Source: Gordonibacter massiliensis (ex Traore et al. 2017)
Lineage (GTDB): Bacteria > Actinomycetota > Coriobacteriia > Coriobacteriales > Eggerthellaceae
DNA: 64,000 nt
Assembly: GCA_900170005.1 (NCBI GenBank)
Contig: LT827128.1
Location: 1-64,000 of the forward strand
Reading direction: 5' to 3'
Below the pieces are notes generated by a model. The model was not told where the DNA came from. It did no database searches and worked only from the letters and a program-made list of their open reading frames with translations. Of the stretch, positions 1 to 64,000 are shown one piece after another. A program made the position numbers and the translations under genes. Position 1 is the stretch's first letter; the number at the start of each line of letters is the position of its first letter.

Positions 1-83
1 TCCCCGCCCCTCCGCGCCGTCGCGCTCCCGGGAGGGGTCGTGTTGATTCTGCGCGGGGGAACGGGGGCCGGTCGGGCCGAGAG

Positions 84-89
84 TATAAT
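84..89 (+). promoter_or_regulatory. Probable -10 box for the first gene
   Basis: A perfect TATAAT lies 55 bp upstream of the GTG start at 144. No convincing -35 hexamer is visible in the GC-rich stretch upstream, so only the -10 is called. Confidence 0.5.
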
Positions 90-143
90 GGAGCGAGGAG
101 CATTCTACCTGCATGCTTTCATACGGGGACGGAGGAACGTCTG

Positions 144-752
144 GTGAGCGACAAGGCACAAGAGGCGGCGAAAACGGCCGAGTTGGCGATGCGCGACGAG
201 GCCAAGCTCGTGGAATTGACGGAAGCGCTGTCGGGAGGGTCGCGACGCGCGCGCCAGAACGCCGCTTCGGCTCTTGCCATCGTTGCCAAGGGGGCTCCCG
301 AATCGCTCGTTCCCCATGGGTCCGCCTTCGTCGACGCGCTCAATCGCCCTGAAGCCCAGACGCGTTGGGAGTGCCTCGACATCCTCACGTCGCTCGTCGA
401 CTACGATTCCCGCACGTGCGACAAGGCCGTGGCGGGGGCCGAGGCCGCCCTGTTCGACGAGGAGAGCGGCCCGGTTCGCCTTGCGGCCATGCGCTTTCTG
501 TGCAAGTTGGGCGCTACGACCGAGAACCGTTCCGAAAAGACCTGGCCCTTGATCGACGAGGCCATCCAGTGCTGGCATGGCGACATGGAGTTCCAGGACA
601 TGCTCGTTGCGGTGGTGGATTTCTCCGCGGGCAAGCTTGCCGTCCAGGTGAAAGAGGAGCTGGGCGACCGTATGAAGTTCGACGCCGAGAACGGCAAGGG
701 CGCGCTCAAGCGACGTGCCAAGCAGATCGTCGACAACGTGCAGGCGAGCTGA
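144..752 (+). CDS. HEAT-repeat-like helical protein, function unknown
   Basis: The product is a 202-residue soluble protein with no signal peptide or membrane segment. The GTG start is chosen because GGAGG sits 8 bases upstream (131-135). Residues 20-130 look like two or three antiparallel alpha-helical repeats of HEAT/ARM type, with alternating Leu/Ala helices. The C-terminus (about 175-200) is rich in Lys, Arg and Glu. Such repeats usually serve protein-protein contact, so a scaffold or adaptor role is possible, but nothing here points to a partner. It has its own -10 box upstream and a hairpin terminator downstream, so it is probably monocistronic rather than part of the TCA operon that follows. 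Confidence 0.75.
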   Translation: MSDKAQEAAKTAELAMRDEAKLVELTEALSGGSRRARQNAASALAIVAKGAPESLVPHGSAFVDALNRPEAQTRWECLDILTSLVDYDSRTCDKAVAGAEAALFDEESGPVRLAAMRFLCKLGATTENRSEKTWPLIDEAIQCWHGDMEFQDMLVAVVDFSAGKLAVQVKEELGDRMKFDAENGKGALKRRAKQIVDNVQAS

Positions 753-770
753 CCTTTTTCCGTATACGCG

Positions 771-793
771 GCGGGCCTTTCGGGCCCGCTTTT
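771..793 (+). terminator. Rho-independent terminator after the HEAT-like gene
   Basis: The stem GCGGGCC (771-777) pairs with GGCCCGC (783-789) across a 5-nt loop and is followed by four T residues. It separates the first gene from the isocitrate dehydrogenase gene. Confidence 0.7.
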
Positions 794-845
794 CGCCGCG
801 CCTTCCCGGATCTGCGGCGCACGGGGATTCGGCAAAGGAGAGCAT

Positions 846-1934
846 ATGGCACAGCATAAGGTGACGCTCATTCCGGGCGACGGCATCGGCGTGGAGACGT
901 CGGCCGCCATGCAGCGCGTGGTGGAGGCGAGCGGCGTCGATATCGTTTGGGATGTGGCGCCGGCCGGCGCGGCCTGCGTGGAAACGCACGGCACGCCGCT
1001 TCCTCGGGAAACCATCGAATCCGTCAGACGCACCAAGGTGGCCATCAAAGGGCCCGTGGCCACGCCGGTCGGCACGGGTTTTCGCAGCGTGAACGTGGCG
1101 CTTCGCAAAGAGCTCGACTTGTACGCGTGTCTGCGCCCCGTGCAGTCGCTGCCGGGTGCCGGGGGTCGGTACGACGACGTCGACCTGGTCATCGTGCGGG
1201 AAAACTCCGAAGACCTGTACGCGGGCGTGGAGTTCGAAGAGGGGTCCGAGGGCGCCCGCAGGCTCATCGAGCTGTGCGAGGAGGAGGGCGCGGGGTCGAT
1301 ACGGCCCGATTCGGGCATAAGCATCAAGTCCATCTCCGTCACCGCTTCGGAACGCATCGTGCGCCACGCCTTCGAGTACGCGCTCGAGCACGGCAGGAAG
1401 AAGGTCTCGGCGGCCCACAAGGCGAACATCATGAAGCATTCGGACGGCTTGTTCCTGCGCGTGGCGCGCGGCGTGGCCAAGGAGTACGAGGGGCGCGTGG
1501 CGTTCGACGAGCGCATCATGGACGCGTGCTGCATGAACCTGGTGATGGACCCGACGCAGTTCGACGTGATCGTGTTCCCGAACCTGTACGGAGACCTTGC
1601 GAGCGACCTCGCGGCCGGCCTCGTGGGCGGCCTGGGGTTGGCTCCCGGAGCGAACGTGGGCGAGGAATACGCCGTGTTCGAGGCCGTTCACGGATCCGCG
1701 CCCGATATCGCGGGCCAGAACAAGGCAAACCCGACCGCCCAGATCATGTCTGCAGCCATGATGCTGGACCACCTGGGCGAGGTCGACGCCGCCGCGCGCA
1801 TACGGCGCGCCGTATGCGCGGTGTACGCGGAGGGCGCCCATTTGACGGGGGACATACGCCGTGCGTCCGGTTCGGCTGGGGCGCCGGCAACTTGCACGGA
1901 GTTCACCGAAGCGCTCGTTGCGGCGCTCGACTAG
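846..1934 (+). CDS. NAD-type isocitrate dehydrogenase (isocitrate/isopropylmalate dehydrogenase family)
   Basis: This beta-decarboxylating dehydrogenase is predicted to oxidise isocitrate to 2-oxoglutarate. The 362 residues fit the short NAD-dependent class. The family features are visible: GDGIG at 11-15, the substrate-binding RSVN at 80-83 with downstream arginines, the metal-binding NLYGDLASD at 246-254 (Asp250, Asp254), and HGSAPDIAG at 282-290, where the Asp favours NAD over NADP. AAAGGAG lies just upstream of the ATG. Aconitase begins 85 bp downstream on the same strand, so the two probably form one unit turning citrate into 2-oxoglutarate. Isopropylmalate or homoisocitrate dehydrogenase is the alternative, but the RSVN signature and the aconitase neighbour favour isocitrate. 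A second, unrelated NADP-type enzyme lies at 24145-25347. Confidence 0.88.
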   Translation: MAQHKVTLIPGDGIGVETSAAMQRVVEASGVDIVWDVAPAGAACVETHGTPLPRETIESVRRTKVAIKGPVATPVGTGFRSVNVALRKELDLYACLRPVQSLPGAGGRYDDVDLVIVRENSEDLYAGVEFEEGSEGARRLIELCEEEGAGSIRPDSGISIKSISVTASERIVRHAFEYALEHGRKKVSAAHKANIMKHSDGLFLRVARGVAKEYEGRVAFDERIMDACCMNLVMDPTQFDVIVFPNLYGDLASDLAAGLVGGLGLAPGANVGEEYAVFEAVHGSAPDIAGQNKANPTAQIMSAAMMLDHLGEVDAAARIRRAVCAVYAEGAHLTGDIRRASGSAGAPATCTEFTEALVAALD

Positions 1935-1950
1935 CGAAGACGAGAGGAAG

Positions 1951-1984
1951 GCGCCGAGGGACGGGATCGCCCGCCCTTCGGCGC
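1951..1984 (+). other. Intercistronic hairpin between isocitrate dehydrogenase and aconitase
   Basis: GCGCCGAGGG (1951-1960) pairs with CCCTTCGGCGC (1974-1984) with one mismatch. No T-tract follows, so it is more likely an RNA processing or stability element than a terminator. Confidence 0.4.
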
Positions 1985-2019
1985 ACGGCAGCCGCCTCGC
2001 GCGGCGGAATGGAGCAAAC

Positions 2020-4698
2020 ATGACCGACGAGACGAACCGTTTCGCCGCCACGCTCGACGTGGACGGTGCGAGCTACACCTACTTCCCCGTGTCGGGGGTG
2101 CCGGGTTCCGAGAAGCTGCCCTACGCGCTCACGGTGCTGCTGGAGAACGTGCTGCGCAACGTGCGCGACGAGCAGGCGGCCGAAGAGCTCGCCGGGCGCA
2201 TCGTGGCCGCGGGCAACGCGGGCGAGGTGGGCAGCGAAGTGGAGTTCTCGCCGGCGCGCGTGCTGTTCCAGGACTTCACGGGCGTGCCGGTGTTCGTGGA
2301 CTTCGCCGTCATGCGCGAGGCGTGTGCCTCCCTCGGCGGTGATCCGGCGAAGATCAACCCGCAGATCCCCTGCGATTTGGTGATCGACCACTCGGTCATC
2401 GCGGACGAGGCCGGTTGCGCGGGCGCCCTCGAGCGCAACATGGAGCTGGAGTTCTCGCGCAACAAGGAGCGCTACGATTTCTTGAAATGGTCGCAGCAGA
2501 GCTTCGACAACGTGCGCATCGTGCCGCCTGGGGCGGGCATCTGCCACCAGCTGAACATCGAGCAGTTCGCGCACGTGGTGATGACGTCGGACGATGCGGG
2601 GGTCGCGCGCGCGGACGGCGAGAGGCCCGTGGCGTACTTCGACACGCTCGTGGGCACCGACAGCCACACGCCCACGGCGAACGGCATCGGCGTGTTGGGT
2701 TGGGGCGTGGGCGGCATCGAGGCCGAGGCTGCGGCGCTCGGCCAGCCCATCACGACGCTCGTGCCGCGCGTGGTGGGCGTGCGCCTGACCGGCGAGCTGG
2801 CCGACGGCGTGTGCGCTATGGACGTGGCGCTGACGTTCGCGCAGATGCTGCGCGCCAAGGGCGTGGTGGGGTGCTTCGTGGAGTGCTTCGGACCGGGTCT
2901 CGACAGCCTGAACGCCACGCAGCGCACGTGCATCTCGAACATGACGCCGGAGTACGGCAGCACGTGCACGCTGTTCCCGGTGGACGATGCGACGCTCGCC
3001 TACCTGCGCTTGACCGGTCGCTCCGAAGAGCAGGTGGCGCTCGTCGAGGCCTACGCGAAGGCGCAGGGGTTCTGGAACGACCCGGAGGCTCCGGCGCGCA
3101 CGTACGCCGAGGTGATCGAGTTGGATCTGGGCTCGGTGGAGCGCTCGCTGGCCGGGCCCTCGCGTCCGCACGACCGCATTCCGCTTGTCGGCGCGCAGGA
3201 GCGATTCCGCGCGGTGTGCGACGAGCGCGGGCTCGATCGCGCGAAGACGGTGGACGTGGAGCTGGCGGGCGCGACGCACGAGCTCACGCACGGCGCGCTG
3301 GCCATCGCGGCCGTGACGAGCTGCACGACGGCCACCGACCCGCGCATGATGCTGGCCTGCGGGCTCGTGGCCCAGAAGGCGGCTGCGGCGGGCCTCGCGC
3401 CCAAGCCGTGGGTGAAGACCATCCTCGCGCCGGGCAGCAAGGCCACCGAGCTTCTGCTCGAGCGCGCCGGGCTCTTGGACGGCTTGCGCCAACTGGGCTT
3501 TTACACGTGCGGTTTCGGCTGCATGAGCTGCATCGGCAACTCGGGCCCGATCTTGGACGAGCTGCACGCCGTGGCCGACGACATCGAGCTGGCGAGCGTG
3601 CTTTCCGGCAACCGCAACTTCGAGGGGCGCATCTCGCCCGACGTGTCGCAGAACTATCTGGCCGCGCCCGCCACGGTTATCGCCTACGCGCTGGCGGGCA
3701 CGATGGACGTGGATCTGGAGCACGACGCGCTGGGGCACCGCGCGGACGGCACGCCGGTGCATCTGGCCGACATCTGGCCGACCGACGCGGAGATCGACGC
3801 GCTCGTGGACGCGCAGGTGAACCGCGAGCTGTACGAGGATGGCGCGCGCGGGCTGTACGACGGCGACGCGGCCTGGCAGGCGCTGGGAAGCGAGCCGAGC
3901 GACACGTTCGCGTGGGACGACGCCTCCACCTACGTGCGCCGCGCTCCGTACTTCGACGGCATGGAGCGCGAGCCGTCCGCGCCGGAGCCCATCGAGGACG
4001 CTCGCGCGCTCGCGCGGCTCGGCGACTTCATCACCACCGACCACATCTCGCCGGCCGGCTCCATCGCGGCCGACTCCCCGGCGGCGCGTTACCTTGAGGA
4101 GCGCGGCGTCGAGCCGGCCGACTTCAACACGTACGGCGCGCGCCGCGGCAATCACGAGGTGATGATGCGCGGCACGTTCGCCAACGTGAAGCTGCAGAAC
4201 CTGCTGGCCGAGGGGAAGAAGGGCGGTTGGACGCGCGACTTCTTGGAAGGCGACGTGCGCCCGCTGTTCGACGCCGCCACGGACTACGAGGCCGCCGGCG
4301 TGCCGCTCGTGGTGGTGGCCGGCAAGATGTACGGCAGCGGCTCGTCGCGCGACTGGGCGGCGAAGGGGCCGGCGCTTCTGGGCATCCGCGCGGCGTTCGC
4401 GGAAAGCTTCGAGCGCATCCATCGCTCCAACCTCATCGGCATGGGCATCCTGCCGCTGCAGTTCGCCGAGGGGGAAAGCGCCGAGAGCCTGGGGCTGGAC
4501 GGTTCGGAGCGCTACACGGTGGGGCAGGTCGACTTCTCGGCCGGGCTGCCCGAGCCGCGCGTGGTGGACGTGAAGGCCGAGCGGGCCGACGGCTCGACGG
4601 TGGCTTTCGAGGCGACGGTGCGCGTGGACACGCCCACGGAAGGGCGCTACTACGAAAACGGGGGCATCCTGCCGTACGTGTTGAGAAGTTTATTGTAA
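2020..4698 (+). CDS. acnA: Aconitate hydratase (aconitase A type)
   Basis: Aconitase isomerises citrate to isocitrate through a [4Fe-4S] cluster. From ATG 2020 (GGAG at 2011-2014) the product is 892 residues, normal for the AcnA/IRP1 class. An open frame continues upstream to 1861 but lacks a good start. The cluster ligands are Cys435 (SCTT motif) and Cys501/Cys504 (CMSC). Other signatures are GTDSHTPTANGIG at about 212-224, and the C-terminal swivel domain with GDFITTDHISPAGS, YGARRGNHEVMMRGTFAN and YGSGSSRDWAAKG. It follows the NAD-type isocitrate dehydrogenase and ends at a strong hairpin, so the pair encodes the oxidative arm of the TCA cycle. Confidence 0.97.
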   Translation: MTDETNRFAATLDVDGASYTYFPVSGVPGSEKLPYALTVLLENVLRNVRDEQAAEELAGRIVAAGNAGEVGSEVEFSPARVLFQDFTGVPVFVDFAVMREACASLGGDPAKINPQIPCDLVIDHSVIADEAGCAGALERNMELEFSRNKERYDFLKWSQQSFDNVRIVPPGAGICHQLNIEQFAHVVMTSDDAGVARADGERPVAYFDTLVGTDSHTPTANGIGVLGWGVGGIEAEAAALGQPITTLVPRVVGVRLTGELADGVCAMDVALTFAQMLRAKGVVGCFVECFGPGLDSLNATQRTCISNMTPEYGSTCTLFPVDDATLAYLRLTGRSEEQVALVEAYAKAQGFWNDPEAPARTYAEVIELDLGSVERSLAGPSRPHDRIPLVGAQERFRAVCDERGLDRAKTVDVELAGATHELTHGALAIAAVTSCTTATDPRMMLACGLVAQKAAAAGLAPKPWVKTILAPGSKATELLLERAGLLDGLRQLGFYTCGFGCMSCIGNSGPILDELHAVADDIELASVLSGNRNFEGRISPDVSQNYLAAPATVIAYALAGTMDVDLEHDALGHRADGTPVHLADIWPTDAEIDALVDAQVNRELYEDGARGLYDGDAAWQALGSEPSDTFAWDDASTYVRRAPYFDGMEREPSAPEPIEDARALARLGDFITTDHISPAGSIAADSPAARYLEERGVEPADFNTYGARRGNHEVMMRGTFANVKLQNLLAEGKKGGWTRDFLEGDVRPLFDAATDYEAAGVPLVVVAGKMYGSGSSRDWAAKGPALLGIRAAFAESFERIHRSNLIGMGILPLQFAEGESAESLGLDGSERYTVGQVDFSAGLPEPRVVDVKAERADGSTVAFEATVRVDTPTEGRYYENGGILPYVLRSLL

Positions 4699-4714
4699 GG
4701 GCAAAGTAACGTTG

Positions 4715-4746
4715 GCGCCCGATTGCGCGAGGTAATCGGGCGCTTT
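4715..4746 (+). terminator. Terminator-like hairpin after aconitase
   Basis: A perfect 10-bp stem, GCGCCCGATT (4715-4724) with AATCGGGCGC (4734-4743), has a 9-nt loop and is followed by a short TTT. The T-tract is weak, but the position 17 bp after the aconitase stop fits. Confidence 0.65.
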
Positions 4747-4750
4747 GCCG

Positions 4751-4756
4751 TATAAT
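4751..4756 (+). promoter_or_regulatory. -10 box for the 4797 membrane-protein gene
   Basis: A perfect TATAAT lies 40 bp upstream of the GTG start, directly after the aconitase terminator. No good -35 is apparent at 16-18 bp because the hairpin occupies that stretch. Confidence 0.6.
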
Positions 4757-4796
4757 AGATACTTTAGGCAATCGTAGGTTACGGGAAAGGGATGCC

Positions 4797-6707
4797 GTGA
4801 AACAGACATCCGGAATCGACGCGCTGCTCGAGGCGCTCAAGCAATCAGGGGTCAACGTCGACGGTCGGTTCGACGCCGATGCCGAGGCGCCGTCGGACGG
4901 CGCCGGCCGCTCCGGCGGCAACGGCGGCGGCGCGAAGCCTCCCCACGTGCACATGGAGGTTCCGTTCGCGGACCGCATGGCGGCTTGGGGCAAGAAGGCG
5001 CTCATCATCGCCGCCATCGTGATCGTGCTCATCGGCTTGGCCGCCTATTGGTGGTTCCATCCGCCCATCAACATCCACAGCACGGACACGTGGATGTTCG
5101 TGGCCGTGTTCATTCTGCTGCCGCTGTTCCTGGTGTTCTGGAGCAAGTCGCACAGCTACAAGGCGGGCACGGGCAAGGTCGAGGCGAACCCCGGCAAGGC
5201 CAAGGCGTTCAAGTTCGCGAGCTACGTGCCGGTGGCCGTGGCCGTGCTCGGCGTGATCGGCGCCATCATGTCGCTGTCCATCTTCCCCGGCAACGCCGAG
5301 AAGTACGCGAACGTGCTGCAGACCGACACGCTCGATTTCGCCAACGACATCAAAGAGGTCAACTACTCGGAGATCCCCATCATCGACCGCGACTCCGCCG
5401 TGCTTCTGGGCAACCGCGAGATGGGCTCCATCCCCGAGTTCGTGAGCCAGTTCGAGATATCGCCGCTGTACAGCCAGATCAACTACCAGGGCGCACCGGT
5501 GCGCGTGAGCCCGTTGGGCTACGCCGACCTGTTCAAGTGGTTCACGAACCGCGAGGCGGGCATTCCCGCCTACGCGCTGGTGAACATGACGACGCAGGAC
5601 GCCGAGATCGTGAAGCTGGGCGACAGCCCCATCCACTACTCGCAGTCCGAGCCGCTCGTGCGCAACATCGACCGCCACGTGCAGCTGAGCTATCCGTTCT
5701 ACATGTTCGACGAGAAGTCGTTCGAGATCGACGAGGACGGCCACCCGTGGTGGATCTGCCCGGTGCAGACCCGCACGATCGGCCTGTTCGGCGGCACGAC
5801 CATCAACCGCGTGGTGCTGTGCGACGCGACGACGGGCGAGACGCAGGACCTGGCCATCGAGGACGTGCCGCAGTGGGTCGACCGCGCGTATCCGGCCGAG
5901 CTGCTCATCGAGCAGTACAACTGGAGCGGCAAGTACAAGGACGGCTGGCTGAACTCGGTGTTCGGCCAGGCGGGCGTGGTGCAGACGACGCCGGGCACCG
6001 ACGGCTCGCTGGGTTACAACTACATCGCGAAGGACGACGACGTGTGGGTGTACACGGGCGTGACCTCGGCCACCGCCGACAACTCCATCGTGGGCTTCGT
6101 GCTGGTGAACCAGCGCTCGGCCGAATCGCACTTCTACTCGGTGCCGGGCGCGACGGAGGCGTCGGCCATGCAGTCGGCCGAGGGCCAGGTGCAGAACCTG
6201 CGCTACAAGTCCACGTTCCCGCTGCTCATCAACGTGTCCAACGAGCCGACGTACTTCATGGCCCTGAAAGACGATGCGGGCCTCGTGAAGAAGTTCGCCA
6301 TGATCAACATCAAGCAGTACCAGTACGTGGCTATCGGCGACACGGTGGCGGAATGCCAGAAGTCCTACCAGGCCCTGCTCGCCACCAACGGCGTGTCGAC
6401 GGGCGATACCGAAACCTTGGGCGTGCTGGAGGCCCAGGGCAAGATCGTGCACATCGCGCAAGCGGTGGTCGAGGGCAACTCGCACTTCTACGTGAAGCTG
6501 GAAGACGGCGACAACATCTACGACTTCGCGCTTCCGGGCCTCATCGAGATCGTGGGGTACAAGGAGGGCGATCCCATCGCCTTCAAGTACGTGGAGGCCG
6601 AGCCCACGAACCCCGTTGAGGAGATCCTCGCAGCGGACGGCGCCTCGGCGGCCGCTGCGGCCAAGGAGGCCCAAGCCACGGGCGACGCGGCCGGTAACGC
6701 CGCGTAG
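4797..6707 (+). CDS. Membrane-anchored protein of unknown function with a large soluble domain
   Basis: The product has 636 residues from a GTG start preceded by GGGAAAGGG. Residues 1-65 are hydrophilic and Gly/Asp-rich. Three membrane segments follow at about 68-87, 99-115 and 141-162. The remaining 470 residues are a soluble beta-rich domain rich in aromatic residues, and the C-terminus is an Ala-rich tail. No catalytic motif or known family is recognised. An odd number of membrane passes would place the large domain on the opposite face from the N-terminus, probably outside. It has its own -10 box and is followed by a GC-rich repeat hairpin, so it is likely a single-gene unit. Confidence 0.8.
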   Translation: MKQTSGIDALLEALKQSGVNVDGRFDADAEAPSDGAGRSGGNGGGAKPPHVHMEVPFADRMAAWGKKALIIAAIVIVLIGLAAYWWFHPPINIHSTDTWMFVAVFILLPLFLVFWSKSHSYKAGTGKVEANPGKAKAFKFASYVPVAVAVLGVIGAIMSLSIFPGNAEKYANVLQTDTLDFANDIKEVNYSEIPIIDRDSAVLLGNREMGSIPEFVSQFEISPLYSQINYQGAPVRVSPLGYADLFKWFTNREAGIPAYALVNMTTQDAEIVKLGDSPIHYSQSEPLVRNIDRHVQLSYPFYMFDEKSFEIDEDGHPWWICPVQTRTIGLFGGTTINRVVLCDATTGETQDLAIEDVPQWVDRAYPAELLIEQYNWSGKYKDGWLNSVFGQAGVVQTTPGTDGSLGYNYIAKDDDVWVYTGVTSATADNSIVGFVLVNQRSAESHFYSVPGATEASAMQSAEGQVQNLRYKSTFPLLINVSNEPTYFMALKDDAGLVKKFAMINIKQYQYVAIGDTVAECQKSYQALLATNGVSTGDTETLGVLEAQGKIVHIAQAVVEGNSHFYVKLEDGDNIYDFALPGLIEIVGYKEGDPIAFKYVEAEPTNPVEEILAADGASAAAAAKEAQATGDAAGNAA

Positions 6708-6744
6708 GGCGATTGCCCGGAAGAGCCTGCAGGCAACGATGACG

Positions 6745-6776
6745 CCGTAGGGGCGGGCTGCTGCCCGCCCCTACGG
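6745..6776. repeat. CCGTAGGGGCG-family hairpin, short form
   Basis: A perfect 14-bp inverted repeat (6745-6758 with 6763-6776) closes a TGCT loop. It begins CCGTAGGGGCG and ends CGCCCCTACGG, the same outer sequence as the longer repeats at 31576 and 39039. It lies just after the 4797 gene and may help stabilise or end its transcript, although there is no T-tract. Confidence 0.7.
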
Positions 6777-6806
6777 GGGCTTGGCGTGTTGTTTTGAGTG
6801 CGGCGG

Positions 6807-6836
6807 TTGACATTTTTCGGATTGATGGCAAAATAT
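6807..6836 (+). promoter_or_regulatory. Promoter of the rplJ-rplL operon
   Basis: TTGACA (6807-6812) is a consensus -35. An A/T-rich -10 region (around 6829-6836, AAAATAT) follows at about 16-18 bp in an otherwise GC-rich area. The L10 leader starts a few bases downstream. Confidence 0.7.
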
Positions 6837-6840
6837 AGCA

Positions 6841-7000
6841 GTTGCCTCTTCGGAGGCGACACGATGAAAGATAGTTCCGCTGCCCAAGACAGCAGGCACC
6901 GAAAGGTTTAATCGCAGACGATGCGGCCCGCCGAGGTGGTTGTATAAGTTTCGCGCTTAGACGACCCCTGCTGTCATGAGACGGCGGGGGTCGTTCCTTT
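6841..7000 (+). ncRNA. Ribosomal protein L10 leader
   Basis: The untranslated region before rplJ folds into a first hairpin, GTTGCCTC-TTCG-GAGGCGAC (6841-6860). A bulged region follows (about 6880-6940), containing GCCCAAGACAGCAGGCACCG-like and CCGCCGAGG segments. It ends in a terminator-like stem, ACGACCCC (6961-6968) with GGGGTCGT (6987-6994), followed by a T-rich run. L10 leaders are known to bind the L10-L12 complex and regulate their own operon. Position and folding match that role; exact boundaries are inferred. Confidence 0.75.
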
Positions 7001-7065
7001 TTCTCAGGCGACGATCCCACCCGCGAGGGGCGGAACCCGAGTTTGAGAAGAAGGAGGTGTACTAC

Positions 7066-7587
7066 ATGCCCAACGTGAAGAACCAAGAGATGCTCGCCAA
7101 GATCAAAGAGGACCTGGACGGCGTTTCCGCTGTGTGGGTCGTGGACTACTGCGGCCTGACGGTGAAGGACATCCAGGCGTTGCGCGTGGCTATTCGCGAG
7201 ACCGGTGCGAGCCTGAAGGTGTACAAGAACACCCTCATGCACATCGCGCTGGAGGAGTCGGACCTGCCCACGCTCGACGATCTGCTGGAAGGCCCGAGCG
7301 CGTTCGTGTTCGCCGGCGACGACGTGGCCGCTGCCGCGAAGGCCGTGAAGACGTTCGCCAAGACCAACCAGAACCTGGAGATCAAGGGCGGCTTGATGGA
7401 AGGCGCGCAGGTTTCCGCCGCACAGGTGGAGGCTATCGCATCGCTTCCGTCCCGCGAAGAGCTGCTGGCTCAGATCGCCGGCGCCATTTCCGGTGTTGCC
7501 CGCGGCCTTGCCGTGGCGCTCAACGGCGTGCCGAGCGGTTTGGCCCAGGTCACGAAGGCCGTGGCCGACCAGAAAGAAGCTGCTTAA
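7066..7587 (+). CDS. rplJ: 50S ribosomal protein L10
   Basis: L10 anchors the L7/L12 stalk on the large ribosomal subunit. The 173-residue product starts MPNVKNQEMLAKIKEDL and carries the family core: an N-terminal globular domain with VDYCGLTVKDIQALR and KVYKNTLMHIAL, then a C-terminal helix that binds L12 dimers. ATG 7066 is chosen over the longer frame from 6976 because AAGGAGGT lies directly upstream and the longer N-terminus would run through the leader terminator. rplL follows 91 bp downstream. The L10 leader upstream implies autoregulation. Confidence 0.96.
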   Translation: MPNVKNQEMLAKIKEDLDGVSAVWVVDYCGLTVKDIQALRVAIRETGASLKVYKNTLMHIALEESDLPTLDDLLEGPSAFVFAGDDVAAAAKAVKTFAKTNQNLEIKGGLMEGAQVSAAQVEAIASLPSREELLAQIAGAISGVARGLAVALNGVPSGLAQVTKAVADQKEAA

Positions 7588-7678
7588 CCCGCAGCTTGGC
7601 AGCGTGACGAGCGCTGCCTAACCGAAAGTTGTACAAGCACCGGTCGGGAAGGCCCGACCGCTTTGAAAGGAAGCTAAC

Positions 7679-8056
7679 ATGGCTGTTACTCGCGAAGAGA
7701 TTATCGAGGCCCTCAAGGAGATGTCCCTGCTCGAGGCGTCTGAACTGGTGAAGGATATCGAGGAGACCTTTGGCGTTTCCGCCGCCGCCCCTGTGGCCGT
7801 GGCCGCCGCCGCTCCTGCCGAGGGTGGCGCCGCCGCCGAGGAGAAGACCGACTTCGACGTCGTGCTCGAGGGCTTCGGCGACAACAAGATCGCCGTCATC
7901 AAGGTTGTCCGCGAGATCACGAGCCTGGGCCTGAAGGAGGCCAAGGAGCTGGTCGAGGGCGCGCCGAAGCCGATCCAGGAGGGCGTGGCCAAGGACAAGG
8001 CCGAGGAGATCAAGGCCAAGCTCGAGGAAGCCGGCGCGGCCGTCACCCTCAAGTAG
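7679..8056 (+). CDS. rplL: 50S ribosomal protein L7/L12
   Basis: L7/L12 forms the flexible stalk that recruits translation factors. The 125-residue product has the N-terminal dimerisation domain (1-35), an Ala/Pro-rich hinge (about 36-55) and the conserved C-terminal domain with EKTDFDVVL and [27 protein letters not shown] site precedes the ATG. It is the second gene of the rplJ-rplL operon and is followed by a hairpin terminator. Confidence 0.98.
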
Positions 8057-8099
8057 CTTATCGCTGCAGGTTGAATCGCGACCATGCGGTCGCTTGGAG

Positions 8100-8129
8100 G
8101 GGTCCGTTGCTTTTGCAGCGGGCCCTTTT
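8100..8129 (+). terminator. Terminator after rplL
   Basis: GGGTCCGTTGC (8100-8110) pairs with GCAGCGGGCCC (8115-8125), allowing G-U pairs, across a TTTT loop. Four T residues follow. Confidence 0.75.
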
Positions 8130-8214
8130 CGTCGTAACGCGGGCTTCGCGCCGAAGACGTTTCTTGGTTGCTGACGTGTCGGCAACGGTTCTTTCTCGTT
8201 TTTTGGAGCATGCG

Positions 8215-8220
8215 TATAGT
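8215..8220 (+). promoter_or_regulatory. Possible -10 box for the DUF4013 gene
   Basis: TATAGT lies about 70 bp upstream of the ATG at 8293, in the only A/T-rich stretch of the gap. The -35 is weak. A short hairpin (GTTGC 8167-8171 with GCAAC 8182-8186) precedes it. Confidence 0.35.
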
Positions 8221-8292
8221 TAACCGCGTAAACTGGTGGAACGTGAATCGAAAGGCTGCACGGAGGTGCAGCCGTCCGGATAGGAGGCCGCC

Positions 8293-9231
8293 ATGCAAGG
8301 ATACTTCTCCGCCGCTTGGAACGACATCAAGAGCTCGCCCGGATGGTTCGGCAAGCTGTTGCTGCTGGGTCTGGTGAGCCTCATTCCCGTGTTCGGAGCC
8401 ATCGTGGTGGCGGGCTATCTGTACGGATGGGCGCGCGACATGGCATGGGGCGTCCACGCTCCCTTGCCCGCGCGCATTTTCGGCAACGAGGACGGTAGGC
8501 TGTACAGCCGCGGGTTCTTCGTGCTGGTCATCGGGCTCGCATGTTCGCTGCTGCCGTGGGTGGTCGAGATCATCGGATCGATTCTGACCGGGGGCTCTTT
8601 CGGGTTCTGGGCGGGCTGGGGGTACCGTTCCGGGTTCCTGTCGTTTCCGTTCGGCATGGCGTCGGGCTTGGTCGGCCTGGTGTTTTTCGTCTTGTCGATA
8701 GCGGCGAGTTTCTTCGCGGTGTGCTTCTACTGGGTTGGCTCCATGCGTATGAGCATCTACGGGCGCTTGTCGGCGGGCTTCCAGTTCGGCAAGGTTTGGA
8801 GCATGCTGCGCCATGACATAAACGGCATGCTGCGCATCCTGGGCATGGCCGTTCTGATGGGCATCGCCGTGACGGTGGCGGTGTCGATCATCACGCTTCT
8901 GGTGGTGTTCGTGTGCATGGCCGTCGGCTTCGCCGTCACGGGCGGCAACCTCAACATCAACGCGAGCCGACCCGACGCGGCCATCGTGAGCATGGTGTTC
9001 GCCATCGGCGGCGTGGCCGTCGTTCTGGTGCTGCTCGCAGGGTTCGCATCCATGGTGCTGGCGATGTTCGTCATGGCGATGATCACCCGTGCGCTGGGCT
9101 ATTGGACGAGGCAGTTCGACGTGCCGGCATGGCGCGGACAGGACGATCCCATGCCGTTCGAGCTGGCGGGCGCCGCAGGCTGGCCGGGCGGACCGGGCCA
9201 GCCGCCGAACCAGCAGCCGCCGATGCGCTGA
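8293..9231 (+). CDS. DUF4013-type integral membrane protein
   Basis: The product has 312 residues with six or more hydrophobic segments (about 20-45, 75-100, 105-150, 185-215, 230-270). The opening block, with SSPGWFGKLLLLGLVSLIPV and AGYLYGWARDM, is typical of the DUF4013 family of bacterial and archaeal membrane proteins of unknown function. AGGAGG lies just upstream of the ATG. The short C-terminal tail is Gly/Pro/Gln-rich and probably cytoplasmic. The gene stands alone between two terminators. Confidence 0.85.
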   Translation: MQGYFSAAWNDIKSSPGWFGKLLLLGLVSLIPVFGAIVVAGYLYGWARDMAWGVHAPLPARIFGNEDGRLYSRGFFVLVIGLACSLLPWVVEIIGSILTGGSFGFWAGWGYRSGFLSFPFGMASGLVGLVFFVLSIAASFFAVCFYWVGSMRMSIYGRLSAGFQFGKVWSMLRHDINGMLRILGMAVLMGIAVTVAVSIITLLVVFVCMAVGFAVTGGNLNINASRPDAAIVSMVFAIGGVAVVLVLLAGFASMVLAMFVMAMITRALGYWTRQFDVPAWRGQDDPMPFELAGAAGWPGGPGQPPNQQPPMR

Positions 9232-9244
9232 TCGGCATGCTTCG

Positions 9245-9280
9245 AACCCCTCCGACGGACGGTCGGAGGGGTTCTTTGCT
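9245..9280 (+). terminator. Strong terminator after the DUF4013 gene
   Basis: A perfect 12-bp stem, AACCCCTCCGAC (9245-9256) with GTCGGAGGGGTT (9262-9273), has a 5-nt loop and is followed by CTTTGCTTT. Confidence 0.9.
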
Positions 9281-9364
9281 TTCGGACGCCGCGCGCACCT
9301 TGACGCGCTATACTGGTTCGCGAAGGCGCGCTTGAGCGCGAACAGGGGGAAAACGAGGTAAGAC

Positions 9365-9937
9365 ATGGATTACGGTGAGCTGAAGGAACAGATTAACGGA
9401 TTGGACGAGCGGCAGCGCAAAGGGTGCGCCCGCGTGCTCTCGCTGGTTTCCATCGGGGGAGGGGTGCGGCCTGAGTTCCGCGAGCATCTGGACGGAGCGT
9501 CGACGTACCGCGAGTTCTTCGAGGCGCTGTACGGCGACGACGCCCTGCGCTTCACGAAGGCGTGGGCGGCATGGGCCCGGCACGACGGCAAGCAATGGGT
9601 CGAGCGCTTCGAACCGGCCCAGGCGGTGGAGCATGTGCCGTTCGCGGGGCGCGGGCTGCCGGTGGAGTTTTCCGGGAACACCATGCTCGTGCCGCTGGGC
9701 GGGCACGGGAAGAAGGCGCGCGTCCTCGCGTTCGAGGACGGGGCTTTCAACGAGGACGCGGCTGCGTACTTCACCTCCTTGGAAGGCGCTTTCACCTGCG
9801 GCGGCCTGACGTTCGACGGCATCTACGATGTGTTCACAAGCGGTAACACGGTGCTGTTCGAGCGTTGGACGGTCAACGAGAAGGGCATCCGCGTCAAATC
9901 CGCCCAGCTGGCGGAAAACTACGGCCTTACCGGTTGA
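9365..9937 (+). CDS. Hypothetical soluble protein
   Basis: The product has 190 residues with no signal peptide or membrane segment. The N-terminus is charged and helical. Residues 95-190 look beta-rich, with regular glycines. No family is recognised. Codon use matches neighbouring genes and an AGGTAAG site precedes the ATG, so it is a plausible native gene. It converges on the CmpB-like operon across a long inverted repeat. Confidence 0.65.
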   Translation: MDYGELKEQINGLDERQRKGCARVLSLVSIGGGVRPEFREHLDGASTYREFFEALYGDDALRFTKAWAAWARHDGKQWVERFEPAQAVEHVPFAGRGLPVEFSGNTMLVPLGGHGKKARVLAFEDGAFNEDAAAYFTSLEGAFTCGGLTFDGIYDVFTSGNTVLFERWTVNEKGIRVKSAQLAENYGLTG

Positions 9938-10030
9938 CACTGATCCGGCGGGCCGGTCGGCCCGAAACGATGCGAAGACCGGGACGGTTGCCGAAGGCGT
10001 AGAATCGTACGTCCTTGGCAACCGTCCACT

Positions 10031-10106
10031 AGGGCAAGGGCTCTGACCTTGCCGTCGACCTGCGGAAACGTTGTTGGCTGAGCGGCAAGGGCAGAGCCCT
10101 TGCCCT
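10031..10106. repeat. Long inverted repeat between convergent genes
   Basis: AGGGCAAGGGCTCTG (10031-10045) is the perfect reverse complement of 10092-10106. An extra internal pairing, CCTTGCC (10047-10053) with GGCAAGG (10084-10090), extends the stem. It sits between converging transcripts and may act as a two-way terminator. It resembles the CCGTAGGGGCG repeats in ending with CCCTACGG, but the interior differs, so it may be a separate family. Confidence 0.6.
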
Positions 10107-10136
10107 ACGGAAGCCTCGCACAGGCGGCAGCGCGCC

Positions 10137-10739
10137 TTACGAGAATTTGACGACGCAGAGCACGACGAACCCTCCGACGACGACGGCCGCCGTCAGGTTC
10201 ATCACGCGCAGCGGCAGTTTCGCCAGCGCTTTTTGGCACAGGGGGTAGATCACCCAGGTGTAGAGCATGGCCACGGCGCCCAGCGCCACGTCGTTCACGA
10301 GCCAGGCCTGGCCCAGCACGTTGAGCGGCAGCTGGGAGTTGTCCCAGAGCGGGTAGACGCCGGCGGCGTTCGGCTGGTTCAGCATGAAGCCCATGCACAG
10401 CTCCATGAGCATGCAGACGACGACGGTGACGATGAAGAACTGGACGCCGGCGCCCGCCAGGGTGCGCCGCCGCTCCACGAGCCTCGTTTTGAGGGGCACG
10501 AGCACGATCACGCACACGGCGGTTCCCACCCCGTACACGAGGAAGGGGTACATCGGGTCGTCCCATACGAGCGAGTCGGCATCCACGATGCCGAACAGGT
10601 TCATGAACGAGCAGTAGGCGATCTCCATCCAGTGGCCGAGCACGCTGAACACGCAGAAGTACACGGCCAGGTTGCGCCAGAACGCGAAGGAGTCCGGCGA
10701 GTAACCGTGAAGCTCGTCTTCTTTCGACAGGAGGGGCAT
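10137..10739 (-). CDS. CmpB-like (putative ABC-transporter type IV) membrane protein, short paralogue
   Basis: The product has 200 residues with about five membrane segments. The motif FCVFSVLGHWMEIAYC near residues 28-43 resembles the FF-S-LGW-xE signature of PF06541, whose biochemical role is unclear. It is a clear paralogue of the C-terminal two-thirds of the gene immediately upstream (10762-11862), sharing LPFLVYG-like, MLNQP and TWVIYP blocks, so the pair arose by duplication. Only 22 bp separate them, implying one transcript with this gene second. Confidence 0.75.
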   Translation of the reverse strand: MPLLSKEDELHGYSPDSFAFWRNLAVYFCVFSVLGHWMEIAYCSFMNLFGIVDADSLVWDDPMYPFLVYGVGTAVCVIVLVPLKTRLVERRRTLAGAGVQFFIVTVVVCMLMELCMGFMLNQPNAAGVYPLWDNSQLPLNVLGQAWLVNDVALGAVAMLYTWVIYPLCQKALAKLPLRVMNLTAAVVVGGFVVLCVVKFS

Positions 10740-10761
10740 GGGCTAAGCGGTCCCGAGGGCC

Positions 10762-11862
10762 CTAGGCGCCCGCATCGGAATCGTACTGGCGTGAGAACTC
10801 GATCGTGCTCTCGCCCGTGTCATCGTCCGCCGTCACCTCGACACCGGGAATGAGCACGTTGATGCAGTACAGGAAGAACAGGATACAGAATCCGACGACC
10901 ACGGCGATGAAAGCGATGTTCATGCCGTCGCGGGGCACTTTGGCGAGCCAGCCCTCGAGCGCCGGGTAGATAACCCAGGTCATGAGCGTTGCCACCACGC
11001 CGAAGGCCACGGCGTTCTGCAGGCACACCTGACCCATGAAGTTGCAGAACATGTCGCTGTAGTCCCATAGCGGCAGCTTGCCGTCGGGCCCGGGCTGGTT
11101 GAGCATGAGGCCCATGGCCAGCTCGATGAGCGTGCACACGAGCGCGTTGATGACGAAGCTGATGATGAGCGGTACCACACGGCTGCCGATGTGTTTCTCG
11201 AGAAAGTTCTTCACGGGGTAGAGCAACAGCACGCACGCCACGGCGCCGAATCCGTAGACGAGGAAGGGGTAGAGCCAGTCCGACCAGATTTGGGAGTTCG
11301 GATCGTAGATGCCGGGAATGAGACCGAAGCGGATGAGCGTGCAGTAGCCCGCTTCCATCCAGTGCCCTACCACGCTGAACACACAGAAGTATATGATGAG
11401 GTTGCGCCAAAACGCCCAGGTCTTGGGCTGGTAGTAGTTGATGTCCTTCGAGAGCTCCTGCTGCTTGACCTCGGCGTTGAAAGGCTTCGTGAGCACCGCC
11501 TTCGCGCGGCGCGACGTGAGGAAGTACGCGAGCAGGATGATGTCGGACGTGCAGGCGAGCAGCTGGTCCGCGGGGTTGAACACGCCGGTGGCGATGTTGA
11601 AGGCGGTGCCGAGAACGATGTTGAACAGGCTGAATCCGATGATGAAGTAACGCGCCAGCCGCTTGCGCTGCCAAATGAGCCAGAAGCTGATGCCGTCGAA
11701 GATGAGGTTGACGAAGTCGAGGATGTCCTCGAATCCCAGCTCGTAGTTGCCTTTCACCAGGAACACCAGCAGCGCGATGGTGACGATGACGTTGAAAGCG
11801 AAGAACACTTGGAGAAGCCGCATGAAACCGAGCTTCTTCGGGTTGCTGAAATCTTTTGCCAT
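10762..11862 (-). CDS. CmpB-like membrane protein with an extra N-terminal membrane domain
   Basis: The product has 366 residues. The ATG at 11862 is preferred over a TTG five codons upstream because a GGAG motif lies about 9 bases before it. Residues 1-145 form an extra four-pass membrane domain (segments near 13-33, 40-60, 65-85 and 90-115). The rest carries the CmpB-like region with YFCVFSVVGHWMEAGYC, MLNQPGPDGKLPLWDYSD and TWVIYPALEGW. The charged C-terminal tail (DDDTGESTIEF) is probably cytoplasmic. It is the first gene of a two-gene operon with a shorter paralogue. The two may form a hetero-oligomer, which is inference. Confidence 0.75.
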   Translation of the reverse strand: MAKDFSNPKKLGFMRLLQVFFAFNVIVTIALLVFLVKGNYELGFEDILDFVNLIFDGISFWLIWQRKRLARYFIIGFSLFNIVLGTAFNIATGVFNPADQLLACTSDIILLAYFLTSRRAKAVLTKPFNAEVKQQELSKDINYYQPKTWAFWRNLIIYFCVFSVVGHWMEAGYCTLIRFGLIPGIYDPNSQIWSDWLYPFLVYGFGAVACVLLLYPVKNFLEKHIGSRVVPLIISFVINALVCTLIELAMGLMLNQPGPDGKLPLWDYSDMFCNFMGQVCLQNAVAFGVVATLMTWVIYPALEGWLAKVPRDGMNIAFIAVVVGFCILFFLYCINVLIPGVEVTADDDTGESTIEFSRQYDSDAGA

Positions 11863-12124
11863 GGGCGGTGACTCCAAACCGTGTGGGGCGAACCGGTGCT
11901 ACGCGGGAAGGGCCCCCTCGGCCGCTCGCCCGCAATCGTCGTGATTATACCGTAACGTCTCTCGTCGACGCCGCCGCACGGGCGGCGCTTCGGGCGTTCG
12001 TGGCGTTTCGAGGGCCGTTCGTTGCGTGCGAGCTGCGGCTGCGGTGCGGTGGACGGCAAAATACGCAACATGCTGCATGGATGCCCGCATACGCGCGTGG
12101 CGTTTCGCGGGAGGCGGGCGTGCG

Positions 12125-12769
12125 CTAGCGGCCTTCCGCTTGCGGGGACGTCTTCGGGCCGCGGGGATTATCGCTCGCGGCGGCCCGCAGCGTTTCCACG
12201 ACTTTGGCCGAAGCGGTTCCCGCGATGCCCGATCCGAGGATGGTTTGTATCGGGTTGGCGTTCTTCCCGTGGCAGGCTTCGTCGCTCATGACCTCGAGCA
12301 GGCCGCCCAAGGTGAACCTGACCACCACCATGGCCTCGCTGCTTAAGCGCGATTCGTCGACGTTGAACAGGTCGAACCAGGTTTGCATGACCAGGTTTTT
12401 GAGCGTTGCCACGAGCTCGCTCGATCCGTGCTTGCCCACGACGAGCAATGCCCGGCTCAGGCGTTTCCTGAGTCCGGGCTCGTTCGCCAAGGCGCTTATC
12501 TGGGCGTCGTCCGTTTCGTTCGGCAACCCGCCCCGCATCAGGAGCATGCGGGCGACTTCGCGGGGGAGCATGTGGTCGAGCGCCTCTTCGGCCAACGATT
12601 GCAGGCCGTCGTAGTGGTAGTAGAACGCGTTCTTGTTAACATGGGCCCGCTGCGCGATCTCGCCGACGGTGATCTTGGCGTAGGGCTTCTCGGTGAGAGC
12701 CTCCCAGAACGCCTCTTCCATGCGCTCGCGGGCGCTGGGTCCTTCTTGGTCTTTGCGCGGTCGTGGCAT
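12125..12769 (-). CDS. TetR-family transcriptional regulator
   Basis: The product is 214 residues, the usual TetR length. The N-terminal helix-turn-helix covers about 33-56 (ITVGEIAQRAHVNKNAFYYH). The C-terminal ligand-binding half is divergent. It is transcribed away from the YhgE-like gene at 12910, with an AT-rich 140-bp gap between them, the typical layout for a TetR repressor controlling itself and an adjacent transporter. The inducing ligand is unknown. Confidence 0.9.
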   Translation of the reverse strand: MPRPRKDQEGPSARERMEEAFWEALTEKPYAKITVGEIAQRAHVNKNAFYYHYDGLQSLAEEALDHMLPREVARMLLMRGGLPNETDDAQISALANEPGLRKRLSRALLVVGKHGSSELVATLKNLVMQTWFDLFNVDESRLSSEAMVVVRFTLGGLLEVMSDEACHGKNANPIQTILGSGIAGTASAKVVETLRAAASDNPRGPKTSPQAEGR

Positions 12770-12818
12770 TTCTGCACCTCAAAACTAGACAACAAGAACA
12801 ATATTATCCATTTTAATT

Positions 12819-12843
12819 AGTCATATCGACCAATAAAATGACT
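12819..12843. promoter_or_regulatory. Candidate TetR operator in the divergent promoter region
   Basis: AGTCAT (12819-12824) and ATGACT (12838-12843) form an inverted repeat with 13 bp between arms. The block lies in the AT-rich strip separating the TetR gene from the YhgE-like gene. This is a positional inference only. Confidence 0.4.
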
Positions 12844-12909
12844 TCCTAAGGATAAGCGATGCCGGAGGGCCGGTCAAGTGCCCGCCGGTAGGTGAGAAGG
12901 AGGCTTCCG

Positions 12910-14343
12910 ATGTTCGAGAGACTCGGGAAAGCGAAATACGTGGTGCCGCTCGTGCTTGGCATCGTGGTGGCGTGCGTGATGTCCGTCATGTTCTACCCTA
13001 TGGCGAACATGGAGATGAAAGGGCTGCCGTTCGCCGTGCTCTCGCTCGACGAGGGCGTGGAGACGCCGCAGGGCACCATGAACGCCGGTGAGACCATGAT
13101 CGAGGGCATAACGTCCTCGACGGCGACGGAGGACGGCGAGGAATCGCCCATCGCCTGGACGAAGGTGGGCAGCCAAGAGGAGCTGGACGAGGCGCTCGAG
13201 AACGGCGAGTACTACGGCGCGCTGGTCGTGCCCGCTGACTTCAGCGCCCAGCAGATGGCAGCGAAGCAGGCCGAGACGCAGGCGTCGCTGGCGCAGGCCC
13301 AGGCTCTGATGGCCGCGCAAGCGCAAGCCCAAGCAGCGGCTGCCGCCGCCGGCGGCGCTGCCGCGGGCGACCAGGCCGCCGCGATGGCGGCGATGACCGC
13401 GGGCGGCGACGCTTCCACGGGCGATCAAGCGGCGGCCATGGCGGCGGCTGCAAGCGGGGCTGCCGCTGCGGGCGGCGACCAGGCGGCGGCGTTGGCCGCT
13501 GCGGGGCAGGCCGGCTCTTCCGACCAGGCCGCCGCTCTGGCCGCGCTTGCCGGGCAGTCGGAAACCGCGACGGAAGCCGAAGAGGTGGAGGCCCCGGCGC
13601 TCAAGGTGATCATCGACAAGGCCAAAAGCCCCTTGGTGGCGAGCCAGATGAGCACGAGCATCTCGTCGATGTTCCAGCAGATGGGCGTCGATGTGGACGT
13701 CGAGACCATCCACACCGGCTCCGCAGCCGGCGACGACGCCGCGTCGGCGAATCCGATGTCCGGCATGGTGTCGCTCCAGCTTGCCATCATGCCCCTGTTC
13801 ATGGTTTCGATGATGACCGGTTTGTTCCTGAGCCGTATCTTCAAGAAGAAGCCCGGCGAGCCGAGCGCCGAGCGCTGGAAGTCCATCGGCATCCAAGCGG
13901 CCTACGCCGTTGCGGCTTCGCTGATCGTCAGCCTGTGCGCGTACTGCATGCTGTTGTGGGTCGCGGGCATCGAGGCGCCCATGGGAGCTATCGTGCCGTT
14001 CATGTGGCTTGCCAGCTTCTGCGTGATGCTGCTGTTCATCGGGGCGTTCAACATCTCCACGGGGCTCGGTGCCCTTCTGGCGGTGATTGGTTTTGCCTTG
14101 GGCATGATGACGGGCACGTTCCCCTTCGAGGCCCTTCCGGCGTTCTGGCAGGACTGGGTGTACCCGTGGGCCCCGCAGCGCTTCATGAGCGAGGGTATCC
14201 GCGCCATCCTGTATCTGGATGCGGGCGCTTGGAACGTGGGTAGCGCTCCGCTCGTGATCGTCGGCGCGGTCGGTGCGGTGCTGGCGTGCATCGCGGCGCT
14301 CATCCCCGGCAAGAAGGCTGCGAAGGAGGCTGCTGCCGCCTAG
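12910..14343 (+). CDS. YhgE/Pip-like ABC-2 membrane protein with Ala/Gln repeats
   Basis: The product has 477 residues from ATG 12910, which has AGAAGGAGG upstream and is preferred over GTG 12892. One membrane segment (about 10-28) is followed by an extracytoplasmic domain. Five or six segments then form the C-terminal ABC-2-type channel (about 300-475). This is the topology of YhgE/Pip proteins, linked in other bacteria to export and phage infection. Residues 120-215 are unusual: an Ala/Gln-rich low-complexity stretch containing four copies of DQAAAxAA at about 15-18-residue spacing. The divergent TetR gene probably regulates it. No ATPase lies nearby. Confidence 0.8.
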   Translation: MFERLGKAKYVVPLVLGIVVACVMSVMFYPMANMEMKGLPFAVLSLDEGVETPQGTMNAGETMIEGITSSTATEDGEESPIAWTKVGSQEELDEALENGEYYGALVVPADFSAQQMAAKQAETQASLAQAQALMAAQAQAQAAAAAAGGAAAGDQAAAMAAMTAGGDASTGDQAAAMAAAASGAAAAGGDQAAALAAAGQAGSSDQAAALAALAGQSETATEAEEVEAPALKVIIDKAKSPLVASQMSTSISSMFQQMGVDVDVETIHTGSAAGDDAASANPMSGMVSLQLAIMPLFMVSMMTGLFLSRIFKKKPGEPSAERWKSIGIQAAYAVAASLIVSLCAYCMLLWVAGIEAPMGAIVPFMWLASFCVMLLFIGAFNISTGLGALLAVIGFALGMMTGTFPFEALPAFWQDWVYPWAPQRFMSEGIRAILYLDAGAWNVGSAPLVIVGAVGAVLACIAALIPGKKAAKEAAAA

Positions 14344-14369
14344 CGCACCTCGCAGAACGCACGAACCGG

Positions 14370-14397
14370 GAGGCGGGCTTCGGCCCGCCTCTTTTTT
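14370..14397 (+). terminator. Strong terminator after the YhgE-like gene
   Basis: GAGGCGGGC (14370-14378) pairs with GCCCGCCTC (14383-14391) around a TTCG tetraloop, followed by six T residues. Confidence 0.92.
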
Positions 14398-14425
14398 GCT
14401 TCTGCAGTGGAAAAGCCTCCCGAGT

Positions 14426-14584
14426 CACGAAAATCACCGCTGTGAAGTCCATGCGCGCGGATTATGGCTCGCTCGCGTTGCCGCGACCTGCGGGAATGCT
14501 CATGGGAAGCAAGAAGGCGACGCGTTGGAGGCTCTTCGGAAGCGAATCTGGCGTTCGGATCGCTTCACAGCGGTGATTTTCGTG
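14426..14584. mobile_element. MITE-like element with perfect 22-bp terminal inverted repeats
   Basis: The first 22 bases (14426-14447, starting CACGAAAATCACCGC) are the exact reverse complement of the last 22 (14563-14584). The 115-bp interior has no credible gene. It lies in the 475-bp gap (14344-14818) between a terminator and the MGMT-like gene. Nothing else recognisable is in that gap. Length and perfect termini suit a non-autonomous mobile element, but no clear target-site duplication is visible and no matching transposase is present. A large regulatory stem is the alternative. Confidence 0.5.
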
Positions 14585-14818
14585 TCTTGTGCCTCGGTTT
14601 TCGTGCGGCAACGATGTCGGCTCGGACCGCTCTGCGCTGCAAACCGAGAGGTGTCCAATCGGGTTAGAGTGGGGAGGCCGGGCGCGGGCGGCGGGTTGGG
14701 GTATCATGGTTGCGAAAAGGTGTCCTAGAAGGTGCCGGCCTCTTTCGTCTTAAAAGGCGTCCCGCCTCTTTTCGGGGTGCTTTGGAGTTGATGGAGGCGG
14801 GCGAGGGGGTGGTGCGTC

Positions 14819-15214
14819 GTGCGGGATGCGGAGGCGGCGGGCTCGGGGATGATCGAGATGGACGACGTGTTCTTCGAGCGCGTGTACGAGCAGGTGCGCC
14901 GGGTGCCGGCGGGGTCGGTGTGCACGTACGGCACCATCGCGGAGCTGGCGGGGTATCCCAAGGCGTCGCGCGAGGTGGGGTTCGCCATGAGCCGCGTGCA
15001 GCGCGGGTGGAACCTGCCGTGCCATCGCATCGTGAACGCCAAGGGGACCCTCGCGCCCACCTACGCGTTCGGCGGGCATCGCGTGCAGCGGCAGCTTCTG
15101 GAGGACGAGGGCGTGACCTTCGTGGACGACGAGACCATCGACATGGCGCGGCATCGTTGGCCCCCGCTCGACGAACCCGGCGGGCCCGAGCAGCTGGCGC
15201 TGCCGCTCGGGTAG
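14819..15214 (+). CDS. MGMT-type DNA alkyltransferase domain protein
   Basis: The product is a stand-alone DNA-binding/active-site domain of the O6-alkylguanine-DNA alkyltransferase family (131 residues from GTG). CTYGTIAELAGYP is the helix-turn-helix, and NLPCHRIVN holds the PCHR acceptor cysteine. Alkyltransferase-like (ATL) proteins of similar size usually replace this Cys with Trp. The Cys here suggests real transfer activity, though the N-terminal domain of full-length Ogt is absent. The start is uncertain: family members normally begin near ATG 14858 (MDDVFFERV), which has GGGGA upstream. Confidence 0.85.
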   Translation: MRDAEAAGSGMIEMDDVFFERVYEQVRRVPAGSVCTYGTIAELAGYPKASREVGFAMSRVQRGWNLPCHRIVNAKGTLAPTYAFGGHRVQRQLLEDEGVTFVDDETIDMARHRWPPLDEPGGPEQLALPLG

Positions 15215-15263
15215 CCGTGCAAGCGGCCGCAGTCGAGCTTCGAGGGCGGCCGGGCCGTGTCCG

Positions 15264-16382
15264 TTACAGCCCCAGGCCCTTCGCCACGTTCGCGATGAAG
15301 TCCTGCACGTTCGTCACGATGCCGCGCGAGGCCAGCGACCCGCGGTCGGTGAGCTTGTTGACGGCGAACTCGGCGATGTCCACGCAGTAGAAGTACACCT
15401 GGCGCACGGTGCCGTCGGGCAGCACGCGGTAGGACGGCGTCATGTTGCCGGTGGCGATGGAGTGCAGCATGGTGGCCATGCACACGACGGTGGTGGCCTT
15501 GCGCAGGTGGTGGCGCATGGCGTCCTGCGCCTCGTAGACGTTGCTGATCACGCTGGGCATCGGGCCGTCGTCGCGGATGGAGCCGGCCAGCACGTAGGGC
15601 ACGTTGTTCTTCTCCAATGCGTACATGATGCCGCCCGTCACCTGCTCCTCCTCGATGAACCGGGCGATGGAGCCGTGGAACCGCACGCGGTTGATGGTGT
15701 CCAGGTGGTTGTAGTGGCCGAGCGGGCGGTTCTCCTGCGTTTCGATGTCCTGCCCGAGCGCCGTGTGGAAGTACGATCCCTCCAAGTCGTGCGTGGCCAG
15801 CGCGTTGCCGGCGAACACGGCGTCGGCGTAGCCCGCGTCCACGATCTTTGAGAAGGCGGTGCGCGAGAAGCCGTTGAAAGAGAACGCCGGCCCCATGACC
15901 CACACGATGTAGCCGTGCTCGCGCTCGTACTTCAACAGCTCGTAGAGCTCGTCGTATTCGCGGGAGAACGCGGTTTCCCGCGAGCGTCCCAAGCGGAAGG
16001 CGAAGTTGTCCGCGCGACGCCCCGCGTCTTCCGGCGCCTCCGTGCCGCAGTCGGCGGGGCAGAAACCGTCGGTGTGGACGTAGATGCCGTGCGCGCCCGT
16101 TTCCGTGCGGCCGCACACCACGAGGTCGCCCTGCTCGAGGTGGCGGAACTCGCGCACGAACACCTTCCCGTCCTCGTAGACAGGCACGCAGTCCATGCGG
16201 CTGTCTTCGGCGAGCAGCCACTCGCCGTCGATTTTGAAGTACTCGGGGTACACGCTCAGGGCGTGGTAGCCCTCCGGGGCCACGCCGTCTTTCGGGGCGG
16301 GCTCCATGACGGCGTCCGGCGCGTCCGCGAAGGGGGCCTTCGCGAAGTCGGGCGCGGTGTAGGGGTTCAGTGCGAAGCTCAT
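15264..16382 (-). CDS. TIGR00300/LOR-SDH-domain protein (ornithine cyclodeaminase-like)
   Basis: The product has 372 residues from ATG 16382, preceded by AGGAGGT; the longer upstream frame lacks support. It resembles the TIGR00300 family, which shares the LOR/SDH conserved region with archaeal ornithine cyclodeaminases and with the C-terminal half of cyanobacterial AgrE/ArgZ. Visible blocks are ADNFAFRLGRSRETAFSREY, YIVWVMGPAFSFNGF, ADAVFAGNALATHDLEGS and VLAGSIRDDGPMP. Members bind NAD, and some convert ornithine to proline. That activity is family knowledge, not shown here. It converges on the MGMT-like gene. Confidence 0.75.
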   Translation of the reverse strand: MSFALNPYTAPDFAKAPFADAPDAVMEPAPKDGVAPEGYHALSVYPEYFKIDGEWLLAEDSRMDCVPVYEDGKVFVREFRHLEQGDLVVCGRTETGAHGIYVHTDGFCPADCGTEAPEDAGRRADNFAFRLGRSRETAFSREYDELYELLKYEREHGYIVWVMGPAFSFNGFSRTAFSKIVDAGYADAVFAGNALATHDLEGSYFHTALGQDIETQENRPLGHYNHLDTINRVRFHGSIARFIEEEQVTGGIMYALEKNNVPYVLAGSIRDDGPMPSVISNVYEAQDAMRHHLRKATTVVCMATMLHSIATGNMTPSYRVLPDGTVRQVYFYCVDIAEFAVNKLTDRGSLASRGIVTNVQDFIANVAKGLGL

Positions 16383-16629
16383 GGTCGACCTCCTGGTCGA
16401 GGTGGAAGGGAGGGGTTTCGCCCGCCCTGGTTTTGTTCGATGCACGATTATACCAGCATGCGAACCGCGCAACCTCCCCCTATCGTCCTGAGCGGAGGGG
16501 GCGTTGCGGCTCGGCGGTGGAGGCGTTCGGCGCAAAAGCTGGGAACTTTGCCCTTGCCCCGGCGCACGGCGGCGGTTGCGAGTAGAATACGCATTCGACG
16601 TGATTTCGAACCCCCGGAGGTTGTCCCGC

Positions 16630-19242
16630 ATGGTTGAACGCTCAGCAGAAGAAACGACGGAGTCCTCCGAGGGCGCGGCCTTCGCGCACGGCTCGCTCGG
16701 GCGGCTGGCGCCCACGTGGTGGGAGCCCGAGGAGGGCGAGCCCGAGCCGGAGCCCTGGCTGACGCCGGATGCGGCGCTCGACCGGTTCCTCGACTGGACG
16801 GCCGCGCGCGGCATCGAGCTGTGGCCTCACCAGGAAGAGGCGCTCATGGACCTCATGGTGGGCGACCACGTCATCCTGGGCACGCCCACCGGGTCGGGCA
16901 AGTCGCTCGTGGCGTTGGGCATGCACTTCATGGCGCTGGCCACGGGGCGCCGCGCGTACTACACGGCTCCCATCAAGGCGCTCGTGAGCGAGAAGTTCTT
17001 CGATTTGGTGGAGCTGCTGGGGCGCGAGAACGTGGGCATGATCACGGGGGACGCGCACATCAACGCGGGCGCGCCCGTCATCTGCTGCACGGCCGAGATA
17101 CTGGCGAACCTCGCGCTGCGCGAGGGGGAGCGCGCCGACGTGGGCTGCGTGGCCATGGACGAGTTCCACTTCTACGGCGACGCCGACCGCGGCTGGGCGT
17201 GGCAGGTCCCCCTGCTCACGCTGCCGAAGACGCAGTTTCTGCTCATGAGCGCCACGCTGGGCGACGTGACCGACATCGCCGCGTCGCTTAAGGAGCGCAC
17301 CGGAGTGGACGTCGACGTGGTGGCCGACGCGCCGCGCCCCGTGCCGCTGGCCTACGAGTACGTGGAGATGCCGCTGGAGGGCACGGTGGAGCTGGCACTG
17401 CGCAAAGGCGAGGCCCCGCTGTACCTGGTGCACTTCTCGCAGGACGCGGCGCTGGCCACGGCGCAGTCGCTGTCGAGCTACGGCGTGGCCAGCAAGGAGC
17501 AGCGCGAGCAGGTGAAGGAAGCCGTGAAGGGCACGCGCTTCACCACGGCGTTCGGCAAGACGCTCAAGCGCCTGCTGGCAAGCGGCGTGGGCGTGCACCA
17601 CGCGGGCATGCTGCCGCGCTACCGCCTGCTGGTGGAGAAGCTGGCCCAGCAGGGGCTCCTGCCGGTGATCTGCGGCACGGACACGCTGGGCGTGGGCATC
17701 AACGTGCCCATCCACACGGTGGTGCTCACGGCGCTCACGAAGTTCGACGGGCATCGCATGCGCCGGCTGCGCGCCCGAGAGTTCCATCAGATCGTCGGGC
17801 GCGCGGGACGCTCGGGCTTCGACACCGAGGGCATGGTGGTGGCGCTCGCGCCCGAGCACGACATCGAGAACGCGAAGCTTTTGGCGAAGGCCGGCGACGA
17901 TCCGAAGAAGATCCGCAAGATCAAGAAGCGGCAGCCGCCCGAGGGCTTCGTCACGTGGAACAAGCAGACCTTCGAACGGCTGATCGAGGCCGTGCCGGAG
18001 ACGCTGAAGCCGCGCATGAAGATCACGCACTCCATGGTGTTGTCCGAGGTGGTGCAGGGCGGCGACGCGTACGGCCGGGTGCGGCAGCTGATAGCGGACT
18101 CGGCGCAGACCAACGAGGAGAAGGCGGCGCTGCGGGTGCGCGCCGACGAGATATTCGACACGCTCATCAACGCCGACGTGGTGGAGCGCTTGGAGGGCGA
18201 GGACGGCGCCGTGGAATACGTGACCACGGTCGACCTGCCGGAGGACTTCGCGCTGGACCAGCCGCTGTCGCCGTTTTTGCTGGCGGCGCTGGAGCTGTTG
18301 GACCCCGAGGACGAGAGCTACGCGCTCGACGTCATCTCCATGGCCGAGGCCACGCTGGAGAACCCGCGCCAGGTGCTGCGCGCGCAGGAGCGCCAGGCGC
18401 GCGAGAAGGCCATCGCCGAGATGAAGGCCGACGGCGTGGAGTACGACGAGCGCATGGAGCGCATAGCCGAGGTGACGTACCCGCGTCCGCTCGAGGATCT
18501 GCTGGACGCCGCGTTCGAGCGCTACTGCGAGGAGGTGCCCTGGGCGCGCGACTTCCAGCTGGAGCCGAAGTCGGTGGTGCGCGACATGGTGGAGACGGTG
18601 TCGGACTTCAAGACCTACGTGGGCCGCTACAAGATCGCTCGGTCGGAGGGAACGCTTTTGCGCTACCTGGCCGACGCGTACCGCGTGCTCGATCGCACGA
18701 TTCCGGCCGAGCGGCGCGACGAGCGCTTGGAGGACATCGTGGCATGGCTCGGCTTCGTGGTGCGTTCGGTGGACTCGAGCCTGGTGGACGAATGGGAAAG
18801 CGCCGGATCGCTGCTGGACGCCGCACCGCCGCAGGCGGGCGACGCGGTAGTGGTCGACCGCCGCGGCCTCACCGTGCTCGTGCGCAACGCGCTGTTCCGC
18901 CGCGTGCGGCTGGCGGCGCGGGGACGCGTGTCCGAGCTGGGCCAGTTGGATGCGGAGTGGGGCTGCGGCGAGCCGCGTTGGCAGCGCGCGCTCGACGCGT
19001 ACTACGAGGAGCACGAGGAGATCGCCATCGACGCGGACGCCCGCTCGATGGCCTACCTCTCCATCGACGAGGCGGACGAGAAGGCCGACCGCGTGTGGCA
19101 CGTGCGCCAGATATTCAGCGACGAGGCCGGCGACCACGACTTCGGCATCGTGGCGGACGTGGATTTGGACGCCACGCAAGAGGAAGGCGAGGCCGTGTTC
19201 AAGAACTTCCGCGTGGGATTCGCGGAGGAGCTGGGGGAGTAG
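16630..19242 (+). CDS. SKI2-type DEAD/DEAH-box RNA helicase with DUF3516-like C-terminus
   Basis: The product has 870 residues from ATG 16630 (GGAGG at 16616-16620). Superfamily 2 motifs are in order: Walker A GTPTGSGKS (84-92), TAPIKALVSEKF (Ia), DEFH box (177-180), SAT (207-209), GTDTLGVGINVP and QIVGRAGRSGFD (motif VI). The C-terminal half (about 430-870) is acidic and helical and resembles the DUF3516 extension of actinobacterial helicases. It is likely an RNA helicase for RNA decay or ribosome-related remodelling; substrate specificity is not visible. The stop converges closely on the flavoprotein gene at 19283. Confidence 0.9.
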   Translation: MVERSAEETTESSEGAAFAHGSLGRLAPTWWEPEEGEPEPEPWLTPDAALDRFLDWTAARGIELWPHQEEALMDLMVGDHVILGTPTGSGKSLVALGMHFMALATGRRAYYTAPIKALVSEKFFDLVELLGRENVGMITGDAHINAGAPVICCTAEILANLALREGERADVGCVAMDEFHFYGDADRGWAWQVPLLTLPKTQFLLMSATLGDVTDIAASLKERTGVDVDVVADAPRPVPLAYEYVEMPLEGTVELALRKGEAPLYLVHFSQDAALATAQSLSSYGVASKEQREQVKEAVKGTRFTTAFGKTLKRLLASGVGVHHAGMLPRYRLLVEKLAQQGLLPVICGTDTLGVGINVPIHTVVLTALTKFDGHRMRRLRAREFHQIVGRAGRSGFDTEGMVVALAPEHDIENAKLLAKAGDDPKKIRKIKKRQPPEGFVTWNKQTFERLIEAVPETLKPRMKITHSMVLSEVVQGGDAYGRVRQLIADSAQTNEEKAALRVRADEIFDTLINADVVERLEGEDGAVEYVTTVDLPEDFALDQPLSPFLLAALELLDPEDESYALDVISMAEATLENPRQVLRAQERQAREKAIAEMKADGVEYDERMERIAEVTYPRPLEDLLDAAFERYCEEVPWARDFQLEPKSVVRDMVETVSDFKTYVGRYKIARSEGTLLRYLADAYRVLDRTIPAERRDERLEDIVAWLGFVVRSVDSSLVDEWESAGSLLDAAPPQAGDAVVVDRRGLTVLVRNALFRRVRLAARGRVSELGQLDAEWGCGEPRWQRALDAYYEEHEEIAIDADARSMAYLSIDEADEKADRVWHVRQIFSDEAGDHDFGIVADVDLDATQEEGEAVFKNFRVGFAEELGE

Positions 19243-19282
19243 CGGCGGTGCCGCTTGCGGCTTGCGCTTGGGGCGGGCGGGG

Positions 19283-19933
19283 CTATTCCGCTTGCTTGCA
19301 CAGCCTTGCGCCCATGGCGCGGGCGGCTTGGAGTTCTCGGGGGAAGCGTTCGGCGCGGACGGCGGCTTTGTGGGGCTCGTCGAAGTTCGAGGCCGCGTAA
19401 CGTGCGTATTCGTCGAACTGGTAGTTGTCGGCCGAGATCACGTACTCGGACGGGCCGCCCAGCAGTTCCAGGTAGCGCTTGTTCTCCTCGAACAGGCGTG
19501 GATAGCCGACGGCTTCCACTCGGTCGTGCGGCATGCCCATGGCGTAGACGAAGCCGGTGGCGATGCGTCCTTCGAAGCACGTGCGGTCAGGCGTGTCGTA
19601 GGACAAGCACGGGAACACGAGGCGCTCGAGGAACGCCTTCGCCGCCGCGGTGATGCCGCCCAGGTAGATGGGCGACCCGAGGATTACCACGTCGCTTTCC
19701 ATGGCGCGCTGGAGCACCGGCGAGAGGTCGTCGCGCAGGGCGCAGCGCCCGACGAACCGGCCGTCCTTCAGCTTGCAGGCGAAGCAGCTGGCGCAGCCCT
19801 TGCCGTTCAGGTCGCGCAGGTGCACGAGCTCGGTCTGCGCGCCGACGGACGTCGCGCCTTCGAGGGCCGCTTCGAGAAGCGTTGCCGTGTTCCTGTTCTT
19901 GCGCGGGCTTCCGTTGACGGCGAGCACCTTCAT
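19283..19933 (-). CDS. NADPH-dependent FMN reductase / iron-sulfur flavoprotein family
   Basis: The product has 216 residues with an N-terminal flavodoxin-like fold: VLAVNGSPRKNRNT is the FMN phosphate loop. Next comes GCASCFACKLKDGRFVGRC, a CxxCxxC-x8-C-type cysteine cluster like that of iron-sulfur flavoproteins and related reductases. ILGSPIYLGGITAAAKAFLER is the second flavin-contact block. GGGAGG lies upstream of the ATG. It probably transfers electrons from a reduced carrier to an unknown acceptor. Confidence 0.88.
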   Translation of the reverse strand: MKVLAVNGSPRKNRNTATLLEAALEGATSVGAQTELVHLRDLNGKGCASCFACKLKDGRFVGRCALRDDLSPVLQRAMESDVVILGSPIYLGGITAAAKAFLERLVFPCLSYDTPDRTCFEGRIATGFVYAMGMPHDRVEAVGYPRLFEENKRYLELLGGPSEYVISADNYQFDEYARYAASNFDEPHKAAVRAERFPRELQAARAMGARLCKQAE

Positions 19934-20236
19934 GGGCGGCCTCCCTGTTCTGTCGGGGAAAGTAGGGGAGCCTCGATTATCGCGCTCGGCCGGCCTTCGC
20001 GCAAGCGCGCGCCGGAGCGTGCGCGCTTGTCGCATGGTTCGGGGAAAACGCGGTGGAGGGCTGCCGACGGGTTCGAAGCGCCTGCCTCGGGCCCTCTTTG
20101 CGCCTGCGGGCGGGTTGGCTCGGCTGCGCGGCGCCTTCTGCAAGAAAAATATCCCATACTGGTGAACCCGAAGGCGCTTCGGCGCTACTAAGGGGTTGCA
20201 GGCGACCGATACGCAAAGCGACGGAAAGGCGGTGGC
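19934..20236. other. 303-bp gap between divergent genes
   Basis: This GC-rich gap separates the flavoprotein gene (minus) from the ECF sigma gene (plus). Only an A-rich patch near 20143-20160 (AAAAATATCCCATACT) looks promoter-like, placed to drive the sigma-factor operon. A small hairpin (GAAGGCGC-TTCG-GCGC) follows near 20170. No gene, RNA or repeat was recognised. Confidence 0.4.
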
Positions 20237-20797
20237 ATGGGCGGGCAGGACGCGGACGACACGCTGGCGCGCTCGGCGCTCGCGCGCATCGCGCGCGGGG
20301 ACGAAAGCGCGCTGGAAGGCCTGTACGGCCTGTACGCGCCCGCCGTGCTCGCGTTCGTCTCGGCGCGTTTGGGCGACCGCGGCGTCGCCGAGGAGGTGGC
20401 GGCCGACGTGTGGCTGGGATGCTGGCGCTCGGCCGCGGCGTTCCGGGGCGACAGCCGCGTGCTCACGTGGCTGCTGGGCATCGCGAAGCGCCAGGCGTGC
20501 GCGCGCATGCGGCGCGTCCGCCCGACGGAGTGCCCGCTCGACGAGGGCGCGACGTTGCTCGCCGACGAAGCGGGCGGCCCGTCGGACGCGCTCATGGAAC
20601 AGGCGGGGGTGGACGAGATCGTGGCCGCCTTGGACGCGCTGCCGCCCGCGCTGGCCGAGACGGTGCGCCTGGCTTGGCTGCACGAGCTTCCGTATGCGGA
20701 GATCGCGCAGGTGACCGACGTGCCGGTGGGCACGGTGAAGTCGCGCGTGTCGCGCGCGCGAACGCTCGTGCAGGAGATGTTGGGAGGGCGGCTATGA
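20237..20797 (+). CDS. ECF-type RNA polymerase sigma factor
   Basis: The product has 186 residues. Region sigma-2 is at about 20-95 (ARGDESALEGLYGLYAPAV, AADVWLGCWRSAAAFRGD, WLLGIAKRQA). Region sigma-4 is at about 130-180 (LPPALAETVRLAWLHELPY, then the helix-turn-helix VTDVPVGTVKSRVSRAR). The stop overlaps the next start (ATGA at 20794-20797), so the following membrane protein is translationally coupled and is the natural candidate for a membrane regulator, although it has no evident zinc-finger anti-sigma motif. Four more genes on the same strand form an ABC-2-type transport operon. Confidence 0.93.
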   Translation: MGGQDADDTLARSALARIARGDESALEGLYGLYAPAVLAFVSARLGDRGVAEEVAADVWLGCWRSAAAFRGDSRVLTWLLGIAKRQACARMRRVRPTECPLDEGATLLADEAGGPSDALMEQAGVDEIVAALDALPPALAETVRLAWLHELPYAEIAQVTDVPVGTVKSRVSRARTLVQEMLGGRL

Positions 20798-21606
20798 GCG
20801 TGGAAGCGGACAGGCCGGAGGCGGCGGGCGCCGCCGTGAAGGAGGCGCTGCGCCGACAGGAGCGCGTGCTCGCGGCGGGGGTGCCCCCGTTCGCGCGCAT
20901 CGCGGCGCGCATCGAGGAGGAGCCGTCGACGTTCGAGGCGCCCGCCTGGTCGGCGCGCAAGAGCGCACAGCTCGCCGCGAGCTTGGCCGCGGCGCAGGTG
21001 CGCGTGATCCCGCGGGCGGTGCTGCCCGCGGCGTTGGTCGTGGCCACAGCGGCTACGGTTGCGGCGTGCTTCGTCGCCTCCGTCGGCGCAGCGGGCGAGG
21101 CTGCCTGGTGGTTCTCGGCGTTTTTGCTGCTGGGCGCGGCGATCACCGTGACGGCGGCGCTCTCGATCGACGCGGCCGACGCGCTGGCGCTGGCCATGCC
21201 GCTCGGGCCGCAGACGGTGCTGCTCGCGCGCTTGGCGGTGGTGCTGGGCGTCGATGCGCTCGCCGGCCTTGCGGCGTCGGCGGCGTTCGCCTGGTGGGGC
21301 GCGCCGCTCGACTTCGGCGCCGTGGTGTCCTCGTGGCTGGCGCCACTGGCCGCCGTCGCGGGCGTCTCGGCGTTCGCCTCCGTGTGGACGGGCTCGCCGT
21401 GGGCGGCGGGCGTCGTGGGATCGCTGCTGGTGCCCGTGGCGGTGCCGGTCGGGCGCGCGGCGGCCGACGGGGGCTTCGCCGCGGCGCTCGCCGGGCTCCA
21501 GAGCGTGATCGGGCCCGAGGTCGTCTTGGTCGCGGGCTGCGCCTTGCTGGCGGCGGCGGTGGCCACGGCGCGGCGGGCGACGCTTGCACGCTTGGAGTCG
21601 GCGTGA
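20794..21606 (+). CDS. Multi-pass membrane protein coupled to the ECF sigma factor
   Basis: The product has 270 residues from the ATG overlapping the sigma-factor stop. Residues 1-70 are cytoplasmic and charged. Six hydrophobic segments follow between 75 and 260. The arrangement (short cytoplasmic N-terminus, membrane body, 4-bp overlap with an ECF gene) suits an anti-sigma or sensory partner, but no HxxxCxxC motif is present. It could instead be an ABC-2 permease subunit, like the two downstream genes. The extreme Ala/Val content makes family assignment uncertain. Confidence 0.7.
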   Translation: MSVEADRPEAAGAAVKEALRRQERVLAAGVPPFARIAARIEEEPSTFEAPAWSARKSAQLAASLAAAQVRVIPRAVLPAALVVATAATVAACFVASVGAAGEAAWWFSAFLLLGAAITVTAALSIDAADALALAMPLGPQTVLLARLAVVLGVDALAGLAASAAFAWWGAPLDFGAVVSSWLAPLAAVAGVSAFASVWTGSPWAAGVVGSLLVPVAVPVGRAAADGGFAAALAGLQSVIGPEVVLVAGCALLAAAVATARRATLARLESA

Positions 21607-21644
21607 CGCGCGGACGGAACGAGACGGACCCGAGGAGGTTTCGC

Positions 21645-22313
21645 ATGGATGCTTCGAATGAAGGACGCCGCTCGGCGGCGGGCGCGTCGTGGGCGCTGCT
21701 GGGCGCGCAGGCGCGGCGCGTCAAGGGCGTGGGAATCGCCGTGCCGTTGGCGACGGCGGCGTTGATCGCGCTCGCGGGCTCGTGCTGGGCGCTGGCTGCG
21801 GGAACGGCGTCGGCCACGTTCGCTTTGCTGGGGCTCATGCCGTTGTACGCCGCTGCGGTGGGCCTGTGCGCCGCAGCGGCGTTCACGGGCGATGCGCTCG
21901 TGGAGCTGCACGCGTCCACGCCGGCGGGGTTCCGCACGGTGCAGACGATGCGCGCGGCCGTGCTGCTGGTGGCGTCGGCCGCCGGAGGCTTCGCGCTGTT
22001 CGCGCCGCTGCACCTTTTGGGCGTGGTGTACGAGGACGCCGGTTGGGCGAGCGCGCTTTCGCCGGCGGGCGAGGCGGCCATCATGGTGCTGGTCGCGTAC
22101 GCGGCGGCGCTTGCGGGTTCCGCGCGCTCGGCGACGCTCGTGGTGACGCTCGTCTGGCTGTTCTTCGCGCTGGTATGGGATCCGAACATGGCGTCGATGC
22201 CGACGCTTCAGCGCGGCCTGCCGCTGTTGGTGCTGCTTGCGGTCGGCGCGTTCGCATGGCGCGCCTTGGGCTCGCCCGAGTACGCATGGAGGAAGCTGGG
22301 AGGTGCGCGATGA
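21645..22313 (+). CDS. ABC-2-type membrane subunit, probable
   Basis: The product has 222 residues from ATG 21645 with CGAGGAGG upstream. It has about six hydrophobic segments (near 30-50, 55-80, 100-125, 135-160, 165-180, 190-210) and very short loops, as in ABC-2 exporter permeases. Its stop overlaps the next start (ATGA, 22310-22313), so the two permease-like proteins are translationally coupled and probably pair in one transporter. Confidence 0.68.
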   Translation: MDASNEGRRSAAGASWALLGAQARRVKGVGIAVPLATAALIALAGSCWALAAGTASATFALLGLMPLYAAAVGLCAAAAFTGDALVELHASTPAGFRTVQTMRAAVLLVASAAGGFALFAPLHLLGVVYEDAGWASALSPAGEAAIMVLVAYAAALAGSARSATLVVTLVWLFFALVWDPNMASMPTLQRGLPLLVLLAVGAFAWRALGSPEYAWRKLGGAR

Positions 22314-23083
22314 GGTTTTTGTCGCTCGCGCGAACCCACGCCCGCATGGCCGCCCGGCAGCGCGCGGTGTGGATCGTGTCGCTGCTGCTGGCGCTGCTGT
22401 CGATAACGATCACGGTGAATCCGGGTCTTTCTTTCGAGACGGACAATCCTGCGGCGCTCGCGTTGACGGCCCAGATGCTCGCGTTGCTGCCGCCCATCGC
22501 GTACGCGGCGGCCTTCACCGACCTGTCGGCTGAGTCCGAACGGCTCGGCGTCTCCGAAGTCGAGTCCTCTGCTCCCGTGCATCCGGTCGCGCTGACCGCT
22601 GCGCGCGTGGCGGGCGCGCTGTTCGTCATGACGCTGCCGTCCGCGGGCGTGTTGCTGTTCTGCGCGGGAGGCCAGATGCTGCACGGAAACGCATGGGCGG
22701 TGCTGCAATCGGCCGTCCTGTTCGCAGGCGTGGTGCTGCCGGCGGCGCTTATGGCTGCGTCGTTGTCCGCATTCGCGGGCGCTCTGCTGCCGCGCGCCGT
22801 GGCGCGCATCGCGGCGATCGTCGCATGGTTCGGCGTGCTCTTCCTCACCGTGTTCGTTCCCGTTTCCACGGAGCCGGGCAGCTTGCGACTCCATATCGCC
22901 GCCGACCCTCTTGCGCAGGCGTTCTTCGGCAGCACCCCGTTGCTCGATTACCCTGAATCTGCCGCGGCGTCCGCCACGCCTCTCGAAGCGCTCGCCCTGC
23001 TCGTGCTCAAGTTCACCGTCGCGGCGGCGCTGCTGGCCGTCGCCGGGGCCATCGCCCGCAGGCGCACGTACCGTCGCCGCTGA
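22310..23083 (+). CDS. ABC-2-type membrane subunit, probable
   Basis: The product has 257 residues with six predicted membrane segments (near 20-38, 50-70, 100-125, 135-165, 168-190, 225-250). The first periplasmic loop, TDLSAESERLGVSEVESSAP, is hydrophilic and resembles ABC-2 permeases. It is coupled by a 4-bp overlap to the upstream permease gene and is followed 36 bp later by the ATPase gene, completing an exporter. Confidence 0.7.
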   Translation: MRFLSLARTHARMAARQRAVWIVSLLLALLSITITVNPGLSFETDNPAALALTAQMLALLPPIAYAAAFTDLSAESERLGVSEVESSAPVHPVALTAARVAGALFVMTLPSAGVLLFCAGGQMLHGNAWAVLQSAVLFAGVVLPAALMAASLSAFAGALLPRAVARIAAIVAWFGVLFLTVFVPVSTEPGSLRLHIAADPLAQAFFGSTPLLDYPESAAASATPLEALALLVLKFTVAAALLAVAGAIARRRTYRRR

Positions 23084-23118
23084 CGCGGTTCGCCTCACGC
23101 CTCACGGAAAGGATCACC

Positions 23119-23991
<873 letters not shown>

Positions 23992-24144
23992 CGCGCTCGT
24001 TCGCCGCCTTTTGGCTTTGCGCTGTAAATCGCTTCTCCACGCGTATCGTGCGGCTCTTCGATGGGTATCATGGTCGGGTACGAGAAAACGGGTCTGCCGT
24101 GCCTGGAGGGTTGGGGGCGGCCGCATGAGGACGAAAGGGCGACC

Positions 24145-25347
24145 ATGGCGAAAATTCAGATGACCACGCCGCTGGTGGAGATGGACGGCGACGAGATGAC
24201 GCGCATCATCTGGCAGATGATCAAGGACGAGCTGCTGGAGCCGCACATCGATTTGAAAACCGAGTACTACGATCTGGGCCTGGAGCATCGCAACGCCACC
24301 GACGACCGGGTGACGGTGGACTCGGCCGAGGCCACGAAGCGCCTGGGCGTGGCCGTGAAGTGCGCCACCATCACGCCGAACGCCGCGCGCATGGACGAGT
24401 ACGACCTCAAACAGATGTGGAAGAGCCCCAACGGCACCATCCGCGCCATCCTGGACGGCACGGTGTTCCGCACGCCCATCACGGTTGCGGGCATCGAGCC
24501 GTGCGTGCGCAACTGGACGAAGCCCACCACCATCGCCCGTCACGCCTACGGCGACGTGTACAAGAACGCCGAGATGCGCATACCCGGTCCCGGCACGGTG
24601 GAACTGGTGTACACCGCCGCCGACGGCACCGAGACCCGCGAGCTCGTGCACGAATTCGACGGCCCCGGCGTGGCCCAGGGCATGCACAACCTGGACGCCT
24701 CCATCGAGAGCTTCGCGCGCAGCTGCTTCGAGTACGCGCTCGACCTGGGGCAGGATATCTGGTTCGCCACGAAGGACACCATCTCCAAGAAGTACGACCA
24801 CCGTTTCAAGGACATCTTCCAGGAGATATACGACGCCGAGTACGCCGCGCGCTTCGAGGAGGCCGGCATCGAGTACTTCTACACGCTCATCGACGACGCC
24901 GTGGCGCGCGTGATGAAGGCCGACGGCGGCTTCATCTGGGCGTGCAAGAACTACGACGGCGACGTGATGAGCGACATGGTTTCGAGCGCGTTCGGCTCGC
25001 TTGCCATGATGACGTCGGTGCTGGTGAGCCCCCAGGGCTATTACGAGTACGAGGCCGCGCACGGCACCGTGCAGCGCCACTACTACAAGCACCTCAAGGG
25101 CGAGGAGACGTCCACGAACTCGGTGGCCACCATCTTCGCGTGGTCGGGCGCGCTGCGCAAGCGCGGCGAGCTGGACGGCCTCGACGACCTCGTGGCGTTC
25201 GCCGACCGCTTGGAGCGCGCCACGCTCGACACCATCGAGGCCGGCGAGATGACGGGCGACCTCGCGCTCATCACCACGCTGCCGAACCCGAAGAAGCTCA
25301 GCACCCGCGACTTCATCCTGGCCGTGGCCAAGCGCCTGGAGGCATAG
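24145..25347 (+). CDS. icd: NADP-dependent isocitrate dehydrogenase (eukaryote-like dimeric type)
   Basis: The product has 400 residues and makes 2-oxoglutarate and NADPH. ATG 24145 is chosen with GAAAGGG upstream; the frame continues back to 24061 without support. Signatures include [20 protein letters not shown] at the N-terminus, [17 protein letters not shown] (substrate loop), [15 protein letters not shown] (metal Asp) and [20 protein letters not shown] (NADP site). This subfamily differs from the NAD-type enzyme at 846-1934, so the genome can make either cofactor from isocitrate. It is followed by a terminator. Confidence 0.96.
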
Positions 25348-25371
25348 CGGCGCGCATTCACCTGAACGCGG

Positions 25372-25410
25372 AAGCGGCCCTGGCGGGTTCATCCCTGCCG
25401 GGGCCGCTTT
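25372..25410 (+). terminator. Terminator after icd
   Basis: AAGCGGCCC (25372-25380) pairs with GGGCCGCTT (25401-25409). The imperfect inner stem TGGCGGG/CCCTGCC extends it. Only TTTGC follows. Confidence 0.7.
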
Positions 25411-25703
25411 GCGTTGCCGGCGGCTCGGTTCGCCGCGGCTCGCTCGCTGCGCCTGCATGCCTTTGACCTGCGACTTAAAAGCCGAATAGTCAATCCTTAA
25501 TAATAAATTGAATCCGCGCTCGTCTATGTTAGCCCTCTTCCCGTTTTGGCATACTTACTGTTTTGGCGACACATAGGCGACCGAATCGCGCTCAAAAGCG
25601 CCGGAGCAGGTCGTAGCTGCTTTCAAGGGGCCCCGCGCGTGTTGAAAGCTTGTTCGGACGCGCGGCAGACGGGGCAAAGGTTCTTGCGGATCGGAGGAGA
25701 AGG
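25411..25703. other. Upstream region of the sensor-channel operon
   Basis: This 293-bp gap holds the most AT-rich stretch of the first half of the window (about 25475-25515), containing AATCCTTAATAATAAATTG. It probably carries the promoter for the lipoprotein and MscS genes. Candidate hexamers are TTGACC (25463-25468) and A/T-rich -10-like blocks, none with ideal spacing. No gene or RNA was recognised. Confidence 0.4.
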
Positions 25704-26540
25704 ATGGGCAGAGTTGGCAAGACGAGGGGCGTGGCGTTCCTGCTTGTCGCCCTTGCGCTTGCGTGCGCGCTCGCGGGGCTGGCCGGATGCGCCGGCGACG
25801 GCGGGAAGGGAACGGCGGCCAACGGGACGCTGCGCGTGGGCGTGCGAAGCGACGTGGTGGGTTTCGGGTACCTCAACGAGGACACGGGCAAGTACTACGG
25901 TTTGGAGATCGACATCGCCAACGAGCTGGGCGAGCGGCTGGGCTACGCGGACGTGGAGTTCGTCACGGTCCTGCCCGAGAACCGCAAGGACATGCTCGTG
26001 AACGGCGACATAGATTGCCTGATCGCCTGCTACTCCATCGCGGAGTCGCGCGAGAAGAACTTCGACTTCTCGCCGGCGTACTACGAGGACTCGTCCATCA
26101 TGATGGTGGAGAACAGCTCGCTCGTCGCCAGCATCGAGGGGCTCAAGGGCGGGACGATCGCCACCATGTCCGGAGCGAACACGGCTCCGCAGCTGGCTCA
26201 GAGGTTGACGGACGTGGGCTTCACGTCGGGCGAAGTGGTGTCCCAGACCGAGGATCACGCGGAAACGGTGTTCGACAACTTCCGCTTGGTGCAGCTCGAC
26301 TCGTATCGGGATCTGAGCCGGGCGCTAGAGGAGGGCACCATCGACGCCGCGTGCATGGACGGCAGCATCGCCCATACGTACCTGAACGACAACCGCAGCG
26401 TCCTCAGCTTCAAGATCGCCACCCAGAGCTACGGCGTGGCCACGCAGAAAGACTCCGAGCTGAGCAAGCCGGTTTCCGACGCCGTTCAGGCGATGATCGA
26501 CGACGGCACGGTCGCCGCGTTGACGGACAAGTGGGACTGA
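25704..26540 (+). CDS. Solute-binding lipoprotein (SBP family 3 type)
   Basis: The product has 278 residues from ATG 25704 with GGAGGAGAAGG upstream. A lipoprotein signal ends in the lipobox LAGC, giving acylated Cys29. The mature part is a periplasmic-binding-protein fold of the amino-acid family: NGTLRVGVRSDVVGFGY, the family-like GLEIDIANELGERLGY, and FDFSPAYYEDSSIMMV. No ABC permease or ATPase follows. The next gene, 17 bp downstream, is a sensor-bearing mechanosensitive channel, suggesting that the binding protein presents a ligand to that channel. The ligand is unknown; a polar amino acid is typical of the family. Confidence 0.88.
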   Translation: MGRVGKTRGVAFLLVALALACALAGLAGCAGDGGKGTAANGTLRVGVRSDVVGFGYLNEDTGKYYGLEIDIANELGERLGYADVEFVTVLPENRKDMLVNGDIDCLIACYSIAESREKNFDFSPAYYEDSSIMMVENSSLVASIEGLKGGTIATMSGANTAPQLAQRLTDVGFTSGEVVSQTEDHAETVFDNFRLVQLDSYRDLSRALEEGTIDAACMDGSIAHTYLNDNRSVLSFKIATQSYGVATQKDSELSKPVSDAVQAMIDDGTVAALTDKWD

Positions 26541-26557
26541 CGGGGAGGCGCGGGCAT

Positions 26558-29500
26558 ATGTCGAGAAAACTCAAAGTCAAAATCGCCGTCCTCGTCGCGG
26601 TCGCGGCGGTTAGCATGGCCGCCATGGGCGTGCTGCTGGCCACGATGCAGACCGATCTGTCGTTGGACGGCTACACCCAGGAAATGCAACAGGAGGCGGC
26701 CGCGCTCCCCGATTTGCTGGTGGACGCCGACGATGGCGTCAAGCAGAACACGGCCACGTACGACGCCATATTCCAGTCGAAGGCCGAGAGTGTGGCCTAT
26801 ATGGCGAACAACAACACGGGGTTCGAGGCCACGCCGGCCAAGATGGCCGAGTACCAGGACCTTTTGGGCGTCGACAACGTCATGGTGGTCGACCGCGAGG
26901 GGAACCTGATCGCGCAGGCGCGGGACACGCTCGCGAACTTCACCTACGCCCGCTTCAACCAGCTGCGCACGGTGTTCGACGACGGGAAGCCGTCGAAGGC
27001 GGTGGAGATAGAGCTGCCCGACCAAGACTGGCTCATGCGCTACTACGCCGCCCGCATCGACGATTCCACCATGGTGGTGATCGAGCAGAACCCCGCGGAG
27101 CTGCGCGAGCTGACGCAGATCGCGGGTTCCACCGAAAGCGTGCTCAAGAACATCGCCATAGGCCAGCACGGCTATATGTTCGCCGTGTCGGCGCAGGACT
27201 ACCTGGTGGAATACCACCCGAACAGCAACCTGGTGGGTGCCGACGCCATCGACAAGGGGATCGACGCGACCGATTTGGAGAACGGCGCCTTCTCGTGGAT
27301 GACGCTGGACGGCGAGTCGCTGTACTGCCACGTGAGCAAGATCGGCGACACGTACTACATCGGCGCCGTGCCCGAAAGCGACATGGCCGCCACGCGCAAC
27401 ATCACGGTGGGCGTCATCCTGTTCATCTTCTTCGCGGTCATGTGCGTGGTCATCATGTACGGCGTGTTCGTCATGCGCGAGGGCGAGCGCCAGGGGCACG
27501 ATTCCGAGAACTACCGCGAAATAGGGCCGCTGCGCTACAACAAGGTCATCGGCAGGAAGGCCGCCGTGCTGTCGCTCGTGGGCTTTTTGGGCATCCTGCT
27601 GGTGTCGTTCTACATGCAGACGCTGTTCGCGCTCTCGTCGCAGTCGGTCGCCAACAACGAGCGCGCCGACGAGATGGTGGAGACCATCCAGCGCGCGAAC
27701 GACCGCATGGACGACCTGAGCGACCAATACGGCGAGCGCTACCTGAGCAAGTGCCGGGTGGCGGGCTACATCCTCGACCGCAACCCCGCCTTGGCGAACA
27801 GCGACGACTTGAAGAAGCTCGGCGACGTGCTCCAGATCCAGTACCTGTACGTCTATGACGAGACCGGCTTCATGACGGCCACCAGCTCCTCGTACACGAA
27901 CTTCACCCTGAGCGAGAACCCCGACGACCAGTCCTTCGAGTTCCGGAAGCTGCTCCAGGGCGCCGACGCGGTGGTCCAAGAGCCGCGGGCCGACGACATC
28001 ACCGGCGAGCTGCGCCAGTACATCGGCGTGTCGCTGCACGACGCCAAGGGCGACGCGAGCGGCCTCGTGCAGATCAGCGTCCGCCCGACGCGGCTGGAGA
28101 ACCTGCTGTCCACGGTGCGCATCGACAGCGTGCTCGACGGCGTGAAGGCCGGCTCCGACGGGTTCGCCTTCGCGGTGAGCAAGGCTGACGGCACGTTCGC
28201 CTATTTCCCCGACCAACGGCTCGTCGGCAAGGACGCGCTCGAGCACGGCATGACGGAGAACCAGCTGAAAGACGGGTACTGCGACTACGTGACCATCGAC
28301 GGCGTGCAGTACTACGCCTCCTCGGCCGAGACCGACGACTACTACCTTTACATCGCCGGCGCCGAAGGCGAGCTCATGGCCGAGCGCGTGCCCTTGACGC
28401 TTGTCACGGGCGGCGTGGCGCTGGTGTGCCTGGCGGTGATATTCCTGCTGCTGGCGTTCGAGCCCCGGCGCAGCATCACCGTGGCCAAGGCACCCGTCGA
28501 TGCGGATGCCCGCATGTTCGACGTGAAGATGCCGAGCGGCCGCATGGCGAAGACCGAGTCGGCCGCCAGCCGCTGGCTCGACCGCTCGTTCAAGTGGAAC
28601 GAGCGCACGGCCGAGCAGAAGACGGCGGCGGTGGTGAAGTGGCTCGTGGGTATCTCGGTGGTCGTGGTGTTCGTGGCCGTGGTGTTCCAAGACCGCTTCT
28701 TCGGCAGCAACTCCATCTTCTCCTACATCCTGGGCGGGGAGTGGGAACGCGGGCTGAACGTGTTCGCCCTTACCGCGTGCCTCATGTTCGTGTGCGTGGC
28801 CCTCACCGTGGTGGCGGTGGTGCAGAAGCTGCTGAACCTGCTGGCCACCGTGCTGGGCGCCCGCGGCGAGACGGTGTGCCGCCTGCTGGGCAGCTTCATC
28901 AAGTACGCCACCATCATCGGCATGGTGTACTACTGCCTCATGCTGGTGGGCGTGGACACCACCACGCTGTTGGCGTCGGCGGGCATCCTGTCCATCGCCA
29001 TCAGCTTCGGCGCGAAGGAGCTCGTGTCGGACATCTTGAGCGGCCTGTTCATCATCTTCGAGGGCGAGTTCCGCGTGGGCGACATCATCAAGGTGGGCGA
29101 CTGGCGCGGCACCGTGGTGGAGATAGGCGTGCGCACCACGAAGGTGGAGGACGGCTCCCAGAACATCAAGGTCATCCGCAACAGCGACATCAGCAACGTG
29201 ATCAACATGACCAAGGAGACGTCCTACGCGTCGTGCGACGTCGGGATAGAGTACGGCGAGTCGCTCGAGCGCGTGGAGAACATTCTGGCCAAGGAACTGC
29301 CGTTCGTGCGCAAACGCCTGCCGGCCATCATCGACGGCCCGTTCTACAAGGGCGTGGTGTCGCTGGGCGACAACAGTGTGAACATCCGCATCGTGGTGCA
29401 GTGCGCCGAAACGGATCGCATCCAGCTGGAGCGCGACCTGAACCGCGAGATGAAGCTGATCTTCGACAAGTACGATATCAGCATCCCGTACCCGCAGGTG

Positions 29501-29629
29501 GTGCTCAACCAGCCCACCGAGTTCAAGAAGGCCACGGACGCGGAGAAGCGCAGCGCCGACCGGTTCAACGAGGAGCAGAAGGCCGCCGCGAAGGAGCTCG
29601 GCAACGAAGAGGAGGACCAGACGCGGTAG
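26558..29629 (+). CDS. MscS-type channel fused to two extracytoplasmic Cache-like sensor domains
   Basis: The product has 1023 residues. Segment 1 (8-30) leads to extracytoplasmic sensor A (31-280). Two membrane segments (283-305, 335-360) lead to sensor B (361-610), and segment 613-634 returns to the cytoplasm. Three more segments (691-711, 735-757, 776-797) precede the MscS pore helix (801-838, with LLASAGILSIAISFGAKELV) and beta domain (FRVGDIIKVGDWRGTVVEIG). Both sensors contain the Cache-like pattern GFAFAVSKADGTFAYFPD or GYMFAVSAQDYLVEYHP. Ordinary MscS proteins are about 280 residues and sense tension only. This architecture implies ligand modulation. It is probably co-transcribed with the upstream binding lipoprotein. 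Cache assignment is by motif. Confidence 0.88.
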   Translation: MSRKLKVKIAVLVAVAAVSMAAMGVLLATMQTDLSLDGYTQEMQQEAAALPDLLVDADDGVKQNTATYDAIFQSKAESVAYMANNNTGFEATPAKMAEYQDLLGVDNVMVVDREGNLIAQARDTLANFTYARFNQLRTVFDDGKPSKAVEIELPDQDWLMRYYAARIDDSTMVVIEQNPAELRELTQIAGSTESVLKNIAIGQHGYMFAVSAQDYLVEYHPNSNLVGADAIDKGIDATDLENGAFSWMTLDGESLYCHVSKIGDTYYIGAVPESDMAATRNITVGVILFIFFAVMCVVIMYGVFVMREGERQGHDSENYREIGPLRYNKVIGRKAAVLSLVGFLGILLVSFYMQTLFALSSQSVANNERADEMVETIQRANDRMDDLSDQYGERYLSKCRVAGYILDRNPALANSDDLKKLGDVLQIQYLYVYDETGFMTATSSSYTNFTLSENPDDQSFEFRKLLQGADAVVQEPRADDITGELRQYIGVSLHDAKGDASGLVQISVRPTRLENLLSTVRIDSVLDGVKAGSDGFAFAVSKADGTFAYFPDQRLVGKDALEHGMTENQLKDGYCDYVTIDGVQYYASSAETDDYYLYIAGAEGELMAERVPLTLVTGGVALVCLAVIFLLLAFEPRRSITVAKAPVDADARMFDVKMPSGRMAKTESAASRWLDRSFKWNERTAEQKTAAVVKWLVGISVVVVFVAVVFQDRFFGSNSIFSYILGGEWERGLNVFALTACLMFVCVALTVVAVVQKLLNLLATVLGARGETVCRLLGSFIKYATIIGMVYYCLMLVGVDTTTLLASAGILSIAISFGAKELVSDILSGLFIIFEGEFRVGDIIKVGDWRGTVVEIGVRTTKVEDGSQNIKVIRNSDISNVINMTKETSYASCDVGIEYGESLERVENILAKELPFVRKRLPAIIDGPFYKGVVSLGDNSVNIRIVVQCAETDRIQLERDLNREMKLIFDKYDISIPYPQVVLNQPTEFKKATDAEKRSADRFNEEQKAAAKELGNEEEDQTR

Positions 29630-29651
29630 GCCCCTGCGGTCGAAACGCGTT

Positions 29652-29681
29652 GCGAGGCCCGGGCGTTGCCCCGGGCCTCGC
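29652..29681 (+). terminator. Terminator after the MscS fusion gene
   Basis: A perfect 12-bp stem, GCGAGGCCCGGG (29652-29663) with CCCGGGCCTCGC (29670-29681), is followed by TTCGTTGTGG. Confidence 0.8.
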
Positions 29682-29726
29682 TTCGTTGTGGCATAATCAA
29701 GCGGATGCAAGAGAAGGGAATCCCGC

Positions 29727-31514
29727 ATGGCACGAACCGCTGCCGCGTCGACGACGCGTCGCACGCTCCACTACTTCTGGTTGGTCACCCGTAAGCACCT
29801 CGGGCTGTTCGCCGCGCTCATGACCGCGACGTTCCTGTTCGTGGCGCTGCTGTCGTACGGCAATCCCTACGTCATGAGCCTGGTGGTGGACCGGGTGAGC
29901 GCGGGCTCGGTGGCGCCCGACGAGGTGTTCTCGGTGTTCGGGCCGTACATCGCCGCGCTCATCCTCATCAACGTGGCCGGCCAGGCGGCCAGCAAGGTGC
30001 AGGACTACACGATGTACCGGCTGGAGATAGCCGCCTCGTACGACCTGGCCACCATGTCGTTCGACGCGCTGTCGAACCAGTCGATGTCGTTCCACTCCAA
30101 CCGCTTCGGCGGCACGCTCGTGAGCCAAACCACGAAGTTCATGAGCGCCTACCAGCTGCTGCTGGAAACCATCACGTTCCCGTTTCTGCCGGTCATCTGC
30201 TCGGTGGTGTTCACCTGCGCCATCCTCGCGCCGCGCGTGCCGGTGTACGTGGCCATCCTCATGGTGCTGCTGGCGGTGTACGCGGGCGTGTCGTACTACA
30301 TGTACAAGCGCATCCTGCACCTCAACGAGCAGGCGGCGAGCGCGCAGAACCAGTTGTCGGGCGAGCTGTCCGACTCGGTGGCGAACATCCTGGCGGTGAA
30401 GACCTACGGACGCGAGGACTACGAGCGCGGGCTGTTCGACCAGGCGAACCGCGAGGTGGTGGCGCGCGACTCGAAGCGCATGTGGGCGTCGCTCACGCGC
30501 GGCATCGTGACGGCGTGCATCACCATCGCCATCATGAGCGTGGTGGCCGTGTTCATCGCGGGCGGCAACGCGTGGTACGGCATCACGCCCGGCACGCTCG
30601 TGGTGATGTTCACCTACACCTATACGGTGACGAACCAGTTCAACTTCATCAACAACGGCCTGCAGCGCTTCAACCGCGCGTTCGGCGACGCGAGCGGCAT
30701 GACCGTCATCCTGGACGAGCCGCGGCTCGTGGACGATGCGCCCGGCGCGCCCGAGCTCGTGGTGCGCGAGGGCGCCATCGACTTCGAGGACATCGACTTC
30801 TGGTACACCGACGGGGAGGCGCGCACGCAGGTGTTCGACGGCTTCGAGCTGCACATCCCCGGAGGCCAGCGCGTGGGCCTCGTGGGCACGAGCGGCGCGG
30901 GGAAGACCACGCTCACGAAGCTGCTGCTGCGCCTGTCCGACATCCAGGAGGGGCGCATCCTCATCGACGGGCAGAACATCGCCGACACCACGCAGCAGTC
31001 GCTGCGCCGCCAGATAGCCTACGTGCCGCAGGAGGCGCTGCTGTTCCACCGCAGCATCGCCGAGAACATCGCCTACGGTCGTCCCGACGCCACGATGGAG
31101 CAGATCCGCGAGGCGGCGCGCCAGGCGAACGCGCTGGAGTTCATCGAGCGGCTGCCGCAGGGCTTCGACACCGTCACGGGCGAGCGCGGCGTGAAGCTGT
31201 CGGGCGGGCAGCGCCAGCGCATCGCCATCGCGCGGGCGCTTCTGGCCGACTGTCCGGTGCTCGTGCTGGACGAGGCCACGAGCGCGCTCGACTCCGAAAG
31301 CGAGCAGCTGGTGCAGGACGCGCTGGCCACGCTCATGCGCGGGCGCACGTGCATCGTGGTGGCGCACCGCCTGTCCACCGTGGCCAGCCTCGACCGCATC
31401 GTGGTGCTCGACGGCGGCAAGGTGGCCGAGGACGGCCCGCACGCCGAGCTCATCGAGGCCGGCGGCGCCTACGCGAACCTGTGGAGCCGCCAGACCGGCG
31501 CGTACTTGGAGTAA
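29727..31514 (+). CDS. ABC exporter, fused membrane and ATPase domains
   Basis: The product has 595 residues, a half-transporter that would work as a dimer. Six membrane segments occupy about 25-320 (ABC type I fold). The nucleotide-binding domain has Walker A GTSGAGKTT (387-395), LSGGQRQR (491-498), Walker B PVLVLDEATSALD and the H-loop in VVAHRLSTV. AGAAGGGA lies upstream of the ATG. There is no partner half-transporter or peptidase domain, so it is likely a homodimeric multidrug or lipid exporter. The substrate cannot be told. The gene is downstream of the MscS operon but separated by a terminator. Confidence 0.93.
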   Translation: MARTAAASTTRRTLHYFWLVTRKHLGLFAALMTATFLFVALLSYGNPYVMSLVVDRVSAGSVAPDEVFSVFGPYIAALILINVAGQAASKVQDYTMYRLEIAASYDLATMSFDALSNQSMSFHSNRFGGTLVSQTTKFMSAYQLLLETITFPFLPVICSVVFTCAILAPRVPVYVAILMVLLAVYAGVSYYMYKRILHLNEQAASAQNQLSGELSDSVANILAVKTYGREDYERGLFDQANREVVARDSKRMWASLTRGIVTACITIAIMSVVAVFIAGGNAWYGITPGTLVVMFTYTYTVTNQFNFINNGLQRFNRAFGDASGMTVILDEPRLVDDAPGAPELVVREGAIDFEDIDFWYTDGEARTQVFDGFELHIPGGQRVGLVGTSGAGKTTLTKLLLRLSDIQEGRILIDGQNIADTTQQSLRRQIAYVPQEALLFHRSIAENIAYGRPDATMEQIREAARQANALEFIERLPQGFDTVTGERGVKLSGGQRQRIAIARALLADCPVLVLDEATSALDSESEQLVQDALATLMRGRTCIVVAHRLSTVASLDRIVVLDGGKVAEDGPHAELIEAGGAYANLWSRQTGAYLE

Positions 31515-31852
31515 AGGCTTGGCCGGAGGGCGTGTCCTCGCGCTGTCTTTCGAGGAAGCGGTTCCGCGCCGTTCTCCCGTAGGGGCGCTCTCCAGAGCGC
31601 CCGCTCGCGCGGAGCGCGAGAGCGTGGGTTCCGGTTGGTTTTCCGGCTTCGCCGGAACGGGCGCTCTGGAGAGCGCCCCTACGGGGGTTCCCTGTTGTGG
31701 GGGGGGGATCGTTTCCCTTGGGGATTCTGCGCTTCGCGCGGGCAACCCTTCGTCAATGAGCGGCCTACGCTTCGCCTTCGAGCGGTTTGCCGTCGTCGCG
31801 GTGGGCTATCGTCGTCGGACATATAGACGATGGCGAAGCGAAAGGGCCGATC
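31515..31852. other. 338-bp gap holding a dispersed repeat
   Basis: The gap contains the CCGTAGGGGCG repeat at 31576-31686, then a run of nine G (31699-31707), then a likely promoter for the FAD/Rieske gene, with CATATAGAC near 31819-31827. No gene was recognised. Confidence 0.5.
31576..31686. repeat. CCGTAGGGGCG-family repeat, full-length copy
   Basis: The two ends each form a hairpin and are inverted copies of one another. The 5' hairpin GGCGCTC-TCCA-GAGCGCC matches 3' GGCGCTC-TGGA-GAGCGCC. The centre, with GGTTGGTTTTCCGGCTTCGC, is shared with the copy at 39039-39146. Relative to that copy the hairpin arms change in a paired fashion (GCTC/GAGC here, GATC/GATC there), so base pairing is conserved. 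It lies directly downstream of the ABC exporter gene. Confidence 0.85.
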
Positions 31853-33169
31853 ATGACCTCTCTCTGGGCAGCGCGAACCCCGAGGCCCCACTGGGCGGCG
31901 AAAACGCTCGACCGGGACATCGCCGCCGATGTGCTGGTGATAGGCGGCGGCATGGCGGGCATGCTGTGCGCCTACCTGCTGGGCCGGGCCGGATGCTCGT
32001 GCGTGGTGGCAGAGCAAGGGCGCGTAGGGTCGGGCGTCACGCAGAACACGACGGCCAAGGTCACCGCGCAGCACAACCTCGTGTACGACCGGCTCATCAG
32101 GGAGCACGGACCCGAGAACGCGCGTTTGTACTACGAGGCGAACCAAGCCGCCGTGGCGGGCCTGCGGCAGCTGAGCGGCACCTTCCCCTGCGATTTCGAG
32201 GAGAAGACCGCGTACGTGTACGCCGAGGACTCGACGGAGGGCCTGGAGCGGGAGCTCGTCGCGTACGAGCGGCTGGGCATACCGCACCACGTTCTGCCGA
32301 GCGCGCCGGTGCCGATAGCGAACAAGGGGGCGCTCGGGATGGAGCGGCAGGCGCAGTTCAACCCTCTCAAGCTCCTCTACGCGCTCATGTCGGCGGTCGA
32401 CGTGTACGAGAACGTCTTCGTGTCGGACGTATCGGGTTCCACGGCGCACGCGCAGGGCGGTTCCATCACGGCGGACCACATCGTGTTCGCGACCCACTAC
32501 CCCTTGGTCAACATACCGGGGCTCTATTTCATGAAGCTGCATCAGGAGCGCTCGTACGCGATCGCCTTGCAGGGCGTCCCCGCCGTGAACGGCATGTTCA
32601 TCGGCGAAGGCGGCGGCTTCTCGTTCCGCACCTACGAGGACTGCCTGCTGGTGGGCGGCGGAGGCCACCGCACCGGGAACGGCCCGGGGCCGAAGGACGG
32701 CTACCGTGCGATCCGGTCCTTCGCGGACGAGGCGTACCCGGGGCATGTCGAGTGCTGCGCGTGGGCCACGCAGGACTGCATGAGCCTCGACGGCATGCCC
32801 TACGTGGGCGTGCATCGGCGCAAGAACCCCAACTGGTACGTGGTCACCGGGTTCAGCAAATGGGGGATGACCGGGTCGTATGTTGCGGCGAAAGCCATAA
32901 CCGGCCTGATCGTGGAGGGCCGAAGCCCGGTCGAGGAGCTGTTCTCCCCGCAACGCTCCATGCTGAACGGCGAGCTGCTCTCCAACATGGGCACCTCGGC
33001 GGCGAATCTGGTGAAGCCGGGAAAGCGGTGCTCGCACATGGGATGCAGCCTTTCGCGCAACGCCGTCGAGAACTCGTGGGACTGCCCTTGCCATGGCTCG
33101 CGCTTCGATGAGAGCGGCGCCGTGGTCGACGGGCCCGCCACGAAGCCGATCTCGATGGGAAAGCGATAG
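31853..33169 (+). CDS. FAD-dependent oxidoreductase fused to a Rieske [2Fe-2S] domain
   Basis: The product has 438 residues from ATG 31853 with GAAAGGG upstream. Residues 25-370 are a DAO-type FAD domain starting VLVIGGGMAGMLCAYLL (GGGMAG at 31-36). The C-terminal 80 residues are a Rieske domain, with cluster ligands Cys393 and His395 (CSH) and Cys411 and His414 (CPCH). This fusion is known in the family related to glycine or D-amino-acid oxidases. The Rieske part likely passes electrons to or from the flavin. The substrate is unknown, and no dehydrogenase partner lies nearby. Confidence 0.92.
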   Translation: MTSLWAARTPRPHWAAKTLDRDIAADVLVIGGGMAGMLCAYLLGRAGCSCVVAEQGRVGSGVTQNTTAKVTAQHNLVYDRLIREHGPENARLYYEANQAAVAGLRQLSGTFPCDFEEKTAYVYAEDSTEGLERELVAYERLGIPHHVLPSAPVPIANKGALGMERQAQFNPLKLLYALMSAVDVYENVFVSDVSGSTAHAQGGSITADHIVFATHYPLVNIPGLYFMKLHQERSYAIALQGVPAVNGMFIGEGGGFSFRTYEDCLLVGGGGHRTGNGPGPKDGYRAIRSFADEAYPGHVECCAWATQDCMSLDGMPYVGVHRRKNPNWYVVTGFSKWGMTGSYVAAKAITGLIVEGRSPVEELFSPQRSMLNGELLSNMGTSAANLVKPGKRCSHMGCSLSRNAVENSWDCPCHGSRFDESGAVVDGPATKPISMGKR

Positions 33170-33197
33170 GGCTCCCGCGTCTTCGCGTCGAACATGC

Positions 33198-33229
33198 TAT
33201 ACTAAGCGAACAAGTGTGCTGTATTGTTC
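33198..33229 (+). promoter_or_regulatory. Promoter and candidate LexA-like operator for the Y-family polymerase operon
   Basis: TATACT (33198-33203) is a good -10. Just downstream, CGAACAAGTGTGC (33207-33219) resembles the Gram-positive LexA box CGAAC-N4-GTTCG with two mismatches, and GAACAA (33208-33213) pairs with TTGTTC (33224-33229) as an inverted repeat. SOS control would suit a Y-family polymerase. A dispersed repeat lies between this promoter and the gene. Confidence 0.4.
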
Positions 33230-33230
33230 T

Positions 33231-33361
33231 GTCATCCTGAGCGCAGGCGGTGTAGCCGCCGGAGTCGAAGGATCCCGTGCGGCGCCAGCTCGAATAGTCA
33301 CGGCTGGCGCCGCGCGGGATCCTTCGACTACGCGCCTGGCGGCGCTTCGCTCAGGATGACA
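33231..33361. repeat. GTCATCCTGAGCG-family palindromic repeat, intact copy 1
   Basis: The repeat begins GTCATCCTGAGCG and ends with the inverted copy CGCTCAGGATGAC. Inner arms GGATCCCGTGCGGCGCCAG (33269-33287) and CTGGCGCCGCGCGGGATCC (33304-33322) pair almost perfectly, so the whole unit can form one long hairpin. It sits between the polymerase promoter and gene, so it will be part of the mRNA leader. Related copies are at 35088-35215 and 42248-42372. Confidence 0.9.
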
Positions 33362-33400
33362 GGAGGGAGCACTCAGGGAGCGGAAAGGAGGGCTGGCCTC

Positions 33401-34738
33401 ATGGAGCGCACGTACGTGTGCATAGACCTGAAGAGCTTCTACGCGAGCGTCGAGTGCGTCGACCGCGGGTTAGACCCGCTGACGGCGAACCTCGTCGTGG
33501 CCGATCCCGACCGCACCGAGAAGACCATCTGCCTGGCCATCACGCCGTCTATGAAGGCGCTGGGGCTTTCCAGTCGCTGCCGCGTGTTCGAGATCCCCGC
33601 GTGCGTGGAGTACGTCATGGCCCGCCCGCGCATGCAGCGCTACATGGAGGTGTCGGCCGACATCTACTCCGTCTACCTGCGCTACGTGTCGCCCGAGGAC
33701 ATCCACCCCTATTCCATCGACGAATGCTTCATCGACGCGACTCCGTATCTGTCGCTGTACCAGGTGAACGCCAAGGAGTTCGCCGTCATGCTCATGGAGG
33801 CGGTGCTGGCCGAGACGGGCGTGCGCGCCACGGCGGGCATCGGGCCGAACCTGTTTCTGGCGAAGGTGGCGCTCGACATCACGGCGAAGCACGCGGACGA
33901 CCATATCGGTTTCCTCGACCGTGCCGAGTTCGAGCGCACCATCCAAACCCACCGGCCCATCACCGACATTTGGAACATCGGCCCGGGCATCGCGAAGCGC
34001 TTGGCGAAGTACGGCGTGCGCGACCTGCGCGGCGTGTGCGAGATGAGCGAGGCCGTGCTGTACCGCGAGTTCGGCGTGAACGCGGAGTACCTGATCGACC
34101 ACGCCCACGGCGTCGAGCCGTGCACCATCGCCGACATCCACGCCTACGAGCCGAGCGCCCATTCCCTCATGAACGGCCAGGTGCTTCCCTGCGACTACAC
34201 CTACGACGAGGCGAAGGACGTGCTGAAGGAGATGGTGGACCAGCTGGTGCTCGATCTGGTGGACAAGGGCTTGGTGGCCGATTCGATATCGTTGTACGTG
34301 GGGTATGCGAAGGAACGCGGCGCGGACGCGGGCGCGCAGGAGGAGCCCGACGCGTACTTCGACGGCGGACACGGAAGGCGCCCGGCCAGCGGCAGGCGCG
34401 GCGGCCCCCACACCGGCGGCACGCGCCGGCAACCCGACCGCACGAACCTCTACTCCAAGCTCATGCCGCGCTTCCTCGACCTGTTCGAGGAGACTGCGCG
34501 CAAAGGCGTGCCCATACGCCGCATCAACGTGGGCTTCGGCGGCGTGATGCCCGAGGAATTCGCCACGATGGATCTGTTCACGGACGCGGCGGCCGAGGCC
34601 GAGGAGCGCAACCTGCAGAAAGCGGTGCTGGCCGTGAAGGGCAGGTTCGGCAAGAACGCGCTTCTGCGCGGCACGAGCTTGAAGGAGAAGGCCACGGCGC
34701 GCGAGCGCAACGAGCAGATCGGAGGGCACCATGCCTGA
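33401..34738 (+). CDS. Y-family DNA polymerase (UvrX/UmuC-like)
   Basis: The product has 445 residues from ATG 33401, preceded by AAAGGAGGG. It is a translesion polymerase: catalytic Asp9 (CIDLKSFYASVEC) and Asp107-Glu108 (YSIDECFID) are present, then helix-hairpin-helix WNIGPGIAKRLAKYGV and a little-finger domain. An Arg/Gly-rich insertion (about 310-350) interrupts the little finger. Its frame overlaps the start of a YolD-like gene by 8 bp, the same pairing as UvrX-YolD in Firmicutes. It probably bypasses DNA lesions as part of a damage response. Confidence 0.93.
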   Translation: MERTYVCIDLKSFYASVECVDRGLDPLTANLVVADPDRTEKTICLAITPSMKALGLSSRCRVFEIPACVEYVMARPRMQRYMEVSADIYSVYLRYVSPEDIHPYSIDECFIDATPYLSLYQVNAKEFAVMLMEAVLAETGVRATAGIGPNLFLAKVALDITAKHADDHIGFLDRAEFERTIQTHRPITDIWNIGPGIAKRLAKYGVRDLRGVCEMSEAVLYREFGVNAEYLIDHAHGVEPCTIADIHAYEPSAHSLMNGQVLPCDYTYDEAKDVLKEMVDQLVLDLVDKGLVADSISLYVGYAKERGADAGAQEEPDAYFDGGHGRRPASGRRGGPHTGGTRRQPDRTNLYSKLMPRFLDLFEETARKGVPIRRINVGFGGVMPEEFATMDLFTDAAAEAEERNLQKAVLAVKGRFGKNALLRGTSLKEKATARERNEQIGGHHA

Positions 34739-35066
34739 GCGCCGCCCCCGCGCCGACCGCGCGCAGCAGTTCATGCCCTTCGCCGCGCTCAAAGGCTACT
34801 ACGACCTCATCCGCGAACGCGAGCGCACGGTGGAGCCGAGGCGCGAGCTGACCGACGAGCAGGCGCTCGAGCTGTCGCGGAAGCTCTCGCACGTGGAGCG
34901 CCGGAAGATGGCGAGCGTCGTCCACTACGACGGCGAGGCGTACGTCGCCACGCGCGGCCTGGTGACCGACATCGACCTCGCGGGGCGCACCGTCACCGTC
35001 GTCCGCACCCGCATCGCCTTCGACGACATCGCGGAGATCGAGGTAGGTTCCCCGTTGTCGTCCTGA
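34731..35066 (+). CDS. YolD-like protein
   Basis: The product is a 111-residue basic protein, MPERRPRADRAQQFMPFAAL..., with the pattern of the YolD family (about 100 residues, paired with UvrX-like polymerases). The start overlaps the polymerase stop by 8 bp, giving translational coupling. YolD proteins are proposed polymerase accessory factors; molecular function is not established. The gene is followed by a dispersed repeat. Confidence 0.78.
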   Translation: MPERRPRADRAQQFMPFAALKGYYDLIRERERTVEPRRELTDEQALELSRKLSHVERRKMASVVHYDGEAYVATRGLVTDIDLAGRTVTVVRTRIAFDDIAEIEVGSPLSS

Positions 35067-35087
35067 GCGAGCGGAGCACCCCCCCCT

Positions 35088-35215
35088 GTCATCCTGAGCG
35101 AAGCGAACGCAGTGAGCGTAGTCGAAGGATCCCGTGCGGCGCCAGCCGAAAGCGTCACGGCTGTCGCCGCACGGGATCCTTCGACTACGGCCTTCGGCCT
35201 CCGCTCAGGATGGCA
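35088..35215. repeat. GTCATCCTGAGCG-family palindromic repeat, intact copy 2
   Basis: This copy has the same ends and the same inner GGATCCCGTGCGGCGCCAG / CGCCGCACGGGATCC arms as the copy at 33231, with the outer stem altered (GAGCGAAGCGAACGCAGTGAGC). A partial copy, GTCGTCCTGAGCGAGCGG (35057-35074), precedes it, then a run of eight C (35079-35086). It lies between the converging YolD and UvrA-like genes. Confidence 0.88.
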
Positions 35216-35261
35216 ACCGGAGGGGCTCGCTCACTCGGGGTGTCGGTCGGCTTGCTTGGCC

Positions 35262-37784
35262 CTACAGGTACCTCCCGGTGACGCTGTCGGGGTTCGCGGC
35301 CACCTGCTCGGGGGTGCCGACGGCCACGATGCGGCCGCCGAGGGCGCCGCCGCCGGGGCCGAGGTCAACCACATAGTCGGCGTTGGCGATGACGTCCAGG
35401 TCGTGCTCGATGACCACGACCGTCGCGCCTTGCTCCACCAGGCGGTCGAACACCTCGAGCAGCGTGCGCACGTCCAGGGGGTGCAGGCCGATGGTGGGCT
35501 CGTCGAACACGAACACGGCGTCTTCCTGCTCGCGCCCCATCTCGCTGGCCAGCTTCAGGCGCTGGGCCTCGCCGCCCGACAGCGCCGGCGTGGCCTCGCC
35601 CAGCGTGAGGTAGCCGAGCCCCAGGTCGTGGAGCGTCTGCAGGCGGGCGCGCGCTTTCTTGAGGTCCGCCACGGCCTCCAGGGCCTCGTCCACGCTCCGT
35701 GCCATGAGGTCGGGCAGCGAGACCATATCCACCGGATCGTCGGCGTGCGGCCGGCGGATACGGTCGGCCTCCGGGGCGTAGCGCGAGCCGCCGCACACGG
35801 GGCAGGTGATGTCCACGTCGGGCAGGAACTGCACGTCCAGGCTGATGGAGCCCGTGCCGTCGCATTCGGGGCAGCGCAGCTTGCCCGTGTTGTAGGAGAA
35901 GTCGCCAGCCTTGAGCCCGGCCGCCTTGGCGTCGGGCGTGCGCGCGAAGGCGCGGCGCAGCTCGTCGTGGACGTCGGCGTAGGTGGCTACGGTGGAGCGC
36001 ACGTTGATGCCGATGGGCGAGGCGTCGATGAGGTTCGCGCGCTCGATGCCCTCGGCCTCGATCGAGCGGACGTGGGCGGGGAGCTTGGTGCCGCTCGCAT
36101 GCGCTTTGAGCGCCGGGACGAGGCTCTCCAGCACGAGCGTGGTCTTGCCCGAGCCGGACACGCCCGTCACGGCGGTCAAGCGCCCGCGCGGGATGTCTGC
36201 CTCGAGCGGCTTCACCGTGTGCAGCGCGTCCGTGGCCAGCCGGATGCAGCCGAGGTCGAAGACGTGCTCCGCCGCCGCGCGGCGGCGCACGCGCACCGAC
36301 TGCGCGCCGGAGAGGAAGCCGCCGATGCGCGAGGCGGGGTCAGCCTCGATCCGGGCCACGGAGCCCTGCGCGATCACGCGCCCGCCGTCCGCGCCCGCGC
36401 CGGGACCTATCTCGACGATGTGGTCGGCGGCGGAGAGGATGCGCGTGTCGTGGTCCACCATGACGATGGAGTTGCCGTCGGCGAGCAAGTCGCGCATGAC
36501 GTCCAGGAGGCCGTCCACGTTCGACGGGTGCAAGCCGATGGACGGCTCGTCCAGCACGTACAGCACGCCGGTGGTGCGGTTGCGCACGGCGCGGGCCAGC
36601 TGCACGCGCTGACGCTCGCCGGTGGAGAGCGTGGAGCCCGCGCGGTCGAGCGCGAGGTAGTCCAGCCCCAGGTCCACGAGGCGGCGGGCCGTGTGCTGGA
36701 ACGACTCGGCGATGTTCGCGGCCATCGGGCGCATCTCGGGTGCGAGGCCTTCGGGCACGTCATCCACCCACGCGACCAGCTCTCCCAGGGTCTTCGCGGA
36801 CGCTTCGGCCAGGTTGATGCCCGCCACCTGCGGCCGCCGCGCCGCCTCGGACAGGCGCGTGCCGTGGCAGACGGGGCAGGTGCCCTGCTTGAGGAAGCGG
36901 GCCACGCGCTTCAGGCCCTTCTCGTCCTTCACCTTCGCCAGCGCGTTCTCCACGGTGTAGACGGCGTTGTAGTAGGTGAAGTCCAGTTCGGCGAAGGTGT
37001 CGGTCTTCTTGGCCTTGTACAAGATGTGCTTCTTCTCGGCGGGGCCGTTGAACACGATGTCGCGCTCGGCGGGCGTCAGCTGGTTGAAGGGCACGTCGGT
37101 GCGCACGCCCATCTCGCGCGCGACCTGCTTCATGAGGTCCCACATGAGCGTGCTCCACGGCGCGACGGCGCCCTCGTCGATGGAGAGCGTCTCGTCGGGC
37201 ACGAGCGAGTCCCTATCCACGGTGCGCACGATGCCCGTGCCGTCGCACTCGGGGCAGGCGCCGCCGCTGTTGAAGGCCAGGTCCTCCGCGCCGGGGCCGA
37301 AGAACTCCACGCCGCAGACGGGGCACGTGATGGGGCGCTCGGCGGCGACGGCGAGCGTGGGCGGCACGCGGTGGCCGTTCGGGCACACGTGGCTGCCCAC
37401 GCGCGAGAACAGCAGGCGCAGGCTGTTCAGCAGCTCGGTGGACGTGCCGAAGGTACTGCGCACGCCGGGCACGGCGGGGCGCTGGTGTAGCGCGAGGGCC
37501 GCGGGCACGTGCAGCACCTCGTCCACCGCCGCGCGGCCCGCCTGCGTGAGGCGCCGCCGCGTGTAGGTGGAAAGCGCCTCAAGGTAGCGGCGCGACCCCT
37601 CGGCGTACAGCACGCCCAGGGCGAGGGAGGACTTGCCCGACCCCGACACGCCCGCGATGCCCACGAGCCGCCCGAGCGGGATGTCCACGTCGATGCTTTT
37701 CAGGTTGTGCACGCGCGCCCCGCGCACCTGGATGCGGTCGGGGCCGTGCTGGTCGGATGGATGCGGGTGTCGATTGGTTTCCAT
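35262..37784 (-). CDS. UvrA-like ABC ATPase (UvrA2 class)
   Basis: The product has 840 residues, shorter than the about 940 of canonical UvrA. It has two nucleotide-binding halves: first Walker A GVSGSGKSS (45-53), signature STGERQRVQLA, Walker B VLYVLDEPSIGLHP; second GVSGSGKTT, signature LSGGEAQRLKLA, VFVFDEPTIGLHP. Zinc-finger-like CPVCG/CPECDGTG/CPVCHG pairs are kept. The shorter first half fits UvrA2/DrrC-type paralogues lacking the UvrB-binding insert, often involved in resistance to DNA-binding drugs. The ATG at 37784 has only a weak upstream GGGA. It lies next to a translesion polymerase, which may indicate a DNA-damage cluster. Confidence 0.88.
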   Translation of the reverse strand: METNRHPHPSDQHGPDRIQVRGARVHNLKSIDVDIPLGRLVGIAGVSGSGKSSLALGVLYAEGSRRYLEALSTYTRRRLTQAGRAAVDEVLHVPAALALHQRPAVPGVRSTFGTSTELLNSLRLLFSRVGSHVCPNGHRVPPTLAVAAERPITCPVCGVEFFGPGAEDLAFNSGGACPECDGTGIVRTVDRDSLVPDETLSIDEGAVAPWSTLMWDLMKQVAREMGVRTDVPFNQLTPAERDIVFNGPAEKKHILYKAKKTDTFAELDFTYYNAVYTVENALAKVKDEKGLKRVARFLKQGTCPVCHGTRLSEAARRPQVAGINLAEASAKTLGELVAWVDDVPEGLAPEMRPMAANIAESFQHTARRLVDLGLDYLALDRAGSTLSTGERQRVQLARAVRNRTTGVLYVLDEPSIGLHPSNVDGLLDVMRDLLADGNSIVMVDHDTRILSAADHIVEIGPGAGADGGRVIAQGSVARIEADPASRIGGFLSGAQSVRVRRRAAAEHVFDLGCIRLATDALHTVKPLEADIPRGRLTAVTGVSGSGKTTLVLESLVPALKAHASGTKLPAHVRSIEAEGIERANLIDASPIGINVRSTVATYADVHDELRRAFARTPDAKAAGLKAGDFSYNTGKLRCPECDGTGSISLDVQFLPDVDITCPVCGGSRYAPEADRIRRPHADDPVDMVSLPDLMARSVDEALEAVADLKKARARLQTLHDLGLGYLTLGEATPALSGGEAQRLKLASEMGREQEDAVFVFDEPTIGLHPLDVRTLLEVFDRLVEQGATVVVIEHDLDVIANADYVVDLGPGGGALGGRIVAVGTPEQVAANPDSVTGRYL

Positions 37785-37953
37785 ATTCCCATTGTAGCGC
37801 CCCGAGCGCTCCGCCGCGAGACGGGAAAGCAGCCGCACGCGAGCCTTACGAAGAAGTAAGCGTGCCGTAAGCGATGGGCAAGTTTGCCGCAAGGAGGCCG
37901 CGCCATACTGGAATGCGTGAGGACAGGCACCGTGTCTTGGGAAAGGGGGCGCA

Positions 37954-38952
37954 GTGGGGTACCTATCGCAGTTTCTCGGGCGGTTCAGCGAGAGCTTCTT
38001 GGCGGCGGTGGCGCTGTGGCCCCTGGCGTCGATGGCGCTCACGCTGCCCATCTTGGCGTATTTGTACCATCGCGACGGTCGCATGCGCGCGGCTACAGCG
38101 GTGTCGGCCTATCTTGCGGTGCTGTACGTTTTGGGTCTGGGATGCTTCACGCTCTACCCGCTTCCCGACGGCGCATCCGGCCCCGGCATCACCTACGGTA
38201 TCGAGCCGCGCTTCAACCCGTTGGGCTTCTTCGACGACGTGGCTAAGGACGGGCTCAGGGCTTTGCCCGACATGGTGGCGAACGTGGTGTTCTTCGTGCC
38301 GCTGGGCTTTCTGGCGGGGCGGCTTTTGCGCTGGAGGCTGGTACCGGCGTTGGCGCTGGGGTTCTGCGCCTCGCTTCTGATAGAGACGGCGCAGCTCACC
38401 GGCCTGTTCGGCGTGTATCCTTTCGCTTATCGCATGTTCGATGTGTGCGATTTGATATGCAACACCGGGGGTGCCGCCGCAGGGTGGGGTCTCGCCGCGC
38501 TCGCCGCCCGCCTGCTGCCGCCGGGCGAGCTTGCCCGGGAGGGGCACGTTACGAACCGACCCGGCTTCGTGCGCCGCACCGTGGCGTTCTGGATCGATAT
38601 GATGGTTGCGGGAGCGCTGCTGGTCATTATATTGCTCGCGGCAAACTTTGCCCTGATGGCTATGGGTTTGCCTGCGTGGGCCGACGACAGCGGGTGGGAG
38701 CGCGCGCTCATGGCGGCCGTGTTCGTGACGGTGGAGGGCATTGTGCCCTGGTTTCGGCAGGGCCGCACGCTGGGCGGCGGCTTCGTGCGCATGACGTGCG
38801 AGACGCGTCTGCGCACCGGTTGGCGGAGGGCGGCCTTCTACGTAGCGCGTGTGGCGGCGCTTGCCTGCGCCCTCGTGTTCTCGCCGGTGGCCCTGCCGAT
38901 CTTGCTCGTGTTCTACGTCGTCAAGCGCTGCATGCCCTACGACCTGATGTGA
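37954..38952 (+). CDS. VanZ-like and RDD-domain fusion membrane protein
   Basis: The product has 332 residues from GTG 37954 (GAAAGGGGG upstream). Residues 20-180 resemble VanZ: four membrane segments, with NVVFFVPLGFLAGRLL, SLLIETAQLTG and FDVCDLICNTGGAAAGWG. Residues 188-332 are RDD-like: PGFVRRTVAFWIDMMVAGAL, WFRQGRTLGGGFVRM and several hydrophobic segments. VanZ of the teicoplanin-resistance cluster lowers glycopeptide sensitivity; most VanZ homologues have unknown roles. The joining of the two domains is notable. An inverted repeat CTTAC (37845-37849)/GTAAG (37856-37860) lies in the divergent gap. Confidence 0.85.
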   Translation: MGYLSQFLGRFSESFLAAVALWPLASMALTLPILAYLYHRDGRMRAATAVSAYLAVLYVLGLGCFTLYPLPDGASGPGITYGIEPRFNPLGFFDDVAKDGLRALPDMVANVVFFVPLGFLAGRLLRWRLVPALALGFCASLLIETAQLTGLFGVYPFAYRMFDVCDLICNTGGAAAGWGLAALAARLLPPGELAREGHVTNRPGFVRRTVAFWIDMMVAGALLVIILLAANFALMAMGLPAWADDSGWERALMAAVFVTVEGIVPWFRQGRTLGGGFVRMTCETRLRTGWRRAAFYVARVAALACALVFSPVALPILLVFYVVKRCMPYDLM

Positions 38953-39038
38953 GGGGCGGCCGGCGAATGAAGGCTTCGTTCGCCGATGGACGGGATCGCG
39001 TCAACAAGTGCCGAGGCGCTTCTCCGGTCGAACCCCTT

Positions 39039-39146
39039 CCGTAGGGGCGATCTCCTGATCGCCCTCTTGCGTTGCGGGCGCGAGGCGGGTGCCGGTTGGT
39101 TTTCCGGCTTCGCTGGAACGGGCGATCAGGAGATCGCCCCTACGGG
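39039..39146. repeat. CCGTAGGGGCG-family repeat, full-length copy
   Basis: This copy has the same organisation as 31576-31686, with hairpin arms GGCGATC-TCCT-GATCGCC and GGGCGATC-AGGA-GATCGCC and the shared centre GGTTGGTTTTCCGGCTTCGC. It sits between the convergent VanZ-RDD and tex genes and may act as a two-way terminator. Confidence 0.85.
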
Positions 39147-39185
39147 GGTTGCCGTTGTTGAAGGGTTGCCGTTGCGGGGCGGGCC

Positions 39186-41339
39186 TTACGCCTTGCCCTT
39201 CACCATGGAGAGCGAGATCTTGCCGCGATCTTTGTCCACGCCGGTCACCCACACGGTGACGGTGTCGCCCACGGCCACCACCTCGCTCGGGTGCTTGACG
39301 AAGCGGTCGGCCATCTTGGACACGTGCACGAGGCCGTCCTGCTTCACGCCCACGTCCACGAATGCGCCGAAGTCCACCACGTTGCGCACGGTGCCCGTGA
39401 GCTCCATGCCCGGCGCGAGGTCGTCGAAGTCGCGCACGCCCTCGCTGAACACGACCTCGGGCGCGTCGTCGCGGGGGTCGCGGCCCGGCTTCTCCAGCTC
39501 GCCCACGATGTCGCGCAGCGTGGGCGCGCCCACGCCCAGCTCGGCGGCCAGCGCGTCCAGGTCGCCGAGACGGCTCGCGATGTCGGGGACGCCACCGTTC
39601 GCGAGCGCTTCGGGCTTCACCTTCGCGCGCTTGAGCAGCTCTTTCGCCGCGGCGTAGCTTTCAGGGTGCACGCTCGTGGCATCGAGCGGGTTCTTCCCGT
39701 CGCTGATGCGCAGGAAGCCCGCGCAGTTCTGGAAGGCCTTCGCGCCCAGCTTCGGCACCTTCTTGAGCTCCTTGCGGTCGGCGAACGCGCCATGCTCCTC
39801 CCGGTAAGCAACGATGTTTCGGGCCACGGCGCCGCTGACGCCCGACACGTAGCCCAAGAGGCTCGGGCTGGCGGTGTTGAGGTCGACGCCCGCGCGGTTC
39901 ACCACGTTCTCCACCACGCCCGTGAGCGCGCGCTCGAGCGCCGCCTGGTTGAGGTCGTGCTGGTACTGGCCCACGCCGATGGATTGGGGCGGGATCTTCA
40001 CGAGCTCCGCCAGCGGGTCCTGCAGGCGGCGGCCCAGGCTCATGGCGCCGCGCGTGGTGACGTCGAGGTCGGGGTACTCCTCGCTCGCCAGCTTGGACGC
40101 CGAGTACACCGACGCGCCGGCCTCGTTCACGATGGTGTAGCGCACGGGCCGGTCCAGCTGGGGTATGAGGTCGGCCACCACCTCCTCGGTCTCGCGGCTG
40201 CCCGTGCCGTTGCCGATGACGATGACGTTGACGTCGTAGCGCCGCACGAACTCCGCCAGCCGCGCCTGCGTCTCCTTCACCTGGGAGCGCGGCGGGGTGG
40301 GGTAGACGGTGGCGTGGTCGAGCAGCTTGCCGTACTCGTCCAGCACGGCCACCTTGCAGCCCGTGCGGTAGCCGGGGTCGAGCGCGATGACGCGCGCGCC
40401 GCGCACGGGGCGCTGCTGCAGCAGGCTCTCGGTGTTCTTGGCGAACACGCGGATGGCGTCCGTCTCGGCGCGCTCGGTGAGCTCGGCGCGCAGGTCGCGC
40501 TCCACCGACGGCGCGATCAGGCGCTTGTAGCCGTCCGCGATGGCGGCCTTCAGGGGCGCGGTGAACGGGCCGGTGCCGCGCACGATGCGGCGCTCCAGCT
40601 GTTCGACGGCCGCATCGGCGTCGGCGCGCACCTTCACCTTGAGCTTGCCCTCCTTCTCGCCGCGGTTGATGGCGAGCACGCGGTGGTTGGGGATGCGCGT
40701 CAGCGGCTCGGAGAAATCGTAGTACGCCTCGTAGACGGTTTTCTCGGCGGCGTCGGCCGCCTCGACGGACAGCGCGCCGTTGCGCTTGGTGAACGCGCGC
40801 AGGGTCGCGACGTGCTCGGCGTCGTCTGCGACGACCTCGGCCACGATGTCCTGGGCGCCCTGCAGCGCGGCCTCGGGGGTGGGGAAGCCGGCTTCCGCGT
40901 TCACGAGGTCGGCGGCGAGCGCCAGCGGGTCTTTGGAGCTGCGTCCCTGCGCGAGGATGAGTAGCGCCAGCGGCTCGAGCCCGGCGTCGCGCGCCTTCGA
41001 GGCCCGGGTGGCGCGCTTCTTCTTGTACGGCTTGTACAGGTCCTCCACGCGCTGCATGACCGTGGCGGCCTCGATCTTCGCGCGCAGGTCGGCCGTGAGC
41101 TTGCCCTGCTCCTCGATCGAGCGCAGCACCTCCTCTTTTCGGGCCTCGAGGTTGCGCAGGTAGGTCAGGCGCTCGTCAAGGCCGCGCAGCGTGGCGTCGT
41201 CCACGCCGCCGGTGGCCTCCTTGCGGTAGCGGGCGATGAAGGGGATGGTGTTCCCCTCGTCGATGAGGCCGATGACGGCCGCCACCTGCGCGGCAGTAAG
41301 GTTCAGCTCCTGGGCGATGGTTGCTTGGATGGAAGGCAC
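39186..41339 (-). CDS. tex: Tex-family S1 RNA-binding transcription accessory protein
   Basis: The product has 717 residues from GTG 41339 with AGGAG upstream; the reading frame extends further back but without a plausible start. The Tex N-terminal domain (DEGNTIPFIARYRKEATGG), YqgF-like nuclease-fold domain (VIALDPGYRTGCKVAVLDEYG), helix-hairpin-helix region (GVDLNTASPSLLGYVSG) and C-terminal S1 domain (VVDFGAFVDVGVKQDGLVHV) are all present and in order. Tex proteins bind nucleic acid and affect transcription or RNA processing. The gene is separate from its neighbours. Confidence 0.96.
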   Translation of the reverse strand: MPSIQATIAQELNLTAAQVAAVIGLIDEGNTIPFIARYRKEATGGVDDATLRGLDERLTYLRNLEARKEEVLRSIEEQGKLTADLRAKIEAATVMQRVEDLYKPYKKKRATRASKARDAGLEPLALLILAQGRSSKDPLALAADLVNAEAGFPTPEAALQGAQDIVAEVVADDAEHVATLRAFTKRNGALSVEAADAAEKTVYEAYYDFSEPLTRIPNHRVLAINRGEKEGKLKVKVRADADAAVEQLERRIVRGTGPFTAPLKAAIADGYKRLIAPSVERDLRAELTERAETDAIRVFAKNTESLLQQRPVRGARVIALDPGYRTGCKVAVLDEYGKLLDHATVYPTPPRSQVKETQARLAEFVRRYDVNVIVIGNGTGSRETEEVVADLIPQLDRPVRYTIVNEAGASVYSASKLASEEYPDLDVTTRGAMSLGRRLQDPLAELVKIPPQSIGVGQYQHDLNQAALERALTGVVENVVNRAGVDLNTASPSLLGYVSGVSGAVARNIVAYREEHGAFADRKELKKVPKLGAKAFQNCAGFLRISDGKNPLDATSVHPESYAAAKELLKRAKVKPEALANGGVPDIASRLGDLDALAAELGVGAPTLRDIVGELEKPGRDPRDDAPEVVFSEGVRDFDDLAPGMELTGTVRNVVDFGAFVDVGVKQDGLVHVSKMADRFVKHPSEVVAVGDTVTVWVTGVDKDRGKISLSMVKGKA

Positions 41340-41380
41340 GGTCGTTGCTCCTGCTCTTGGGGTTCGCGTTCGGTTCGGCA

Positions 41381-41731
41381 TTATACGCGATGGCCGGCGC
41401 CGTTCTTTTCGCCCCATGCGCACATGGCCTCCATCAGAGGGTACAGAGAGAGGCCCTTCTCGGATAGCCGATACTCCACCTTCGGCGGTATCTGGGGGTA
41501 CTCGGTGCGCACGATCAGGCCGTCGGCCTCCATCTCCTTCAGCTGGCGGCTGAGCGTCTTGTCGGTGATGCGCCCGATCTTGCGTTTGAGCTCGTTGAAC
41601 CGCATCGTCTCGCATTCCACGAGCCAATACATGATAACGAGGCGCCACTTCCCGCCGATCATCGACAGGGTGTAGCCGAACGGGGTGTCGGCAAGCGATG
41701 AGAGGTTGCCCGCGTAAGGCTCCATGCTCAT
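41381..41731 (-). CDS. HxlR-family transcriptional regulator
   Basis: The product is 116 residues, a MarR-like winged helix of the HxlR type: TLSMIGGKWRLVIMYWLV, RFNELKRKIGRITDKTLSRQ (recognition helix), EYRLSEKGLSLYPLM. ATG 41731 has GGAAG upstream. It diverges from a TIGR04076 gene with a compact 117-bp gap containing repeated motifs, so it likely regulates both. A single Cys at about residue 40 (CETMRF) could sense oxidants or electrophiles, as in some HxlR proteins; this is speculation. Confidence 0.9.
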   Translation of the reverse strand: MSMEPYAGNLSSLADTPFGYTLSMIGGKWRLVIMYWLVECETMRFNELKRKIGRITDKTLSRQLKEMEADGLIVRTEYPQIPPKVEYRLSEKGLSLYPLMEAMCAWGEKNGAGHRV

Positions 41732-41752
41732 GCTCCGCTTCCTTTCGAGAAA

Positions 41753-41804
41753 GTACCTATCCTGAAAGACCGTACTATCTTCGCGGTCTGTCACACAGTA
41801 TAAC
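41753..41804. promoter_or_regulatory. HxlR operator region and divergent promoter
   Basis: Direct repeats GTACCTATC (41753-41761) and GTACTATC (41772-41779) lie 19 bp apart, about two turns of helix. AGACCG (41767-41772) pairs with CGGTCT (41784-41789). TATAAC (41799-41804) is the likely -10 for the TIGR04076 gene. Confidence 0.5.
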
Positions 41805-41848
41805 GGGGAGAGGGCGAAAGCCGAACATCACGCGCGGAAGGAGCAGCA

Positions 41849-42199
41849 ATGGCTATGACAAAGGTGAGGATCACCGTCTTGAAAACCACGCTGGACGAGG
41901 AGCTGGCCGCAGAATACGGCGCCCCCGGCCTGAAGGCGTGTCCGATGATGACCGCAGGGCAGGAGTTCCTTGCCGACTACGCCAAGCCGGAGGGCTTCTG
42001 CGACGAGGCGTGGAAGGCCGTGTACCAGTACGTGTTCGCGCTGGCCCACGGCGGGGGCGACGTCGCGTTCTACTTCGACGACTGGATGCGCGAGCCAGGT
42101 AAGGCGATCGTCAGCTGCAACGACGGCTTGCGCCCCGTCATCATGAAGCTGGAGGCCACCGACATCCCCGCCGAGTTGGACTACGCCCCGGTGAGGTGA
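41849..42199 (+). CDS. TIGR04076-family protein
   Basis: The product has 116 residues. It has the pattern of this small, poorly characterised family: KVRITVLKT at the N-terminus, a central GxxxCP (PGLKACPMMTAGQEF) and one more Cys (GFCDEAW). GGAAGGAG lies upstream of the ATG. The cysteines may bind metal or act in redox. It is paired with a divergent HxlR regulator and is likely inducible by the same signal. Confidence 0.75.
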   Translation: MAMTKVRITVLKTTLDEELAAEYGAPGLKACPMMTAGQEFLADYAKPEGFCDEAWKAVYQYVFALAHGGGDVAFYFDDWMREPGKAIVSCNDGLRPVIMKLEATDIPAELDYAPVR

Positions 42200-42247
42200 C
42201 GCGCGCTTGCCATCCGAGCGAGCGGAGCGCAAAGGCGCCGCCCCTTT

Positions 42248-42372
42248 GTCATCCTGAGCGGAGCGAACGTAGTGAGCGCAGTCGAAGGATCCCGCGCGGC
42301 GATAGCCGTGAGCGCTCCAGCTGGCGCCGCACGGGATCCTTCGACTTCGCTCACGGTGTTCGCTTCGCTCAG
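42248..42372. repeat. GTCATCCTGAGCG-family palindromic repeat, copy 3, interrupted by IS110
   Basis: This copy matches those at 33231 and 35088 from GTCATCCTGAGCG through the inner GGATCC arms to CGCTTCGCTCAG at 42361-42372. There it stops one step short of the expected GATGACA. That missing piece reappears at 43713-43720, on the far side of the IS110 element. The repeat therefore marks the insertion site. A partial copy (GAGCGAGCGGAGC, 42217-42229) precedes it. Confidence 0.9.
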
Positions 42373-42400
42373 ACGCTCCTATGTTGTCAAGAGGGCTTTC

Positions 42401-43453
42401 TCACGCCATCCCCGGGGCCTCCATGTCCCGCACGATGGCATGGTAGGCTTCGCGGGCGATGTAGCGCTTGAGGCAGCGTATCGCCTCCCTCTTCGTCTTG
42501 CCCTCGGACATCCTGCGCGCGACGTAGGCGCGGGTCCTCTCGTCGTGGGCCATGCGGGTGATGGCCATGGTGTAGAGCGCCGAGTTGGCCCGCCTGTCCC
42601 CGCCCCGGCTGAGCCGGTGGCGGCTGGTCCTGCCGCTCGAGGCGGGGACGGGGCTCGCCCCGCACAGCATGGAGAACGACGCCTCCGAGCGCAGGCGGGA
42701 GACGTTCGCGCCCGCCGCGAGCAGGAGCCTCGCGGCGACGTGCGGGCCGGCGCCGACGAGCGCCCGCACCGAGGGGACGAGCTTCTCCGTGAGCGCGTCG
42801 ATCCTCGCCTCCAGGTCCCCGGCCTCCTTCTCCAGCGCGAGCGCCCGGCGCGCGAGCGAGCGGAGGGCTGCGCGCAGGGACGCCTCGGGCGTCGCGCCCG
42901 CGCCCGGGCGCATGGAGGCGCAGGCGCGGGCGAGCTCGGAGGACCCCATGCCCCGAAGCGGCGCGCGCATGCCCTCGGGCAGGGAGACGACCCGGGCCTG
43001 CAGCGCGTTCAGCGCCGCCGTCCTCGCCTTCACGGCGCCCTCGTAGGCTGCCTCCAGCGCGCCCAGGGCCTCGGCCTCGAGGCCCCGCGACTTGGCCGGC
43101 GCGCAGCGGGCCCCCGCGAGCGCCGCGCGCGCCGCCTGGACGGCGTCGAACCCGTCGTCCTTGCCGCGGCGGCGCCGCTCGGAGCGGTCGGGCGAGACGA
43201 CCTCGAGGACGGGAACGCCTGCGAGCGCGAGCGCGCGGGCGAGCCCCGCCCCGTAGCCTCCCGTCCCCTCGACGCCGACGGCCGAGACCTCCCCGAACCC
43301 GCGCATCCACGCGAGCATCGAGGCGTAGCCCCCGGCGTCGGCGGGGAACGGCCGCGCGCCGAGCAGCGCGCCCGCGGCGTCCAGAACCGCTGCCGCGTGG
43401 GCGTCCTTGTGCGTGTCGACGCCCCCTGTGACAACCCTGCATCCGTCTGCCAT
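42401..43453 (-). CDS. IS110-family transposase/recombinase
   Basis: The product has 350 residues. The N-terminal RuvC-like DEDD domain has Asp13 (GGVDTHKDAH), Glu62 (VGVEGTGGYG) and Asp100/Asp103 (KDDGFDAVQAA). The middle is helical (coiled coil about 190-230). The C-terminal Tnp domain carries LVGAGPHVAARLL and CGASPVPASSGRTSRHRLSR, where Ser272/273 is the probable catalytic serine. GGAGG lies 9 bases before the ATG. The frame is intact with all catalytic residues, so the element may be active. Enzymes of this family are guided by an RNA made from the element's own non-coding end. Confidence 0.95.
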   Translation of the reverse strand: MADGCRVVTGGVDTHKDAHAAAVLDAAGALLGARPFPADAGGYASMLAWMRGFGEVSAVGVEGTGGYGAGLARALALAGVPVLEVVSPDRSERRRRGKDDGFDAVQAARAALAGARCAPAKSRGLEAEALGALEAAYEGAVKARTAALNALQARVVSLPEGMRAPLRGMGSSELARACASMRPGAGATPEASLRAALRSLARRALALEKEAGDLEARIDALTEKLVPSVRALVGAGPHVAARLLLAAGANVSRLRSEASFSMLCGASPVPASSGRTSRHRLSRGGDRRANSALYTMAITRMAHDERTRAYVARRMSEGKTKREAIRCLKRYIAREAYHAIVRDMEAPGMA

Positions 43454-43494
43454 AATGGATTCCTCCCGAAAGGGTTGCGCGGGAAGGCTTCCGG

Positions 43495-43693
43495 GCGAGA
43501 CGATCCTATGGCATGTCGGGCGCCCCCCGACGGGCTCCTATCAAGTCATCCCCGAAGGCCCCCGCGCGGTTTTCACGGCGAAGCCCCGCCTGCCGGCGAC
43601 GAGCCTGAGCGAAGGCACCGAGGGCCTGGATGACAACGGGTCGGCCGGCAGGGCGGGGCTTCTCTTCCAATGACGCTCCTCATCATCGGAAAG
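43495..43693 (-). ncRNA. Candidate IS110 bridge RNA with target- and donor-binding loops
   Basis: Read on the minus strand, the outer stem of loop 1 is 43644-43662 with 43580-43597 (GAAGCCCCGCC arms). It holds TTGTCATCC (43628-43636), identical to the left target side, and CTTCGCTCAGG (43604-43614), complementary to the right target side, flanking a 4-bp AGGC/GCCT stem. Loop 2 holds ATAGGAGC (43534-43541), identical to the transposase-distal end of the element, then a GTCGGG/CCCGAC stem, then CCATAGG (43505-43511), complementary to the other element end. This matches the left/right target guide and left/right donor guide order of bridge RNAs. Ends of the RNA are inferred. Confidence 0.85.
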
Positions 43694-43700
43694 CGCATCT

Positions 43701-43706
43701 ATTGTC
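43701..43706 (-). promoter_or_regulatory. -10 half of a circle-junction promoter for the bridge RNA
   Basis: Minus-strand GACAAT (43701-43706) lies just inside one end. TTGACA (minus strand, 42385-42390) lies just inside the other. If the ends join through the CT core the spacing becomes 18 bp (12 + 2 + 4), a plausible sigma-70 promoter that would start near 43693. In the integrated element the two halves are over 1.3 kb apart. Confidence 0.65.
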
Positions 43707-43712
43707 CCATAG

Positions 43713-43720
43713 GATGACAG
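43713..43720. repeat. Right remnant of the interrupted GTCATCCTGAGCG repeat
   Basis: GATGACAG completes the 3' end of copy 3 after removal of the IS110 element. The same continuation after CGCTCAG is seen in copy 1 at 33354-33361. Confidence 0.85.
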
Positions 43721-43740
43721 CAGGGGGCGAGCCGTGCTTG

Positions 43741-43793
43741 TTGACTTTTGACCCCTGAGGGCGTACTTTGATTGTAGATACTCTAGTAGATAC
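43741..43793 (+). promoter_or_regulatory. mazEF promoter and direct-repeat operator
   Basis: TTGACT (43741-43746) is a -35 candidate, with TACTTT 17 bp downstream. Two exact direct repeats GTAGATAC (43774-43781 and 43786-43793) lie 12 bp apart, 20 bp before the antitoxin ATG. They are the natural binding site for an autoregulating antitoxin. Confidence 0.5.
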
Positions 43794-43812
43794 GAAACGA
43801 ACGAGGTGCGGC

Positions 43813-44100
43813 ATGGCGACGACGATAGCTCCTTGGGGGAATTCCGAAGCGGTGCGCATTCCGCGCGACGTTCTCAGAAGCGCCGGTTTGCGGCGAGGCG
43901 ATCAGGTGAGCTTCGAGGTCAATCGGAGCGGCAGGATAGAGATCGTTCCCCAGAAGCGGCAGCATCGCTGCGTGGAGCCTGCGCGTGGCGTCACGTTCGA
44001 TAGCCTGTTCGAGGGCTACGAAGGGGCGCGCCTCGAGAACGGTGACGCGTGGCCGAGCGACGATCTTGTCGGTGCGGAATGGGACGCGTGGGCTCGATGA
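43813..44100 (+). CDS. AbrB/MazE-type antitoxin
   Basis: The product has 95 residues from ATG 43813; the frame also reaches an upstream GTG at 43768, in the repeat region. The N-terminal 50 residues are a swapped-hairpin AbrB/MazE DNA-binding domain (APWGNSEAVRIPRDVLRSAG, GDQVSFEVNRSGRIEIVP). The acidic C-terminal tail (FDSLFEGYEG, WPSDDLVGAEWDAW) probably wraps the toxin. The stop overlaps the toxin start. Direct repeats in the promoter suggest autoregulation by the antitoxin-toxin complex. Confidence 0.92.
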   Translation: MATTIAPWGNSEAVRIPRDVLRSAGLRRGDQVSFEVNRSGRIEIVPQKRQHRCVEPARGVTFDSLFEGYEGARLENGDAWPSDDLVGAEWDAWAR

Positions 44101-44447
44101 TGTACGAACAGGGTGATATCGTCAGCATCAACTTCGATCCCTCGACGCGTCATGAGCCTGCCGGACGTCATTACGCTATCGTGGTGAGCCCCTGGCACGT
44201 CAACCGCATGTCGGCGCTCACCGTGCTTGTTCCGGTGACTTCGACGGACAACGGGTATCCCCTCCATGTGCGTCTTGCTGACGACAACGAAATCCACGGC
44301 TATGCGCAATGCGAGGCGATCCGCGCCATGGATCTCGGCGCGCGCGAGCGGCAGGCGTCCGTGGAGCTGGTGGGTTCGGTGGACGATTCGACGTTGGCCG
44401 ACATCATGGCACGCATCCTGGTCGTGCTCGGTATCGAGCCGATCTAG
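44097..44447 (+). CDS. PemK/MazF-family toxin endoribonuclease
   Basis: The product has 116 residues. The PemK/MazF fold is seen in YEQGDIVSINFDPSTRHEPAGRHYAIVVSP, LTVLVPVTSTDNGYPLHV and QCEAIRAMDL (the Arg and nearby Asp line the active site). Members cut mRNA at short sequences. ATG 44097 overlaps the antitoxin stop by 4 bp (ATGA). The module is next to an IS110 element and may stabilise the local region. Confidence 0.93.
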   Translation: MMYEQGDIVSINFDPSTRHEPAGRHYAIVVSPWHVNRMSALTVLVPVTSTDNGYPLHVRLADDNEIHGYAQCEAIRAMDLGARERQASVELVGSVDDSTLADIMARILVVLGIEPI

Positions 44448-44600
44448 CGAGGCGCGGGCGTGTTCGGCTCCGCAGGCCGCGTTTGCCAGGTAACGGTTTG
44501 GCAAAAAACGGAGCGTCCGGGCGCCGATCGCGCCCGCCCGTCGACATCCACCGGATAAAATGCGCTGGATGACAAAGCGCTTTTGGGGACGGGGCGGTAC

Positions 44601-45758
44601 ATGAAGAAGGTGGAGCGGTTCTACACGCAACGCGTGCGCAGGTGGCGCTTTATCGACCGTTTGTCCCTCGCCCTTCCTTTGATCTTGTTCCTCGTGCTTT
44701 TGGCGGTTTGCGAGGCGACGGGAGGCCTGTGCTCGACGGCGCTTTTCCGAGGCGACTACGGAACGTTGGCGGTCGTCGTCGTTACGATGCTGGCGACTTC
44801 CGCCCTGTACTCGATTCCCCTTGTGTTCGTATGGCGTGCGGTGAGCGGGTCGATACGCAAGTCCACCCTGCGCAACGCCACGTTCGGCGTGACCGAGGGC
44901 ATCGACTACTACCGCGAGAAGCTCGCGGGCTTGTCGCCCACCGCCATCAGCCTGCTGATGGACCTGCGGATCGAGCCGCAGAAAGACGTTGCGGCGCTCG
45001 TCCTCAGGTACGCGATGGACGGCGTTGTGGCGTTCGAAGGCGACGCCGTGCGCGTGGTGACGTTCGAGCATCCTTCGCTCAAGCCGAGCGACACCCTGCT
45101 GCTGCACCTGCTGGCCGACCAGGCGGTCGATCGAGCGGGGCTCGAGCGGTGGGAGGCGCTGGCCACGCAGGAGGCGGTGGAGGAGGGCTACCTTGCGGCC
45201 CAAGGCGGCGGCGGGGCCTCGGCGCAGAAAGGCTGCTTGCGCGGGTGCCTGGGCGGATGCCTGGTTCCCTTCGCGCTGCTCATGATCTGGGGCGTGCTGG
45301 CCGGCTCCCTGCTCAACTTCGACGCGATGGACGCCTTCCTCGATGCCGCCCCCGTGACGCAGGACGCCTACGAAGAGGCGCTCTACCTGTCGTCGGACAT
45401 GGCCGAGTTCGGCAACCTGGGCATGATGCTGCTGTTCGCGCTGGCGGCCATCGCGATCTTCGTCCTGCCTGTGGCGGCTTTGGTGTCGATGATCGTCTCC
45501 TCGAGCAGCACGGTGCGCGTTCGGCGCACGGAGCAAGGGCAGTTGGCGGCCGAGCAGATAGCGGGCGTCAGGAACTTCCTGCACGACTTCACCAGCCTGT
45601 CGCAGGCCGACCGGGGGAGCTTGGTGGTGTGGGACGACTTCGTGGTGTACGCCGTCGTTTTGGAGGAGAACGACCGCATCGTCAAGGAAGTGCTGAGCAT
45701 GCGCGGCTTCGACTACGGTGCGCTCATGCGCTCGACGTTCGGATTCGGGGGGCGCTGA
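44601..45758 (+). CDS. DUF2207-like membrane protein
   Basis: The product has 385 residues from ATG 44601; a TTG six codons upstream is possible. Two segments near 22-42 and 57-80 are followed by a cytoplasmic winged-helix-like region (LSPTAISLLMDLRIEPQKDV), a Cys/Gly-rich linker (about 205-220), two more segments (220-240, 270-300), and a C-terminal FLHDFTSLSQADR...VVYAVVLEEN block. The last is like the end of DUF2207 proteins. It lacks their N-terminal extracellular domain, so it is either a divergent or shortened member. Function is unknown. Confidence 0.65.
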   Translation: MKKVERFYTQRVRRWRFIDRLSLALPLILFLVLLAVCEATGGLCSTALFRGDYGTLAVVVVTMLATSALYSIPLVFVWRAVSGSIRKSTLRNATFGVTEGIDYYREKLAGLSPTAISLLMDLRIEPQKDVAALVLRYAMDGVVAFEGDAVRVVTFEHPSLKPSDTLLLHLLADQAVDRAGLERWEALATQEAVEEGYLAAQGGGGASAQKGCLRGCLGGCLVPFALLMIWGVLAGSLLNFDAMDAFLDAAPVTQDAYEEALYLSSDMAEFGNLGMMLLFALAAIAIFVLPVAALVSMIVSSSSTVRVRRTEQGQLAAEQIAGVRNFLHDFTSLSQADRGSLVVWDDFVVYAVVLEENDRIVKEVLSMRGFDYGALMRSTFGFGGR

Positions 45759-45800
45759 GGAGGTCCTCGCCCCTTTCCCTGCGATCACGACCCTTGTTGC

Positions 45801-45832
45801 GGATTGACAAAACACGCCAATCCGTCAATCTT
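45801..45832 (+). promoter_or_regulatory. Promoter with overlapping inverted repeats upstream of the YhgE pair
   Basis: TTGACA (45804-45809) is a consensus -35, with AATCTT about 17 bp on. GATTGAC (45802-45808) pairs with GTCAATC (45824-45830), and GGATTG (45801-45806) with CAATCC (45818-45823). The repeats cover the promoter, so a repressor probably binds here. The regulator is not adjacent. Confidence 0.5.
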
Positions 45833-45906
45833 GCCTGACGGGTCCTCCCGGTAGGAGTATCATTGACCGGTATTTCTATCGGTGCGGGGAAGGGGTTTCG
45901 GCGGGC

Positions 45907-48516
45907 ATGGGAAACGTTTGGCGCGTATTCAAGCGCGATGTCCTGCGCCTGCTCAAAGTGCCTCCGGCTTTGGTGGTGGTGCTCGCCCTGCTCGTGCTGC
46001 CCTCGGTGTACACCTGGTACAACGTCGTGGGTTTCTGGAACCCCTACGACAACACGGGCAACCTGCGCGTGTGCGTGGTGAACGAGGACGAGGGCGGCTC
46101 GAGCGATTTGACCGGCGAGCTGCACGTGGGCGACATGATCGTGGACGAGCTCCATGCCAACACCCAGCTCGACTGGACGTTCACCGACCGCGACGAGGCG
46201 ATGGGCGAGCTCGAATCGGAGGAGAGCTATGCCGTGTTCGTCATCCCCGAGGGCTTCACCGAGCAGCTGCTCTCCCTGACCACGGGCGATTTCACGCAGC
46301 CTGAGCTGGAGTACTACGTGAACGAGAAGGCCGGGCCCGTGGCCCCCAAGATCACCGACACGGGCGCCAGCACGCTGGACGAGACCATCAACTCCACGTT
46401 CGTGTCCACGGTGAGCGACGTGGCCGCCGACGCCATCGACCAGGCGCTCGGCGAGTCGCGCGAGGCTCTGGACGCGTCGCGCTCCCAAGCCGTCTCCAAA
46501 ATAGCGGAAATCGTGCAGGCGGTGGGCGATGCGCGCAGCGCGTTCGCGGAGATATCGTCGGCAACCGACCAGGCTCAGGGCAAGGTGGGCGACGCGAAGG
46601 GGTCGCTCGACCGCGCGCGCACGGCGGTGGGGACCGCGAGCGACGCGCTCTCGACCATCTCCGACCTGACGACGCGGATGCGCGCCGAGCTGTCGGACTT
46701 CTCCGCGGCGGCCATGCCCGCCGTGAGCCAAGGGCTGGTCGCGGTCTCGCAGGCGTCGTCGAAGGCGAACGAGGCGGTGGCCGGCCTGGTGGGCTCCGCC
46801 GGCGAGGCGCAGGGGAGCATCGGCGCCACGCTGGCGCAGGCGCAGTCCGTGGTCGACGAGAGCCGGGCGCTCGCCGCGTACCTGAGGGATCTGGCGGCTT
46901 CGCAGGCAGACGAGTCGACCAAAGCGGCGATGCTGGCCGTTGCCGACAGGCTCGACCAAAACGCCGCCGACGCCCAGAAAACGCTGGAAGGCCTCGGCAC
47001 GCTCAACGACCAGGCGGGCGACACCACGCAGGCCGTGTCGCAGGCGGGCGACGCGCTCAACGCCGCCGTGCAGCAAGCGGCCAGCGGCGCCGAGGCCTAT
47101 TCGAACAGCCTGTTCGGCACCACGATCCCCGCCGTGAACGAGAGCCTGGCGCAGCTGGGCACGGCGTCGGCGTCGCTCGCGACCGCCGTGTCGAACCAGC
47201 GCCTGCTCATCGACCAGGCCCAGCTCGTGCTCGACCAGCTTTCCTCCACGCTGGGCGTTGCCAAGGACGCGCTCGGCCAAACCGACGGCATCCTGGGCGA
47301 CCTCGAACGGGACATGGACACCGTGCGCGCGGACGTGCTGGCGCTCGGCGAGTCCGACGCCCTGATGAAGGTGTTCGGCGAGGACGGGCTCGACGCCTCC
47401 CGGTTCGCCGACTTCATGGGTTCTCCCACCGAGCTCGTCACCGAGCAGCTCTACGAGCTGAACGCCTACGGCTCGGCCATGGCCCCGCTGTTCATGAACC
47501 TGACGTTTTGGATAGGCGCCTTCATGCTGCTGGTCATCATGAAGCAGGAGGTGGACGGCGAGGGCATTCGCAACCTCACCGTCACGCAGCGCTACCTGGG
47601 CCGCTTCCTGCTGCTCGCGGCCATGGCCGTGCTGCAGGCGGTGATCTGCTGCGCCGGCGTGCTGGTGCTGGGGGTGCAGGCCGCCAACGCGGCGGCGCTG
47701 TTCTTCGCGGCCGTCGTGGCCTCGCTTTCGTACCTGAGCATCATCTACGCGCTCTCGGTCACCCTGCAGCATATCGGTAAGGGCGTCTGCATCGTGCTCG
47801 TGTTCGCGCAGATCCCGGGCGCCACGGGCTTGTACCCCATAGAGATGACCTCGAGCTTCTTCCAGGCTGTCTACCCGTTCTTCCCGTTCACGTACGGCAT
47901 CAGCGCCATGCGCGAGGCCATCTGCGGCTTTTACGGTTCGCACTACGCGGACGCCATCGGCACGCTCGCCCTCTTCTTCGTGCTGGCCATGGCGTTCGGC
48001 ATCCTGCTGCGCCCCCTGATGGCGAACGTCAACCGCATGGTGGCCGGGCAGGTTCGGCAAAGCGGCATCTTCAACGGCGAGGACGTGGAGATACCCGCAC
48101 GCCCCTACCGCTTCTCCCAGCTGTTCCGCGCGCTGTCGGACCGGGACGAGTACCGCGAGGAGCTGCAAATGCGCTACGAGCGCTTCACGCGGTGGTACCC
48201 GCGCCTCATCCGCGGCTCCGTCGCCTTGGGCCTGGCGGTGCCCGTCGCGCTCACGGTGGTGTTCGCGCTCACGCCCACCGAGAAGGTGTGGCTGCTCACC
48301 GCGTGGCTGGTGTGGCTGGTGGCCGTGTTCGTGTTCCTGGTGGTGGTGGAGAGCCTGCGTGCCAGCTTCGAGCGGCAGATGAGGCTCGACGGCATGACCG
48401 AGGCGGGGCTGCTCGAGCTGGGCGCCTCGCGCAACGACATGGAGCGCGCGGGCGCCGACGCGGAGGCCGGTGCCCGCGCAGCCCGCGACGCGGAAGGGGG
48501 CGCCGCTCATGAGTAA
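45907..48516 (+). CDS. YhgE/Pip-domain membrane protein
   Basis: The product has 869 residues. The N-terminal anchor (about 13-32) is followed by the Pip-type motif YTWYNVVGFWNPYDNTGNLR and an extracytoplasmic region rich in Ala/Ser/Asp coiled coils (200-490). A C-terminal ABC-2-like membrane domain has six segments (about 525-720), then a cytoplasmic stretch and two further segments near 760-810. YhgE/Pip proteins act as phage receptors in lactococci and are linked to ESX/type VII-like or ABC-2 export elsewhere. Its stop overlaps the next YhgE gene by 8 bp, suggesting a heteromeric complex. Confidence 0.9.
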   Translation: MGNVWRVFKRDVLRLLKVPPALVVVLALLVLPSVYTWYNVVGFWNPYDNTGNLRVCVVNEDEGGSSDLTGELHVGDMIVDELHANTQLDWTFTDRDEAMGELESEESYAVFVIPEGFTEQLLSLTTGDFTQPELEYYVNEKAGPVAPKITDTGASTLDETINSTFVSTVSDVAADAIDQALGESREALDASRSQAVSKIAEIVQAVGDARSAFAEISSATDQAQGKVGDAKGSLDRARTAVGTASDALSTISDLTTRMRAELSDFSAAAMPAVSQGLVAVSQASSKANEAVAGLVGSAGEAQGSIGATLAQAQSVVDESRALAAYLRDLAASQADESTKAAMLAVADRLDQNAADAQKTLEGLGTLNDQAGDTTQAVSQAGDALNAAVQQAASGAEAYSNSLFGTTIPAVNESLAQLGTASASLATAVSNQRLLIDQAQLVLDQLSSTLGVAKDALGQTDGILGDLERDMDTVRADVLALGESDALMKVFGEDGLDASRFADFMGSPTELVTEQLYELNAYGSAMAPLFMNLTFWIGAFMLLVIMKQEVDGEGIRNLTVTQRYLGRFLLLAAMAVLQAVICCAGVLVLGVQAANAAALFFAAVVASLSYLSIIYALSVTLQHIGKGVCIVLVFAQIPGATGLYPIEMTSSFFQAVYPFFPFTYGISAMREAICGFYGSHYADAIGTLALFFVLAMAFGILLRPLMANVNRMVAGQVRQSGIFNGEDVEIPARPYRFSQLFRALSDRDEYREELQMRYERFTRWYPRLIRGSVALGLAVPVALTVVFALTPTEKVWLLTAWLVWLVAVFVFLVVVESLRASFERQMRLDGMTEAGLLELGASRNDMERAGADAEAGARAARDAEGGAAHE

Positions 48517-50695
48517 CGTCTGGCACCTCGTCCGCAGCGACTTCAAGCACCTGTTCTCGAACGCGATGAGCGTCATCATCGTGGTGGGGCTCGTGGTCAT
48601 GCCGTCCATCTTCGCGTGGTACAACGTCATCGCGTGCTGGAACGTGTTCGACAACACGGGGAACCTCACCGTGGCCGTGGCCAACGTCGACGAAGGCTAC
48701 GAGAGCGACCTGGTGCCCCTGCGCGTGAACGTGGGCGAGCAGGTGGTGTCCGCGCTGCGCGCCAACGACGAGATAGACTGGACCTTCACCACCGAGCAGG
48801 ACGCCGTCGACGGCGCGAAGTCGGGCCGCTACTACGCGGCGGTGGTCATCCCCGCGAGCTTCAGCCGGGACATGCTCACCTTCTACTCCGACGACGTGCA
48901 GCACGCGAAGATCGTCTACTATTCCAACGAGAAGAAGAGCGCCATCGCCCCCAAGATCACCGACAAGGGGGCGGACTCGGTTTCGTACCAGGTGAACGAG
49001 GTGTTCGCCGAAACGCTTTCCGAGGTGGCGCTGGGGATTGCCACCTCGCTCACCACGTACGCCGACGAGTCCGGCCTGGACGGCCGCATCGCCGACGTTG
49101 CGAACCATGTGCGCAGCATGGGCGACCAGACGGAGCGGACGGCGTCGGTGCTGGGGCTGTACGCGTCGCTCGCGCGGGCGTCCCAATCGCTCATCTGCGA
49201 CTCCGCGAAGCTCGTGAGCGCGGCCCAGGGCCAGATCGACGGCATGGGGGGCGCGGCGTCGCAGGGCGCGGCGTCGGCCGGAACCATGGTCGACGCGCTC
49301 AGAGGGTCGCTCGACGACCTCTCGAACGCCATCGAGAGCAGCGGCCAGGGCTTCGGAGCCGTGTCGAGCTCCGTCGACGCGCTGTTCGACACCGCTTCGG
49401 CGGGGGCGGGGGAATGCGCGGTGCAGATGCGCAGCCAGGCCGACGTCCTCGACGGGCAGATCGCTCAGTGCAAGGCGATCGCCGGCGAGCTCGAAACACT
49501 GCGCGAGAGCGTGCCCGACGAGTACCGGCCGGCCGTCGATGCCGCGCTGTCCCGTTTGAACGCCTCCGTGGACCTCATGACCGGCATGCGCGACAACCTG
49601 CGGAGCGCCGCCGACAAGCTGGAGGCGGGCAACGCCGACACGCAGGCCGAGCGCGCGGAGATCAAGCAGTTGGCGGCCCAGGCGCAGCAAAACGCCGCCG
49701 CCCTCAAAAACGAGTTCGACGCCAATCTGAAGCCGGGCTTGCAGCAGCTTGCCGACGATGCGGCCTCTCTCGCGGCCAACGTGGGCGCCGGCATGGAGAA
49801 CCTGCGCTCCGCAGGCTCCGGCCTGTCCGATTCGGCCGGGTCGGCCAGCAGCCTGATGGGGGGCGCGGCGGACAAGATCGACGCGGTCATCCAAAAGCTG
49901 CACGACGCCGCCGCCGGGTTGGATGAGCTGGCCGACGGCATCAGCCAGGCGCTGGCCACCGGCGACACCGAGCTGCTGCGCCAGGTGCTGGGCTCCGATT
50001 CGCAGATGCTGGCGAAGGCGCTTGCGGCCCCGGTGGGCATCGAGCGCGTCGCCGTGTTCCCGGTCGACAACTTCGGGTCGGCCATGGCCCCGCTCTACAC
50101 GACGCTCGCCCTGTTCATCGGGTCGCTGCTCATTTTAGTGGTGGTGAAGCCGACGGTTTCGGGGCGCGCGCGGGAAGAGCTGGCCGACCCGAAGCCGCAC
50201 CAGCTGTTCCTCGGCCGCTTCGGCGTCATGGCCTTCCTGTCGCTTGCGCAAACCACGCTCATGGGCCTGGGCAACCTGCTGTTTTTGCAGGTGCAGGTGG
50301 CTGATCCGATGCTTTTCATGCTGTGCTTCTGGACGGCCGGCCTGGTGTTCACCTTCCTCATCTACGCGCTGGTGGCGGCGTTCGCCAATTTGGGCAAGGC
50401 CATCGCCGTGCTGCTGCTGATCGTGCAGGTGACGGGCTGCGGCGGCTCGTTCCCGCTGCAGCTGCTGCCGCCGTTCATACAGGGGCTCAGCCCCTGGCTG
50501 CCCGCCACGCACGTGGTGAACGCCATGCGCGCCGCCATGTTCGGCGCGTACGGCAACGACTTCTGGATCGAGATGGGCTTGCTGCTGCTGTTCCTGCTTC
50601 CCGCCGCGCTCATCGGCCTCGTGCTGCGCAAGCCGCTGGCGAAGTTCATGAACTGGTACGTGGAGCAAGTGGAGTCCTCCAAGCTGGTGGGGTAG
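48509..50695 (+). CDS. YhgE/Pip-domain membrane protein, second copy
   Basis: The product has 728 residues from ATG 48509, inside the end of the upstream gene. It has the same design as its neighbour: anchor segment, FAWYNVIACWNVFDNTGNLT, a long coiled-coil extracytoplasmic region (about 180-480) and a C-terminal five- or six-pass domain (SAMAPLYTTLALFIGSLLIL, GSFPLQLLPPFIQGLSPWLP). It lacks the long C-terminal tail of the first protein. The pair is translationally coupled. Neither has an ATPase nearby, so the energy source and cargo are unknown. Confidence 0.9.
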   Translation: MSNVWHLVRSDFKHLFSNAMSVIIVVGLVVMPSIFAWYNVIACWNVFDNTGNLTVAVANVDEGYESDLVPLRVNVGEQVVSALRANDEIDWTFTTEQDAVDGAKSGRYYAAVVIPASFSRDMLTFYSDDVQHAKIVYYSNEKKSAIAPKITDKGADSVSYQVNEVFAETLSEVALGIATSLTTYADESGLDGRIADVANHVRSMGDQTERTASVLGLYASLARASQSLICDSAKLVSAAQGQIDGMGGAASQGAASAGTMVDALRGSLDDLSNAIESSGQGFGAVSSSVDALFDTASAGAGECAVQMRSQADVLDGQIAQCKAIAGELETLRESVPDEYRPAVDAALSRLNASVDLMTGMRDNLRSAADKLEAGNADTQAERAEIKQLAAQAQQNAAALKNEFDANLKPGLQQLADDAASLAANVGAGMENLRSAGSGLSDSAGSASSLMGGAADKIDAVIQKLHDAAAGLDELADGISQALATGDTELLRQVLGSDSQMLAKALAAPVGIERVAVFPVDNFGSAMAPLYTTLALFIGSLLILVVVKPTVSGRAREELADPKPHQLFLGRFGVMAFLSLAQTTLMGLGNLLFLQVQVADPMLFMLCFWTAGLVFTFLIYALVAAFANLGKAIAVLLLIVQVTGCGGSFPLQLLPPFIQGLSPWLPATHVVNAMRAAMFGAYGNDFWIEMGLLLLFLLPAALIGLVLRKPLAKFMNWYVEQVESSKLVG

Positions 50696-50888
50696 GCCTT
50701 GATTTGATGGGCTTTCTGCGGAGAGGGCGATCGCGCGGCTCGTTAATCGGTGAGCGGTAGGTGCGGTAATCCTGCATGAAACGCGGCCTTCGCGCCCGTT
50801 TTCTGCATGGCGTCCCCAGGGGCTTCCATATTTTCCGGCGAACGGCTCATCGCCCGTTTTCGCCGAGAAAAGAAATCACGCCAAACCT

Positions 50889-50918
50889 GTTTTGTGCATG
50901 TGCACAAAACGATATAAT
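50889..50918 (+). promoter_or_regulatory. Palindromic operator over the promoter of the triple-RidA gene
   Basis: GTTTTGTGCA (50889-50898) and TGCACAAAAC (50901-50910) form a perfect 10-bp inverted repeat with 2 bp between. TATAAT (50913-50918) starts 2 bp later, so the palindrome covers the -35 and spacer: a classic repressor site. The rest of the 333-bp gap (50696-51028) holds nothing else recognised. The mRNA would have about a 105-base leader before ATG 51029. Confidence 0.75.
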
Positions 50919-51028
50919 GCAGCCTTCCCACGGACGGGGCTCGATGGAGCGGCCCAGAGGGGAAGGCAGGCCGGTGCGGCCTGGCTGCAGGTATCGTTAA
51001 GCGGAGCACTACACAAGGGAGGTACTAC

Positions 51029-52294
51029 ATGAGCGGCGACAACGTGGTATTGGCAAGGAACACCGACGACGCCCCGATAAGCCCTCTGCGTTCGCAGACC
51101 GTGGCATTCTCGCACTACAACAACATCTCGGCCCAGCTGCCCATCGATCCGAAGACCGGCGAGATCGTCGAAGGCGGTGTCTTGGAGCAGGCCGAGCAGT
51201 GCTTCGAGAACCTCGAGGCCATCGCCCAGAGCATCGACCATTCGCTGAACGACGTCGCCCGGCTCACCGTGTTCGTGCGCGACATCCGCGACCTGGACGT
51301 CGTCGACGAGGTGTTCCGCGCGTTCTTCCCCACCTACGTCCCCGCGCGCACGGCCATGGCCGTGGCCGACCTGCCGATGGGCGCCCTCGTGCAGATCGAG
51401 GCGCTGCTGACCAACGGCGAGGGCACCATTCCGAACGAGCCGCAGGCGGGCGACCTGGTCAAGTACACGAACAACACGCACAATGCGCCGTTCGACGCCC
51501 TGTCCACGCAAACCGTGGCCTTCTCGCACTACAACAACGTCACGGCCCAGCTGCCCCTCGACCCGAAGACGAACCAGATCGTGGTGGGCGGCGTGGCCGA
51601 GCAGACGGCCCAGTGCCTCAAGAACGTCAAGGCCATCCTGGAGAGCATCGACGTGCCCTTCGACGACATCGTCAAGGTCACCGTCTTCCTGAAGAACCTC
51701 TCCGACCTCGACGCCGTGAACGAGGTGTACACGCGCTTCTTCCCGGATTCCGCCATCGCGCGAGCCGTCGCCTACGTTCCCGCCCGCACGGTGGTGGAGG
51801 TTGCCGAGCTGCCGATGCACGCCCTCGTGCAGATCGAAGCCGTGGTGTCCCACGGCGACGGCACGCCGCCGCAGGAGGTGGAGGCCCGTCACGGCCTCAT
51901 CATCGAGGCGAACAACACGCCGAACGCCCCCCTCGACCCGCTGTCCACGCAGTCCGTGGCCTTCTCGCACTACAACAACATTTCGGCGCAGGTCGGCGTC
52001 GACCCCGCGTCGGGCAAGCTGGTGGCCGGCGGCGTGACCGAGCAGGCCGAGCAGGCGCTCAAGAACATCAAGGCCATCATCGAGAACGTCGGGCACACGA
52101 TGGAAGACGCCGTCAAGGCGAACGTCTACCTGAGGAACCTGGACGACCTCGCCGCCATCGAGGACGTGTACGCCCGCTACTTCACCGGCGTGCCCGCGCG
52201 CCGCGTGGTGGGCACTTCGGCCCTGCCGATGGACGCCCTGGTGCAGATCGACGCGATCTTCGGCAACGCCGAGGGCACCCCGCCGCTGGCGTAA
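51029..52294 (+). CDS. Triple-RidA protein (three tandem RidA domains in one chain)
   Basis: The product has 421 residues and is made of three homologous RidA (YjgF/YER057c/UK114) domains at about 7-131, 150-275 and 297-412. Each has a QTVAFSHYNN- or QSVAFSHYNN-type start and the signature PAR-x4-V-x2-xLP-x3-LVQIxA. The key arginine is retained in all three (Arg107, Arg253, Arg391). RidA proteins normally form homotrimers of about 130-residue subunits that hydrolyse reactive enamines/imines from amino-acid metabolism. Three domains in one chain would make a covalent pseudo-trimer. Domain 2 has an extra loop (about 238-249). A good AGGGAGG site precedes the ATG. Confidence 0.9.
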   Translation: MSGDNVVLARNTDDAPISPLRSQTVAFSHYNNISAQLPIDPKTGEIVEGGVLEQAEQCFENLEAIAQSIDHSLNDVARLTVFVRDIRDLDVVDEVFRAFFPTYVPARTAMAVADLPMGALVQIEALLTNGEGTIPNEPQAGDLVKYTNNTHNAPFDALSTQTVAFSHYNNVTAQLPLDPKTNQIVVGGVAEQTAQCLKNVKAILESIDVPFDDIVKVTVFLKNLSDLDAVNEVYTRFFPDSAIARAVAYVPARTVVEVAELPMHALVQIEAVVSHGDGTPPQEVEARHGLIIEANNTPNAPLDPLSTQSVAFSHYNNISAQVGVDPASGKLVAGGVTEQAEQALKNIKAIIENVGHTMEDAVKANVYLRNLDDLAAIEDVYARYFTGVPARRVVGTSALPMDALVQIDAIFGNAEGTPPLA

Positions 52295-52319
52295 CGAACG
52301 CGCAACCCCGCAACGGCGA

Positions 52320-52359
52320 AAGGCCCTCGGATCCGACAACGGTTCCGAGGGCCTTTTTT
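52320..52359 (+). terminator. Terminator after the triple-RidA gene
   Basis: AAGGCCCTCGG (52320-52330) pairs perfectly with CCGAGGGCCTT (52345-52355), followed by a run of T. Confidence 0.92.
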
Positions 52360-52413
52360 GGTCGGGCGGACGGGCTCGGACGGGTCGTCCGGCCCCGCAG
52401 CGCGTTCGCGGCG

Positions 52414-55215
52414 CTAGCGCGTATCGTTCCTGTCGCGGTGCTTGTTCGCGTACATCTCCTGGTCTGCCTGGCGTATCAGGTCGTTCAGCGAGAACGGGGC
52501 CTCGCTCCAGGCGGTTCCCACGGCGGCGGTCACGGCGATGCCGCTTTCGCTCGCCAGCTCGCCCATGCTGGCCTCCCATTGGCCGATCAGCCCTTCGAGC
52601 TCGGATTCCGCACCGTCGCACGCCACCACGAGGAACTCGTCGCCGCCGTAGCGGTATCCGTGGATGCGGTCGGTGGCGAGGGAGCGGATGCCGTCCGCGA
52701 CGACGCGCAGCAGCACGTCTCCCTGGGCGTGGCCCTGCGTGTCGTTCACTATTTTGAGGCGGTTCACGTCGAAGAACAGGACGCCGCAGGACGCGAGCTT
52801 CCGGTACGCGCCGATGCGCATGTGCGCGAGCTTCGTTCGGTTGAACAGCCCGGTGAGCTCGTCGCGCTCGGCCATCTCGCGCTCTTCCAGGGCCAGCTGG
52901 TCGGTGAGGTCGGTGTAGTAGCCGCTCAGCAGCAGGTTGCCGTCGCGGTCGTCGGTCACCCGGTAGAACACCTGCATGGGCACATAGCTGCCGTCGCCGC
53001 GCACGAGGCGCAGGCGCAGCGTCACCGTCTCCCGCGTTGCGATCAGGTCCTCCAACGCGCGCTTCGCCATCTCGTTGTCGTCGGGATGCACGCCGGTGAA
53101 ACCGTCCGTGCTGTAGAACTCGACGCACTCGCGGTGGCTCATGCCGCTCATGCGGCAGAACTCCTCGTTGATGAATATCGGCACCGTCCTGCCGTCGGGG
53201 CTCACCCGCTGCTGCACGAAGCCCCCGGGCATGTCGTTCATGAGGTCGCGCATGATGCGGTTGTCGCGCAGGATCTGCTCCTCGTTGTCGCGGCGCTGCA
53301 GGATGGCCGTGACCGAGTCGCCCAGGCCCATGAGGTGGCTGATGTGGGTGACGTGCCGCTTCGGATTGTCCACCCCCATGAACCCCACGAGACGCACGCC
53401 GGCTTGCAGCGGAACGAGGATGATGCTGTCGATGCCCTGGCTCGTGATGATGCGGTCGGCGTCGATGCCGCTGTTCGCTATCGTGCTCTCGCTGTCGAGG
53501 TAGATGCTCTTGCCCTTTCGCAGCTGGCTCAGGGCGTATTCCTGCAGATCGTAGGGCACGTGCTGTAGGCTGTCCTTTTCCGGCGCGACACCCGGTGCGC
53601 ACACCTCGTAGGTGTTGGACGTCTCGCGCTTCTCGTCGCTCGCCTCGAAGATGTAGGCCCGATCTCCGCCGAAGTACTCCATCGTCTTGCGGAGCGCCGA
53701 ATGGATGGCGTCGTTCGGGTCGTCGCCCGTGAGCAGGCACCGGGACACGTCGTTGAGGAAGCGAAGCTGCTCGTTGGTGTCCCGGGCCAGCTGCTCGGCC
53801 CGGCGCTGATCGGCCAGCGCGACGCTGAGCGAGCGGGTCTCCTCGTCGATGGGCGCGTAGGTGGTGTACATGACGGTTTTCTGCGCTTCTTTTTCCACGA
53901 TGCGGCCCACTAAATGGAACGCGATGTAGCCGCCTCCGCCCCTCAGCACGCGGATGTCGGTTTCCATGTCGCAGTCCTGCCGGATGGCCTCGTTGATGCA
54001 CCGCATGAGGCGCTCGCGGTCGTCGGGGTGTATGCCCTGGATGGAATCGTGCGCGTGCAGACCCTCTTCGCTTCGGCCGACCAGCTCCATATAGCGTTTG
54101 TTGATATGCGGCGAGTCGATAACGCCGTTCGCGCCGATTTCGAAGATGATGGCGCCGCAGGGCAGGTTGTCGAGAAGCTCCTTGCGGCGCTCCTCCTGCT
54201 CTGTTTCGGCGGTCATGTCCACGTAGTAGCCGTTCGTGTACTGAACTCCGTCGGAGTCCGTGGTGGTGCGGTAGAACGCTTGGAACTGCAGGTAGCCTTT
54301 CTCCTTGTGGAGGAATCGGGCGCGTGCCGAGAACATGGCGTCTTCCTCCATGGCCTTCATGGCCGCCCGTTGAAGCTCGGGCACGTCGTCGGGGTGCACG
54401 CCGGCGTAGGCGTCTTCGGTGTAGAGCGCCATGGCTTCCTCGTGCGTCATGCCCATGATCTCGCAAAAGCCGTCGTTGATGAACACGGGGACCGCATTGC
54501 CGCCGGGGAGCATTTTCAGACGAACGAAGCCGCCCGGCGTGTCGTTCATCAAGCGCTGCATGAGTTCGTTGTCCTTCTTCATGCGCAGCGTGTGATCGCG
54601 CCTTGCGAGCATGGCCGCCATGTAGTCGCCGATGGCGGCCAGGGTGCTTACATGGCGGGCGTTTCTTTTGGGGTCGTCTACTCCCGTGTAGCCGATGAGC
54701 GCTCCGTCGTTCCACAAGGGGGCGAGGAAGACGCTGCGAATGCCTTGCTGTTGGAGGATCTCCTGCTCTTCTTTTCCTACGGACGAAGGGTCGTCCACGT
54801 TTTCAACGCAAACCACGCGGCCGTTGCGAAACTCCTCCAAAAGGTACTTTTGCATTCGATAGGGTATGCCCTGCAGGTTCTGTTTCTCCGACGCGATGCG
54901 AGGGGCGCACACCTCGTAGGTGTTGTCCGATTCCTGCCGCTCGTCATCGAACTCGAAAATGTAGGATCGCTCGCCGTCGAAGTGTTCCAGTATCCTCCGT
55001 AACGCTTGGTGGATGGCTTCGTTCGGATCTTTGCCTACGAGGAGGTACCGGGAGATGTCGCCGAGGAAGAGAAGCTGCTCGTTCATCTCCCTTGCTAAGC
55101 GTATGGCTTCGTGAGGGTCGACGGGCGCTTCGGCTCTGCCTTCGCTGTCGCCGTTCGTCGGATCTGCGGGGGAGGAGGCCCTCGTCGCTTCCCCGGTCGC
55201 GTTGGTTTCGCTCAT
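52414..55215 (-). CDS. Soluble GAF/PAS sensor diguanylate cyclase with duplicated input module
   Basis: The product has 933 residues and no membrane segment. The order is GAF-like (about 40-210), PAS (215-335), PAS (345-455), a second GAF-like (470-650), PAS (655-775), GGDEF (785-930). The two GAF-PAS blocks are recognisably duplicated: both contain SNTYEVCAP or DNTYEVCAP, and LMNDMPGGFV or LMNDTPGGFV. The active-site motif is YGGDEF (GGDEF at 857-861), so it should make cyclic di-GMP. The I-site RxxD is not evident. Tandem soluble sensors suggest response to cytoplasmic cues. Confidence 0.92.
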   Translation of the reverse strand: MSETNATGEATRASSPADPTNGDSEGRAEAPVDPHEAIRLAREMNEQLLFLGDISRYLLVGKDPNEAIHQALRRILEHFDGERSYIFEFDDERQESDNTYEVCAPRIASEKQNLQGIPYRMQKYLLEEFRNGRVVCVENVDDPSSVGKEEQEILQQQGIRSVFLAPLWNDGALIGYTGVDDPKRNARHVSTLAAIGDYMAAMLARRDHTLRMKKDNELMQRLMNDTPGGFVRLKMLPGGNAVPVFINDGFCEIMGMTHEEAMALYTEDAYAGVHPDDVPELQRAAMKAMEEDAMFSARARFLHKEKGYLQFQAFYRTTTDSDGVQYTNGYYVDMTAETEQEERRKELLDNLPCGAIIFEIGANGVIDSPHINKRYMELVGRSEEGLHAHDSIQGIHPDDRERLMRCINEAIRQDCDMETDIRVLRGGGGYIAFHLVGRIVEKEAQKTVMYTTYAPIDEETRSLSVALADQRRAEQLARDTNEQLRFLNDVSRCLLTGDDPNDAIHSALRKTMEYFGGDRAYIFEASDEKRETSNTYEVCAPGVAPEKDSLQHVPYDLQEYALSQLRKGKSIYLDSESTIANSGIDADRIITSQGIDSIILVPLQAGVRLVGFMGVDNPKRHVTHISHLMGLGDSVTAILQRRDNEEQILRDNRIMRDLMNDMPGGFVQQRVSPDGRTVPIFINEEFCRMSGMSHRECVEFYSTDGFTGVHPDDNEMAKRALEDLIATRETVTLRLRLVRGDGSYVPMQVFYRVTDDRDGNLLLSGYYTDLTDQLALEEREMAERDELTGLFNRTKLAHMRIGAYRKLASCGVLFFDVNRLKIVNDTQGHAQGDVLLRVVADGIRSLATDRIHGYRYGGDEFLVVACDGAESELEGLIGQWEASMGELASESGIAVTAAVGTAWSEAPFSLNDLIRQADQEMYANKHRDRNDTR

Positions 55216-55341
55216 TCGTGTCCTCGTTCTCGTGCTGGTCGTCTCCCCGTTTGCGGCGCCGCCGATCCGAACGGGAGTGCCGCGAAGCGCGATTCCCGCG
55301 CGGGGCCGGCTGGCGACCCGGGCGGGAACGTCGTCGCGGGT

Positions 55342-55364
55342 AATGCTATATTCTCTCTAGCATT
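55342..55364 (-). promoter_or_regulatory. Inverted repeat at the promoter of the GGDEF gene
   Basis: AATGCTA (55342-55348) and TAGCATT (55358-55364) form a perfect 7-bp inverted repeat with a 9-bp spacer, overlapping TATAGC on the minus strand, the likely -10. It lies about 130 bp upstream of the start at 55215. Together with the hairpin at 55448 it is the only structure in the 309-bp gap. Confidence 0.45.
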
Positions 55365-55447
55365 CTACCCCATGATCCCAGCTTTTCATTGTTGCAGGTC
55401 AAACAAACGCCCTCGGTCTTCCGTTGTTTTAAGGTCGAGAAGACGCG

Positions 55448-55492
55448 CCGCGCGCCCTTCGGCGTTGTTCGAGAACGCGGAAGGGCGCGCGG
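55448..55492 (-). terminator. Hairpin after the subtilase gene
   Basis: CCGCGCGCCCTTC (55448-55460) pairs perfectly with GAAGGGCGCGCGG (55480-55492). On the minus strand only a weak pyrimidine stretch follows, so termination is likely but not certain. Confidence 0.55.
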
Positions 55493-55524
55493 ATGCGGCG
55501 GTTGTTCGGGTGGGGGAGGGCTCG

Positions 55525-58500
55525 CTAGCGTTTCGATTCCTTTTTGCGCGCCCCCAGGGCGATGGCGGCGGCGCTGGCGCATGCGAGCGTTGCGAGGGCG
55601 AGCGTCGCGCTCGCGCCCGAAAGCGGATCGCCGGTTTTCACCAACGCGTCCGGGACGACGGGGCTGGGGTCGACGGGCTTGGGGCTCGCGTTCACCGCCG
55701 TGGATGCGAACACGTAGTTCTGCGGGTTGGTGTTCATGGACGCCAGCACGTAGAACTTGCCTCGATGGACGGTTCCTTGGACCAAGGCCAGCGGGGAGTC
55801 GCTCGCGCGTTTGTCGAAATCGCTCCAGGCGTTCGCTTGCAGGTTGTACGTGTAGGTGTCGGCCGAGCCGGTTGCGTTGAGGGCGCCGGTTGCGATGAAG
55901 CCTCCCGCCACGGCGCCGGTGCCCCATGCCAGCCCGCCGGTTTGCGTGACGCCGGTGGGAATGGGCACGGCTTCGGACGTCACGACGCCGTCGGCTATGC
56001 GCACGCGGTCGACGAGCTGGTTGACCGTCATGTAGACGTCGAGCTTGTACCCGTTGGTCACGAGGAAGGTTCCCTCGGAATAGACGACCGACGCGGCGTG
56101 GCGCTTGTCGCTCAGGTCGCCGATGTGCTCGAACGAGTTCGCGTCGAGGTCGATGCGGTTGATGGCGGCGGTCTCGCCGCTTGCGGTGATGCCGCCGAAC
56201 GTGTAGAGGTCCTTGCCGTCGGTGCCGATGGTGGTGAGCACGAGCACGGACGCGGGATCGTTTTCGGGGAACGAGACGGCGAGCTTCCAAGCGGAGCCGT
56301 CGTACAGGTACAGCTTGCTCGAATCGGCGGTGTAGCCGAGCACGGCGAGCTCGCCGTTCCAGTCGGTTGCGCTCATGCAGCTCATCTTCTCCGGGAGCGC
56401 GACGTAGCTCCACGAATTCGTGGATTCGTCGAAGCGCTGGATGGAATCGTAAACGGCCGTGTCCATGTTGGCGACCGTGTTCCTGGGAATGCAGTAGACG
56501 TACGCTCCGAAGCCGCACAGCTGCCAGTCGGCGCATCCTTCGATCTCCAGGGGGAGAGGCAGGTTCGCGTTGTCGAAGTACGTCACGTCGGTCGCGCGGC
56601 CCACCTCGAACAAGTCGTGTCCCTCCCGGCCGTTCGCCTGCGCGACCGAGACCATGGTCTGGCCGCCGGCGAATCCTGCGGGCTTCGCCACGGTAAGGGT
56701 CGTTTTGCCGTCGGGCCCGTCCTTACGGCTCGACCACGTCGTCGGGACGCCGTCGAAGGCGACGGCGGGGGCGTCGCCGAAGAAATAGCCCTCCACCTCG
56801 ACGGTGCTTCCGTTGTCCGTCGCGCCGTTGACCACCGGTTTCAGGTTGCCGAGATAGCGCAGGTCCACCATGCCGCCGCTCGAGCACCGGTCGGCGAACG
56901 CGGGGTAGTCTGCAACGCATCCCTTGATGGTGGCCGCCAGCGCCTCGCCTTCGAGGCTCGGGTTCTGCTCGGCTATGACGGCGGCGGCTCCCGCCACCGT
57001 CGGGCACGCCATGGAGGTGCCGGTGCTGTAGGCGAACTGCGAGTCGTCTTTGCCCATCAGGCCCACGCCCAGGGCGTCGAGCACGGCGGTTCCGGTGACG
57101 TTGGGTCTTTCCTTGAAGCTTCCGAGCGTGCTGATCGCGCCCACATGGCATACGATCTTGACTTGGAAGTTCTTGAAGTCCGTGTCGTCGGGCAGCAGGA
57201 ACGACGCCGCCGTCCAGGTGTCCTTGGTGACGGTGGCGGTGCCGGCGCGCGCGGCGGCGCTCATGCCGCCTGCGGTGTTGCGGACGTAGACGTCCGCAAC
57301 CGGCATGTCGGCTTCCGACCCTTCGACGCCGCCCGTGGCCAGGGCATGCAGCGTGAAATAGGCTTTCGTGTCGCCGTCGACCGAGGCTCCCACGGAGCTG
57401 ATGTCCCGTTCGTCGCTCACGAGCGTTGCGCCCTGCTCGGCATCGACGATGTTCACCGTCGCGGCCTGGGAGCCCTCGTAGGACCAGGCGGTCGTCGTCG
57501 CCGGCGCCCGCCCGCTCGTGGAGTCGCCTTCGTGGAACGTCCAGGCGTTCTCTTCTCCGCTTTCGAACCCGGTGTACAGGGCGCGCGCCGCATCGAATTC
57601 CGGCAGGTACTGGATTGAACTGGGGCTCGACGAGTACGTGGACAAGATGGACTGGCCGGGCGCCACCACGTCGGTCGTCCTCATGCCGTAGTTGCTGAAC
57701 CTGCCGAAGTCGCCTCGGTTCGTGGACGCGTCCACCACCACGACGTACGGATTGTGCGCCAAGGTACTGGTCATGAACCCGAGCGTGTCGAGATTCGCGT
57801 TGGTGTTGCCCGAGCCGAAGATGCTGATGACGCCCGCCTGCCCCAGTGCGGTGATGACAACGTCCATCGCGCGCGAAACGTCGGCCATGATCCACGAGTT
57901 GCTGGTGGCCTTGAGGTTGACTCCCAGCTGCTTGGCTTGCAGCACGTAACCGAACGACGCCACGTAGCCGGAGACGACGCCCGGGCCGCGGATGGCCATC
58001 AGCTGCGCGCGCTCGGAGAGCCCCGAGGTGCCCACGCCGTTCCATTCGGCGGCGATGGCTCCCGCGCAGTGGGTGCCGTGTCCGTCGGGGTCGCCCGTGC
58101 CGTCCTTACCCGGTGCGAAGTAGTCGTAGCCGTGCTTGCCTCCGGGTAGGCTGAGCCCGTCGGGGCGGCTCCACATCTTGTTCGCCAGGTCGACGTTGGT
58201 GTTGTCGATACCGGTGTCTATGACGGCGATGACGGGGTCGTTGGGCGCTTTGACGCCATCGTAAGTCTTGGAGTTCCATTCGGCGTAGCCCATGTCGAAA
58301 CCGCTCGCCCCGTTGATCTGGCCGGTGTTTTTGTAGCCCCACTGGTAGCCGGTCATGTCACGATAGGGGGTTTCGTGCGGTGCGCCGGCGAGCTCGCCGG
58401 CCTCGTTCGGGGCCTCGGTGGAGTTCGCCGCTATAGCGGTGTTCTCGGCCGGCGGGCTCGCCGGTTCGCTTGCGGCTTCGGCGTCGTCGGCATCTTCCGC

Positions 58501-59037
58501 GGCTTCGGCGCCCTCCGCTGCTTCCGTTTCGGCCTCCTCGGCAGGATCCTTCGTTTGCTCGTCTTCGAGGGTGGCCGTTTCGGCGAGGTAGTTGGGCTCG
58601 GCGAACACGACGCGTTCGTCTTGGGAAAGCTCCGCTATCAGCTGCTCGGTGGTCTTGGACTCGTCGCGCACGCAGGCGATGACGTAGCCGCCGTTCAAGC
58701 CGTCGTTTGAAAGCAGGCCGATGGCCGCCGCGCCGGCGGAGGCGCTTTCGCCGCTCGAGGGCAGGTCGCCGCCCACGGCTTCCTCGACCGCTTCCTTGGG
58801 CACCTGTGCGAGTGCCTGGGCGCTCGACAGGAGATCGGCTCCGAAGGGGGCGATTCTTCCGTTGCGCGCGGGCGCGTCGGGGTAGTAGCACACGACGGCC
58901 TCGTGCTCCACGTGCGCGGCCTCGATGGGCGCAGGCGCCGGGGAGTCTTCGTCGGCGAGTGCGACGACGGGCGTGAGGGAGAGAGCGAGCGCGAGCGAGA
59001 GCGCGCAGAGGAGGAACTTGGACCGAATTCGTAGCAT
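55525..59037 (-). CDS. Cell-surface subtilisin-like (S8) protease with beta-propeller-like region
   Basis: The product has 1170 residues from ATG 59037 with GGAG upstream. The signal peptide is about 1-28. An N-terminal propeptide-like region (115-155) is followed by an acidic Ala/Glu linker (155-215). The S8 triad is Asp274 (AVIDTGID), His320 (DGHGTHCAG), Ser675 (GTSMACPTVAG), with Asn411 in the oxyanion hole. The insertion between His and Ser is long. The C-terminal half has kelch-like repeats (LAVLGYTADSSKLYLYDGS, DLYTFGGITASGE). The end, with LVKTGD, a hydrophobic segment and RKKESKR, resembles a sortase sorting signal with a variant motif. It is likely a wall-anchored secreted protease. 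Confidence 0.92.
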   Translation of the reverse strand: MLRIRSKFLLCALSLALALSLTPVVALADEDSPAPAPIEAAHVEHEAVVCYYPDAPARNGRIAPFGADLLSSAQALAQVPKEAVEEAVGGDLPSSGESASAGAAAIGLLSNDGLNGGYVIACVRDESKTTEQLIAELSQDERVVFAEPNYLAETATLEDEQTKDPAEEAETEAAEGAEAAEDADDAEAASEPASPPAENTAIAANSTEAPNEAGELAGAPHETPYRDMTGYQWGYKNTGQINGASGFDMGYAEWNSKTYDGVKAPNDPVIAVIDTGIDNTNVDLANKMWSRPDGLSLPGGKHGYDYFAPGKDGTGDPDGHGTHCAGAIAAEWNGVGTSGLSERAQLMAIRGPGVVSGYVASFGYVLQAKQLGVNLKATSNSWIMADVSRAMDVVITALGQAGVISIFGSGNTNANLDTLGFMTSTLAHNPYVVVVDASTNRGDFGRFSNYGMRTTDVVAPGQSILSTYSSSPSSIQYLPEFDAARALYTGFESGEENAWTFHEGDSTSGRAPATTTAWSYEGSQAATVNIVDAEQGATLVSDERDISSVGASVDGDTKAYFTLHALATGGVEGSEADMPVADVYVRNTAGGMSAAARAGTATVTKDTWTAASFLLPDDTDFKNFQVKIVCHVGAISTLGSFKERPNVTGTAVLDALGVGLMGKDDSQFAYSTGTSMACPTVAGAAAVIAEQNPSLEGEALAATIKGCVADYPAFADRCSSGGMVDLRYLGNLKPVVNGATDNGSTVEVEGYFFGDAPAVAFDGVPTTWSSRKDGPDGKTTLTVAKPAGFAGGQTMVSVAQANGREGHDLFEVGRATDVTYFDNANLPLPLEIEGCADWQLCGFGAYVYCIPRNTVANMDTAVYDSIQRFDESTNSWSYVALPEKMSCMSATDWNGELAVLGYTADSSKLYLYDGSAWKLAVSFPENDPASVLVLTTIGTDGKDLYTFGGITASGETAAINRIDLDANSFEHIGDLSDKRHAASVVYSEGTFLVTNGYKLDVYMTVNQLVDRVRIADGVVTSEAVPIPTGVTQTGGLAWGTGAVAGGFIATGALNATGSADTYTYNLQANAWSDFDKRASDSPLALVQGTVHRGKFYVLASMNTNPQNYVFASTAVNASPKPVDPSPVVPDALVKTGDPLSGASATLALATLACASAAAIALGARKKESKR

Positions 59038-59216
59038 AGGCGTCTCCAAACTTCAGGTCATCGTTGCGGTCAGTCTAGCACGACTTCGCGAGTCATCGAA
59101 ATTTCGTTTCCGTCGACTATTCGTGCCGTTTGGATGCGGCATCGCCCTGCGCGGCGTTCGAGCGGTTACTATAAAACGGTTGACGTGCTGAACGGTACCC
59201 TGCAAGGAGGCTGGAC

Positions 59217-61172
59217 ATGGATGTGACGGAAAAGCGGTACTTGGAACTTCTCTCCCGGTCGTTTCCCACCGCCGCCAAGGCTTCGGCGGAGATCATCAAC
59301 CTGAGTGCCATCCTGAACCTGCCCAAGGGCACCGAGTTCTTCGCCTCGGACATCCACGGCGAGTACGAGGCGTTCTCGCACATCCTGCGCAACGGCTCCG
59401 GCTCCATCCGCCTCAAGATCGACGACGTGTTCGGCGACACCCTGAGCGCCGAGGAAAAGCGCTCGCTGGCCACGCTCATCTACTATCCGCGCGAGAAGAT
59501 GGAACTGGTGCTGTCCCAGACCGATGACCCGCAGGCGTGGTACGAGGAGACGCTGCCGCGCCTCGTGGCCGTGTGCAAGCGAGCCGCCCAGAAGTACACG
59601 CGCTCCCGCGTGCGCAAGGCGCTGCCGCGCGATTTCGCCTACATCATCGAGGAGCTGATGACGGAGGACCGCCACGGCGCGGACAAGAAGGCCTACTACG
59701 CCGCCATCATCGACGCCGTCATCCGCACCGACCGCGTGGGCGCGCTCATCGAGGCGCTGTGCCTGCTCGTACAGCGCCTGGCCATCGACCATCTGCACAT
59801 CGTGGGCGACATCTACGACCGCGGCCCGTACCCCGACGTCATCATGGAGGCGCTGCGCGGCTACCATTCGCTCGACATTCAGTGGGGCAACCACGACATC
59901 GTGTGGATGGGCGCCTCGCTCGGCCAGCGCGGCTGCATCGCGCACGTCGTGCGCAACTGCGCGCGCTACGGCAACCTGTCCATCTTGGAGGACGCCTACG
60001 GCATCAACATCCTGCCGCTGGCCTCGTTCGCGCTCGACGCGTACGCCGACGACCCCTGCGTCGCGTTCGGCCTCAAGGGCAACCCCGACCTGCCGCCGCA
60101 GGAGCTGGAGATGAACGTCAAGATCCAGAAGGCCATGGCCATCATCCAGTTCAAGGTGGAGGGCAGGCTCATCGACGAGAACCCCGGCTTCGGCCTGCAG
60201 GACCGCAAGCTGCTGGACAAGATCCACTACGAGCGCGGCACCGTGATGCTGGACGGCACGGAGTACGCGCTCACCGACACGGTGTTCCCCACGGTGGACC
60301 CGGCCGATCCCTACCGGCTGACGCCCGAGGAAGAGGAGGTCATGCAGCGCCTCGAGCAGGCGTTCACCGGCTGCGAGAAGCTGCAGCGCCACATGCGCTT
60401 CTTCCTGGAGGCGGGAAGCCTGTACAAGGTGTACAACAACAACCTGCTGTTCCACGCGTGCGTGCCGCTGAACGCCGACGGGTCGCTCATGGAGACGGAC
60501 GTGTTCGGCCAGAAGTACAAGGGACGCGCGCTCTACGACGTCATGGAGCGCTACGTGCGCGCGGCGTTCTTCGACCCCGACCCCGAGATGCGCAAACGCG
60601 GCCGCGACCTCTTGTGGTATATGTGGCTGGGAGAGGGGTCGCCCCTGTTCGCGAAGAGCAAGATGGCCACGTTCGAGCTGTACCTCATCGCCGAGAAGGA
60701 GGCGCGCAAGGAGGTCAAGAACCCGTTCTACACCTATCTGGACGACGAGCGCGTGATGGCCGGCGTGTTCGCGGACTTCGGGCTGGACTTCGAGGCGTCG
60801 CGTATCGTGTGCGGCCACATTCCCGTGAAGGTGAAGGACGGCGAGGACCCGGTGAAGTGCAACGGGCACGTGCTCACCATCGACGGCGGCTTCTCGAAGG
60901 CCTACCAGCCCACCACCGGCATCGCGGGCTACACGCTGATCTCGAACTCGTACGGGTTCGTCCTGGCCGCCCACGAGCCGCTGGAGTCGATGCGCGCCGC
61001 CGTGGTGAACGAGCTGGACATCCACTCGTCCCGCAGCGTGGTGGAGAGCCTGGACAAGCGCACCCTGGTGGCCGACACCGACATCGGCGCCGAGCTGAAG
61101 CAGCAGATTGCCGACTTGGAGTGCCTGCTGGCGGCGTACCGGCGCGGCGAGATCGCGGAGTGCGGGAAGTAG
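59217..61172 (+). CDS. fbp: Fructose-1,6-bisphosphatase class III
   Basis: The product has 651 residues, close to the about 670 of Bacillus Fbp. It dephosphorylates fructose-1,6-bisphosphate for gluconeogenesis. The metallophosphoesterase motifs are SDIHGEY (44-50, Asp45 and His47), VGDIYDRG, GNHDIVW and GHIPVK. ATG 59217 has AAGGAGG upstream. The gene is divergent from the subtilase. A class III enzyme alone suits an organism growing on amino acids and needing gluconeogenesis. Confidence 0.96.
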   Translation: MDVTEKRYLELLSRSFPTAAKASAEIINLSAILNLPKGTEFFASDIHGEYEAFSHILRNGSGSIRLKIDDVFGDTLSAEEKRSLATLIYYPREKMELVLSQTDDPQAWYEETLPRLVAVCKRAAQKYTRSRVRKALPRDFAYIIEELMTEDRHGADKKAYYAAIIDAVIRTDRVGALIEALCLLVQRLAIDHLHIVGDIYDRGPYPDVIMEALRGYHSLDIQWGNHDIVWMGASLGQRGCIAHVVRNCARYGNLSILEDAYGINILPLASFALDAYADDPCVAFGLKGNPDLPPQELEMNVKIQKAMAIIQFKVEGRLIDENPGFGLQDRKLLDKIHYERGTVMLDGTEYALTDTVFPTVDPADPYRLTPEEEEVMQRLEQAFTGCEKLQRHMRFFLEAGSLYKVYNNNLLFHACVPLNADGSLMETDVFGQKYKGRALYDVMERYVRAAFFDPDPEMRKRGRDLLWYMWLGEGSPLFAKSKMATFELYLIAEKEARKEVKNPFYTYLDDERVMAGVFADFGLDFEASRIVCGHIPVKVKDGEDPVKCNGHVLTIDGGFSKAYQPTTGIAGYTLISNSYGFVLAAHEPLESMRAAVVNELDIHSSRSVVESLDKRTLVADTDIGAELKQQIADLECLLAAYRRGEIAECGK

Positions 61173-61316
61173 GGGAGTCGAGTCGGTGCTCAGCTTGCAA
61201 AAGAGGCCCGATTGCGTGCTTCCTGCACGGACTGTTTGCGCAAGCTGCTTCTTTGCCCATTGCTGGCAGTCGCTTTGATGCTAATGAAATGAATACGGGA
61301 AAGAGCGGTGTGAAAT

Positions 61317-61955
61317 ATGGCCTTTTCTGAAAAAACGAAGCTGGTAGCGAAGGAAAAAGCCTGCTTCCATTGTGTGATATGCCATCGAGAATTTGTAGAA
61401 GTTCACCATATTGTTCCCCAATGTGAAGGGGGATCCGACAACATCGAAAATGCAGTCGCCCTCTGCGCTCGCTGTCATGATCTGTATGGCGGCAATCCAG
61501 AGAAGAGGAAGCAAATACGGGAAATGCGAAACCATTGGTACGACCTGATGGAGAAAAGAAAACGAGGGGAACTCAGCATCTTCGAAACATTTGAGACTCA
61601 GTCAAGCGAAACGGTAATGCGCTCGAAGCCTGAAAATGGAGGGGTTGCAATTTATCACTGCGTTTATGAGGACGAAGACTTCGCCACTTCCGCAAGGATA
61701 ATCGTCGAATTGTTGAGCAAGGCTCAGGAAGAATGTCCTAACGTGCCGCGGCATTTGTATCTTGATATAGAGGGGCACAAAAATTCTGCCGGTGGGTTTG
61801 ATGGCGAAATGTATGAGCTTCAAAGACATTTCATTCTTGAGTTTTTGGGGAAGCACTTCACAGCAGTTCATCTTCCGCTTTTTAGCGTCAACCTGAATAA
61901 ACCGCAAGACAATGATGTTCCGAACACCCTGCTTATACAAGAATCCTTGCTTTAG
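61317..61955 (+). CDS. HNH endonuclease-type protein of atypical base composition
   Basis: The product has 212 residues. The N-terminal 60 residues are a zinc-containing HNH fold: Cys19/Cys22 (CVIC), VHHIVP (30-34), Asn45/46 region and CARCH (50-54). The C-terminal half (110-212) is a separate domain of unknown type. Codon and base composition are clearly AT-richer than the neighbours, suggesting recent transfer. There is no strong Shine-Dalgarno site before the ATG. The domain pairing (HNH plus an unknown C-terminus) is reminiscent of defence or mobile-element effectors, which is inference. In the upstream gap, CAGCTTGC (61191-61198) pairs with GCAAGCTG (61240-61247). Confidence 0.78.
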   Translation: MAFSEKTKLVAKEKACFHCVICHREFVEVHHIVPQCEGGSDNIENAVALCARCHDLYGGNPEKRKQIREMRNHWYDLMEKRKRGELSIFETFETQSSETVMRSKPENGGVAIYHCVYEDEDFATSARIIVELLSKAQEECPNVPRHLYLDIEGHKNSAGGFDGEMYELQRHFILEFLGKHFTAVHLPLFSVNLNKPQDNDVPNTLLIQESLL

Positions 61956-62025
61956 CTCTAGCAGGATGACATAGGGCGGCAACGTCGATTTTTCTTGGTT
62001 GATACGCAACTAGGGACGTTTACCA

Positions 62026-62928
62026 ATGAAAGGACAGTCTGTGGGAGAAGCGACGCTCTTTTTCTTAGAGAACGACGAGCTTGCCGTGCGCATCTCGTCG
62101 GTGGGCGCGGAGTTGCAGAGCGTTGTGCGCGATGGCGTCGAGCGCATGTGGTCGGGCGATCCGGCCGTGTGGGGGCGGCGCGCGCCCTTGTTGTTTCCCC
62201 TGATCGGTCGTTTGCGGGACGGGGAGTACGAGCTCGGCGGCCGCAGGATCGCCGCGCCGACGCACGGCTTTTGCCGGGATCGTGCGTTCGCCGCCTCGCA
62301 GGCGTCGCGCACGCGGGTGCGCTTCGAGACGGCTTCCGACGAGGGAACCCGGGCCGTCTACCCGTTCGACTTTCGTCTGACCGTGGATTTCTCGCTTGAG
62401 GGCGGCACCCTTGTCAAAACGCATACCGTGGAGAACACGGGCGTCCGGCCGATGCCGTTCGAGCTGGGAGGCCACGAGGCCTATGCGACGCGCCTGTTGC
62501 CCGGCGAGCACATGAGCGACTACCACGTGCGTTTCGAGGGGTTCGACAAGATCGAGATGTTCGGGATGGACGAAGCGGGCATCCTCACGCTGCCGAAGAT
62601 CGAAGTGTCGTTGGAGGACGGCCGCCTGGCGAAGACGCCCGAGCAACTGGGCATCGACACCGTCGTGCTGGAGAACGTGCCCGGCAGCGTCGCGACGCTG
62701 GCTTGCTCCAAGAACGGCCTTTCGGTCACCGTAGAGTCCCCCGACTTCCCCTACCTGGGCATCTGGACGAAAGCAGAGCAGGATGACGCACGCTACCTGT
62801 GCATCGAGCCGTGGTCGGCTTTGCCCGACGCCCGCTTCTCCCCGCGCGAGCTGGCCGAGAAACCCGGCGTGCGCACGCTCGAACCGAGGGAGAGCGCCGC
62901 GCTGACATATAAGATGACGTTTCGGTAA
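62026..62928 (+). CDS. Aldose 1-epimerase family protein
   Basis: The product has 300 residues of the galactose-mutarotase-like fold (LacX or YeaD-like): LLFPLIGRLRDGEY, PTHGFCRDRAF (conserved His), FELGGHEAY (second His) and a Glu in YLCIEPWSALPD. Members interconvert anomers of sugars or sugar phosphates. The start may be GTG 62041 (AAAGGA upstream) rather than ATG 62026. It follows the low-GC HNH gene but has native composition. Confidence 0.88.
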   Translation: MKGQSVGEATLFFLENDELAVRISSVGAELQSVVRDGVERMWSGDPAVWGRRAPLLFPLIGRLRDGEYELGGRRIAAPTHGFCRDRAFAASQASRTRVRFETASDEGTRAVYPFDFRLTVDFSLEGGTLVKTHTVENTGVRPMPFELGGHEAYATRLLPGEHMSDYHVRFEGFDKIEMFGMDEAGILTLPKIEVSLEDGRLAKTPEQLGIDTVVLENVPGSVATLACSKNGLSVTVESPDFPYLGIWTKAEQDDARYLCIEPWSALPDARFSPRELAEKPGVRTLEPRESAALTYKMTFR

Positions 62929-62939
62929 GAAAGAATTTC

Positions 62940-63565
62940 TCAAAGGCGAGAATAACGGGTGCTGCGACCGTCTCCCTGTTTCGCAAGCGAACCTTTGCCT
63001 AGCAAGACGTTGAGAATGCGAATCGTCTTGTCCTTGCTGAATCCCGTTCTCGATTCTATTTTCAATTGCGACGATGGCATTGGCGACGGCCTCGCGGAAA
63101 GCCTCTTCAGGCACAAGCTCAACGTCGACCCTCTCGCTGCCGTCAACTCGCTCGTAGCGGTAGTATTTGCGAAACATGTCGACCGCTCTTTCGAGTTGAG
63201 CGATGGTGGAGACGCCCTCGAAGATTTCGCGATCATCAGCTCATCGATGCTGGTGCCGAACTTGACGATATCCACTCCCTTGAAATTGTTTGAATCGGCG
63301 AGCAGGGCCGCAGCGTTGGTGTAGCCGTTGGAAACAGTGAGAAGCTCCAGCGTTTTCATGACGTCGCCGTCCAGTCGCCCGATTCAGATCTTGTCTCGCA
63401 AGCGTCTTTCCAGCAGGTCGAAGGTTAGGCTTTGCTTTTCGGCAGGAAGCTCGTCGTAAGTTTGGTTGCTGTCTTCCAGCATCAGCCTCCCATATTCCAG
63501 CCTGTCGACCTCAACGGTGGCGGAGTCGTTTCTGCGATATACAACGAAAACGCTTGCGTTGCATA
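62940..63565 (-). pseudogene. Degraded RecG-like/AlbA_2-type ATP-binding transcriptional regulator
   Basis: Pieces of one protein are scattered over several minus-strand frames: VYRRNDSATVEVDRLEYGRLMLEDSNQTYDELP (about 63462-63565), MKTLELLTVSNGYTNAAALLADSNNF (63280-63359), FRKYYRYERVDGSERVDVE and PEEAFREAVANAIV (about 63070-63177), and the winged-helix end GFSKDKTIRILNVLLGKGSL (62940-63030). An in-frame stop (63384-63386), a one-base frameshift near 63230 and a large internal deletion after NAIV break the gene. The rest of the 786-bp gap up to 63714 contains only the promoter zone of the next gene. Confidence 0.75.
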
Positions 63566-63714
63566 ATCGTTGCAACGATGAAGCACGGTGTTTTCCGCCC
63601 GTCGGTAAAAAAGATACTTCCGGTGCGCTTCGAATAAACGCATTCGTGACAAATTCGCAACCGTTGAAAGGGCTTTGATACGGTGCGCTCATAGAAACCT
63701 GAAAAGGAGTGGAT

Positions 63715-64000
63715 ATGGGCGCCAAAACCGCAACACGAAACGCAGCACGGAACCTGATCATAGCTCTTTTAGTCATGGCGCTGCTCTTGGCCCCGGGCAC
63801 CGCTTTCGCCAGCCAGGTGGGGCAAGACGGCATGACGCTCGATCTGACGACCGACAAAGCCGCGTACGTGGCCGGCGACACCATCACGGGAAAGGCCGTC
63901 TTCACGAACGGGAACGATTTTGCCGTGAGCGAGGCGGGGCTGTCGATCGACCTTCCCGAGGAGATCGAATTCACCACGACGGAAGCGCCGGTGTCGGTCG
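63715..64000 (+). CDS. Secreted or surface protein, 5' end only
   Basis: The window ends inside this gene; 95 codons are visible with no stop. AAAAGGAG lies upstream of ATG 63715. A signal peptide (about 1-33, with LIIALLVMALLLAPGTAFAS) precedes a beta-rich Ig/DUF11-like domain (LTTDKAAYVAGDTITGKAVF, GLSIDLPEEIEF). Such modules are common in large wall-anchored proteins, but the C-terminus is outside the window. Confidence 0.75.
   Translation, partial: MGAKTATRNAARNLIIALLVMALLLAPGTAFASQVGQDGMTLDLTTDKAAYVAGDTITGKAVFTNGNDFAVSEAGLSIDLPEEIEFTTTEAPVSV

Follow-up and report, generated by a model that had tools for sequence, protein, structure and literature searches.

A conserved gene pair in Coriobacteriia joins a family-3 solute-binding lipoprotein to an MscS channel with two dCache-like outside sensors: a candidate amino-acid-regulated channel

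What an MscS channel with two sensor-like regions outside the membrane responds to, and what a solute-binding lipoprotein encoded directly upstream of it may contribute, are the questions raised by a gene pair of Gordonibacter massiliensis. The window, i.e. the whole stretch of DNA that was analysed, comprises the first 64,000 nucleotides of contig LT827128.1. The preliminary description had given coordinates for the pair (25704-29629), a length of 1023 residues for the channel and a spacing of 17 bp between the two genes, all of which proved correct. The features of the locus are as follows.

25693..25697, + strand: ribosome-binding site GGAGG of the lipoprotein gene, 6 nt 5' of the ATG (direct sequence reading)
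25704..26540, + strand: family-3 solute-binding lipoprotein, 278 aa (PF00497; ATG at 25704, end of stop codon at 26540)
26544..26548, + strand: ribosome-binding site GGAGG of the channel gene, 9 nt 5' of the ATG (direct sequence reading)
26558..29629, + strand: channel gene, 1023 aa (Pfam, hydropathy and orthologue lengths; ATG at 26558, end of stop codon at 29629)
26648..27400, + strand: sensor 1, predicted dCache fold, channel residues 31-281 (model, Foldseek)
27623..28396, + strand: sensor 2, predicted dCache fold, channel residues 356-613 (model, Foldseek)
28769..29512, + strand: MscS core with three TM helices, beta domain and C-terminal domain, channel residues 738-985 (phmmer, Pfam)
29652..29681, + strand: terminator-like hairpin of 12 pairs, 3' of the channel gene

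The hairpin is weak by itself, three terminator-like sites being found against 2.8 expected in shuffles. The pair is flanked upstream by isocitrate dehydrogenase (icd) and downstream by an ABC exporter-type protein (PF00664+PF00005).

The lipoprotein has the features of a family-3 amino-acid solute-binding protein: it matches SBP_bac_3 (PF00497; E 2e-26, 92.7 bits against a Pfam cut-off of 26.4) and retains the ligand residues. Its lipobox, LAGC, contains the cysteine C29 (codon 25788-25790), and its top PDB match is PEB1a (2v25, E 7.7e-24), with whose R and D residues R116 and D219 of the lipoprotein align. These two residues and S111 are invariant in all 49 aligned orthologues, and we take the three to be the expected amino-acid-holding residues of family-3 binding proteins. 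As amino-acid ligands are also suggested by the SBP_bac_3 family itself (passages of PMC9602780), the lipoprotein should, judging from its sequence, bind an alpha-amino acid. It had been described as lacking an ABC partner, which is true locally: icd and the exporter-type ABC protein are its neighbours, no importer permease or ATPase genes adjoin it, and the closest permease match (PF00528) lies approximately 330 kb away in the genome. The idea that it serves an ABC importer encoded at this locus was rejected, the nearby ABC genes encoding another system's ATPase and the exporter-type protein.

Among 396 sampled Coriobacteriia genomes, 54 carry a channel orthologue and 54 a lipoprotein orthologue, and in 53 both are present side by side, so that the lipoprotein gene is kept directly upstream of the channel in 53 of the 54 genomes with a channel orthologue. 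Adjacency of the binding-protein gene to the receptor gene, a feature of SBP-activated transmembrane receptors, is found here to the same extent. Since the pair is maintained in this way while the flanking genes vary among the loci compared, chance adjacency was rejected. The intergenic gap measures 8-22 bp in all 48 pairs in which both genes could be delimited, and purifying selection was seen on each part of the pair. Occurrence is patchy, 342 of the 396 genomes having no orthologue. One of the 54 genomes (G118) has an open channel gene and a lipoprotein gene with two TAG stops, and in G159, G259 and G279 the lipoprotein is kept and the channel is broken.

The channel is composed, in order, of TM1, sensor 1, TM2, a cytoplasmic loop, TM3, sensor 2, TM4, a cytoplasmic linker, an extra TM5 and the MscS core; its 50 full-length orthologues range from 1020 to 1085 aa. 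Cache-like folds had been proposed for both outside regions, and the predicted folds of channel residues 28-288 and 352-628 do match dCache structures, with modest confidence for sensor 2 (mean pLDDT 67.7, pTM 0.48; 82.5 mean pLDDT for sensor 1) and low whole-domain TM-scores for both. The top Foldseek matches were the PscC tandem Cache domain for sensor 1 (E 1.7e-9) and the Mlp37 ligand-binding domain for sensor 2 (E 9.4e-12), and the matches of both sensors to dCache receptors reached a probability of 1.00. In the models and hydropathy profiles each region displays the dCache layout, in which a long helix leads into a pair of PAS-like subdomains, the whole lying outside the membrane with a TM helix on each side. 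Other comparisons are less specific: the dCache_1 Pfam cut-off of 45 bits was missed by the whole channel (43.0) and by the separate regions (26.2 and 31.1), single-Cache or PAS kinase domains tie with or exceed the dCache rows in fold comparison (WalK, with Z-scores of 12.1 and 14.2 for sensors 1 and 2, respectively), and profile searches of the PDB returned unrelated chains only with the sensor 1 alignment (best E 0.013) and only Mlp37 with that of sensor 2 (E 0.075). The two sensors are homologous to each other which, combined with their dCache-like folds, points to duplication of a TM-dCache-TM module ahead of a complete MscS core.

This core shows the homology over pore helix and beta domain that characterizes the MscS superfamily (according to part of PMC4560390), with phmmer matches to 3udc (E 8.9e-36, residues 772-984) and 7onj (E 3.3e-17, residues 738-985) and with three MscS Pfam models above their cut-offs (PF00924, 59 against 20.2 bits; PF21088, 27.9 against 23.1; PF21082, 23.7 against 21). 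Its completeness would suit an ordinary osmotic valve, in which the sensors have a passive or structural role while the lipoprotein serves an ABC importer encoded elsewhere, and the 21 ABC permease matches of the genome, not all assigned to systems, leave room for such an importer. However, the four other family-3 binding proteins of the genome have their own permease and ATPase alongside, the genome already encodes a plain MscS of some 320 aa, and the strict pairing and the conservation of the sensors (mean column conservation 0.71 and 0.72 versus 0.78 for MscS) would be left unexplained, which makes the osmotic valve rather improbable.

The distribution of more distant relatives bears on whether the sensors depend on the lipoprotein. 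Weak matches were found in 22 further genomes, and 20 stretches from 16 of these were examined (G009, G192, G324, G332, G377 and G383 being left out); six contained an MscS core, and no MscS match was seen in the other 14. The lipoprotein gene was absent, within the stretch examined, from five of the six same-build MscS loci, which suggests that the sensors may be able to work by themselves as well. These five loci count against the earlier idea of a binding protein strictly dedicated to the channel. They also favour a reading in which MscS gating is set by the dCache sensors through direct binding of a ligand of their own, the lipoprotein being either an additional, auxiliary input or simply part of the same transcript; in addition, most dCache domains of known ligand bind it directly, amino-acid, uracil and urate receptors being among the fold matches. 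This reading is at odds with the near-strict pairing of lipoprotein and channel, and with the absence from both sensors of the R-x-[WFY]-[YF] string of the amino-acid motif, although this simple pattern check leaves room for other ligands; in PctA the dCache_1AA motif residues are R126, W128, Y129 and D173 (part of PMC10104139). On balance we consider direct sensing unlikely. A 396-genome sample of the phylum gave nine matches, all from the window's own family or order, and a scan of a named genome collection, which reaches close relatives only, gave eight loci, all in Coriobacteriia; occurrence in other phyla is possible.

The history of the lipoproteins was followed in a midpoint-rooted tree of 41 rows, in which the channel-linked set consisted of the lipoprotein of the divergent locus L048 and 16 core lipoproteins out of 49. 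All 17 channel-linked lipoproteins fell on the same side of a branch supported at 100/99, consistent with a single origin. The L048 lipoprotein forms a long branch (2.67) flagged as unsure by the tree program; with its position on the channel side of the branch supported at 100/99, an independent pairing at L048 is not favoured. Lipoprotein divergence follows sensor divergence beyond that of MscS (partial r 0.605 and 0.582, with none of 500 permutations as high), whereas the partial correlation with MscS beyond the sensors was 0.019 (195 of 500 permutations as high); the comparison covered lipoprotein, sensors and MscS only, with no unrelated outside-facing protein as control. Partial correlations with lipoprotein divergence gave no basis for choosing between the two sensors as the docking site (0.411 for sensor 1, 0.364 for sensor 2).

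The conserved pair, the lipoprotein grouping, the dCache-like folds, the duplicated sensor module, the complete MscS core and purifying selection form the observed base for a proposed amino-acid-regulated MscS channel, in which MscS gating would be shifted by docking of the loaded lipoprotein on the dCache sensors, a mechanism to which we give an even chance. The patchy occurrence of the pair, the genomes in which one of the two genes is disrupted and the same-build loci that lack the lipoprotein gene count against it. The lipid-anchored binding protein, given its family and conserved residues, would capture an alpha-amino acid outside the membrane and, once loaded, would dock on the channel's dCache modules, by analogy with the way in which loaded binding proteins engage chemoreceptors and kinases. 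This might then lead the sensors to shift the flanking TM helices and, via the cytoplasmic linker and the extra TM5, to alter the tension threshold or the open probability of MscS. We suggest more tentatively, and with rather less than even expectation, that the amino-acid-loaded lipoprotein opens or closes the MscS pore through the sensors and that the duplicated sensors form a pseudo-dimer within each subunit, an arrangement that would resolve the clash between a two-fold dCache and a seven-fold channel. Control by an amino acid or an osmolyte had been proposed in the preliminary description. The two dCache sensors, the amino-acid-type binding protein with no importer genes alongside and the conservation of the pair are supported; the osmolyte variant is without direct support.

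The Corynebacterium glutamate channel is an MscS-type pore that releases an amino acid. By the same logic, the pair could represent a feedback-controlled amino-acid exporter, whose MscS pore releases an amino acid while lipoprotein and sensors report the outside level, and a complete MscS core adjoined by an amino-acid-type binding protein is what such a system would contain. Nevertheless, no amino-acid biosynthetic or catabolic gene consistently adjoins the pair in seven loci viewed in a 14-kb or 11-kb context; we regard this reading as rather improbable.

The conserved pairing suggests that the channel answers to a chemical signal in addition to membrane stretch, and would make MscS gating by an outside amino acid directly testable in culturable gut species. 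If the amino-acid-regulated channel is real, ion flux would be added to the outputs of binding-protein-switched receptors, Coriobacteriia would have an amino-acid-evoked ion flux, and biophysics would gain a natural ligand-tuned MscS. Chemoreceptors, kinases and cyclic-di-GMP enzymes are known targets of activation by binding proteins (PMC9602780), and the passages of that paper on SBP-activated bacterial receptors do not name ion channels. The pairing had been presented as one not known to have been described; in agreement, no paper joining MscS to Cache domains or to a separate binding protein was found in the open-licence PMC literature, and a term look-up in parts of PMC11237719 and PMC11245519, which deal with channels with Cache domains, gave no mention of MscS.

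Several known systems share part of this design, as described in portions of the papers cited. In GlnH/GlnX/PknG of Actinobacteria, a transporter-less family-3 lipoprotein is likewise co-encoded with a membrane protein having two predicted outside sensors (PMC6069109), and GlnH-GlnX may by analogy serve as a precedent for the lipoprotein/sensor pairing; the sensors of GlnX are four-helix bundles with output to a kinase, whereas those of the present channel are dCache-like with an MscS pore as output. SBP-activated histidine kinases, chemoreceptors and cyclic-di-GMP enzymes also have the binding-protein gene adjoining the receptor gene (PMC9602780, PMC11113362). The bCNG channels combine an MscS core with extra domains possibly replacing or modifying tension gating (PMC4560390), whereas the extra domains of the present channel are a pair of outside dCache modules, accompanied by a lipoprotein encoded as a protein of its own. 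In GluR0-type glutamate receptor channels (2pyy) a family-3-like binding fold likewise controls an ion channel, but is fused to a potassium channel, in contrast to the separate lipoprotein and MscS pore found here. Finally, the alpha2-delta subunits of animal calcium channels have two dCache domains that act on an ion channel (PMC9901441); as alpha2-delta is a subunit in its own right and the channel on which it acts is unrelated, the likeness is one of arrangement only.

The solute-binding lipoprotein gene lies 17 bp upstream of the gene for the 1023-residue MscS-superfamily channel, as the preliminary description had claimed and as the coordinates and Pfam matches confirm; both genes are on the + strand. 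A GGAGG ribosome site precedes the ATG by 6 nt in the lipoprotein gene and by 9 nt in the channel gene. The features are:

25704-26540, + strand, family-3 solute-binding lipoprotein gene, 278 aa (PF00497, E 2e-26)
26558-29629, + strand, channel gene, 1023 aa (Pfam MscS models)
29652-29681, + strand, hairpin of 12 pairs after the channel gene (terminator scan; shuffled sequence yields equally many terminator-like sites)

Elsewhere in the window, the start of an ORF at 42401-43453 (- strand) resembles, by eye, an IS110-type transposase.

Hydropathy places transmembrane segments of the channel at residues 9-27, 282-300, 335-353, 615-633, 692-710, 737-755 and about 781-799; the pore helix comes next. 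Three Pfam MscS models score above their cut-offs, but every NCBIfam model falls short of its own; over residues 738-985 the channel aligns with E. coli-type MscS chains, and residues 772-984 match 3udc (E 8.9e-36). Assuming a cytoplasmic N-terminus, both sensors would lie outside and the MscS vestibule inside, which is the arrangement required by MscS. Pfam sees dCache_1 in both sensor regions, but below its cut-off (43.0 versus 45 bits). Two Cache-like sensors had been proposed, and in AlphaFold2 models built from nine sequences the best Foldseek matches in the PDB are indeed dCache receptor domains: PscC, Mlp24 and PctA for sensor 1 (residues 28-288, mean pLDDT 82.5, best E 1.7e-9), and Mlp37, PctA and CtaA for sensor 2 (residues 352-628, mean pLDDT 67.7, best E 9.4e-12). 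Among the matches listed, whole-domain query-normalised TM-scores are only 0.25-0.47 (rmsd 6.8-12.5 Å); half-domains superpose well on WalK (125 residues at 2.8 Å, 132 at 2.7 Å). Profile alignment with hhalign shows homology between the two sensors (probability 99.1, E 6.2e-19, 246 columns, 26% identity), so that a TM-dCache-TM module has been duplicated ahead of the MscS core.

The lipoprotein carries the lipobox LAGC with cysteine C29, and 49 of the 50 orthologues aligned show a lipobox pattern. Many orthologues (among them L021, L027, L070 and L081), though not the copy in the window, open by eye with a TRRxF-like stretch, which suggests export by the Tat route. Residues S111, R116 and D219, which would contact a bound amino acid through its carboxylate and amino group, are invariant in all 49 core lipoproteins, and R116 and D219 line up with R and D of PEB1a. 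Four further stand-alone family-3 proteins of the genome each have an adjacent permease match and, by eye, an adjacent ATPase; another (511939-512577) lacks any PF00528 match within 10 kb.

Conservation of the pair was checked in 396 Coriobacteriia genomes (channel residues 1-700 as query, E <= 0.001), 76 of which gave a match and 54 an orthologue (at least 48% identity). The channel gene is full-length and open in 50 of these 54 (1020-1085 aa) and broken up or with deletions in G159, G259, G279 and G303. Inspection of the upstream region in all 54 found the lipoprotein gene beside the channel in 53, G303 being the exception; this count takes in G371, whose contig begins inside the gene, and G118. 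A script could set the limits of both genes in 48 genomes, and in these 8-22 bp separate the two. Conversely, a search with the mature lipoprotein gave 54 orthologues (at least 49% identity), 53 of them in channel-bearing genomes, the next-best family-3 proteins being at most 41% identical (at most six candidates scored per genome). The lone outsider, G224, has an in-frame TGA in its lipoprotein gene, and 9.5 kb of its sequence shows no match to the channel. Outside the Coriobacteriales, no matching genome was found in the class or phylum sample.

Among the loci compared, the isocitrate dehydrogenase gene icd lies upstream of the pair in Gordonibacter and Eggerthella, not in Enteroscipio, and an ABC exporter gene lies downstream in Gordonibacter loci and Enteroscipio, not in G. 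pamelaeae. Divergent loci differ again: a K+ transporter gene follows the pair in L039 (9368-11671), and in L048, the locus of G188, the pair adjoins an aquaporin-family gene (5668-6420) and a GGDEF gene (420-1535); these neighbours hint at an osmotic context.

In comparison with the nearest relative (channel 94% identical), the mature lipoprotein has a dN/dS of 0.179; the values are 0.079 for sensor 1, 0.085 for sensor 2 and 0.081 for the MscS core. In a set of 48 genomes, the distances between lipoproteins correlate with those between sensors once MscS distances are removed (0.605 and 0.582; 0 of 500 permutations as high), but show no correlation with MscS distances once the sensors are removed (0.019; 195 of 500 as high). 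This fits, weakly, with co-evolution of lipoprotein and sensors; shared rate shifts of outside-facing domains may be responsible instead.

In a 41-row tree, the 17 channel-linked lipoproteins all fall to the same side of a branch that has support 100/99 and recurs in 100% of 200 bootstrap trees. They include that of L048, but on a long branch; it is 36% identical, retains S111, R116 and D219, and stands 46 bp from a channel whose sensors are about 33% identical. Five distant loci (L049, L051, L052, L054 and L056) encode same-build MscS proteins of about 1000 aa, a broader double-sensor family in Coriobacteriia, with no lipoprotein match within the 8-9.5 kb fetched. The double-sensor build is thus more widespread than the pairing, and perhaps older. 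The L051 gene is interrupted by an in-frame stop, and in L054 a 727-aa protein (5753-7933) with a weak RyR-domain match (E 0.021) overlaps the start of the MscS open frame.

Because most distant relatives lack the lipoprotein and partners have decayed in places, a serious rival is that the dCache sensors act alone. In Collinsella tanakaei ET10 (G118, L032/L038), one of the 54, an open channel persists next to a lipoprotein gene (L038 2122-2988) with two in-frame TAG stops, reflecting recent decay, error or recoding; lipoprotein genes persist beside broken channels in G159, G259 and G279; and 342 of the 396 genomes have no orthologue, which also counts against the paired reading. The decaying loci L088, L089, L090, L091 and L092 hold a fragmented channel (G303, G259, G279, G159) or a broken lipoprotein alone (G224).

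In the most likely reading, the lipoprotein would bind an amino acid and, once loaded, dock on the dCache modules, shifting MscS gating; the two modules may pair within one subunit, which would spare a clash of two-fold with seven-fold symmetry. MscS-superfamily members with added ligand-binding domains are already known (PMC4560390), as are bacterial channels to which a family-3-like domain is fused, such as GluR0 (PMC13099474). The preliminary description was not aware of this pairing as a described system, and the open-licence PMC papers searched yielded no paper joining MscS with Cache domains or with a separate binding protein. Loaded binding proteins switch on several receptor types (PMC9602780), and SBP-activated kinase genes often adjoin the sbp gene (PMC11113362). 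In Actinobacteria, the aspartate-binding lipoprotein GlnH is linked to the kinase PknG and to the membrane protein GlnX, for which two outside sensors are predicted (PMC6069109). By analogy, the lipoprotein-channel pair looks like the same GlnH/GlnX-type logic, differing in that its output would be an MscS pore rather than a kinase.
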